Of a stretch of 33,628 nt of DNA, positions 1-33,628 are shown one piece after another. The DNA comes from Bacteroidota bacterium (GTDB lineage Bacteria > Bacteroidota > Ignavibacteria > Kapaibacteriales > UBA2268): contig JAKAKE010000206.1 in assembly GCA_021824625.1 (NCBI GenBank), positions 1 through 33,628 of the forward strand. Direction: 5' to 3'. The first letter of the stretch is position 1. Each line of letters begins with the position of its first letter. A model generated the notes under the pieces. That model was given only the letters and a program-made list of their open reading frames with translations, was not told where the DNA came from and ran no database searches. Made by a program: the position numbers and the translations under genes.

Positions 1-915
1 AGATTCCATAATAACAAGCTGCTGCCTGATTGCTGAGCAGTTATGCAAACCCTTAAGGTATCCTGAATAATGCTTTCGAAATTCATGTAAGCCTCGTGGG
101 AATCCTTTATATTCGATTGTAAGTCTAAGATGTTCAAGGCATGTTTCTATTCGTTCTTCAGGGGTTGGTTCCTCCTGCAAAATGCCTGTGTCGAGAAGTT
201 TAATTGCATTTTTGAAAATGAATGGATTTCCTATTGCCCCCCTAGCAACCATTACAGCATCTGTTCCTGTTTCATCGAAAGCACGCTTAACATCCTGAGG
301 AGTGAGAATATCACCATTAAGTATGACAGGCATTTTAGCAATTTCTTTGACAAGAGGAAGCCATGACCAATCCGCATTTCCTTTCATCCCTTGCTCTCGT
401 GTACGGCAATGAACAGCAAATGCGGCAACTTTTGTGTCATTCAAAAGTTCTGTGACTTTTAGAATCTTAATAGAGTTCTTATCCCAGCCAATGCGGGTTT
501 TCACTGTTAGAGGAATGTTGATTGATTGAGCAACTTTTTCAGCCATCTCTGCAAGTCGTTCGGGTTCTTTCAGAAATGCGGCACCTGCATTGTTATTAAC
601 GACCTTTTTGACCCAGCAACCGAAATTGATGTCAACAATATCCGCTCCGGTATCTTCACATATCTTTGCAGATTCAACCATCGAATCAATCTTATCGCCG
701 AATATCTGCACCGAAACCGGACGTTCTTCATCAAGCAATCTCATTTTATCCAAAGACCTCTTCACATTTCTAATTAGAGCTTCGGATGCGATAAACTCAG
801 TGTAAACGAGTCCAGCACCCATCCTTTTGCAGATTACTCTGAAAGGCAGGTCGGTTACTCCTTCCATAGGTGCAAGGAATAATAGACGCTCGATATTTAT
901 ATTGCCAATTTTCAT
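1..915 (-). CDS. dusB: tRNA-dihydrouridine synthase, DusB type (3' end outside window)
   Basis: This FMN-dependent enzyme reduces specific uridines in the tRNA D-loop. Reading from the ATG at 915 the frame stays open for 305 codons to the left edge, so the C-terminus is missing. Residues 14-22 (LAPMEGVTD) form the FMN-binding start of the TIM barrel. Cys100 lies in DINFGCWVKK and aligns with the catalytic cysteine of Dus enzymes; the usual Pro after this Cys is Trp here. KTRIGW (about 140) and the stretch NGDI...ARGAIGNP (about 200-230) are further family signatures. The gene is divergent from the DNA glycosylase at 1000 with 84 bp between the starts. The family is certain; the B subtype is likely from the AGAAFL-type context after the Cys and the overall spacing. 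Confidence 0.93.
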   Translation of the reverse strand, partial: MKIGNINIERLLFLAPMEGVTDLPFRVICKRMGAGLVYTEFIASEALIRNVKRSLDKMRLLDEERPVSVQIFGDKIDSMVESAKICEDTGADIVDINFGCWVKKVVNNNAGAAFLKEPERLAEMAEKVAQSINIPLTVKTRIGWDKNSIKILKVTELLNDTKVAAFAVHCRTREQGMKGNADWSWLPLVKEIAKMPVILNGDILTPQDVKRAFDETGTDAVMVARGAIGNPFIFKNAIKLLDTGILQEEPTPEERIETCLEHLRLTIEYKGFPRGLHEFRKHYSGYLKGLHNCSAIRQQLVIMES

Positions 916-964
916 AATTACTTAATTTGAATATCAATTGACGTTATAGAATTTTATAAATTTT

Positions 965-972
965 TATATTTG
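965..972 (+). promoter_or_regulatory. Possible Bacteroidota-type -7 element
   Basis: TATATTTG matches the TAnnTTTG -7 consensus of the Bacteroidota primary sigma factor and lies 27 nt before the glycosylase ATG. A TTG at 938-940 could serve as the -33 element, but the gap of 24 nt is longer than the usual 19-21. In such AT-rich DNA the match may be chance. Confidence 0.3.
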
Positions 973-999
973 CAATTTTGATTTAATATTAGAATTAAA

Positions 1000-1584
1000 A
1001 TGAAGTTATTTAAACCTGATTTCAATAAAGCATTAAAACAAGGATTTTATATAAGAAATACTGAAAAGGTTGCTAGAGAACTGATTGGCAAAGTGCTTGT
1101 GAAAAAATTTGATACCGGGGATGCTCTCGCAGGTATGATAACAGAAACTGAAGCATACCTCGCAAAAGGTGATTTGGCAAGCCATTCTGCAACAGGAAAA
1201 TCAAAGAGAAATGCACCGATGTTTGAAGACGGTGGAATAATTTATGTTTATATGATATACGGCATTCATCATTGTTTGAATATCGTTACCGAAAGAGCCG
1301 GAGAAGGCTCTGCCGTTCTCATTAGGGCAATTGAACCTCTGCTGGGTATTGACAGAATGAAGGAATTACGCGGTGTGAGCGATATAAAAAATTTGTGCCG
1401 TGGCCCCGGCAATGTCGCCAAATCTTATGCATTTTCAAGGGAAGATAATTTCAAAGATTTATTTCATCAAAATTTGTTTATTCAGGACTTTTATAATCCA
1501 AAACCAAAAGAAATTATCAAGACAAAAAGGATAGGCATCACAAAATCGGCAGAGATTGAATTGAGATATTGCTTAAAAATATAA
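1000..1584 (+). CDS. mpg: 3-methyladenine DNA glycosylase (AAG/MPG family)
   Basis: A base-excision repair glycosylase that removes alkylated purines. At 194 aa it matches the usual bacterial length of about 190-200. ITETEAYL (residues 47-54) holds the catalytic glutamate, by alignment with human AAG the second one, E51, and Y53; H62 in SHSATG matches the AAG active-site histidine. IYVYMIYGIHHCLNI (81-95) is the nucleotide-flipping pocket strand and CRGPGNVAK (133-141) the conserved C-terminal motif. The gene appears monocistronic: it is divergent from dusB and followed by 131 bp before the next gene. No clear Shine-Dalgarno is seen; the start is set by the first in-frame ATG and by family length. 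Confidence 0.95.
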   Translation: MKLFKPDFNKALKQGFYIRNTEKVARELIGKVLVKKFDTGDALAGMITETEAYLAKGDLASHSATGKSKRNAPMFEDGGIIYVYMIYGIHHCLNIVTERAGEGSAVLIRAIEPLLGIDRMKELRGVSDIKNLCRGPGNVAKSYAFSREDNFKDLFHQNLFIQDFYNPKPKEIIKTKRIGITKSAEIELRYCLKI

Positions 1585-1715
1585 ATACGGATTTATCGTT
1601 TAATTCATAAATAAAATTCTAATCGGGGTTTTTAAAACATTTGAAGAAAATAAATTTTAGTGAAGTTCATGAACTTTATTAAAATGATATTTTATTTTTA
1701 AATAAGGGAGTATGC

Positions 1716-2885
1716 ATGACCAAATCAATTACACTTATTTTATATTTGTTTCTTTTAACTGCAACATGCCTGGCATTGCCTCAATATTCAATGTTAACAG
1801 GAAATAAATGTATAAACTGCCATGTAAATCCGAATGGTAGCGGAATAAGAAACGACCTTGGATGGTATGTCCTGAATGATGTCGGATTGCTTAATCCTGA
1901 ATATATTGGTTTGGGAAGTTTTTATGAAGCAGTTGCGAATACAAATCAATTCTTTGATAAAAAAGTAATTTTCGGTTTTGATTTCCGTTATGAAACTGCC
2001 ATGTTGGGACCCTCCGATAATCCGGCAAGAAAATTTTTCGGAATGCAGGCGTCGCCTTATCTCGCTATCGTACCGTTTGACTGGCTTACTATTGGTGGCT
2101 CATATAATTTCTTTTATGATAATAATAGAAAATATCCAGGGCAAAAAGCATGGTCAGCTTATGTTCAAATTCAACCTGTTATAACATTGCCATCATTAAA
2201 AGCAGGTTTCTTCGCACCACCGATAGGTATGCGTTACGACGACCATACAGTTCTCGTCTCAAAGATAAGCGGAGGAGGACAAACACAGCTTATTCCACCT
2301 GATTTCGCAGAGTTTGGTGCTGAAATTAATTATGACGGATTGAAGTGGCTGAGCCTGGCAGCGGGGATATTCGGTTCAAATAGCATGGCTGAAAATAAAT
2401 TAAAAATCTCACCCGAAGAATCAATATCTATAGTAGATGAAAACAAACTATCTGCTTCATTCAAAGCATCTTTGTGGCAAAGATTTTTTGAAGATAAATT
2501 TAATCTGAATCTTGGTGCATCTTATTATGTTAATAATGATTTCAAAATTACTGCACTTTTCTTTAATGCAGGAATGACGGATAATCTCGCATTTCTTTCA
2601 GAAATCTTATGGACTGATAAAACCGATAGGAGAAAATCGAGAAATTATATTGTGGGTGTTACCTATCAGCTTTTAGAAGCATTGTTGCTTGAAGCAAGAT
2701 TTGAAAAAGCCATGACTGAAGATATCATCAACAATGAAACATGGAAGACAAATCAATACTTAATCGGCCTTCATATTTTTCCTCTTCCTTTTCTCGAGCT
2801 AAGGCCTGAGTACAGGATTTTCGACCGCGAGTGGGCTGAAGGTTATCAGGCTCAATATGCAGTTCAGCTTCATGTTTTTTATTAA
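1716..2885 (+). CDS. Outer-membrane beta-barrel protein with an N-terminal c-type haem motif
   Basis: The start is supported by AAGGGAG five bases before the ATG. Residues 1-20 form a Sec signal peptide (cleavage likely after CLA). Immediately after it comes CINCH (residues 32-36), a single c-type haem attachment site, in the context NPNGSGIRNDLG. Similar N-termini occur on uncharacterised porin-like proteins of several Gram-negative groups. The remainder, about residues 60-389, is rich in alternating aromatic/hydrophobic strands (GFDFRYE, LAIVPFDWLTIGGSYNFFY, LNLGASYYVN) and ends in ...LHVFY, a typical C-terminal barrel signature. It heads a probable operon with a membrane protein, YceI and a Rieske protein. 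A role in electron transfer at or across the outer membrane is inferred from the fusion and the neighbours, not shown. Confidence 0.72.
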   Translation: MTKSITLILYLFLLTATCLALPQYSMLTGNKCINCHVNPNGSGIRNDLGWYVLNDVGLLNPEYIGLGSFYEAVANTNQFFDKKVIFGFDFRYETAMLGPSDNPARKFFGMQASPYLAIVPFDWLTIGGSYNFFYDNNRKYPGQKAWSAYVQIQPVITLPSLKAGFFAPPIGMRYDDHTVLVSKISGGGQTQLIPPDFAEFGAEINYDGLKWLSLAAGIFGSNSMAENKLKISPEESISIVDENKLSASFKASLWQRFFEDKFNLNLGASYYVNNDFKITALFFNAGMTDNLAFLSEILWTDKTDRRKSRNYIVGVTYQLLEALLLEARFEKAMTEDIINNETWKTNQYLIGLHIFPLPFLELRPEYRIFDREWAEGYQAQYAVQLHVFY

Positions 2886-2937
2886 TGCCTTTTTTTTTGA
2901 ATAAATTATTATAAAAAACTTTTGCTTAGGTGATTAA

Positions 2938-3264
2938 ATGAAATGGAAAATATTAACATACATCAGTCTTTTTCTCATACTGCCATTACTTTTTAAATGG
3001 TATGTGGACAGTAAAGATTTTGGTAAAGCAATTATTTTTTCTATGGATAAAAAACCTGTGGTTACAAAATCGGTTGACCCTTTGTTTGGAACTGAGACAA
3101 CAAAAACAGAATGGAAAAGCGGCTTCTGGCTTGGGCTGTTGCCGAACGACGATTCTTTATCATTCAATGCATTGATTGGAGTTTTACCGATTGGCGGTTT
3201 TCTGATTGTCGTTGGGGGTTTCGGGATTTTTATGAATTACAGACAGAAAAAGAAAAGGAAATAA
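2938..3264 (+). CDS. Small two-helix membrane protein, unknown function
   Basis: A 108-aa protein that I do not recognise. It has a hydrophobic segment at residues 5-21, a polar middle (about 22-75, with KTEWKSGFWLG) and a second hydrophobic segment at about 78-99 (IGVLPIGGFLIVVGGFGIF), followed by a basic tail RQKKKRK that predicts a cytoplasmic C-terminus. AGGTGA lies shortly before the ATG. It starts 52 bp after the haem-barrel gene and ends 90 bp before the YceI gene, on the same strand, so it is probably co-transcribed. The placement between an outer-membrane cytochrome-like protein and a Rieske protein suggests an accessory role in the same envelope process; this is inference only. Confidence 0.65.
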   Translation: MKWKILTYISLFLILPLLFKWYVDSKDFGKAIIFSMDKKPVVTKSVDPLFGTETTKTEWKSGFWLGLLPNDDSLSFNALIGVLPIGGFLIVVGGFGIFMNYRQKKKRK

Positions 3265-3354
3265 TAGATTATTATCTATAATTTTTTCTACAATAGAAAT
3301 AAACGTATTCGTCTATTTCGCCAAAACTAATGATTATATAAAGGGAGTAACACA

Positions 3355-4032
3355 ATGTTCAATAATAAATTATTTGCAATTATCATTGCACTATTAATAC
3401 CTATTTTTTCGGTGCAGAATTCTTTTTCTACAAGTTTCAATCTTAAAACTTCAGGTGAAAAAAAATTCGAGGTTAATTATAAAGTCAGCCAGCCGCAAGT
3501 TCTATTTCTGAGTAATGCACCACTGGAAGATATAAGAGGTTCGGTAAATTCTGAGTCAATTTCAGGATTGATTACATTTGACCCTGCAAACATAGAGAAT
3601 GCAAAAGGCATTATCACAATTGAAGTGAAGGGAATGGAAACGGGTATTCAGAAAAGGAATGGACATCTTTACAGTAAGAATTGGCTTGACGGCGAAACCT
3701 ATCCTAATATAACTTTCAATCTGATTCAACTGTCAGGAGTAAAAATTGCAAGCAGTGACCCTGCAAAAGGCCGTGCAACTGCAAATGCCATAGCAAGTGG
3801 TACAATATCAATACATGGAAAATTAAAAACAATAAACGTTGATGTTAATATCACATACATAAAAGAATCAGAGGAAACTAAAAAAAGAGCATCAGGAGAT
3901 TTCCTTAGCGTATCAGGAAAATTTGATGTTGCACTAAAGGATTTCGATATTACAGGCGCACAGGGGCTTATCGGGAGCAAGGTTGGTGAAGTAATCAACA
4001 TTGATTTGAGCCTCTTTTTCTCAAGTAAATAA
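3355..4032 (+). CDS. YceI-like periplasmic protein
   Basis: Starts after a clear AAGGGAG ribosome-binding site. Residues 1-25 form a signal peptide. The mature part (about 30-225) reads as a YceI/lipocalin-like beta-barrel: the SESISGLITFDPANIENAKG segment, the repeated IEVKGMETG strand, KNWLDGETYPNITFNL (about 108-125) and a C-terminal FDVALKDFDITG followed by GEVINIDLSLFF are characteristic. YceI proteins bind isoprenoid or other apolar ligands in the periplasm and recur beside cytochrome and quinone genes. The family match is good; the ligand is unknown. It lies third in the probable redox operon, 47 bp before the Rieske gene. Confidence 0.85.
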   Translation: MFNNKLFAIIIALLIPIFSVQNSFSTSFNLKTSGEKKFEVNYKVSQPQVLFLSNAPLEDIRGSVNSESISGLITFDPANIENAKGIITIEVKGMETGIQKRNGHLYSKNWLDGETYPNITFNLIQLSGVKIASSDPAKGRATANAIASGTISIHGKLKTINVDVNITYIKESEETKKRASGDFLSVSGKFDVALKDFDITGAQGLIGSKVGEVINIDLSLFFSSK

Positions 4033-4079
4033 TTTTTTAAATAATTAACTGAATTTATAAATTAATTAAGAATAAGAAT

Positions 4080-4553
4080 ATGGAATTTTCTGATTCATCA
4101 TTAGAGAGGCGAAGCTTTCTTATCCAGGCCGGCTCATTGCTCGGTATCGGTATTGTTGCTGCCGCTGCACCCGGATTGATTACATCCTGCCAGAAAAGCG
4201 AAAGCCCTGTTGACAGCGGCATAAAAAAAGATGTTGATTTAACACAGTACAGTGAACTTCAAAGTGATTTCGGTGCTGTTAAAGTTTTATTCCCGGGACT
4301 GAATGAAGACAAGCCGGTTATTATAATTAGAAAATCCTCCGGCAATTTTCTTGTTCTAAGTTCAAAATGCACTCATCTTGGATGTGAAGTTAACGACCCC
4401 GACAAGGCAACTAAAACTATATCATGCCCCTGTCATGGTTCCATATATTCCGAAGTGGATGGCTCTGTGATTAAAGGGCCTGCACCGCAGTCATTAAGGA
4501 CAATTGCCAGTTTATATGACTCCGGTACTAATATCTTGACGATTACATTTTGA
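4080..4553 (+). CDS. Rieske [2Fe-2S] protein, Tat-type or lipoprotein leader
   Basis: A 157-aa Rieske protein. The cluster motifs are CTHLGC (97-102) and CPCHGS (116-121): C97, H99, C116 and H119 would ligate the 2Fe-2S centre and C102 with C118 would form the stabilising disulfide of the high-potential subclass. GPAPQSL (about 134-140) is the Pro-loop. The leader has a twin arginine (ERRSFL, 9-14) before a hydrophobic stretch, as in Tat substrates exported folded, and ITSC (34-37) resembles a lipobox, so the mature protein may be a lipid-anchored periplasmic electron carrier. No cytochrome b gene follows, so it is not an ordinary bc-complex operon. Last gene of the group beginning at 1716. 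Confidence 0.9.
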   Translation: MEFSDSSLERRSFLIQAGSLLGIGIVAAAAPGLITSCQKSESPVDSGIKKDVDLTQYSELQSDFGAVKVLFPGLNEDKPVIIIRKSSGNFLVLSSKCTHLGCEVNDPDKATKTISCPCHGSIYSEVDGSVIKGPAPQSLRTIASLYDSGTNILTITF

Positions 4554-4564
4554 CCCAATAAAGA

Positions 4565-4583
4565 GACAGAACAATGTTCTGTC
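4565..4583 (+). terminator. Perfect inverted repeat after the Rieske gene
   Basis: GACAGAACAATGTTCTGTC is an 8-bp perfect stem with a 3-nt loop, 11 bp past the Rieske stop codon. No T-run follows directly (the next bases are ACTTCAAATT), so it is either a weak terminator, an mRNA-end stabilising hairpin, or a protein-binding palindrome. Confidence 0.4.
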
Positions 4584-4845
4584 ACTTCAAATTATGCAAT
4601 AAAAAAATTATCCCGTAAATGTTGATTTAATCTGCATTTCAACAGCTATATCAATTCTTTCTAACCATAAGAAACAATAAAAAATTATTTTCATTTCATA
4701 TTAATTTTTTTTTTGGGAACTTTTTTACTTATTTAGTGTTTCTTATATTACTAAATTCGATAAGATAAATATTAGATAAGATTAAGGTTGTGAAATAGTG
4801 ATGTTTGAATTATGGAAATAAATAATCAGGAATAAAAGGGATTAG

Positions 4846-6891
4846 ATGATGTTTAGTAAATTATTGAAAAAAATTATTGTTTTTATTGCTTTTAGCAGTT
4901 GTTTAATAGCCCAAAAATATGCAGAAACCCCATTTCAGGCACGGGATTACTTTGGTTTATTTGCCGGCCTTAATTTTAATATGCACGAAGCTAATTTCGC
5001 AAAACTGCCCGGGATACCCAGCTGTTGTCCAAGATACGAAACAGGAACCGGATTAGGAATCAATGCAGGATTATACTACAGTTTTCCGATTAGCGAGACT
5101 CTCGAAATGTCTGCAAAGCTCCAATATACAATGCTGGGAGGATTACTTAGTAAAATTGAACCTATATATTTACCAAAATCAGATGGTTCCGGAGGAAGCT
5201 GGGAACAGTTTGAACATTCTGTTGATGCATCAATATCATCAATATCATTTATCCCCCAGGTTAACTTCAGGTTAGGAGACCAGTTCAGAGCTCATGCCGG
5301 GTTAAGAGGTGGTTTTGTAATGCAAAAAAGTTTTAGCCAAAAAGAAGTTCTTCTCGCATCCTGGGGTGTTTTCCCGGATACTAAAACAAGAACAAGACAT
5401 GAATTCAGCGGAGATATTCCTAAAGTATCATCATTTGAAATTGCATTATTAGCAGGATTAAGCTATGACCTGCCAATCAGCGAATCTTATGAATGGTTTC
5501 TTGTACCCGAAGTTTATTATGGTATCGGTATTAGAAATGTAGCGTCAGTGGATAACAGATGGTCAATAAATACATTCAGCGGTTCAATCGGAATTAAATA
5601 TGCCCCGAGAAGGGTTATACCTCCTAAACCGCCGCCGCTGCCGCCGCCGCCGCCGCCACTGCCGCCGCCGCCGCCGCCGCCTGAGGTTCCATTGTTAGAT
5701 GCTACTATTCATGCGGTATCGCTCGAAAAAGACGGCACCGAATCCGAGGTTTCAAAGATGATTATAGAAGAGTTCACCTCGACGAGGTTGCAGCCCTTCC
5801 TTAAATATATTTTCTTTGATGAGAATTCTTCAGCCATTCCGATTAGCTATAAAAAAATGTCTGCCGAAGAAAAAGCAAATTTTAAGAATGACGATAAGGC
5901 TCTGTTTAATTTAAATACAATTAATGTTTATTACCAGATTCTTAACATTGTCGGGAAGAGAATGTTGAAAAATCCTAATGCTGTTTTAACTCTAACAGGA
6001 TGTAATTCCGATGCAGGTGTTGAAAAGGGTAATATAGGATTATCAACCCGGCGTGCAGAGAGAGTGAAAAGCTTTCTCGTGAGTGAATGGGGAATTGACC
6101 CAAGCAGGTTAATCGTAAAGGCACAGAATCTTCCCGATTTGCCTTCTAATACTACTGACCCGGACGGTTTAAGAGAAAATATGAGAGTTGAAATGGATGC
6201 TAATTATCCTGATATTTTCGAACCAATCACCGTATTGGAACTTGTTATCAAGACCAATCCTCCGGTCATACGTTTTAAGACTAAAGTAAATGCTGAAATT
6301 GGTGTTTCATCATGGGAAATTGTTACCTCGCAAAGTGGCGGGGACCTGAAGATTTTCCAGGGGGAGGGACCTGTTGAGCCTAACGTTGACTGGGACATTG
6401 AAAAAGAGGAAGAATTTATTCCTAAATTTGATGAATCACTGAAATATAAACTTGAAATAACAGATAATGACAATAAGGTTTGGGAATCTCCTACCCAGGA
6501 ATTACCTATTGAACAATTGACAAAAAAGAGAAAAATGGAAGACCTGACTCTTGCTGACAAGGAAATTTCAAGGTTCAGCTTCATTTCATTTCCATTTAAT
6601 TCGGCTGAACTGACAAAAGAGCATAAACATATTATAAATATCGCTAAAAGTGTGCTGGAAAAGAACTCAGTTGTCAGGATTGAAGGATATACGGACAGAA
6701 CAGGCGATGTCGAATTGAATTTGTCTTTGTCGCAGAGAAGGGCTGAAAACATTGCAAGGGCTTTGGGCATTGACCCCAGGCAGGCAAAAGGTCTAGGTGA
6801 GGTGATGATTTACGATAATGATTTGCCTGAAGGTCGTTTCTTCAACAGAACCGTTAATATTGTTATTGAGACACCGATTTTGAGTAAATAA
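4846..6891 (+). CDS. OmpA-family outer-membrane protein with two OmpA domains
   Basis: A 681-aa envelope protein. A signal peptide (about 1-22, ending ...SSCLIAQ) is followed by an outer-membrane barrel-like part (about 30-258). A proline-only linker lies at about 261-281. A first OmpA/MotB-like domain covers about 316-456 (TLTGCNSDAGVEKGNIGLSTRRAERV, shown in part by LSTRRAERVKSFL), and a second covers about 575-680 (IEGYTDRTGDVELNLSLSQ then RRAENIARAL, ending NRTVNIVIE). OmpA domains bind peptidoglycan and tie the outer membrane to the wall. Between them lies a beta-rich spacer (about 460-570). A second ATG follows directly, so the start could be one codon later. A 292-bp leader precedes the gene, which seems to stand alone. 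Confidence 0.9.
   Translation: MMFSKLLKKIIVFIAFSSCLIAQKYAETPFQARDYFGLFAGLNFNMHEANFAKLPGIPSCCPRYETGTGLGINAGLYYSFPISETLEMSAKLQYTMLGGLLSKIEPIYLPKSDGSGGSWEQFEHSVDASISSISFIPQVNFRLGDQFRAHAGLRGGFVMQKSFSQKEVLLASWGVFPDTKTRTRHEFSGDIPKVSSFEIALLAGLSYDLPISESYEWFLVPEVYYGIGIRNVASVDNRWSINTFSGSIGIKYAPRRVIPPKPPPLPPPPPPLPPPPPPPEVPLLDATIHAVSLEKDGTESEVSKMIIEEFTSTRLQPFLKYIFFDENSSAIPISYKKMSAEEKANFKNDDKALFNLNTINVYYQILNIVGKRMLKNPNAVLTLTGCNSDAGVEKGNIGLSTRRAERVKSFLVSEWGIDPSRLIVKAQNLPDLPSNTTDPDGLRENMRVEMDANYPDIFEPITVLELVIKTNPPVIRFKTKVNAEIGVSSWEIVTSQSGGDLKIFQGEGPVEPNVDWDIEKEEEFIPKFDESLKYKLEITDNDNKVWESPTQELPIEQLTKKRKMEDLTLADKEISRFSFISFPFNSAELTKEHKHIINIAKSVLEKNSVVRIEGYTDRTGDVELNLSLSQRRAENIARALGIDPRQAKGLGEVMIYDNDLPEGRFFNRTVNIVIETPILSK
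5629..5682. repeat. CCG trinucleotide run encoding the proline linker
   Basis: A nearly pure (CCG)n run, broken by two CTG and one CCA codons, encodes the proline stretch between barrel and first OmpA domain. It is very GC-rich in an otherwise AT-rich gene, so slippage could change the linker length in frame. Confidence 0.85.
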
Positions 6892-7059
6892 AGAGGTTTC
6901 TCCCTTTGTAAAAGGGAGATTTAAGAGGGATTTTTTCAGTAAAATATATCTGATTTATTAAGTTTAATTGTTCTTTTAATTTGTAATCCCCAAAGGGGAA
7001 TTGTTATAAGGATATATTTAATATGTAATCCCCCGAACCCCCTTTAGCAAAGGGGGAAA
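6885..7059. repeat. 175-bp direct repeat, left copy (flanks the DUF559 gene)
   Basis: Matches 7484-7658 at a constant offset of 599 bp with only two substitutions that I can find (6896 G/A and 7014 A/T). It begins inside the last two codons of the OmpA gene, exactly as the right copy begins inside the last codons of the DUF559 gene. It contains three short palindromes: CTCCCTTTGTAAAAGGGAG, AATCCCCAAAGGGGAATT and CCCCCTTTAGCAAAGGGGG. These resemble dispersed REP-like intergenic repeats. Confidence 0.95.
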
Positions 7060-7060
7060 T

Positions 7061-7106
7061 AGAGTTTCTCCCTATGTAAAAGGGAGATTTAAGAGGGATT
7101 TTTTTA
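7061..7106. repeat. Third, partial copy of the REP-like unit
   Basis: About 45 bp that repeats the first segment of the 175-bp repeat (hairpin CTCCCTATGTAAAAGGGAG followed by ATTTAAGAGGGATTTTTT), with one substitution in the loop. It sits directly upstream of the DUF559 start, so the gene has one and a part copies on its left and one copy on its right. Confidence 0.9.
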
Positions 7107-7124
7107 TAAATAAATGACCATGAT

Positions 7125-7490
7125 ATGCTTAATTATAATACCAAATTAAAGCATTTTTCAAGACTCCTAAGAACTAATATGACAGGAGAAGAGATAATTT
7201 TATGGTCAAAAATTAGAATGAAACAAATAGGCGAAGCACAATTTTACAGACAAAGAACTATTGGGAATTATATTGTTGATTTTTATTGCCCTAAAGCTAA
7301 ATTAATTATCGAATTGGATGGTGGTCAGCATTATACTGATGATGGGAAAGAAAAAGATATAGTCAGAGATGAATATTTTAGAAATTTAGGTTTGAAAATT
7401 TTAAGGTTTCAAAATAAAGAAGTAAGAAGAAATCTTAAGAATGTGATTGAAGAAATTTATAATCACGTTGTTAATGTTTCTGATAAATAA
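7125..7490 (+). CDS. DUF559-family endonuclease-like protein
   Basis: A 121-aa protein of the DUF559 family, small relatives of very-short-patch-repair (Vsr) and other restriction-fold nucleases. The N-terminal helix has the family signature (RLLRTNMTGEEIILWSKIR, residues 13-31), followed by FYRQRTIGNYIVDFYCP and KLIIELDGGQH. D52, E63 and D65 with H69 fit a PD-(D/E)XK-type active site, and RNLGLKILRFQNKEV is the usual C-terminal core. The gene is enclosed by the 175-bp direct repeats and ends where the right copy begins. Its GC content is lower than that of its neighbours. No biochemical role is established for most members; mobility or DNA processing is suggested by the repeats but not shown. 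Confidence 0.88.
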   Translation: MLNYNTKLKHFSRLLRTNMTGEEIILWSKIRMKQIGEAQFYRQRTIGNYIVDFYCPKAKLIIELDGGQHYTDDGKEKDIVRDEYFRNLGLKILRFQNKEVRRNLKNVIEEIYNHVVNVSDK

Positions 7491-7658
7491 AGAGATTTCT
7501 CCCTTTGTAAAAGGGAGATTTAAGAGGGATTTTTTCAGTAAAATATATCTGATTTATTAAGTTTAATTGTTCTTTTAATTTGTAATCCCCAAAGGGGAAT
7601 TGTTATAAGGATTTATTTAATATGTAATCCCCCGAACCCCCTTTAGCAAAGGGGGAAA
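7484..7658. repeat. 175-bp direct repeat, right copy
   Basis: Right partner of 6885-7059. It starts within the last two codons of the DUF559 gene (AAATAAAGAG shared with the OmpA gene end) and stops about 97 bp before the T9SS cargo gene. The remaining spacer (7659-7754) is AT-rich, with GAGG seven bases before the next ATG. Confidence 0.95.
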
Positions 7659-7754
7659 AAATATATTTTTATTTCACTGTAACAAAATCGCTTTTTTTGT
7701 GTTTATACATATATATAATCATATTAAATTGAAAAATACTGTAATGAGGTTCTT

Positions 7755-10700
7755 ATGAAAAGAAAAATTATTAGATGGTTTACTTTGATTGCGGTACTTT
7801 GTGCCTCTTTAAGTTATTCTTTAGCACAAACTGCTGTGATTAATTATATTGATGCCAACGGCTATCCGAATATCAAGGCATTTTACACTTATAAGGATAT
7901 TGCCGGGAAACAGGTAAGGCCTCCAAATTATAATTGGGTGCCACAGGATATAATTATCAAAGAAGAAGGTAAAAACAGAAACCACAATCCAGGCTCACCA
8001 AAGTGTGCAGACCCTAATCAAAAAGCATTTTCAGCAATTCTTGTATTTGATATTTCAAATTCGATGCAGAAAGGTATGCTTGGAGAAAATGATCCGCCTC
8101 CGGGCCAGGCAAAATGGGAAGTAGCTTTCAAAGCCATGGACCACTTTATTCGAGCCCTGGACCCTGCTTTAACTGAATGTGCCATAATTGAATTTGGTCA
8201 GTTAGCAGGTATCAGAAAATGGTTTACCAATGATAAAGACAGTCTGTTGCAGATAGTATCCCAAATACCAAGCTTTGAATTAAGAACAAATTATAATGCT
8301 GCCTTTCTAAGAAATAAAAAAAATGTTGACGGTAATATTATTGATGATTCATCTCAATCTCCACTTTATATTGCAAAATTTGCTAAATATAAACCTGTGA
8401 TTATCTTTTTAACAGATGGGAAACATAATCCTGGTAATCTAAATGGTGATGATGGCCCTTTCGAAGTAGGAAAAGCATATACCAAGGCACAGCAAAACGG
8501 TGTCTATGTTTTTGTGGTCAAAATTGGAAATGAAGCTTTAGATGCGACCAGTGATAATAACTTGAGACTTATGGCAGGGGTTGAAGGTAGTATTGATGAT
8601 AATCTTGCTATGAATGTAACGGACCCTGATGCATTATTAGGTTTCTACGACAAGGTGATTCAGATTTGCGGGGCGGTGGGCTATCCCGCACCATGCTATG
8701 TAGAGTGGACAAGCGAATGTGGACCAAGCGGTGCCAGAAGCTTAGACTTAACATTCCAGAAAGCCGGCGACCCTGTACTCACAGCAAGTTCATCTTTCAC
8801 AGTTAATAGCAATTTGAAACCGAATCTTGTATTTACACCAAATAAAATTGAATTTAAGAACATAGCCCCTCCCAATAATAGCCAGCAAACTGTAAAGGTG
8901 ACTGCAATAAATAATTATGTAGATTTTTTTGGTAGCGGATTCACATCAACCGACCCGCATTATACGGTTATTAATTGGGGAGGAATAGGACCAAAATTCA
9001 GATTGGATAAAGATGCTTCAAGAACATTTACAATCCGGTATGAGCCGACGGATTCATTTTGTACCTCGGGATTTATTGAATTTCCCGAAGGTATAGTAAG
9101 CAGTTCTTGCGGAGGCAGATTACCTGTGAGCGGAATACTCGACCAATTTGTACTGGATGTGGATATGGGAGATGCCACAGTCAATACAAATAAAGATGTT
9201 AAGGTAACGAATGTTTTCTGTAATAGAAGTTGTAGCCCTATAACCATTACTGCAATAAACTTTACTACCGGAGATGCAACTACGTTTTCGCATCATGGAT
9301 TAACACTTCCTATAACATTGGATCCCAGGGATTGTATTACTGATACATTCACTTTCAGTCCGAAAAGCCAGGGCCGGAAAAGTTCGAAAATTAACATTGT
9401 TATTGATACAGGAGCAGGTAATGCAACATTAGTTTCAGATATAACAGGAAATGGAATCGGGTTGCCTGGTATAAACTCTTACAATCCGGTTGTATTCCCA
9501 AATACCGATTGTGATACAACAACCAGGGATACACTTGTTTATCTTAAAAACACAGGCCCAATAGTTTTGAATATTGATTCCGTTAACAGCAATCTTGAAG
9601 GACCAAATAAAGATGAATTTAATTTTTCACCAAGGCCATTGCCGTCTCATATTGACCCCAACGACAGTATTGCTATAACTTTTTCTTTTATTCCGAAAAA
9701 GAGTGGTGTTAAGCAATGTTCTTTGCATGTCATAAGCGATGCAGATGGAAATGAAAACTATTACATTCAGCTTGATGCAATTGCCGACAGCGTGGATTTT
9801 GCACCGGATACAACAATAAATTTGGGTGTTGTATGCCTTGGCGATACAGTGAATACTAATTTCAATCTAAGAAATGTTGGCACAAAATCTTTACATATCA
9901 CTGCATCGGCTCCTTCAACAATGACATTAAATACTCCGCCCTGGGACTTGAACGGAGGAGAAAGTGAAATTGTAAATGTAACTTATATACCAACAACTGA
10001 TGGACCGATTAATTCAAATATAGTATTTACTGAAGACTTGTGTAATATTCAGAAAACAGTTAGATTCATCGGTACGGTTCATGACCCGAAGGTAACAAAT
10101 GCCAACGTAATCGTAACTTCAAATGTTGGTGTAGCTAAGATTGACACTATCAGAATTACGAATCCATCAACTTCTGTCCCATTGTTTATCAATAGTATAA
10201 CTACTTCTGACCCGCAGTTTAGTTTTATATCTTCGATTCCACCGATTCCGGGTTCAATACCCCCCGGTGGTTTTATGGATATAATAATAAGCTATTTACC
10301 GGATACGGCACTTGTTCTAAATGCCGGCCTTATTTTAAGTGGAATGCCATGCCATGATGTGATTATTCCTATGACAGGTAATCCGTCACTTGCTATGGTT
10401 GATATTGTAATTAACGAGGACTACACAGGTTTGGTTGGTGAAAAAAAGAATATAATTGTATATTTAACGAATGCCAAAATGTTTGCTGAATCAGGAACAT
10501 CAACTATTGATTATGAAGTAAGTTTCGATGCAAGTTTACTGAAGCAAGCTCCACCGGGGAACATTCCTGAAACAATGAGCGGTTCAGACAGGGTACTTCA
10601 TATTACGGGCAAGAGTGTTAGAAATCATAATAGTTTTCAGGTTATTGATACATTAAGACTATTAGTAACCGATGGAAATGTAGATAGTACTATATTGAAT

Positions 10701-11447
10701 ATAGAAAAAACAGTATCTAACAAGAGAAATGTTGCATTTAATGAGGATGACGGATTATTCCGCCTAATAGAAGCATCCGCAAAACTTTACACAAAATTTT
10801 ACGAAAAATCACCCGGTGAAGAATTTGAACTTGAAATTTGGCAGTCGGATGCTGTTAACCTGTCATCATTCCACGGAAGTATAACGACTGAAGTAAGATG
10901 CAACCCATTCGTCCTCGAGGGTGTTGGTCTTGATGATACACTAGAAAATGGTGATAGATATGTGAAATTGACCGGAATACCTATCAACAATTCAGAAAGC
11001 CCTCAGATGCTTAAATCATTCAAATTCAGACCGATGCTCGGACCTGTTGATTCTACATATCTCAAACTTGCGAACAGCCGTTCAGAAAACGGAATGATTA
11101 AATTTGATACTGTTGACGGTATGCTGAAATTAAAGGTTTGCATTGATGCTGACGGAACAAAGAGATTGTTTGACCCGAACGGAGGCACTGCATTAATTGA
11201 GGCAGTGAATCCAAATCCGACAAGTGGAATTACAGAAATTAAGTTTACGCTGTCCGAACCCGGGTTAACTAATATCTGGCTCTCGAATGTACTCGGTGAT
11301 AAAATCCTGAATGTCGCAAATGATGATATGAAACCGGGTAATAAGACATTGTATTTCGATGCAAACGATTTACCGGACGGAGTCTATTTTGTAATTATGC
11401 AGACCCCGACCCAGTTATTCAAAAAGAGGTTTAATATAATAAAGTAA
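7755..11447 (+). CDS. Secreted von Willebrand A protein with Ig-like repeats and T9SS sorting domain
   Basis: A 1230-aa secreted or surface protein. A signal peptide spans about residues 1-24 (ending SYSLAQ). A vWA domain covers about 91-300: ILVFDISNSM supplies the DxSxS metal-binding (MIDAS) motif and IIFLTDGKHNPG the distal aspartate. Then follow several cysteine-containing beta-sandwich repeats of the choice-of-anchor/ASPM-Hydin type (about 350-880; e.g. TFTIRYEPTDSFC, ITFSFIPKKSG, VNVTYIPT). The last 80 residues (NPNPTSGITEIKFTLSE... YFDANDLPDGVYFVI...KKRFNII) are a classic type IX secretion C-terminal signal (type A), removed on export. It probably acts in adhesion or matrix binding. 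Single gene, with a hairpin terminator at 11496. Confidence 0.9.
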   Translation: MKRKIIRWFTLIAVLCASLSYSLAQTAVINYIDANGYPNIKAFYTYKDIAGKQVRPPNYNWVPQDIIIKEEGKNRNHNPGSPKCADPNQKAFSAILVFDISNSMQKGMLGENDPPPGQAKWEVAFKAMDHFIRALDPALTECAIIEFGQLAGIRKWFTNDKDSLLQIVSQIPSFELRTNYNAAFLRNKKNVDGNIIDDSSQSPLYIAKFAKYKPVIIFLTDGKHNPGNLNGDDGPFEVGKAYTKAQQNGVYVFVVKIGNEALDATSDNNLRLMAGVEGSIDDNLAMNVTDPDALLGFYDKVIQICGAVGYPAPCYVEWTSECGPSGARSLDLTFQKAGDPVLTASSSFTVNSNLKPNLVFTPNKIEFKNIAPPNNSQQTVKVTAINNYVDFFGSGFTSTDPHYTVINWGGIGPKFRLDKDASRTFTIRYEPTDSFCTSGFIEFPEGIVSSSCGGRLPVSGILDQFVLDVDMGDATVNTNKDVKVTNVFCNRSCSPITITAINFTTGDATTFSHHGLTLPITLDPRDCITDTFTFSPKSQGRKSSKINIVIDTGAGNATLVSDITGNGIGLPGINSYNPVVFPNTDCDTTTRDTLVYLKNTGPIVLNIDSVNSNLEGPNKDEFNFSPRPLPSHIDPNDSIAITFSFIPKKSGVKQCSLHVISDADGNENYYIQLDAIADSVDFAPDTTINLGVVCLGDTVNTNFNLRNVGTKSLHITASAPSTMTLNTPPWDLNGGESEIVNVTYIPTTDGPINSNIVFTEDLCNIQKTVRFIGTVHDPKVTNANVIVTSNVGVAKIDTIRITNPSTSVPLFINSITTSDPQFSFISSIPPIPGSIPPGGFMDIIISYLPDTALVLNAGLILSGMPCHDVIIPMTGNPSLAMVDIVINEDYTGLVGEKKNIIVYLTNAKMFAESGTSTIDYEVSFDASLLKQAPPGNIPETMSGSDRVLHITGKSVRNHNSFQVIDTLRLLVTDGNVDSTILNIEKTVSNKRNVAFNEDDGLFRLIEASAKLYTKFYEKSPGEEFELEIWQSDAVNLSSFHGSITTEVRCNPFVLEGVGLDDTLENGDRYVKLTGIPINNSESPQMLKSFKFRPMLGPVDSTYLKLANSRSENGMIKFDTVDGMLKLKVCIDADGTKRLFDPNGGTALIEAVNPNPTSGITEIKFTLSEPGLTNIWLSNVLGDKILNVANDDMKPGNKTLYFDANDLPDGVYFVIMQTPTQLFKKRFNIIK

Positions 11448-11495
11448 AGAAATTATAAGCAAATAATTGTTAATTTTGCATCAGCAATGATGAGT

Positions 11496-11531
11496 AAGCC
11501 CCATCATTCACATTAGTGAAAAGTGGGGCTT
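11496..11531 (+). terminator. Two-part hairpin terminator after the T9SS cargo gene
   Basis: AAGCCCCA (11496-11503) pairs with TGGGGCTT (11524-11531), and inside it TTCAC pairs with GTGAA around a 4-nt loop. It lies 48 bp past the stop codon. A strong U-run is absent, but the stem is long and GC-rich relative to the surroundings. Confidence 0.7.
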
Positions 11532-11589
11532 CCTCGTATTAATTACGAATTACGATTTATGAATTACGAATGAAATTTATAAAAATACC

Positions 11590-11653
11590 GTCCCGATGGG
11601 ACTCGGATTAATTTTGTTTATTATTCTCTATAAATATGACATCCCTCCGGGAT
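11590..11653. repeat. Two short REP-like palindromes
   Basis: GTCCCGATGGGAC (11590-11602) and ATCCCTCCGGGAT (11641-11653) are 5-bp stems with 3-nt loops. They lie just before and at the edge of the tandem 129-bp repeats, which carry a third palindrome of the same type. Together with AT-rich AATTACGA-like iterations at 11540-11570 they fill this 463-bp gene-free stretch. Confidence 0.6.
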
Positions 11654-11777
11654 TCAAAACATAAATAAGCAACATAGTTGCGAAATATTTAAAGCAGGAT
11701 GATTCATTGGACGGTGTAGCTCCGTGGGAGCGGCATATTTGATTAAATTTATTCAAAAAATACTTTATCAAATATAA
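11649..11777. repeat. 129-bp tandem repeat, copy A
   Basis: Nearly identical to 11780-11908 with period 131 bp. The few differences include 11662 T/C, AGCAGG/AGTAAG, GTGGGAG/GTAGGAG and GATTAAA/GATTTAA. It holds the hairpin AGCTCCGTGGGAGC and the adjoining GGCATATTTG. It is followed immediately by an ATG (11778), the start of a 16-codon open frame that runs into copy B and is probably meaningless. Confidence 0.93.
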
Positions 11778-11779
11778 AT

Positions 11780-11908
11780 GGGATTCAAAACACAAATAAG
11801 CAACATAGTTGCGAAATATTTAAAGTAAGATGATTCATTGGACGGTGTAGCTCCGTAGGAGCGGCATATTTGATTTAATTTATTCAAAAAATACTTTATC
11901 AAATATAA
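11780..11908. repeat. 129-bp tandem repeat, copy B, abutting the NUDIX start
   Basis: Second copy of the 129-bp unit. It ends two bases before the NUDIX ATG at 11911, so the whole leader of that gene is repeat sequence. CATATTTG within GCGGCATATTTG is close to a TAnnTTTG promoter element about 40 bases before the ATG, so the repeat could supply a promoter. Confidence 0.93.
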
Positions 11909-11910
11909 TA

Positions 11911-12468
11911 ATGACCGATAAACATATTGAGAAGTGGGATACATTAGAAAAAAGAAAAGTAGATAATTTCAAGATATTCGACTTATCATGGATTAGACGC
12001 AGGCATCCCAATTTAGGAAAAGAAGGTGAATTTGTTGTCCTGGATTCTCAATTGTGGGTTAATATTATCCCGGTAACCAAAGATAAGAAGGTGGTATTAA
12101 TCGAACAGTACAGGCAGGGAACAGATGAAATAACACTTGAGGTACCCGGTGGATTAGTAGAATCAGGTGAGGATGCCCGTGAAGCGGGAGAGAGGGAATG
12201 CCGTGAAGAAACCGGTTATGAAGGGATTGGGAAAGCAATGTTATTGGGAGAAAATTCACCTAATCCGGCATTTTTGAATAATAAGTGTTTTTCTTATGTT
12301 TGGTTAGACTGTGAATTGAAATTTAAACAAAAACTCGACAGGCATGAGGATATTAAGGTAATGGAAGTACCGATTAACGAGATTAAAAAGATGATAATGG
12401 ATGGCAGAATCAGGCATTCACTGGTTCTGACAGCATTCTTTTTTTATTCGTTGAAATATGGGTTGTAA
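11911..12468 (+). CDS. NUDIX hydrolase, ADP-ribose pyrophosphatase-like
   Basis: A 185-aa NUDIX hydrolase. The NUDIX box runs from G81 to Y103 and fits Gx5Ex7REUxEExGU exactly (GLVESGE, then RECREETGY); its acidic residues bind Mg2+ for cleavage of a nucleoside diphosphate linked to another group. The N-terminal strand region (FVVLDSQLWVNIIPVTKDKKVVLIEQYR) and the box spacing resemble ADP-ribose or ADP-sugar pyrophosphatases; the precise substrate cannot be read from the sequence. The start codon directly follows a 129-bp repeat and has no Shine-Dalgarno. Just upstream of parA with 72 bp between them; functional linkage is unlikely. Confidence 0.92.
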   Translation: MTDKHIEKWDTLEKRKVDNFKIFDLSWIRRRHPNLGKEGEFVVLDSQLWVNIIPVTKDKKVVLIEQYRQGTDEITLEVPGGLVESGEDAREAGERECREETGYEGIGKAMLLGENSPNPAFLNNKCFSYVWLDCELKFKQKLDRHEDIKVMEVPINEIKKMIMDGRIRHSLVLTAFFFYSLKYGL

Positions 12469-12484
12469 ATATTACCCCTGAATC

Positions 12485-12502
12485 TCCCTTTTATCAAGGG
12501 GA
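12485..12502. repeat. Small hairpin related to the REP-like family
   Basis: TCCCTTTTATCAAGGGGA has a 5-bp stem (CCCTT/AAGGG) after the NUDIX gene. It resembles the CTCCCTTTGTAAAAGGGAG palindrome of the 175-bp repeat and could also act as a weak terminator before parA. Confidence 0.35.
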
Positions 12503-12540
12503 ATAATTAGAGAAAGGATAAAGATAACGATAAAGGAATT

Positions 12541-13320
12541 ATGGGTAAAATAATTGCGATAGCTAATCAAAAGGGCGGTGTTGGTAAAACAACAACGGGT
12601 GTAAATCTTGCGGCATCAATAGCGGCTCAAGATTTTTCGGTATTACTTGTGGATATAGACCCTCAGTCCAACACCACCAATGGCGTTGGTGTTGATTCAA
12701 GAGGCTTGGATGTTTCTATATACGAAGTTTTGACGATTGGTATCTCAATAGAAGATGCGATTGTCGAGACAAATATGCCTAACCTGAAAATTCTTCCTTC
12801 GCATATAAATCTTGTCGGTGCGGAAATTGAAATGGTCAACAGAACAAACAGGGAACTTGTGCTGAAAAATATTCTCGACAAAATAAAAAATGATTATCAG
12901 TTTATTATTATTGACTGCCCCCCATCGCTTGGCTTGCTGACTCTGAATGCCCTGACGGCGGCAGATTCGGTGCTGATTCCCGTTCAGTGCGAATATTATG
13001 CTCTCGAAGGATTGGGACAACTTCTGAATACAATATCAATCGTGAGATACAGGCTCAACCAAAGGCTTACAATCGAGGGAGTGCTGCTCACTATGTTCGA
13101 CTCGAGGCTGAGGCTCTCGAACCAGGTGGTGGATGAAGTGAAGAAGCATTTTGAGGATAAAGTGTTCAATACAATTATCACAAGGAACGTAAGGCTGTCG
13201 GAGGCTCCGAGCCACGGGAAGCCCGCGTTATTATATGACGCTTTCAGTTCGGGTGCGAAGAATTATATTGACTTGTCGAAAGAAGTCATTGAAAGAAACA
13301 GAAAATTTCTTAATTTATAA
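12541..13320 (+). CDS. parA: ParA/Soj chromosome-partitioning ATPase
   Basis: A 259-aa ParA. The deviant Walker A motif KGGVGKTTT is at residues 11-19, the A' motif [11 protein letters not shown] at about 34-44 and the Walker B-like [14 protein letters not shown] at about 121-134. ParA dimerises on ATP, binds DNA non-specifically and moves ParB-parS complexes to the new pole. AAAGGA precedes the ATG. It lies 30 bp upstream of parB, the normal chromosomal order. The length, lacking an N-terminal HTH, is that of a chromosomal (type Ib-like) Soj rather than a plasmid type Ia ParA. I found no parS palindrome by eye in the window. Confidence 0.96.
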
Positions 13321-13350
13321 TTTATTACTAAAATTATCATAGAGAAGAAA

Positions 13351-14316
13351 ATGTCAAAATCTGCAAAACCAACCGGCTTAGGAAAAGGATTAGGTGCCTT
13401 GCTTCCGTCTATTGAATATTCGGATAAAGGATTTAAATTCACGGATGAAGGACAGGAGGAGGAAAGGCAGGGCAATTTCGTCTTGGTGGAAGTTGCAAAA
13501 ATCAATTATAATCCATACCAGCCGCGTAAGGATTTTGAAAAAGAATCATTGGAAGGACTGAAAAATTCAATACTCGAACACGGCCTTTTGAATCCGATTA
13601 CAGTTCGTAAGGCTGTCAACGGATATGAGCTGATTGCAGGTGAAAGGAGGCTCAGGGCAATGATAGCAGGCGGCATGCTGAAAGTTCCGGCTATTGTTCT
13701 GGAAGTTGACCAGGGGACAGATTCAATCGTACTTGCATTAATCGAAAATGTTCAGAGGGAAGACCTGAATCCGATTGAAACAGCTTACGGATATAAATCC
13801 CTGATGGACGAGTGCCAGCTTACACAGGAAGAAGTAGCATCGAAAGTAGGTAAAGACAGGTCAACTATAACAAACTTTCTCCGGCTTATACGCCTGCCCG
13901 AAGACATACAGGAAAGCATACGTAAAAGAGAACTCTCTATGGGACATGCACGTGCTTTGCTCGGTTTGACAAATCCAAAGAAGATGTCCCTGGTCTGGAA
14001 GCAAATACTGGAAAAAGGACTTTCGGTAAGGGATACCGAGAACATGGTCAGGGATGTGGAATCGGGAAAAGTTACATTTGGCAAAGATGGTGCCAGTAAA
14101 AGCGATGAGACAAAAGATACCGAGAAGAAAGCCAAAATCAGCCCTGAAGTGGCAATCATATTAAGAGAGCAGGAGGATAAGCTGAGGCATCTCTACGGCA
14201 CTGAGGTAAAAATCCACACGAAGACAAAGGAAAGCGGCTCGATTGAATTTGATTTCTACTCCGGCGACGACCTCGAGAGATTGATTGACTTATTTTCGTC
14301 AATAGAAGAGAAGTAA
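13351..14316 (+). CDS. parB: ParB/Spo0J chromosome-partitioning protein
   Basis: A 321-aa ParB, the CTP-dependent clamp that loads at parS. The N-terminal GLGKGLGALLP (residues 9-19) is the ParA-interaction peptide. The CTPase core has NPYQPRKDF (about 54-62), YELIAGERRLRA (about 91-102) and ENVQREDLNPIE (about 132-143). A helix-turn-helix for parS binding follows at about 158-185 (TQEEVASKVGKDRSTITNFLRL). The C-terminal region (about 270-321) is the dimerisation domain; a charged low-complexity stretch at about 240-262 (SKSDETKDTEKK) links it. Co-transcribed with parA. Confidence 0.95.
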   Translation: MSKSAKPTGLGKGLGALLPSIEYSDKGFKFTDEGQEEERQGNFVLVEVAKINYNPYQPRKDFEKESLEGLKNSILEHGLLNPITVRKAVNGYELIAGERRLRAMIAGGMLKVPAIVLEVDQGTDSIVLALIENVQREDLNPIETAYGYKSLMDECQLTQEEVASKVGKDRSTITNFLRLIRLPEDIQESIRKRELSMGHARALLGLTNPKKMSLVWKQILEKGLSVRDTENMVRDVESGKVTFGKDGASKSDETKDTEKKAKISPEVAIILREQEDKLRHLYGTEVKIHTKTKESGSIEFDFYSGDDLERLIDLFSSIEEK

Positions 14317-14333
14317 ATTAATTAAAAATTAAT

Positions 14334-14354
14334 AATTCACAATTCACAATTCAC
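14334..14354. repeat. Three 7-bp AATTCAC units
   Basis: Three perfect tandem AATTCAC units in the 138-bp AT-rich gap after parB, followed by related AATTAAGGATTAAGAATTAAG iterations. Similar AT-rich iterations recur in other gaps of this window. A TATATTTG at 14402-14409 could be a -7 promoter element for the next gene. Confidence 0.7.
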
Positions 14355-14454
14355 AATTAAGGATTAAGAATTAAGATGTTTTAACATTCTTATATCTTAC
14401 TTATATTTGCCTACGAGTATTAATTCTTTCAATTAAGAAAATTTTCTCAATTGT

Positions 14455-14997
14455 ATGCAAAGTGAATTTGATATACTGAAGGATGTTGTCGGCAAGCTCG
14501 AAGAACTTGAAATTGAATATATGCTGACAGGTTCTTTCGCAATGAATTATTATGCAATCCCGCGGATGACACGGGGTATTGACATTATTATTGAATTGTA
14601 TTTATCAGGTATTGACAAGCTTTATAATAAGTTTAAAGATGAATATTATATTGATAAAGATGTTATAACTGAATCAATAAAACAGCAATCTATTTTTAAT
14701 ATTTTGCATAATGATTCATTCACTAAAATTGATTTTATAATCAGAAAAAAAGATGAATACAGAACAAATGAATTCAAAAGAAGAATTAAAGTATTATATA
14801 ATGATATTGATGTTTTTATTGTATCAAAAGAAGATTTAATTATTTCAAAGCTGATTTGGGCAAGGGACGGTGATTCGGATTACCAACTAAGAGATGTTAA
14901 GAATCTGATGGGAACCGGATATGATAAAGAATATCTCAAAATGTTAATTGACAAATTAAATTTAACGGATGTATTTCAAAGGATTAAGAATGACTGA
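14455..14997 (+). CDS. Nucleotidyltransferase-fold protein (first gene of a two-gene module)
   Basis: A 180-aa protein of the minimal nucleotidyltransferase superfamily. The core TGSFAMNYYAIPRMTRGIDI (25-42) has the GS signature followed by the position where two metal-binding aspartates are expected (RDID in relatives as I recall them). Here the first is Gly41 while Asp43 is retained. A further acidic strand (KIDFII, about 91-96) and EDLIISKLIWARDGDSDYQLRDVKNL (about 122-147) match the helical part of AbiEii-like or DUF6036-like proteins. It overlaps the next gene by 8 bp, so the two are translationally coupled. A toxin-antitoxin or defence role is a guess from the fold and pairing. The G41 change may mean loss of transferase activity. 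Confidence 0.78.
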   Translation: MQSEFDILKDVVGKLEELEIEYMLTGSFAMNYYAIPRMTRGIDIIIELYLSGIDKLYNKFKDEYYIDKDVITESIKQQSIFNILHNDSFTKIDFIIRKKDEYRTNEFKRRIKVLYNDIDVFIVSKEDLIISKLIWARDGDSDYQLRDVKNLMGTGYDKEYLKMLIDKLNLTDVFQRIKND

Positions 14998-15247
14998 CAC
15001 ATCGCCTGAATTCGAGAAATTTTACCGTGAAAAGATGATGTCCCTGTCGTCAGACGAAAGAATCAGAATCGGCTTGAGCATGAATGAGACAGCACGCCAA
15101 ATCGTATGGTCATCCATCCCTGCAGACCTGCCTGAATCGGAACGCCGTGTGCAGTTTTTCCTGAGATATTATAAAAATGATTTCACCGGAAAGCAGAGGA
15201 ATGAGATAATCAAGAAGATAAGAAATAATACTCAAAGAAAAATATAA
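14990..15247 (+). CDS. Small partner protein of the nucleotidyltransferase
   Basis: An 85-aa soluble, mostly helical protein. The start at 14990 (MTDTSPEF) is preferred over an in-frame ATG seven codons earlier because ATGACTGA overlaps the upstream stop, as in coupled pairs. The pattern SSDERIRIGLSMNETARQIVW...LPESERRVQFFLRYYKNDF (residues about 19-66) resembles a small family that I recall sitting next to nucleotidyltransferase genes. No catalytic motif is visible. The pair may form an antitoxin-toxin-like or regulatory module, but which member would be which is not evident. Confidence 0.7.
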   Translation: MTDTSPEFEKFYREKMMSLSSDERIRIGLSMNETARQIVWSSIPADLPESERRVQFFLRYYKNDFTGKQRNEIIKKIRNNTQRKI

Positions 15248-15369
15248 AATTACCCCGATTGAAATAAAATCTACGGTGCCATTTTTTTCTGCTTAATATT
15301 TAATCCATTTCATATATTTTTGTGAATACACGAACCGGACATTTAACCATGAACAACGAATAAATTTTT

Positions 15370-16935
15370 ATGGATGCAAACAAGGAATTAATTGACAAGA
15401 AGATTAAAAAGCTGAGAGAAATTCAGGAAAAAGCATTACTCGGCGGCGGCAAGAAAAGAATTGACGACCAGCACGCTAAAGGCAAGCTGACTGCAAGGGA
15501 GCGGCTCGACCTTATGCTCGACAAAGGTTCTTTCCGCGAAATTGACAGACTTGTCCATCATCATTCACATGAATTCGGATTGAATAAAACCGTGTTTTTC
15601 GGAGACGGAGTAGTTACCGGACACGGCGAAATAAACGGGCAGAAGGTGTTCGTGTTTTCTCAGGATTTCACTGTTCTCGGAGGAAGTCTTGCGGAAGAAC
15701 ACGGAAGAAAAATTTGCAAGATTATGGAAATGGCGATGAAAAGCGGCTTGCCTGTGATTGGGCTGAATGATTCAGGCGGTGCGCGTGTGCAGGAAGGTGT
15801 GATATCGCTTGGGGCTTATGCAGATATTTTTCTTTTGAATACACTTGCATCCGGTGTTGTTCCTCAGATTTCGGTTGTAATGGGTCCCTGTGCCGGTGGT
15901 GCGGTTTATTCACCTGCGATAACAGATTTTATTATCATGGTGAGGAAAACTTCATACATGTTTGTTACTGGTCCAAAGGTTGTTAAGACTGTAACTCATG
16001 AAGATCTGACTTCGGATGAACTCGGGGGTGCTGATGTGCATGCTTCCAAGAGCGGTGTGGCTCACTTCGTTGCAGACAATGACATGGAAGCTATGGAAAT
16101 TGTGAAAAAGCTGATGTCATATATTCCGTCAAATAATGCAGAGGAGCCTCCTTACATCCCGAATGATGACCCGGTTGACAGACAGGATGACGAACTGACA
16201 TATATAATTCCTGCAAATCCGAATCAGCCATATGATATGAAGGAAATCATTCGCAAGGTTGCAGATAAAAGCGAGTTCCTCGAAGTGCATAAAGATTGGG
16301 CAATGAATATAATCGTTGGATTCATCCGGCTGGGAGGCAGGTCAATCGGTGTAATAGCGAATCAGCCTGCAATCATGGCGGGAGTACTGGATATAAATTC
16401 ATCACGCAAGGCAGGGCGTTTCATCCGATTCTGCGATGCATTCAACATACCGCTCCTCACGTTTGAAGATGTTCCCGGTTTCATGCCCGGTGCCGACCAG
16501 GAATGGGGAGGAATAATTGCCAATGGTGCAAAATTACTTTATGCTTACTGCGAGGCGACTGTACCTAAGGTTACTGTGATTACACGTAAAGCTTACGGAG
16601 GTGCTTATGACGTGATGAACAGTAAGCACGTCCGCGGCGATTTGAACTTTGCCTGGCCCACTGCGGAGCTTGCGGTGATGGGTGCAAAAGGTGCCGTAGA
16701 AATTATTTTTAAGAAGGAGATCGAATCTGCAGAGGATTCAGAGAACAGGGAAACTGAACTGATTAATGAATTCACGGACAAGTTTGCTAATCCATACATT
16801 GCGGCTTCCTACGGCTATATTGACGAGGTTATAGAGCCTAAGTACACGCGTCAACGTTTGATTGAAGCATTCTCACTGTTAGAGAACAAGGTGGATAAAA
16901 ATCCACCGCGGAAGCACGGGAATATCCCGTTGTGA
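15370..16935 (+). CDS. Acyl-CoA carboxylase carboxyltransferase subunit (propionyl-/methylmalonyl-CoA type)
   Basis: A 521-aa biotin-dependent carboxyltransferase (PccB/MmdA type), which moves CO2 between carboxybiotin and an acyl-CoA, most likely propionyl-CoA giving methylmalonyl-CoA, or the reverse in a decarboxylase. The two crotonase-like halves are clear: the N-half has [18 protein letters not shown] (about 37-54), [12 protein letters not shown] (about 137-148) and [13 protein letters not shown] (about 176-188). The C-half has [17 protein letters not shown] (about 371-387) and [14 protein letters not shown] (about 402-415). The biotin carboxylase and biotin-carrier subunits are not in this window. 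The ATG is preceded by an A/T-rich leader without a Shine-Dalgarno. The stop codon is 6 bp from a 31-bp direct repeat. Confidence 0.93.
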
Positions 16936-16941
16936 TGAAAT

Positions 16942-16972
16942 TTTGATTACAAGTAAAGTTTTAGTAAATTTC
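16942..16972. repeat. 31-bp direct repeat, left copy (bounds phage-like cassette)
   Basis: Identical to 17644-17674 except for one base (16949 A versus 17651 G); offset 702 bp. The bases on either side differ, so the boundaries are sharp. The left copy sits 6 bp after the carboxyltransferase stop codon; the right copy cuts into the cassette's third gene. Confidence 0.93.
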
Positions 16973-16998
16973 GGAGCAATTGCAAGGGAAAAAAGAAT

Positions 16999-17268
16999 AT
17001 GAGTAAAATAACTCTCGAAGAACAGATAAAATGTGTAATCAGAGAAATTGGAATAAGAAAAAGAGAATATCCTTATTTGGTTGAAACTAATATATTAAGA
17101 TCTAAAGAAGCTGAATATCAAATAAAAGTTATGGAAGGTGTTCTCGATACTTTGAAACAACTTGAATGGCACATTGGTTATAATTATCAGCAAGAATTAT
17201 GGGAAAAAGAAAATGAAGAAAGGTTACAAAAGGTAATAAAGGAAATAAATGAAACAAATAATGACTAA
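16999..17268 (+). CDS. Phage-like small helical protein
   Basis: An 89-aa, highly charged helical protein (residues 4-60: EEQIKCVIREIGIRKREYPY...KEAEYQIKVMEGVLDTLKQLE). The pattern of IREIxxRxxxYPxxV followed by a conserved KAEYQIxVME is one I associate with small uncharacterised phage and prophage proteins near replication or nuclease genes. AAGGGA lies upstream of the ATG. Its last codons overlap the start of the nuclease gene (ATGACTAA), indicating coupling. It lies just inside the left 31-bp repeat. Function unknown. Confidence 0.72.
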   Translation: MSKITLEEQIKCVIREIGIRKREYPYLVETNILRSKEAEYQIKVMEGVLDTLKQLEWHIGYNYQQELWEKENEERLQKVIKEINETNND

Positions 17269-17602
17269 GAAACCGAATAGTCTTTTTGCAGTTATATTAA
17301 GAAGTGAACTTAAAGAAAATATCATTACTGAGTATAGATTCCATCCTCGACGCGAATACAGATTTGATATTGCGATACCTAAATGGAAAGTAGCTATCGA
17401 AATCGAGGGTGGAGTATATACGAGTACAGTAGCACATTCTTCTATCAAAGGCATACTACTAAGAGACATGGAGAAATATAATCTTGCAACTGAAGAAGGG
17501 TGGAGAGTATTGAGGTATACTCTAGGGCAGACAATGAAAAGTGCGACATTAGAACAAATAAAAAAAACAATTGGACAAGTTAAGATATTATTAAACAATT
17601 AA
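17261..17602 (+). CDS. Phage-type PD-(D/E)XK nuclease (VRR-NUC/DUF559-like)
   Basis: A small restriction-fold nuclease of the kind carried by many phages. From the start at 17261 (113 aa; preferred because ATGACTAA overlaps the upstream stop, although an ATG four codons earlier exists) the core reads YRFHPRREYRFDIAIP followed by KVAIEIEGG. D36, E47 and E49 would be the metal-binding triad. DMEKYNLATEEGWRVLRYT (about 73-91) is the second conserved block. Such proteins are proposed to act on branched or phage replication intermediates. No other phage structural, integrase or terminase gene is nearby, so this is a cassette rather than a prophage. Confidence 0.85.
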   Translation: MTKKPNSLFAVILRSELKENIITEYRFHPRREYRFDIAIPKWKVAIEIEGGVYTSTVAHSSIKGILLRDMEKYNLATEEGWRVLRYTLGQTMKSATLEQIKKTIGQVKILLNN

Positions 17603-17615
17603 GGAGTAAAAAATT

Positions 17616-17648
17616 ATGACAGATAGAATAAAAAAAGTCGTGGTTTGA
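17616..17648 (+). pseudogene. Beheaded third gene of the phage-like cassette
   Basis: A strong AAGGAG (17601-17606) overlaps the stop of the nuclease gene and is followed nine bases later by ATG and only ten codons (MTDRIKKVVV) before TGA. The TGA is made by bases of the right 31-bp direct repeat, which starts at 17644. The start of the peptide resembles a small phage protein that I recall beginning in this way. It is best read as a real gene start cut off at the repeat junction. Confidence 0.6.
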
Positions 17649-17674
17649 TTGCAAGTAAAGTTTTAGTAAATTTC
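17644..17674. repeat. 31-bp direct repeat, right copy
   Basis: Partner of 16942-16972. It forms the junction at which the cassette's third gene stops, and lies inside the 3' end of the opposing membrane-protein frame, where it would encode the antisense residues FTKTLLAIK. Confidence 0.93.
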
Positions 17675-17993
17675 TTCTTTGTAATTTTCATTTCTTCTTT
17701 TTGTAATCTAATTTCCTCCCTCTGTAGTCCTAATTCTTCCCTTTGAAATTCGATTTCTTTTTTTTGTAATAGTAGAGTTCTATAAAATAGTATAACTCCA
17801 GCTAATGCCCATAATGATCCTGTTATTCCACTAATATAATTACCCCATTCTCCGATATCTTTAGTAATAGAAAAATTAAAAAGCCAAGATATTATTGATT
17901 TACAGAATATCGCTAATATTCCAAGAAAAATCATTACCAATGAAGTAATGGAAAAGAAATCAAAATTTATTAATTTTTTCTTTAGACATGTCT

Positions 17994-19337
17994 TTACTTA
18001 AATTTCTTTAATAGCTTTTTAAAATCCTCATCATCAAGAAAATGCTTCCAATCAATATCAACAAGGACATATTTCTTTGATGTATAATTATTACTCAAGC
18101 ATTCTTCAATATATTTGAAAGCTGAATTTTTATATTCAATATTGTTGAATTTATTAAATAAAACTGAATAAATACATGAAATATTGTATAGTTCATAATT
18201 TTTATTTTCACCGATATCTTCATTGAGAATTTTTAAACATGCCTTCTCATCTTCAAGTCGAGCAAGACATAATGATACATATGATAAGGATTGTATTTTA
18301 CCTTTTAAATCAATTGCAAAAGTTATTGATTCATAAAAATCCTTTTTAGAATCTTCAAAATTACCAACCTGATAAAATGAGCTACCTCTATTATATAAAA
18401 TATCATATTTAAATGAATTATTTATTATCAATGGCAATGCTTTTGAATAATCATCAATTGCACCTGCATGATTGTGATTTCTCATTTTCATATCAGCCCT
18501 AGATAAAAATACTTCGGGTTCATCATCGCCATTAGTACAGCATTCCATAAATAAACGTCCTAAAGTAGTAATTTCGTAGTAACCTTTTTCAATATCTAAG
18601 ATTTCTTTTTTCTTATCAATTATAGATTCATAATATTCAATTCTAATTTTATAAATATCGTTTAAAAAAACATATAATTCTTCATTTGTTTTATATAAAT
18701 TATCAATACGCTTAATAATCCCCAAACTAGATAAATTTGTTAAATAAAGATCGATGTTTTCTCTAAAAAGCAATGAGATTAGATATTCTATGCCTGTTAA
18801 GGGTTCTTCAAAGAAAATAAATGCTTGTCCATTTAAATCTTTTCTTTTTATTCTTATAAAAGGAATACTTTCTTGATCATATAAATAACATAATATTTTT
18901 GCTTCATCAGGTGATAAACTCTCTATTAATTTTATATAATTGGGATGAACATCTTTAATTGTATCACTATTTGAAGCCTTTTGAAGTAAGTTTATAAACA
19001 AATCACTAATATTTTTATTCTCAGTATATGTTAATTTATCAAATACAGGAACTGCTATTTCTGGTGGAATATTACAAATTTTTTCTTCATCAATATTTTC
19101 TATTTTCTCTCTATATTTATTCATGTTATTTAGAAAAATTATTTTCCTTTTTTCACTAAATGATTTTATTGGTATTAAACCAATATTTAATAAATCTAAT
19201 ATTGTTTCAATAGCCAACCCAACTTTTCTTACTCCTGGTTGGGCAAGATCTTCATAAATCTCCATTAAAAATTTTGTTATTTCTTCAGGTGTTTTATTAA
19301 CGATTGGAATTAAATCATTCATGTTTATATTGTTCAA
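17994..19337 (-). CDS. DUF4393/Abi-alpha-like protein with C-terminal TPR-like repeats
   Basis: A 447-aa cytoplasmic protein. Residues about 25-175 match the DUF4393 (abortive infection alpha) pattern: YEDLAQPGVRKVGLAIETIL, then IPIK...KRKIIFLNNMNKYREKIENI, PPEIAVPVFDKLTYTENKNISDLFINLL and HPNYIKLIESLSPDEAKILCYL. The C-terminal part (about 275-380) has TPR-like helices (FLSRADMKMRNHNHAGAIDDYSKAL; YNRGSSFYQVGNFEDSKKDFYESI). DUF4393 members are linked to phage abortive infection in some bacteria; how they act is not known to me. A membrane coiled-coil gene follows 4 bp downstream. The upstream region carries a TTGACA-N17-TAAATT promoter shared with the dsRBD-like gene. Very low GC compared with the carboxyltransferase suggests acquisition. 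Confidence 0.72.
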   Translation of the reverse strand: MNNINMNDLIPIVNKTPEEITKFLMEIYEDLAQPGVRKVGLAIETILDLLNIGLIPIKSFSEKRKIIFLNNMNKYREKIENIDEEKICNIPPEIAVPVFDKLTYTENKNISDLFINLLQKASNSDTIKDVHPNYIKLIESLSPDEAKILCYLYDQESIPFIRIKRKDLNGQAFIFFEEPLTGIEYLISLLFRENIDLYLTNLSSLGIIKRIDNLYKTNEELYVFLNDIYKIRIEYYESIIDKKKEILDIEKGYYEITTLGRLFMECCTNGDDEPEVFLSRADMKMRNHNHAGAIDDYSKALPLIINNSFKYDILYNRGSSFYQVGNFEDSKKDFYESITFAIDLKGKIQSLSYVSLCLARLEDEKACLKILNEDIGENKNYELYNISCIYSVLFNKFNNIEYKNSAFKYIEECLSNNYTSKKYVLVDIDWKHFLDDEDFKKLLKKFK

Positions 19338-19384
19338 TTAATAGTAAAATTTACTAATATTATATTTTCGCAGCTATTTAGAAC

Positions 19385-19476
19385 ACATCTATAGACTAAT
19401 TTACACAAAATCTCATTCTTTGTCAATTTAATTTTGCAATTCAAAATTTCTCAATCAACACTTAACACTCAAAACA
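19385..19476. repeat. Duplicated promoter module, copy 1 (upstream of the Abi-alpha-like gene)
   Basis: Imperfect direct repeat of 19891-19985. The first 46 bp (19385-19430) align nearly base for base and include the promoter. The last about 20 bp share AACACTTAACACTCAAAACA. The middle is diverged. The two copies flank the dsRBD-like gene. Confidence 0.85.
19398..19426 (-). promoter_or_regulatory. Sigma70-like promoter for the Abi-alpha/TPR gene
   Basis: On the minus strand TTGACA (19426-19421) and TAAATT (19403-19398) are 17 bp apart, the optimal spacing. It drives leftward transcription, with the -10 box about 60 bp before the ATG at 19337. The identical arrangement recurs at 19904-19932. 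Confidence 0.55.
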
Positions 19477-19482
19477 CAAAAC

Positions 19483-19833
19483 TTATTCATGAATACGTGG
19501 ATTGTTCCATGGAGCTTCTTCCTCGGCTTTGGCAATGGCATTTGCCTTGGCGATTTTTTGATTGCTGCCTTCGCCGTTGAATGTGCCGTAAGCGGTATGG
19601 ACTGATATTTTAATAAGGGGCATGTGGCTGAGGCCTATTCTTTGTGCATTTGAAAATTTAATGTTCTGTCCGCAAATCTGCTGATGTTTCGCTGAAAAAT
19701 CTGTGATAGAGACTGCTGTACCCGAAACGGCGGACAATTCTTTCAGCAGTTCTGCCTGGTCCTCATCGGACAGGGAAAAAAAAGAATCTTTAATATTTTG
19801 TTTGAGCGTAGCTATATCTTCCTTTTTCTTCAT
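19483..19833 (-). CDS. Small protein with a dsRNA-binding-domain-like C-terminus
   Basis: A 116-aa protein preceded by a good Shine-Dalgarno (AGGAG, six bases before the ATG). The N-terminus (residues 1-40) is helical and charged (KKKEDIATLKQNIKDSFFSLSDEDQAELLKEL). The C-terminal half (about 68-105) reads PLIKISVHTAYGTFNGEGSN then QKIAKANAIAKAEEE. This fits the double-stranded RNA-binding domain: a beta strand, the G-x-G-x-S/N loop and the lysine-rich final helix that starts K-x-AK. Function unknown; binding of structured RNA is inferred from this pattern only. The gene lies between the two copies of the promoter module and upstream of the Abi-alpha-like gene. Confidence 0.7.
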   Translation of the reverse strand: MKKKEDIATLKQNIKDSFFSLSDEDQAELLKELSAVSGTAVSITDFSAKHQQICGQNIKFSNAQRIGLSHMPLIKISVHTAYGTFNGEGSNQKIAKANAIAKAEEEAPWNNPRIHE

Positions 19834-19890
19834 GAAAAACTCCTAAAATATTATTAATATGTGGAATCTACATAACAGCTAATCAGATTC

Positions 19891-19985
19891 ACATCTGTAA
19901 ACTAATTTACACAAAATATTATACTTTGTCAATTTATTTTACAGTATTATACTTACTAAAAAAATTAACACTTGACACTCAAAAC
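19891..19985. repeat. Duplicated promoter module, copy 2 (upstream of the dsRBD-like gene)
   Basis: Partner of 19385-19476, with the same promoter core and the AACACTTGACACTCAAAACA tail. It lies 58 bp before the dsRBD-like start, leaving a leader that includes the strong Shine-Dalgarno. Confidence 0.85.
19904..19932 (-). promoter_or_regulatory. Sigma70-like promoter for the dsRBD-like gene
   Basis: Minus-strand TTGACA (19932-19927) and TAAATT (19909-19904) with 17 bp between. The hexamers are the same as in copy 1 while the spacer differs in several bases, so the boxes are better conserved than their surroundings. Confidence 0.55.
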
Positions 19986-20298
19986 ATTTGTAAAAGCTGT
20001 ATCAGACTGGCTTTAAGGGTTTGCGATATATAATCAACCAAGCAGAAAATGAATTGGCATATTTTTTCCTTTCTTGTATTAAAATGTTTCAGAAAAGGAA
20101 GGAGGCTGACAGAGAGAGAAAAGACAAGGAAAAACAAGATGAACAGCATCACAAAGCCGCTTCGCTCCCCTTGCTGTTCGATGCACAAAAGCCGGAAAAT
20201 GTCAGAGGTACAATACGGAGTAAACTTTGATGAGCACAAAGACAAAGGCTGAATAAAATAATCTTGTTCAACAATTCACAGGGAAGGGAGAGTTCCAA
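19986..20298. other. Gene-free stretch with no convincing content
   Basis: Several short overlapping frames exist on both strands (for example 20021-20230 and 20049-20252 on plus, 19979-20245 on minus) but none has a recognisable domain, a Shine-Dalgarno or family-like composition. The part 20090-20250 is purine-rich and higher in GC than the flanks and may be decayed coding DNA. A GGGAGAG ribosome-binding site for the next gene lies at its right end. Confidence 0.5.
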
Positions 20299-20796
20299 AT
20301 GAAAAAGCACATTTTGATTTTGCAGGCAATCATCATCACAATCATTTCAATATTTAATATGCCCATAAATGCACAGACAATCTGGATGCTTGACTACACA
20401 AGCTATAGCAGGGAAGTTCAGAATATAGTGAACATAATTAGAGAGGATTTTAAGCCCATGGAAATCAAGTTTAAATATACACTCGATGATGTGTATCCGA
20501 ATGATGGAGATTTCCTAATCTATATTTTGGGTGACGCAATAAAGGTAGATTCAATTAAAACGGTAATAAATTTTGAATATCTTTTCTTCAGGTTGAACGA
20601 ATATTATGAAATGGTATTCAAAGGGGGAGACAGCAGACTTTTTTATTCAGATAAAAGTTATGAATTTACGAGGGTATTAAGAAATTCAATAATGCAAGAA
20701 CTAAAAACCTGTTTTAAACAGAGCGAATATGCGACGCCAAAGGACCCTAACATGTACAGGGTAAAGAAAGGTGAAAAAGTTGATTATAAGCCATAA
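20299..20796 (+). CDS. Secreted protein of unknown function
   Basis: A 165-aa protein with a signal peptide (residues 1-26, ending INAQ) and a GGGAGAG ribosome-binding site. The mature part is mixed alpha/beta, rich in Asp, Tyr and Phe (TIWMLDYTSYSREVQNIVNIIRED at about 27-50; DGDFLIYILGDAIKVDS at about 73-89) and ends in a lysine-rich tail (YRVKKGEKVDYKP). I recognise no family. It is a single gene with 242 bp before the MarR regulator, so no partner is implied. Confidence 0.7.
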   Translation: MKKHILILQAIIITIISIFNMPINAQTIWMLDYTSYSREVQNIVNIIREDFKPMEIKFKYTLDDVYPNDGDFLIYILGDAIKVDSIKTVINFEYLFFRLNEYYEMVFKGGDSRLFYSDKSYEFTRVLRNSIMQELKTCFKQSEYATPKDPNMYRVKKGEKVDYKP

Positions 20797-20867
20797 TATA
20801 TGTATGCCGTTATTTTTCCCGGGCAATGAAAAGCTCACAAAGAAGAAGTCGAAGGGTGTCTGTTAAA

Positions 20868-20892
20868 TCATCCTTCGACAAGCCCAGGATGA
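20868..20892. repeat. Short REP-like stem-loop
   Basis: TCATCCT (20868-20874) pairs with AGGATGA (20886-20892) around TCGACAAGCCC. GTCGAAGG (20849-20856) and CCTTCGAC (20872-20879) form an alternative 8-bp pairing. The sequence resembles a dispersed intergenic repeat seen in many bacterial genomes. It is the main content of the gap 20797-21004. Confidence 0.6.
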
Positions 20893-21004
20893 TATTTTAT
20901 TATTTTGACAAATAAATATCCGCAATCTTCAGATGCTATTCACCCTATCTTAATAATTTCTTATAAAAATATTTATTTTTATTTAAATAATATTTCCATA
21001 ATTT

Positions 21005-21035
21005 AGTTGTAGTTACAACTATTGCTGATACAACT
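21005..21035 (+). promoter_or_regulatory. Palindromic operator for the MarR regulator
   Basis: AGTTGTAGTTACAACT (21005-21020) is a palindrome with 7-bp arms and a 2-bp centre, and a third half-site TACAACT follows at 21029-21035, ending three bases before the ATG at 21039. The position over the probable promoter or leader of the marR-efflux operon is what autorepression by a MarR dimer would need. Confidence 0.7.
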
Positions 21036-21038
21036 ATT

Positions 21039-21497
21039 ATGAAAAATTACCATAAGCTGTTCGGTGAACTTGGTTTTTTATTAGGCCATACAGGAAGGGC
21101 TATGAAGAATTCGATAACAAAATCTTTTGCCGAACACGGCTTTGAGAATACTGCCGAACAATGGGGTATTCTCATGTCCCTGTGGTCAAAAGACGGCATT
21201 ACTCAGCAAGTTCTTTCGGCAACTATATACAAGGAAAAAACGACCGTTGTGCGTTTGATTGATAATATGGAGAAAAGAAATATTATAGTTAGGGTGCAGG
21301 ATCCAGATGACAGAAGAAATAATCTTATTTATCTGACAGAAGAAGGCAAAATACTGCGAGAAAAGCTTGTTCCCATTGCCATTAATGAACTTCGGAAAGC
21401 TCTAAAAAATATGTCTGAGAAAGAAATTGATACTCTTACCACCCTATTGAAAAAAGTTTATACTAATCTTAAAAACGATAAGTGCATTGAACATTAG
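21039..21497 (+). CDS. MarR-family transcriptional regulator of an RND efflux operon
   Basis: A 152-aa MarR-type winged-helix repressor. Helix-rich N-terminus (1-35) for dimerisation; HTH at about 40-80 (QWGILMSLWSKDGITQQVLSATIYKEKTTVVRLIDNMEKR); wing DPDDRRNNLIYLTEEG (about 88-103); C-terminal dimer helix. MarR proteins release DNA when they bind phenolic or other amphipathic ligands. It is the first gene of an operon with a TolC-like protein, a membrane-fusion protein and an RND pump (25, 33 and 9 bp gaps), and a palindromic operator sits directly upstream, so it very likely represses this pump. Confidence 0.93.
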   Translation: MKNYHKLFGELGFLLGHTGRAMKNSITKSFAEHGFENTAEQWGILMSLWSKDGITQQVLSATIYKEKTTVVRLIDNMEKRNIIVRVQDPDDRRNNLIYLTEEGKILREKLVPIAINELRKALKNMSEKEIDTLTTLLKKVYTNLKNDKCIEH

Positions 21498-21522
21498 ATA
21501 TGAAATATAATAAAGGTTAATT

Positions 21523-22818
21523 ATGAAATTAGAAAAATTATTCCGAATTTTTATATTGCCCCTGATACTTTACTCAGGCTACAGCCGGGGGGCTCAGGTA
21601 TTAACCATAGATGATTGCATAAAGCTTGGACTTGAGCAGAACAAGACACTGATGATTTCCAAATCGAAAGTGAATGCCGCCGATGAAAAGCTGAGTGAAG
21701 TTAATGCGTCAATGCTCCCTTCGTTGAAATTGACCGGTTCTTATACAAGACCAAGTGAGGTTATTAACAAGGCGGGTAATTTTACGATACCATTTATTCC
21801 TGATAATTATATGCTGAAATTTACACTTCAACAACCATTATTTACCGGATTCAGATTGAATAGTAACAGTGATATAATGGAAAATAATGTTTCAGCTTCA
21901 AAAGAAGATTTTCGAAAAGATGAAGCTCAATTAGTTCTTGATATAAAGAGTGCTTATTGGTCTCATTTTAATGCACTTCAGCTTGTTAAAACTGTTAATG
22001 AAAATATTGCACAAGTCGAAGGCCATCTGAAAGATGTAGAGAATTTTTATAAAGTGAATATGGCAACAGATAATGATGTATTGAAAGTTAAAGTACAATT
22101 ATCAAATCTGAAACTGATGAAAGTTGATGCCGAAAACTCAGTTGATATTACAAGGATGGCCCTTAATAATTTAATTGGATTGCAGACTATGGCAAATACA
22201 ATCATTCCTGAAACTGCAGAGGAAGTACCAACTGACTTACCCACTCTCGATAACCTGATTACAAAAGCTTATGAGTTCAGGCCCGAGATTAAGGGAATGG
22301 GATACAGAATAAAATCAAGTGAATCCGGAGTAAAAATGGCAAATGCCGGATGGTACCCCCAGGTGAATTTTGCAGCAAACTATAATTATGCAAAGCCAAA
22401 CCCAAGAATGTTTTTCTCCCCGGGAGAATTTAAGGGTACCTGGGATTTGGGTTTGAACTTTACTTTTGATATCTGGAACTGGATGACAACATCACATCAG
22501 GTGGAACAGGCAAAAGCTTCACTTGAACAGGCCAGATACTCGGCAGAACTGATTCGCGATGCTGTTAACCTGGAAGTTTCCCAAAGTTATCTTACTCTTG
22601 TCAAAGCAAAAGAGAAAATTCAGTATGCTAAGGAAAACCAAAGTCAGGCAAAAGAAAATTACAGGGTTACAAATGAAAAATTCAAAGCAGGGATGGTGCT
22701 TAACTCTGAGCTTGTAGATGCAGAATCATCTTTGCTGATTGCTAACATCAATTATATATCTGCTATAGTTGAGTATAAGATTGCGATTGCAAAACTTGAA
22801 AAAGCTACAGGTCAATAA
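21523..22818 (+). CDS. TolC-like outer-membrane efflux protein
   Basis: A 431-aa outer-membrane channel of the TolC/OEP family. Signal peptide about 1-23, then LTIDDCIKLGLEQNKTLMISKSKV (about 26-49), the family's N-terminal helix. Two OEP repeats follow, each with long coiled helices (e.g. AYWSHFNALQLVKTVNENIAQVEGHL; RDAVNLEVSQSYLTLVKAKEKI) and the short beta-barrel strands (PSLKLTGSYTRPSE; GWYPQVNFAANYNYAKPNP). It would form the trimeric outer-membrane exit duct for the RND pump at 23914. The length is normal for the family. Confidence 0.92.
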   Translation: MKLEKLFRIFILPLILYSGYSRGAQVLTIDDCIKLGLEQNKTLMISKSKVNAADEKLSEVNASMLPSLKLTGSYTRPSEVINKAGNFTIPFIPDNYMLKFTLQQPLFTGFRLNSNSDIMENNVSASKEDFRKDEAQLVLDIKSAYWSHFNALQLVKTVNENIAQVEGHLKDVENFYKVNMATDNDVLKVKVQLSNLKLMKVDAENSVDITRMALNNLIGLQTMANTIIPETAEEVPTDLPTLDNLITKAYEFRPEIKGMGYRIKSSESGVKMANAGWYPQVNFAANYNYAKPNPRMFFSPGEFKGTWDLGLNFTFDIWNWMTTSHQVEQAKASLEQARYSAELIRDAVNLEVSQSYLTLVKAKEKIQYAKENQSQAKENYRVTNEKFKAGMVLNSELVDAESSLLIANINYISAIVEYKIAIAKLEKATGQ

Positions 22819-22851
22819 ATTGAAATTAATATTTTAAAATAGAGGTCATAT

Positions 22852-23904
22852 ATGAAAAAAATATTGTTAATAGTGTTTATTGTAGTTGTTCTAACAGGAG
22901 TCGTAGTTCTGCTAATGACAAACAAAGCAACAATGGAAAAAAGAGCGAAAAGTACTGTGAGGCTTGAAACTGTTCCGGTAACAACCGAGAAAGTTAAACT
23001 CAGTTCATTGGATGAGGAGCTTACTCTTGTCGGAACGGCATATCCCGAAAGGGAGGTCAATGTTTTATCCGAAACACAAGGGAGAGTAGTTGCAGTATAT
23101 TTTGATGTCGGAAAAAGTGTCGGAACAGGAAGTCTTCTCGTTAAAGCTGATGATGAAGTAAAGCAGGCTGTATTCAATACTGCAGAAACAAATTTCGAAA
23201 AAGCAAAAAAAGACCTTGAAAGATACAGGCAATTAAATAGGGAGAAATCAGTAAATGATGTTCAGCTCGAACAAATAATGGTCGCTTTCAAAACGGCAGA
23301 ATCCCAATATATAATTTCCAAAAGACAACTTGAAGATACTAAGGTGAAATCGCCTATTCCTGGAATTGTTACATCAAGGAATGTAGAGGTTGGGACACTG
23401 CTTTCTAATAATACACCCATAGCAAACATTGTTGATATTTCATCATTAAAAGTAAAGGTGAACGTTGCGGAAAGGGATGTTTTCAAAATGAAACCCGGCG
23501 CTCAAGTTGAAATTAAAACAGATGTGTATCCTGATGTTACTTATGAAGGAACAATTAAAAATATAAATTCAAAATCAGACGAAGCCCATACTTATGCCGT
23601 TGAGATTAGCCTGAAAAACAGTACAAAAAATCCCCTTATGGCGGGGATGTTTGTCAACTGTTCTTTTAATTTCATTAAATCTTCCGAGTCGGTTATCATA
23701 CCCCGAATTGCCCTGGTAGGGAGTATAAAAACACCTCAGGTGTACGTAGTAGAAAATGATAAAGCTGAGTTGAGAAGCATAGTGATAGGAGCAGTTTATA
23801 GCAATATTATACAAGTGCTGGGCGGCTTACGGCCGGGTGAACATGTAGTTACAAGCGGACAATTAAATTTACAGGATAATTCCTCAGTAAAAATTGTAAA
23901 ATAG
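22852..23904 (+). CDS. RND efflux membrane-fusion (periplasmic adaptor) protein
   Basis: A 350-aa HlyD/AcrA-type adaptor that joins the pump to the outer-membrane channel. One N-terminal hydrophobic helix (3-23) serves as signal or anchor. The lipoyl half-motif EREVNVLSETQGRVVAVYFDVGKSVGTG (about 63-90) precedes a short helical hairpin (about 95-155). The second lipoyl half is TKVKSPIPGIVTSRNVEVGTLL (about 163-184, first residues DTKVKSPIPG), followed by the beta-barrel domain (NVAERDVFKMKPGAQVEI) and the membrane-proximal domain. AGAGGT precedes the ATG. Located between the tolC-like and pump genes. Confidence 0.93.
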   Translation: MKKILLIVFIVVVLTGVVVLLMTNKATMEKRAKSTVRLETVPVTTEKVKLSSLDEELTLVGTAYPEREVNVLSETQGRVVAVYFDVGKSVGTGSLLVKADDEVKQAVFNTAETNFEKAKKDLERYRQLNREKSVNDVQLEQIMVAFKTAESQYIISKRQLEDTKVKSPIPGIVTSRNVEVGTLLSNNTPIANIVDISSLKVKVNVAERDVFKMKPGAQVEIKTDVYPDVTYEGTIKNINSKSDEAHTYAVEISLKNSTKNPLMAGMFVNCSFNFIKSSESVIIPRIALVGSIKTPQVYVVENDKAELRSIVIGAVYSNIIQVLGGLRPGEHVVTSGQLNLQDNSSVKIVK

Positions 23905-23913
23905 GGTAAAAGA

Positions 23914-26900
23914 ATGACAATTACAGAACTATCAATAAAAAGGCCTACATTAATAATTGTATTATTTACGTTTCTGGGTGTATTAGGAATCTACGGATTC
24001 ATAACCCTGAATTACGACTTAATGCCGAAAATGAGTCTCCCGATGGCAATTGTAACCGTTATTTATCCCGGAGGCTCGCCAAGTGAGGTGGAGACATCTG
24101 TTACAAAACCAATCGAGGATGCCGTATCGGGTTTGGATAAGGTGAAAACAATCCGCTCTACTTCTCTCGAAGGCATGACTCTCGTAAGAATTGAATTTGA
24201 CCTTAACGTTAATATTGATTTTGCAATTCAGGATGTTCAAAGGAAAGTCAATGGGATTATGCAGCAGCTTCCAAAGGATATCAGAACACCTGTTATAACA
24301 AAAGTTGCATTTGACGAACTGCCTGTAATCAGGGCGGCTGTTTACAGTAAGCTCCCGCCGCGGCAACTTTATCAATTCATCAAAGACCGCGTTCAGCCGA
24401 GAATTTCCAATCTTAGCGGTGTCGGTTTGTTCACTATGCTGGGAGGTGAAGAGAGAGAAATAAAGGTCAACGTTGATGCGCAAAAACTGAAATCCTACAA
24501 TCTTTCATTATTTGCAATTGCCCAGTCAGTCAAGGCTGCAAACCTCGACCTTCCGACAGGTAACATAAAAGAAAACAACGAACAATATGTTGTTAGGGTA
24601 GCAGGCAAGTTCGCATCCGTCGAAGAACTGAATAATCTTGTTATTGCAAGGAGTAAACAGGATGGTGAAATTAAACTCAGGGATGTAGCAGAAGTCGAGG
24701 ACGGGAAAAAAGAAGTAAATAATATTAACAGGCTGAATGGCATCAACTCGGTTGGTATAACCATACAAAAGCAGACGGATGCCAATACGGTTGAGGTTAG
24801 CAACCTTGTGATGAAAGAATTTAAGAAACTGGAAAAGGAGAACAAGGATATAGAATTAAAATTCGGAGTAGCACAGGATGCTTCGGAATTTATAATGCAA
24901 TCGGCTAACGGAGTTAAGTTCGACCTTTTTCTTGCTATTCTCATAGTAGCTTTTGTGATGCTGATTTTCCTTCATAGCTTTAGAAATTCCTTTATTATTT
25001 TGGTTGCTATACCATCGTCGCTCATATCAACATTCTTCATGATGTACATCTTCGGATTTACTCTGAACATGATGACATTGCTCGCAATGTCTCTTGTAAT
25101 CGGAATATTGGTTGACGATTCGATAGTTGTACTTGAAAACATATACCGCCACCTCGAGATGGGAGAAACCCAGAGGGATGCTGCATTAAAAGGAAGAAAT
25201 GAAATTGGCTTTGCCGCACTTTCCATAACCTTAGTGGATGTTGTTGTATTCATACCTCTTGCCATGATTTCAGGAGTAATTGGAAATTTTCTGAGGGAGT
25301 ACGCACTCGTTGTCGTTTTTTCAACTCTGATGAGCCTCATTGTATCATTCACAATTACGCCTATGCTTGCTTCGCGGTTCACAAAGCTTGAACACCTCAG
25401 TAAGGGTTCTCTGATGAACAAATTCGGTATCTGGTTCGAGGGCTTCTTTAAAAAGTTGACATCCTACTATGCACGTACTCTTAACTGGGGACTGCACAAT
25501 GGGGGCAAGGTTGCAACAGCAACAATTATACTTCTCGTTCTTTCATTGATGCTGCCGGGTATGGGTTTTATCGGAAATGAATTTATGCCCCAGGTGGACA
25601 GGGGAGAATTGGTAGTGTCCATCGAACTCGACCCTGGCGCTACGATTGAACATACAAACCAGGTTACACAAAAAGTTGAGAAAATCATAAGCACTTTCCC
25701 TGAAGTGAAAACCATTTTAACGAGCGTCGGTGCCACTTCCGAAGGTTTGTTCGGGTTTTACAATAACAATACTACCGATATTTATGTTACACTTGTTCCT
25801 AAGAATGAACGGATGGACGCTACGGGTGCAATAGGCCAGAAAATGAAAGCCCAGGTGCTTAAAATTCCGGGATTGAGGTGCCGGGTAAGTCCGGTTTCAT
25901 TGATGGGAACTACATTAAGAACACCAATACAAATACTCGTACAGGGAGCTACATTTGAGGATGTCTTTCCGGCAGCTTCGAAGATTGCCGAAGTTGCAAG
26001 AACGGTTGACGGCACTAATGATGTCCGCTTGTCATCTGAAGAAGGCAAACCCGAACTGAAAATTGAAATTGACAGGGAAAAACTTTCAGCACTCGGATTA
26101 ACTATAATGGATGTAGGACAGAATCTTAGAATTGCCCTTACAGGAGATGACGATTCGAAATTCAGGAAAGGACTCACTGAATATAATATTAGAGTTCAGC
26201 TTGACCAGTTCGACCGCTCAAATCCCGATGATGTTGCAAACCTTACCTTTAAAAACAACAAAGGACAACAGATTCAACTAAAGCAATTTGCTATTGTTTA
26301 CCAGTCTGTAGGTCCCACAAAGCTCGAAAGAGAAGGCAGAGTTCCTGCAATAAATGTTATGTCACAGGCTTATGGCAAAACAAGCGGCGTTATTGGTAAC
26401 GAAATTATAGAAAAATTAAAAAACATTAAGCTTCCTACAGGAGTAACATACCGATTAACCGGTGAGCTTGAACAGATGAAAGATTCAATGAAAAGTTTGA
26501 TTTACGCACTTCTCGCAGGTATCCTGTTTGTGTATATGATAATGGTCGCTCTTTACAATTCATTCAAATATCCGTTTGTGGTTTTGTTCTCTATACCGCT
26601 TGCAATAATCGGTGCTTTTTTTGGATTAGCGTTGACTATGAAGTCCATTTCAATTTATTCTATGCTTGGAATGATTATGCTTATAGGATTGGTAGCAAAA
26701 AATGCAATACTGCTTGTTGACAGGACAAACCAAATGAAATTGGAAAGGGGACTCAGCACTTACGATGCATTAATGGAAGCCGCTCAGACACGTTTCAGGC
26801 CTATACTGATGACAACATTTGCTATGGTATTCGGCATGCTTCCGATTGCACTTTCGACAGCGGCAAGCTCAGAATCAAAATCAGGATTGGCAGTAGTTTT

Positions 26901-27000
26901 AATTGGTGGATTAATCAGTTCATTGCTTCTCACACTCATTTTGGTACCGGTGGTTTATCAGAAGTTTGATAAGATTTTTAAAAGGAAGAAATCAGTTTGA
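23914..27000 (+). CDS. RND-family efflux transporter (AcrB/HAE type)
   Basis: A 1028-aa inner-membrane proton-driven pump. The N-terminus MTITELSIKRPTLIIVLF and PGGSPSEVETSVTKPIEDAVSG (about 50-70) are typical. The proton relay is complete: D401 and D402 in ILVDDSIVVLENIYRH (TM4) and K929 in GLVAKNAILLVDR (TM10). Two large periplasmic loops (about 35-330 and 560-860) hold the drug-binding porter domains. It starts 9 bp after the adaptor gene. Substrate specificity cannot be read from sequence, but MarR control is common for drug or bile-like compounds. Confidence 0.95.
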   Translation: MTITELSIKRPTLIIVLFTFLGVLGIYGFITLNYDLMPKMSLPMAIVTVIYPGGSPSEVETSVTKPIEDAVSGLDKVKTIRSTSLEGMTLVRIEFDLNVNIDFAIQDVQRKVNGIMQQLPKDIRTPVITKVAFDELPVIRAAVYSKLPPRQLYQFIKDRVQPRISNLSGVGLFTMLGGEEREIKVNVDAQKLKSYNLSLFAIAQSVKAANLDLPTGNIKENNEQYVVRVAGKFASVEELNNLVIARSKQDGEIKLRDVAEVEDGKKEVNNINRLNGINSVGITIQKQTDANTVEVSNLVMKEFKKLEKENKDIELKFGVAQDASEFIMQSANGVKFDLFLAILIVAFVMLIFLHSFRNSFIILVAIPSSLISTFFMMYIFGFTLNMMTLLAMSLVIGILVDDSIVVLENIYRHLEMGETQRDAALKGRNEIGFAALSITLVDVVVFIPLAMISGVIGNFLREYALVVVFSTLMSLIVSFTITPMLASRFTKLEHLSKGSLMNKFGIWFEGFFKKLTSYYARTLNWGLHNGGKVATATIILLVLSLMLPGMGFIGNEFMPQVDRGELVVSIELDPGATIEHTNQVTQKVEKIISTFPEVKTILTSVGATSEGLFGFYNNNTTDIYVTLVPKNERMDATGAIGQKMKAQVLKIPGLRCRVSPVSLMGTTLRTPIQILVQGATFEDVFPAASKIAEVARTVDGTNDVRLSSEEGKPELKIEIDREKLSALGLTIMDVGQNLRIALTGDDDSKFRKGLTEYNIRVQLDQFDRSNPDDVANLTFKNNKGQQIQLKQFAIVYQSVGPTKLEREGRVPAINVMSQAYGKTSGVIGNEIIEKLKNIKLPTGVTYRLTGELEQMKDSMKSLIYALLAGILFVYMIMVALYNSFKYPFVVLFSIPLAIIGAFFGLALTMKSISIYSMLGMIMLIGLVAKNAILLVDRTNQMKLERGLSTYDALMEAAQTRFRPILMTTFAMVFGMLPIALSTAASSESKSGLAVVLIGGLISSLLLTLILVPVVYQKFDKIFKRKKSV

Positions 27001-27013
27001 ATTTGAAATGAAC

Positions 27014-27033
27014 AAGGGGCTGATAAACCCCTT
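27014..27033 (+). terminator. Hairpin terminator of the efflux operon
   Basis: AAGGGG (27014-27019) pairs with CCCCTT (27028-27033) around an 8-nt loop, 13 bp past the pump stop codon, with a T-rich stretch (TTTATCTTTTTATC) shortly after. It may also end the converging DUF5618 transcript. Confidence 0.65.
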
Positions 27034-27065
27034 TGAAATTTATCTTTTTATCATAAAAAAAATAT

Positions 27066-27464
27066 TCATACTTTAAGTTTATTAATAATATACAAAGCTT
27101 CTTCAAAACCGGTTTCAATGAGTTTGATTAGAGTAATACCGTCATAATAGCCGTCAAGATGTAATATATCGTAAGCAGCATTGAACGAATTAAGTAATTT
27201 TTTATCAATTTTTGATAAATTCTCAGTGTAATAATTTACGTTTTTTCTTCCTTTTCTTTTTGTAATACCTTTACGCTCAAAGTAACCATCTAAAGCAACT
27301 AATACGGCACTATATGCAACACCACAAGCTTCCTTAACATATTTTGTATCTTTATAATATCTAGTGTTCCTTCCAGCTTTTTTTAAAACTTCGTTAGCAT
27401 TATCCATATACCGGAGTGCTTCATTATAGTACTTTTCACTAATATTCTGATTTTCTGTTTTCAT
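27066..27464 (-). CDS. DUF5618 family protein
   Basis: A 132-aa helical protein. The motifs YYNEALRYMDNANEVLKKAG, YYKDTKYVKEACGVAYSAVLVALDGYF (about 36-62), KGRKNVNYYTENLSKIDKKLLNSFNAAYDILHLDGYYDG match the DUF5618 family of Bacteroidota as I recall it. The helix layout is HEPN-like, but no RNase motif (Rx4-6H) is evident. The start is the first ATG after a leader without a Shine-Dalgarno. It lies alone, converging on the efflux operon. In some genomes such proteins neighbour nucleotidyltransferase or antitoxin-like genes; none is adjacent here. Confidence 0.75.
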   Translation of the reverse strand: MKTENQNISEKYYNEALRYMDNANEVLKKAGRNTRYYKDTKYVKEACGVAYSAVLVALDGYFERKGITKRKGRKNVNYYTENLSKIDKKLLNSFNAAYDILHLDGYYDGITLIKLIETGFEEALYIINKLKV

Positions 27465-27542
27465 AAAAATTTATTGACAGTATTAATATTTATCAAAATT
27501 ATTGATGTTTAACTTAAAAAATTATTATTAAGATAGCAATAA

Positions 27543-27581
27543 AAAAAGTCAACCTCTGAAATTCTCAAAGGCCGACTTTTT
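27543..27581 (-). terminator. Strong hairpin terminator after the FGE-type lipoprotein
   Basis: AAAAAGTC (27543-27550) pairs with GACTTTTT (27574-27581) with an inner GC-containing stem (CCTCTGA with the GGCC side) around a loop. Read leftward from the lipoprotein stop at 27602 it gives a hairpin followed by a run of T. It looks bidirectional. Confidence 0.75.
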
Positions 27582-27601
27582 ATATGAAATAAATATTTCT
27601 T

Positions 27602-28975
27602 TTACTTCGCTTTTCTTACAACTCTGAATCCACGATTAAAATTGCTGTTTGAAGTACTTGCACCATCCCTGACTGCTGAAGCAGAGTATAATGGACCTTC
27701 TAGGTATGAGCCTCCTCTATAAGCTTTTTGCTTATCATCTGTTAATTCTGGCCCGGTTGGGTCTTTATCCGGATTAGGCCTTTGTTCATAGAAACCTGCA
27801 TCATACCAATCCCAGCACCACTCCCAGACATTGCCGTGCATATCATAAATACCCCATGGGTTGGATTGTTTGATACCAACAGGCTGAGGATGAGCAGGAT
27901 TAGTTCCTTCGGTTGGAGTGTTCCCGCTGTTCCATCCCAAATTACCTATTATTCCTGCATAATTCCCGGTCGTACCTGCCCTGCATGCATACTCCCATTC
28001 TGCCTCAGTGGGTAACCTATAACCGTTAGCATTAAAATCGCATGTTACATCGTCTCCGTTTATTTTATAACATGTATCTAAATTTTCCATTTGTGAAGCA
28101 CGATTACAAAATCTTACAGCATTAATCCAACTCACACCGTCAACCGGCAATGAATCGCCCTTAATCCTGCTGGGATTTGAAGCATTCATTACATCTTCGT
28201 ATTCCTTTTGTGATACCTCATACTTGCCGATAAAAAAACCTTTTGTTATTTGAACGGTATGCGCCGGAGAACTGTAAGTAATATTAGCAAGGTTGGCACT
28301 ATCGGAACCCATAACAAAAGTTCCCGGATTAATTGGCACCATTTCAACAACTTGATTTACACTTTGAACTTTGAACTCGGCAGTATTAGTTCCGGTGCTG
28401 TCATAAGTATAGACAACAATTTTACCTGTCAGGGCTTCATCAGGAACAATTACAGTAATTTTTGAAGTACCCCAAAATGTAATATTATCAGATTTTACAC
28501 CTTTAAATTCCACTGCTCCCCTGATATTCCCAAAGTTTTTTCCAATGATAGTTATTGATTGCCTGGGTTGAGCAATATCCTGTGGTAAATATTCAACGAA
28601 TGGCGAGGCTGAATCAGGCAGAGCATTTATTGTTAGATTTACAGAATTGCTTGTCTTGCCATTGGCATTGACTATGACGCCCCCGGTTACTGCTCCCGCA
28701 GGAATAATAATTACAATTCGTGTGTCAGACCATGTGTAGTGGCTCGTATCGTCAAGTTTTTCACCATTTAATGACACATAACCGCTACCACGTGATGTTC
28801 CAAAATTCACACCTTTGATTATTATTGCTTGCCCGACGAATGCAATGTTCGTTGTCAATGTCTGTATATTAGGTAATGTGTTGTCAATCGGATTTCCATC
28901 ATCACCGCATGAAGTCATTAAAAGTAAAACAACTAATAGGATAGCTGTTGAAAATGACATAACTTTAATTTTCAT
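27602..28975 (-). CDS. Lipoprotein with two IPT/TIG domains and a formylglycine-generating-enzyme-like domain
   Basis: The start at 28975 (MKIKVMSF; 457 aa) is chosen because GGAG lies five bases before it and a lipoprotein leader follows (hydrophobic stretch, then LMTSC, Cys at about 23). Two IPT/TIG immunoglobulin-like domains cover about 35-120 (AFVGQAIIIKGVNFG) and 120-205 (PRQSITIIGKNFG). The C-terminal about 245 residues are SUMF1/FGE-sulfatase type: INPGTFVMGSD, FFIGKYEVSQKEYEDVM, PVDGVSWINAVRFCNRAS, YRLPTEAEWEYACRAG, GIYDMHGNVWEWCWDWY and RGGSY...RGFRVVRK. Such domains either activate sulfatases or are non-enzymatic binding modules; the anchoring suggests a surface role. Confidence 0.9.
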   Translation of the reverse strand: MKIKVMSFSTAILLVVLLLMTSCGDDGNPIDNTLPNIQTLTTNIAFVGQAIIIKGVNFGTSRGSGYVSLNGEKLDDTSHYTWSDTRIVIIIPAGAVTGGVIVNANGKTSNSVNLTINALPDSASPFVEYLPQDIAQPRQSITIIGKNFGNIRGAVEFKGVKSDNITFWGTSKITVIVPDEALTGKIVVYTYDSTGTNTAEFKVQSVNQVVEMVPINPGTFVMGSDSANLANITYSSPAHTVQITKGFFIGKYEVSQKEYEDVMNASNPSRIKGDSLPVDGVSWINAVRFCNRASQMENLDTCYKINGDDVTCDFNANGYRLPTEAEWEYACRAGTTGNYAGIIGNLGWNSGNTPTEGTNPAHPQPVGIKQSNPWGIYDMHGNVWEWCWDWYDAGFYEQRPNPDKDPTGPELTDDKQKAYRGGSYLEGPLYSASAVRDGASTSNSNFNRGFRVVRKAK

Positions 28976-29113
28976 TTTTTCTCCGTTTTTTACAAATTCG
29001 ACAATTATAAACTTACAATTTAAAGATTTTTTTTTATTTATGCTTGTACGGATATTGTAATAACACAAAAAAGGCGATTTTGTTACAGATTTTTTTTGAT
29101 ATTATGCAACTAA

Positions 29114-29221
29114 CTTTATTTTTTTGTGTTATCAGGTGATTTCAGGGTTATTTACTCTATTGATGATAAAAATAATATCGTTGAAGTATCGGCAATAAAA
29201 TATCGTAGTGAAGGATATTGA
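29114..29221 (+). pseudogene. C-terminal remnant of a RelE/ParE-type toxin gene
   Basis: The frame from 29114 to the TGA at 29219-29221 encodes LSGDFRVIYSIDDKNNIVE followed by VSAIKYRSEGY. This is the characteristic last third of RelE/ParE toxins (GDYRVIYxIDD...V..I.HR...Y). An in-frame stop at 29111-29113 and the absence of any upstream RelE-like sequence or antitoxin show that only about 30 of the normal 85-95 codons remain. It fills most of the gap between the lipoprotein and DUF559 genes. Confidence 0.65.
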
Positions 29222-29256
29222 GATATTAACAAACAATAAGCATAATGATCGTGTTT

Positions 29257-30075
29257 TTATATATAAAACAATTTATCCTGTTTTGATGGTTTAGTTATTA
29301 AATATTGAAATTCACCTTTGGGATTTTCAATCCCGCCGTAATTATTGATTGCTTCCTTCACCTGCATTACTGAATTATCAATCTTATAAATAATGTCATC
29401 TGTTGTATATCTCAATATGTTCCACCCCAGGCTCTCAAGCACATTATCCCTATGCTTGTCTTTTTTGACATCATCGGGTTTTGTGTGATACGTGTCGCCG
29501 TCGCACTCCACAGCGAGGTTGCGGGATTTGCAGAACATTGCAAAATCAAGATAATATCTCTGACTTTTCCCTTTGCCGTAAATCACTTCATACTGGCGTT
29601 CGGCATTTATTTCTTCTTTCCTGAAGGCCTCCCACATCCTTTCTTCAATCGGACTTTCATAAAATAGTTCGTTTATTTCTTTTGCTGTGCGAAGCTTTTT
29701 GAAAGTAGTCTGAACAAATATTATTGGTCTGTGTCTTAAACTTGGAATTGGTTTCGGAATTTCTCTCAATTTTTCAAATTCAAGTTTATAATAGATTTTT
29801 CTGCTTTTTATATTCTTCTTTTCTTTGCCGAACAAATCCTGACGGTGGACAATTCTGATTTTCTTAACTTTTGCAAACCACCTGACAACGAATGCATCGG
29901 CACCGAATTTCTTTGTCTGATAAAAAGCAATATATTTTATTCTTCTTTCATGCACTATACTCGGCGCACTGTTTACGGGAATCCTGTACCAGTGCTGTTC
30001 GAGTGCAATGTTGTAGTCGTTTACATCCCTCAATAATGCAATCAGAGTGTCAATATTCGTATTCCTTATTGCCAT
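29257..30075 (-). CDS. Protein with C-terminal DUF559-like nuclease domain
   Basis: A 272-aa protein. The N-terminal part (about 1-135) is rich in basic and aromatic residues (YKLEFEKLREIPKPIPSLRHRPIIFVQTTFKKL) and I do not recognise it, although its start (IVHERRIKYIAFYQTKKFG) looks like a small beta domain. The C-terminal part (about 137-240) is a DUF559/restriction-fold nuclease: SPIEERMWEAF, YYLDFAMFCKSRNLAVECDGDTYH with D187, E200 and D202 as likely metal ligands, then RDNVLESLGWNILRYTTDDI. Unlike the 7125 gene it is not bracketed by direct repeats. It probably acts on nucleic acid; no partner genes adjoin it. Confidence 0.82.
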   Translation of the reverse strand: MAIRNTNIDTLIALLRDVNDYNIALEQHWYRIPVNSAPSIVHERRIKYIAFYQTKKFGADAFVVRWFAKVKKIRIVHRQDLFGKEKKNIKSRKIYYKLEFEKLREIPKPIPSLRHRPIIFVQTTFKKLRTAKEINELFYESPIEERMWEAFRKEEINAERQYEVIYGKGKSQRYYLDFAMFCKSRNLAVECDGDTYHTKPDDVKKDKHRDNVLESLGWNILRYTTDDIIYKIDNSVMQVKEAINNYGGIENPKGEFQYLITKPSKQDKLFYI

Positions 30076-30126
30076 GGAATTAATAATTATATTAAATGAT
30101 TTTATTCCTTCTTGAGCCCATAATCT

Positions 30127-30290
30127 AAAATTTTCAATTTAAAATTATCATTGAATTTTCAACAAACAAATTATTAAATTATTTTACCTCTCCAAAGTAA
30201 TATTTCTGCAAAGAAGCAGTAAAGTTCATTTTTTTAACATTGATAATTTTTCCATTCATTGAAAATTGAAAATTTCAAATTGAAAATTCT
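30127..30290. repeat. AT-rich inverted repeat pair in the DUF559-M1 gap
   Basis: AATTTTCAATTTAAAATT and TTGAATTTTCAA near 30129-30162 are mirrored by TTGAAAATTGAAAATTT and CAAATTGAAAATT near 30258-30288. The arms, about 30 bp each and separated by about 95 bp, could fold back. No gene is seen in the 221-bp gap. Confidence 0.5.
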
Positions 30291-30296
30291 AATTAA

Positions 30297-32576
30297 TCAG
30301 TCCCAACTTTCATCATTATAATCACACAACACAGATTCGAATTCATTGAATTTGATTTTATCAGGTTCAAAAGGTATCAATGGAAGATCAAATTCGCAAA
30401 CTTCATTTGTAATGAATGTCCTTACTCTTGCGACCTGCCCGTCTTTTCCGTAGATGCCGATTGGTACGAACATTTTAAATGTAGGTGGAACATTTTCCTG
30501 TTTCACCCGCATCCGTATTTTGTATTTACCTTCCGGAGTTTGAGTAACTTTATTTGCAACAGTATAAGAGGGTATTTTAGTATCGTCAACCCACTGGTCA
30601 AAAAACCAACTATAATCCATTCCGGTATTCAATTCGACAACTCTCTGAAAATCAAGGGTTGATGCGTAGCTACCCTTATATTTATTATAAAATTCTTTCA
30701 TTATATTCAGAAAAACATCTTCCTTAAGTGTGTTTAAATCAATGCAGATATTCCGCAGCATATGCAGAACCCATGCACCCTTCTGATAAATCAACAGACT
30801 GTAATCACCCGACGTCTTGCTTGAACTGATGCGATGACCGAGTGAGATTGGACCTTGTTCAAAACCACTGCCAAGAAATGATTTTCTTAGGTTCATGATT
30901 TCGGTGCGCGACTTACCTAGAAATTTAAAAAACTTTTCGTTATCCTTCAATACCATCTGTGTGTACATTAACGAAACATATTCGGCAAAACCTTCACTGA
31001 GCCATCTGTCCCTGTATGATTTCATATCGAGGCTGATACCCCACCATTGATGTGCCACTTCATGCGAACAGAAACCTTCCTGCCACCCTGTTTTTGATTG
31101 GTCGTAAAAAGCACCCGTTGCAAGGTGTATCATGCCCGGAAAAGCCTCGCCATGGTTACCGAGTAATTCTGTTGCATAGAATTTTTTTACGGGAAGATTA
31201 CCGAGCCATTTAGAATAAAAACTCATACTGAGCTGGACATCCTCTGCCACTGCCTTCCATTGCTGAGTTGTGTGGTACAGGATTTCAACCGGAGAGCCAG
31301 CTTCAACCTTGAACTCCTTCCTGTTGAATAGTCCCATGTTAAAAGAAGCATTTCTGCATTTATAAGGCATTATCCAATGGCTTGTATTTACTTCATCGGC
31401 TTTGCTTTCGGAGATGAGGTCGCCTATACTGACAAAGGTATAATCATCAGGTGTGTGAAATGTAAGGTCGAAAAAAGAATGTTCTCTATACCCATAATTC
31501 GGATACCATTCTATCGAGGTTTTCAAAACAATATAATCATGGATTCTCTTTGCTATAACCCCGGAATACAATATTCGAATTGAAAATGTATCATTAACAT
31601 TATATTCTTGAGGTAATTTCACCCATAAAGTGGGGGATTTCTCTCCTTTGTAAAATTTCAGTTCCATACTATCGGATTTTACTGAGATGACTGATAAATC
31701 CTCATGCAATTCCAAAGGAAGCCAAATTAAACCTTTTTTGAGTGCTACCATATCTACTTTTGTGTTGCAAATCATGTTTAGCTTATCATTGAGACTGCAA
31801 TCTACAGTGTACTTTTCTATTTGAATTTCATCATTAGTAGGCCTGACAGAATCAATGAATTCGCCATTTGTGTACTCATTGCTGAAATGAAACTGATTAA
31901 TATCTTCGTTGTATTTTCCATAGCCTGCGTACCAGTCGCCCCTGAGCAGTGTTACTTCCTCTTCTTCATACGGGTCTATGCAAAAGAAGAGGTCTTCGTA
32001 ATCATCCATATCGAAGTACGTATAGAAGACATCATTGAACTCATCTTCGAGTAAAGTTTTTGATATTGCGGAATTAAAGGAAGTTTTTTCTCTGTTTGAT
32101 TCATATTCGATGAAATTCTCTAACATTTTTTCTGCATCCTTCGACCTAACAGCTTTCACAGGAAGATTATTTTTCTGTATTTCGTTAACTGTGCTGTCCC
32201 CGCAAAACAGCAGCATCGCCGAAAATGTGGCATTCAAGCTTTTTGTCTTGAGGAATCGCTTGAGTTGGTCTTGTTCCACCTTAATAGGAGGCTCAAACAA
32301 TAAAGTACCTTTTCCAATAAAAACAGCGAGACACCTTCTGTTGTTTATTGGTTTACACAAATACACAACTCCCGAATCGAGGCTGATATTCGTTACATCT
32401 CTTGTCAGAAAATATTCAGTAACAGGATAAGCATTTTGATAATCAATCGAGACATTTTTAATCTCATTAAGAAAATCTGTGTAATTCTCATAAGGCTTTG
32501 CAGAAGATAATCCGGGTAAGGATAATACTGTAATAAAAGTGAAAATATACAATGCAATTAATCGCAAGCTCAGCAT
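30297..32576 (-). CDS. M1-family (gluzincin) metallopeptidase, secreted
   Basis: A 759-aa zinc peptidase from the ATG at 32576, chosen because GGAG sits six bases before it; a TTG five codons earlier lacks this. Signal peptide about 1-26 (ALYIFTFITVLSLPGLSSA). Zinc site HEVAHQWWG (H505, E506, H509) with the third ligand E528 nineteen residues on in RWLSEGFAEY. In place of the usual G-x-M-E-N exopeptidase motif it has GNHGEAFPGMIHL, so the free amino-terminus may be recognised differently. The N-terminal about 240 residues hold an acidic part (FDVFYTYFDMDDYEDLFF) not typical of M1. Single gene; 72 bp upstream is cobB on the same strand. Confidence 0.88.
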   Translation of the reverse strand: MLSLRLIALYIFTFITVLSLPGLSSAKPYENYTDFLNEIKNVSIDYQNAYPVTEYFLTRDVTNISLDSGVVYLCKPINNRRCLAVFIGKGTLLFEPPIKVEQDQLKRFLKTKSLNATFSAMLLFCGDSTVNEIQKNNLPVKAVRSKDAEKMLENFIEYESNREKTSFNSAISKTLLEDEFNDVFYTYFDMDDYEDLFFCIDPYEEEEVTLLRGDWYAGYGKYNEDINQFHFSNEYTNGEFIDSVRPTNDEIQIEKYTVDCSLNDKLNMICNTKVDMVALKKGLIWLPLELHEDLSVISVKSDSMELKFYKGEKSPTLWVKLPQEYNVNDTFSIRILYSGVIAKRIHDYIVLKTSIEWYPNYGYREHSFFDLTFHTPDDYTFVSIGDLISESKADEVNTSHWIMPYKCRNASFNMGLFNRKEFKVEAGSPVEILYHTTQQWKAVAEDVQLSMSFYSKWLGNLPVKKFYATELLGNHGEAFPGMIHLATGAFYDQSKTGWQEGFCSHEVAHQWWGISLDMKSYRDRWLSEGFAEYVSLMYTQMVLKDNEKFFKFLGKSRTEIMNLRKSFLGSGFEQGPISLGHRISSSKTSGDYSLLIYQKGAWVLHMLRNICIDLNTLKEDVFLNIMKEFYNKYKGSYASTLDFQRVVELNTGMDYSWFFDQWVDDTKIPSYTVANKVTQTPEGKYKIRMRVKQENVPPTFKMFVPIGIYGKDGQVARVRTFITNEVCEFDLPLIPFEPDKIKFNEFESVLCDYNDESWD

Positions 32577-32648
32577 AATTGGCTCCGGCAATATATTTGA
32601 ACTTCAGTTATGATTACGAACTTAACTAATAATAAGAAATATTTATAA

Positions 32649-33628
32649 TTATTTGTTATTTTTCATCACCCTAATGATTCCATCCACCCACTGAGGACAG
32701 CCAAGAGAATGAATATGCAAATAAGATGCAAATACATTTTTATAAATCAAACCATCTCTTCCGTCAATTGTCCCTTTACCGCGATGAACGGTTAAACAGG
32801 TCTGCATATTTGGGTGTTGAGTGTTAAGTGTTGGGTGTTGAGTGTTAAGTGTTGGGTGTTGAGTGTTAAGTGTTGGGAGTTGAGTAAAAACATGTGAGTA
32901 ATGAAACTCGTGTCCTTTGATTTCTGTTCCGATGTCAAAAAAAGGATTTTGAGAATCAACATTAACTATCATGTATCCGTGTCCCTGCGGCTCTTTTTCC
33001 ATTTTTATTTTGATTGGGAATACACCTGCCATCGGATAATTCGTGCCATTGAATTCAATGGATTCCGCAAGATAAATCAGTCCCCCACATTCGGCATATA
33101 TCGGAATGCCCTTCTCTGCCTTTTCTTTGACATCTTTCATCAAACTGTGGTTGTTAACCAATTCCTCAACATTTGATTCGGGGAAACCGCCCCCGATGTA
33201 CAGTCCGTCAATCTCAGGCAACCGGCTGTCTTGAATCGAGGAAATTCCGATTAGTTCGGCTCCTCTCATTTTCAATGCTTCCAGGTTTTCAGGATAATAA
33301 AATGAAAACACTTTATCATTAAAATATCCCAGCCTGAGGCCTTTTCCATCGCTTTTTATTTTTTCAGAAGGTAACTCAAAGTTAATTGATTGAGCCGACT
33401 TTGCAATTTCAATGAGCTTGTCAATATCTACATGTTCACTTACAACTTTTCTAATCATCTCAATTGATTCGTAAGCTGAGGAATACTCACGGGGTGTGAT
33501 TAACCCAAGATGGCGTGAGGGTAGGATGTCAGTATTTTTCAATCTTGGGATTGCACCAATTACAGGAATACCTGTATCATTTTCGATTGATTCCCTGATG
33601 ATTTTTTCGTGTCTTTTGCCACCGACTT
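32649..33628 (-). CDS. cobB: Cobyrinate a,c-diamide synthase (5' end outside window)
   Basis: The frame is open to the right edge (VGGKRHEKIIRESIENDTG... at the boundary), so the N-terminal ATP-binding part lies outside. LPSRHLGLITPREY (about 35-48 from the edge) is the CobB/CbiA signature, and the glutamine amidotransferase domain has IYAECGGLIYL with the catalytic Cys, GHEFHYSHVF, and NVFASYLHIHS with the catalytic His. The enzyme amidates cobyrinic acid side chains using glutamine and ATP in cobalamin synthesis. A methionine-like TTG at 33542 is not the real start. A 21-bp tandem repeat inserts about 25 residues between GHEFHYS and the downstream TVHRGKG motif without breaking the frame. 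Confidence 0.93.
   Translation of the reverse strand, partial: VGGKRHEKIIRESIENDTGIPVIGAIPRLKNTDILPSRHLGLITPREYSSAYESIEMIRKVVSEHVDIDKLIEIAKSAQSINFELPSEKIKSDGKGLRLGYFNDKVFSFYYPENLEALKMRGAELIGISSIQDSRLPEIDGLYIGGGFPESNVEELVNNHSLMKDVKEKAEKGIPIYAECGGLIYLAESIEFNGTNYPMAGVFPIKIKMEKEPQGHGYMIVNVDSQNPFFDIGTEIKGHEFHYSHVFTQLPTLNTQHPTLNTQHPTLNTQHPNMQTCLTVHRGKGTIDGRDGLIYKNVFASYLHIHSLGCPQWVDGIIRVMKNNK
32812..32874. repeat. 21-bp tandem repeat (3 units plus a partial) inside cobB
   Basis: Three perfect units of GGGTGTTGAGTGTTAAGTGT plus one T, then a degenerate part unit. Read on the minus strand each unit encodes TLNTQHP. The unit is nearly identical to intergenic AACACTTAACACTC tails at about 19457-19476 and 19964-19985. 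Confidence 0.95.

Follow-up and report, generated by a model that had tools for sequence, protein, structure and literature searches.

AbiAlpha-TPR, a probable stand-alone abortive-infection protein with a lineage-specific TPR tail in a small chromosomal defence hotspot of Ignavibacteria

Introduction

AbiAlpha proteins are defined by the Abi_alpha domain (PF14337, formerly DUF4393) and constitute a single-gene abortive-infection family for which experimental evidence is available from ef2833, a gene of prophage 6 of Enterococcus faecalis V583 (PMC6356687). Cloned alone with its own promoter, ef2833 was found to block phage Idefix after adsorption, with the infected cells dying and lysis occurring about 10 min early (PMC6356687). 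Typically, AbiAlpha proteins are stand-alone proteins of about 250–310 aa, which correspond to the PADLOC system PDC-S47. The protein with the highest similarity to the family profile in the PDB is ABO_0056 from Alcanivorax borkumensis (PDB 3h35; E 2e-5). To our knowledge, the AbiAlpha family has no known enzymatic residues. A separate Abi family, putAbiC (PF16872), is characterized by N-terminal transmembrane (TM) segments, which are followed by a QREEL-type coiled coil and the C-terminal domain that gives the family its Pfam entry.

In this study, we are discussing an AbiAlpha gene from a groundwater-type bacterium of the class Ignavibacteria, the genome of which comprises 3.58 Mb in 231 contigs. 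The stretch of DNA that was analysed, hereafter "the window", covers 33,628 nucleotides of one of these contigs (C39). An initial annotation, made from the sequence of the window, had combined the AbiAlpha gene with the frame downstream of it into an undescribed two-gene defence system, in which a TPR adaptor would act together with a membrane effector that is decaying in this strain. The analysis presented here leads to a different picture. The gene at positions 17994–19337 most likely encodes a stand-alone AbiAlpha abortive-infection protein with a lineage-specific TPR tail, which is located in a defence hotspot, and the adjacent putAbiC stub is dead rather than a partner. While the AbiAlpha family and its role in abortive infection are already known, the AbiAlpha-TPR architecture and the hotspot in Ignavibacteria appear to be new; a literature search of incomplete coverage found no description of either, nor did it return anything on PDC-S47 or PF16872/putAbiC. 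The features of the locus are compiled in Table 1.

Table 1. Features of the AbiAlpha-TPR locus, with positions referring to the window
Feature	Position	Strand	Evidence or remarks
abi-alpha-TPR gene	17994–19337	−	447 aa (442 aa from ATG 19322); PF14337, PADLOC PDC-S47, sister-species orthologue
Abi_alpha (DUF4393) domain	18537–19127	−	PF14337 placement, AlphaFold2, fold matches
C-terminal TPR tail, ~residues 269–447	17997–18533	−	TPR_1 above cut-off, TPR_END_plus sub-threshold
putAbiC-family remnant	17614–17989	−	frame-shifted after ATG 17989; TM and coiled coil left; PF16872 lost
31-nt direct repeat, copy 1	16942–16972	+	just past mmdA stop
31-nt direct repeat, copy 2	17644–17674	+	where putAbiC remnant loses homology
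Cassette between repeats	16999–17602	+	89-aa ORF and 117-aa DUF559/phrog_503-like nuclease
mmdA-like methylmalonyl-CoA decarboxylase/carboxyltransferase	15370–16935	+	left hotspot edge; 96–98% aa identity in congeners
dsRBD-like gene, 116 aa	19483–19833	−	right hotspot edge; sub-threshold dsrm/Dicer_dsRBD
Promoter-like box before abi, TTGACA-17-TAAATT	19398–19426	−	10/12 consensus matches
Promoter-like box, second copy, before dsRBD-like gene	19904–19932	−	same box

Domain Architecture and Predicted Fold

The combination of an Abi-alpha part with TPR repeats in one protein, as proposed in the initial annotation, was borne out by profile searches. Residues 71–267 match PF14337 with an E value of 2.4e-41 and 142.3 bits, against a cut-off of 29 bits, and the match covers profile positions 9–196 of 196; furthermore, the protein is recognized by PADLOC as PDC-S47 with 285 bits. 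In the tail, a TPR_1 match at residues 312–339 lies just above its Pfam cut-off (28.2 vs. 27.8 bits), and the NCBIfam model TPR_END_plus remains below threshold at residues 383–444 (28 vs. 32). Judged by these scores, the TPR assignment of the tail is strong for one repeat only. The listed start of the gene is the TTG codon at 19337. Five codons further on, an in-frame ATG is found at 19322; it is shared with the sister species and could be the true start.

In the AlphaFold2 model, which is based on an alignment of 77 sequences, most of the core between residues 70 and 270 reaches a pLDDT of about 90 or more, and the tail is modelled as helical repeats, of which residues 276–340 are poor (pLDDT under 60). 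The second half of the Abi_alpha domain is predicted to form a winged helix. The 3h35 structure is also the top fold match of the core (Z 11.7, rmsd 5.7 over 137 residues), followed by MarR/HxlR-type proteins at Z values of about 7, which match the second half of the core. Unlike AbiAlpha-TPR, the 3h35 protein is short and devoid of a TPR tail, and, because it is without known function, no mechanism can be derived from the fold match. The tail aligns with the filament repeats of Avs5/AVAST5 at a Z value of 8.3 over 123 residues, where common helical-repeat matches score alike; an NTPase or STAND core was sought in the protein by sequence, using Pfam and PADLOC, and none matched.

A helix near the N-terminus that inserts into the membrane was considered as a possible lysis device. 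The most hydrophobic stretch of the AbiAlpha family profile corresponds to residues ~39–61. Its mean hydropathy of 0.98 is below the levels of TM segments, and the per-sequence median amounts to 1.08 vs. 0.96 in the remaining protein; according to these values, the N-terminal segment does not clearly span the membrane.

Comparison with the AbiAlpha Family

For the family survey, 122 Abi_alpha loci were fetched (80 from genomes, 35 from viral contigs and 7 others), mostly with flanks of 3–3.5 kb, which are shorter at contig ends. A clear AbiAlpha ORF is present in 117 of these loci, resulting in a non-redundant set of 86 homologues in addition to the protein of the window. The residues P97 and H131 are invariant in 77 AbiAlpha homologues, and L117, P132, V135, G260 and F263 are conserved at 90% or more in the same number of sequences; all seven are present in AbiAlpha-TPR. 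The protein shares with ef2833 and PDC-S47 the whole Abi_alpha domain, the conserved residues, and the size and order of the core. It differs from typical members by its length of 447 aa, by the tail of ~180 aa, and by its location in a chromosomal hotspot of a Gram-negative Ignavibacteria genome, whereas ef2833 resides in a prophage. Among the ORFs of the 117 loci, only that of the sister species is of similar length (448 aa); all others have at most 342 aa and mostly 250–310 aa. Likewise, among about 87 non-redundant homologues, the TPR tail is confined to the gene of the window and its orthologue in the sister species. Sequence comparison therewith describes the tail as an extension of the AbiAlpha architecture, with the core staying within the family.

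AbiAlpha is patchily distributed in the class, being found in 6 of 391 genomes, and is frequent in phage contigs. In several gut or rumen Clostridia and other gut bacteria, it is directly followed by a type I restriction-modification (RM) gene at a distance of 3–98 bp, namely hsdR at the loci L102, L106, L107 and L114, and hsdM at L092. The occurrence in phage contigs and next to type I RM genes supports a defence role of AbiAlpha in general. As a side observation, the position upstream of hsdR or hsdM suggests that AbiAlpha acts as a guard or backup for type I RM systems in these bacteria.

Inheritance and Selection

The closest named relative possessing the abi-TPR gene is the sister species "Ignavibacteriae bacterium isolate NC_groundwater_1893" (G396; locus L079), in which an orthologue with 74% aa identity is found at the same site. 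Between the two species, dN/dS of the gene is 0.17 overall, 0.12 for the Abi domain and 0.235 for the tail; by this measure, both parts of the protein are under purifying selection. The dS value of 0.90 is near that of mmdA (0.84) and, therefore, the gene has probably been inherited vertically since the species split.

In the sister species, abi-TPR is followed by an unrelated gene encoding a protein of 232 aa. Relatives of this protein are located between metabolic genes in five out of six genomes (acyl-CoA dehydrogenase-like and HMG-CoA synthase-like ORFs, annotated by eye), with no AbiAlpha-like ORF adjoining. Because of these metabolic surroundings, the 232-aa protein was rejected as a common AbiAlpha partner.

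The Downstream Frame as a Remnant of putAbiC

In the initial annotation, abi-TPR was followed by a membrane coiled-coil gene at a distance of 4 bp. A hydrophobic coiled-coil open frame is indeed present on the minus strand (17614–17940), but it starts with a TTG codon at 17940, 53 bp past the abi stop. The ATG at 17989, which does lie 4 bp past the abi stop, starts a frame of only nine codons up to a TGA, and the membrane frame is one frame away; hence, there is no intact membrane gene at 4 bp.

A whole-genome search retrieved relatives of this frame from 10 genomes of the class, the genome of the window excluded. They are mostly open frames of 257–341 aa, and the stub can be aligned to them only in their N-terminal region of TM segments and coiled coil, at about 31–42% identity over 60–100 residues (e.g., 42% over 85 residues at locus L165). 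All five full-length relatives tested (288–303 aa) contain the putAbiC domain PF16872 at residues ~194–282; the 108-aa stub frame yielded no PF16872 match in Pfam. A profile constructed from the five full-length proteins, with the stub left out, recovers the stub at an E value of 1e-21. On the basis of this homology, the downstream frame is best described as a remnant of putAbiC, i.e., of a known Abi family separate from AbiAlpha. The TM segments and the QREEL-type coiled coil are common to the stub and full-length putAbiC, whereas the start of the stub is frame-shifted and the C-terminal PF16872 domain is wholly lost, making it non-functional as read. To this extent, the supposition that the neighbour of abi-TPR is decaying was correct. 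Matches of the stub to Halogen_Hydrol and Flu_NS2 were both under the cut-off and were discarded as coiled-coil noise. By tblastn, relatives of the stub were found neither in plasmids nor in viral contigs, and phages yielded one weak match.

Scanning of the 122 Abi_alpha loci with the five-protein profile, at E values of up to 1, revealed no putAbiC-like ORF in any of them. Conversely, two congeneric genomes (G395 and G397) possess an intact putAbiC gene and no AbiAlpha. AbiAlpha and putAbiC assort independently.

A Cargo Hotspot between mmdA and a dsRBD-like Gene

Comparison with related genomes reveals a small hotspot for defence cargo at the site between mmdA and the dsRBD-like gene. Homology to congener DNA ends at most a few bases away from the stop codon of mmdA and picks up at the dsRBD-like gene, which is conserved in the genus (loci L031 and L033), or at its promoter; in G396, the abi gene is homologous as well. 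The cargo of the slot is abi-TPR in the genome of the window and in G396, a 1055-aa type IIG restriction-methylation protein in G395 (PADLOC, 257 bits), and RmuC in G397 (PADLOC RTasRmuC, 345 bits). In the latter genome, RmuC directly follows an ORF of 403 aa, which has a single hydrophobic segment at its N-terminus and reaches no Pfam cut-off; the two genes form an uncharacterised pair (L032, 10282–12755, plus strand). Small HicB-, HicA-, RelE- and PIN-like ORFs were recognized by eye downstream of mmdA in G406, a genome of the neighbouring genus (L034, 1–1700). Collectively, these data indicate that a little-studied phylum harbours a small chromosomal hotspot for defence genes.

The promoter-like box TTAAATTGACAAAGAATGAGATTTTGTGTAAATT (19398–19430 and 19904–19936 in the window; L031; L032, 10105–10188; L033, with two copies) precedes the differing cargo at this one site in four congeneric genomes and, with conserved bases around TTGACA-17-TAAATT, is also found in front of the dsRBD-like gene wherever that gene is present. 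The genome of the window contains two copies of the box only, both of which rank near the top of the promoter-like matches in the region (10 of 12). In G397, a single box is present and the dsRBD-like gene is missing, an arrangement that looks like the expected product of recombination between two boxes. Box copies flanking the dsRBD-like gene could allow exchange or loss by recombination. A more far-reaching interpretation is that the site is a promoter-served defence slot, in which the fixed box, conserved across species, drives any defence cargo behind it, with AbiAlpha having become a regulated single-protein sensor-effector through the gain of a TPR sensor tail; we regard this as tentative and, on balance, rather unlikely.

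Proposed Function and Alternative Interpretations

As the initial annotation had assumed, the locus probably serves phage defence, considering the Pfam and PADLOC matches, the tested family member, and a site that is occupied by RM, RmuC and toxin-antitoxin (TA)-like genes in relatives. According to our preferred interpretation, abi-TPR would be expressed from its own promoter within the hotspot. Because of its membership in the AbiAlpha family, the core is read as the killing part, which, by analogy with ef2833, would most likely respond to phage infection by early lysis and death of the cell before phage progeny are complete. The tail would most likely bind a phage or host protein and set when the core fires or, alternatively, drive self-assembly; this role, like the trigger and the lysis, is inferred. 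The fact that the AbiAlpha-TPR fusion is kept by selection suggests a protein–protein trigger and provides a handle for finding it. A putAbiC gene would once have held the next slot, of which the dead N-terminal stub is left. Given an identity of 20–30% to members from Gram-positive bacteria and phages, the lysis mechanism of ef2833 may not be transferable to this lineage.

The proposal of a genuine two-gene system, in which AbiAlpha-TPR as an adaptor or sensor activates a putAbiC-like membrane effector that has decayed in this strain, draws on the adjacency of the two genes on the same strand, on the remnant ATG 4 bp past the abi stop, which suggests translational coupling in the past, and on the TM and coiled-coil front end of putAbiC. 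Yet, the sister species lacks the putAbiC partner while keeping abi under purifying selection, its slot being occupied by an unrelated gene; none of the Abi_alpha loci surveyed includes a relative of putAbiC, congeners maintain the latter intact without AbiAlpha, and ef2833 acts alone. Since the partner lacks conservation and represents the truncated stub of a putAbiC gene, this proposal was rejected as very unlikely; in the survey of 122 Abi_alpha loci and in the sister species, the two were not neighbours, and the claim of an undescribed system did not hold. Moreover, as AbiAlpha is toxic alone, the roles of adaptor and effector that had been attributed to the TPR protein and the membrane protein, respectively, are probably reversed. 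The comparison of the same site between related genomes shows how the chance adjacency of an Abi gene and an Abi remnant can be mistaken for a two-gene system.

It is also conceivable that the gene has variable partners, with the TPR tail docking on whichever protein is co-transcribed, i.e., putAbiC here and the 232-aa protein in G396. A second gene is present just downstream on the same strand in both species, and the tail is constrained, as seen from its dN/dS value; against this stand the metabolic neighbourhoods of the 232-aa relatives and the turnover of hotspot cargo, which is a simpler account of the differing neighbours, so that docking of this kind seems improbable. Equally to be weighed is a housekeeping or regulatory function of abi-TPR as a winged-helix protein unrelated to phage defence, for which the predicted winged helix, with its similarity to 3h35 and to proteins of the MarR/HxlR type, could be put forward, as well as the circumstance that an ef2833-type activity in this lineage is argued by analogy. 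The patchy distribution of AbiAlpha in the class, its commonness in phage contigs and beside type I RM genes, the sharing of the hotspot with restriction and TA-like genes and the tested family member make a housekeeping function highly doubtful, and a stand-alone AbiAlpha protein with a TPR tail remains our preferred interpretation.

The Nuclease Cassette and the Remaining Window

The locus had, furthermore, been described as adjoining phage-derived DNA, which, as stated, was not confirmed. The neighbour is a cassette of 702 bp enclosed by the 31-nt direct repeats, which are 97% identical and occur in two copies only in the genome. Its nuclease gene, which is on the strand opposite to the putAbiC remnant, matches phrog_503 with an E value of 1e-23 and DUF559 of Pfam at sub-threshold level only. 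Possibly, the repeat-flanked cassette represents an insertion or recombination scar that cut short the putAbiC gene. The remaining window is ordinary chromosome, including parA/parB, mmdA and efflux genes.

Two further observations concern the surroundings. DUF559/Vsr-like nuclease ORFs occur three times on this one 33-kb contig (7125–7490, 17249–17602 and 29257–30075), the first and the third of which were recognized by eye. Between parB and mmdA, a DUF6036-like nucleotidyltransferase ORF and an overlapping 92-aa ORF (14455–15247, plus strand) form a pair that is missing at this position in G396 and resembles a toxin-antitoxin or AbiE-type pair.
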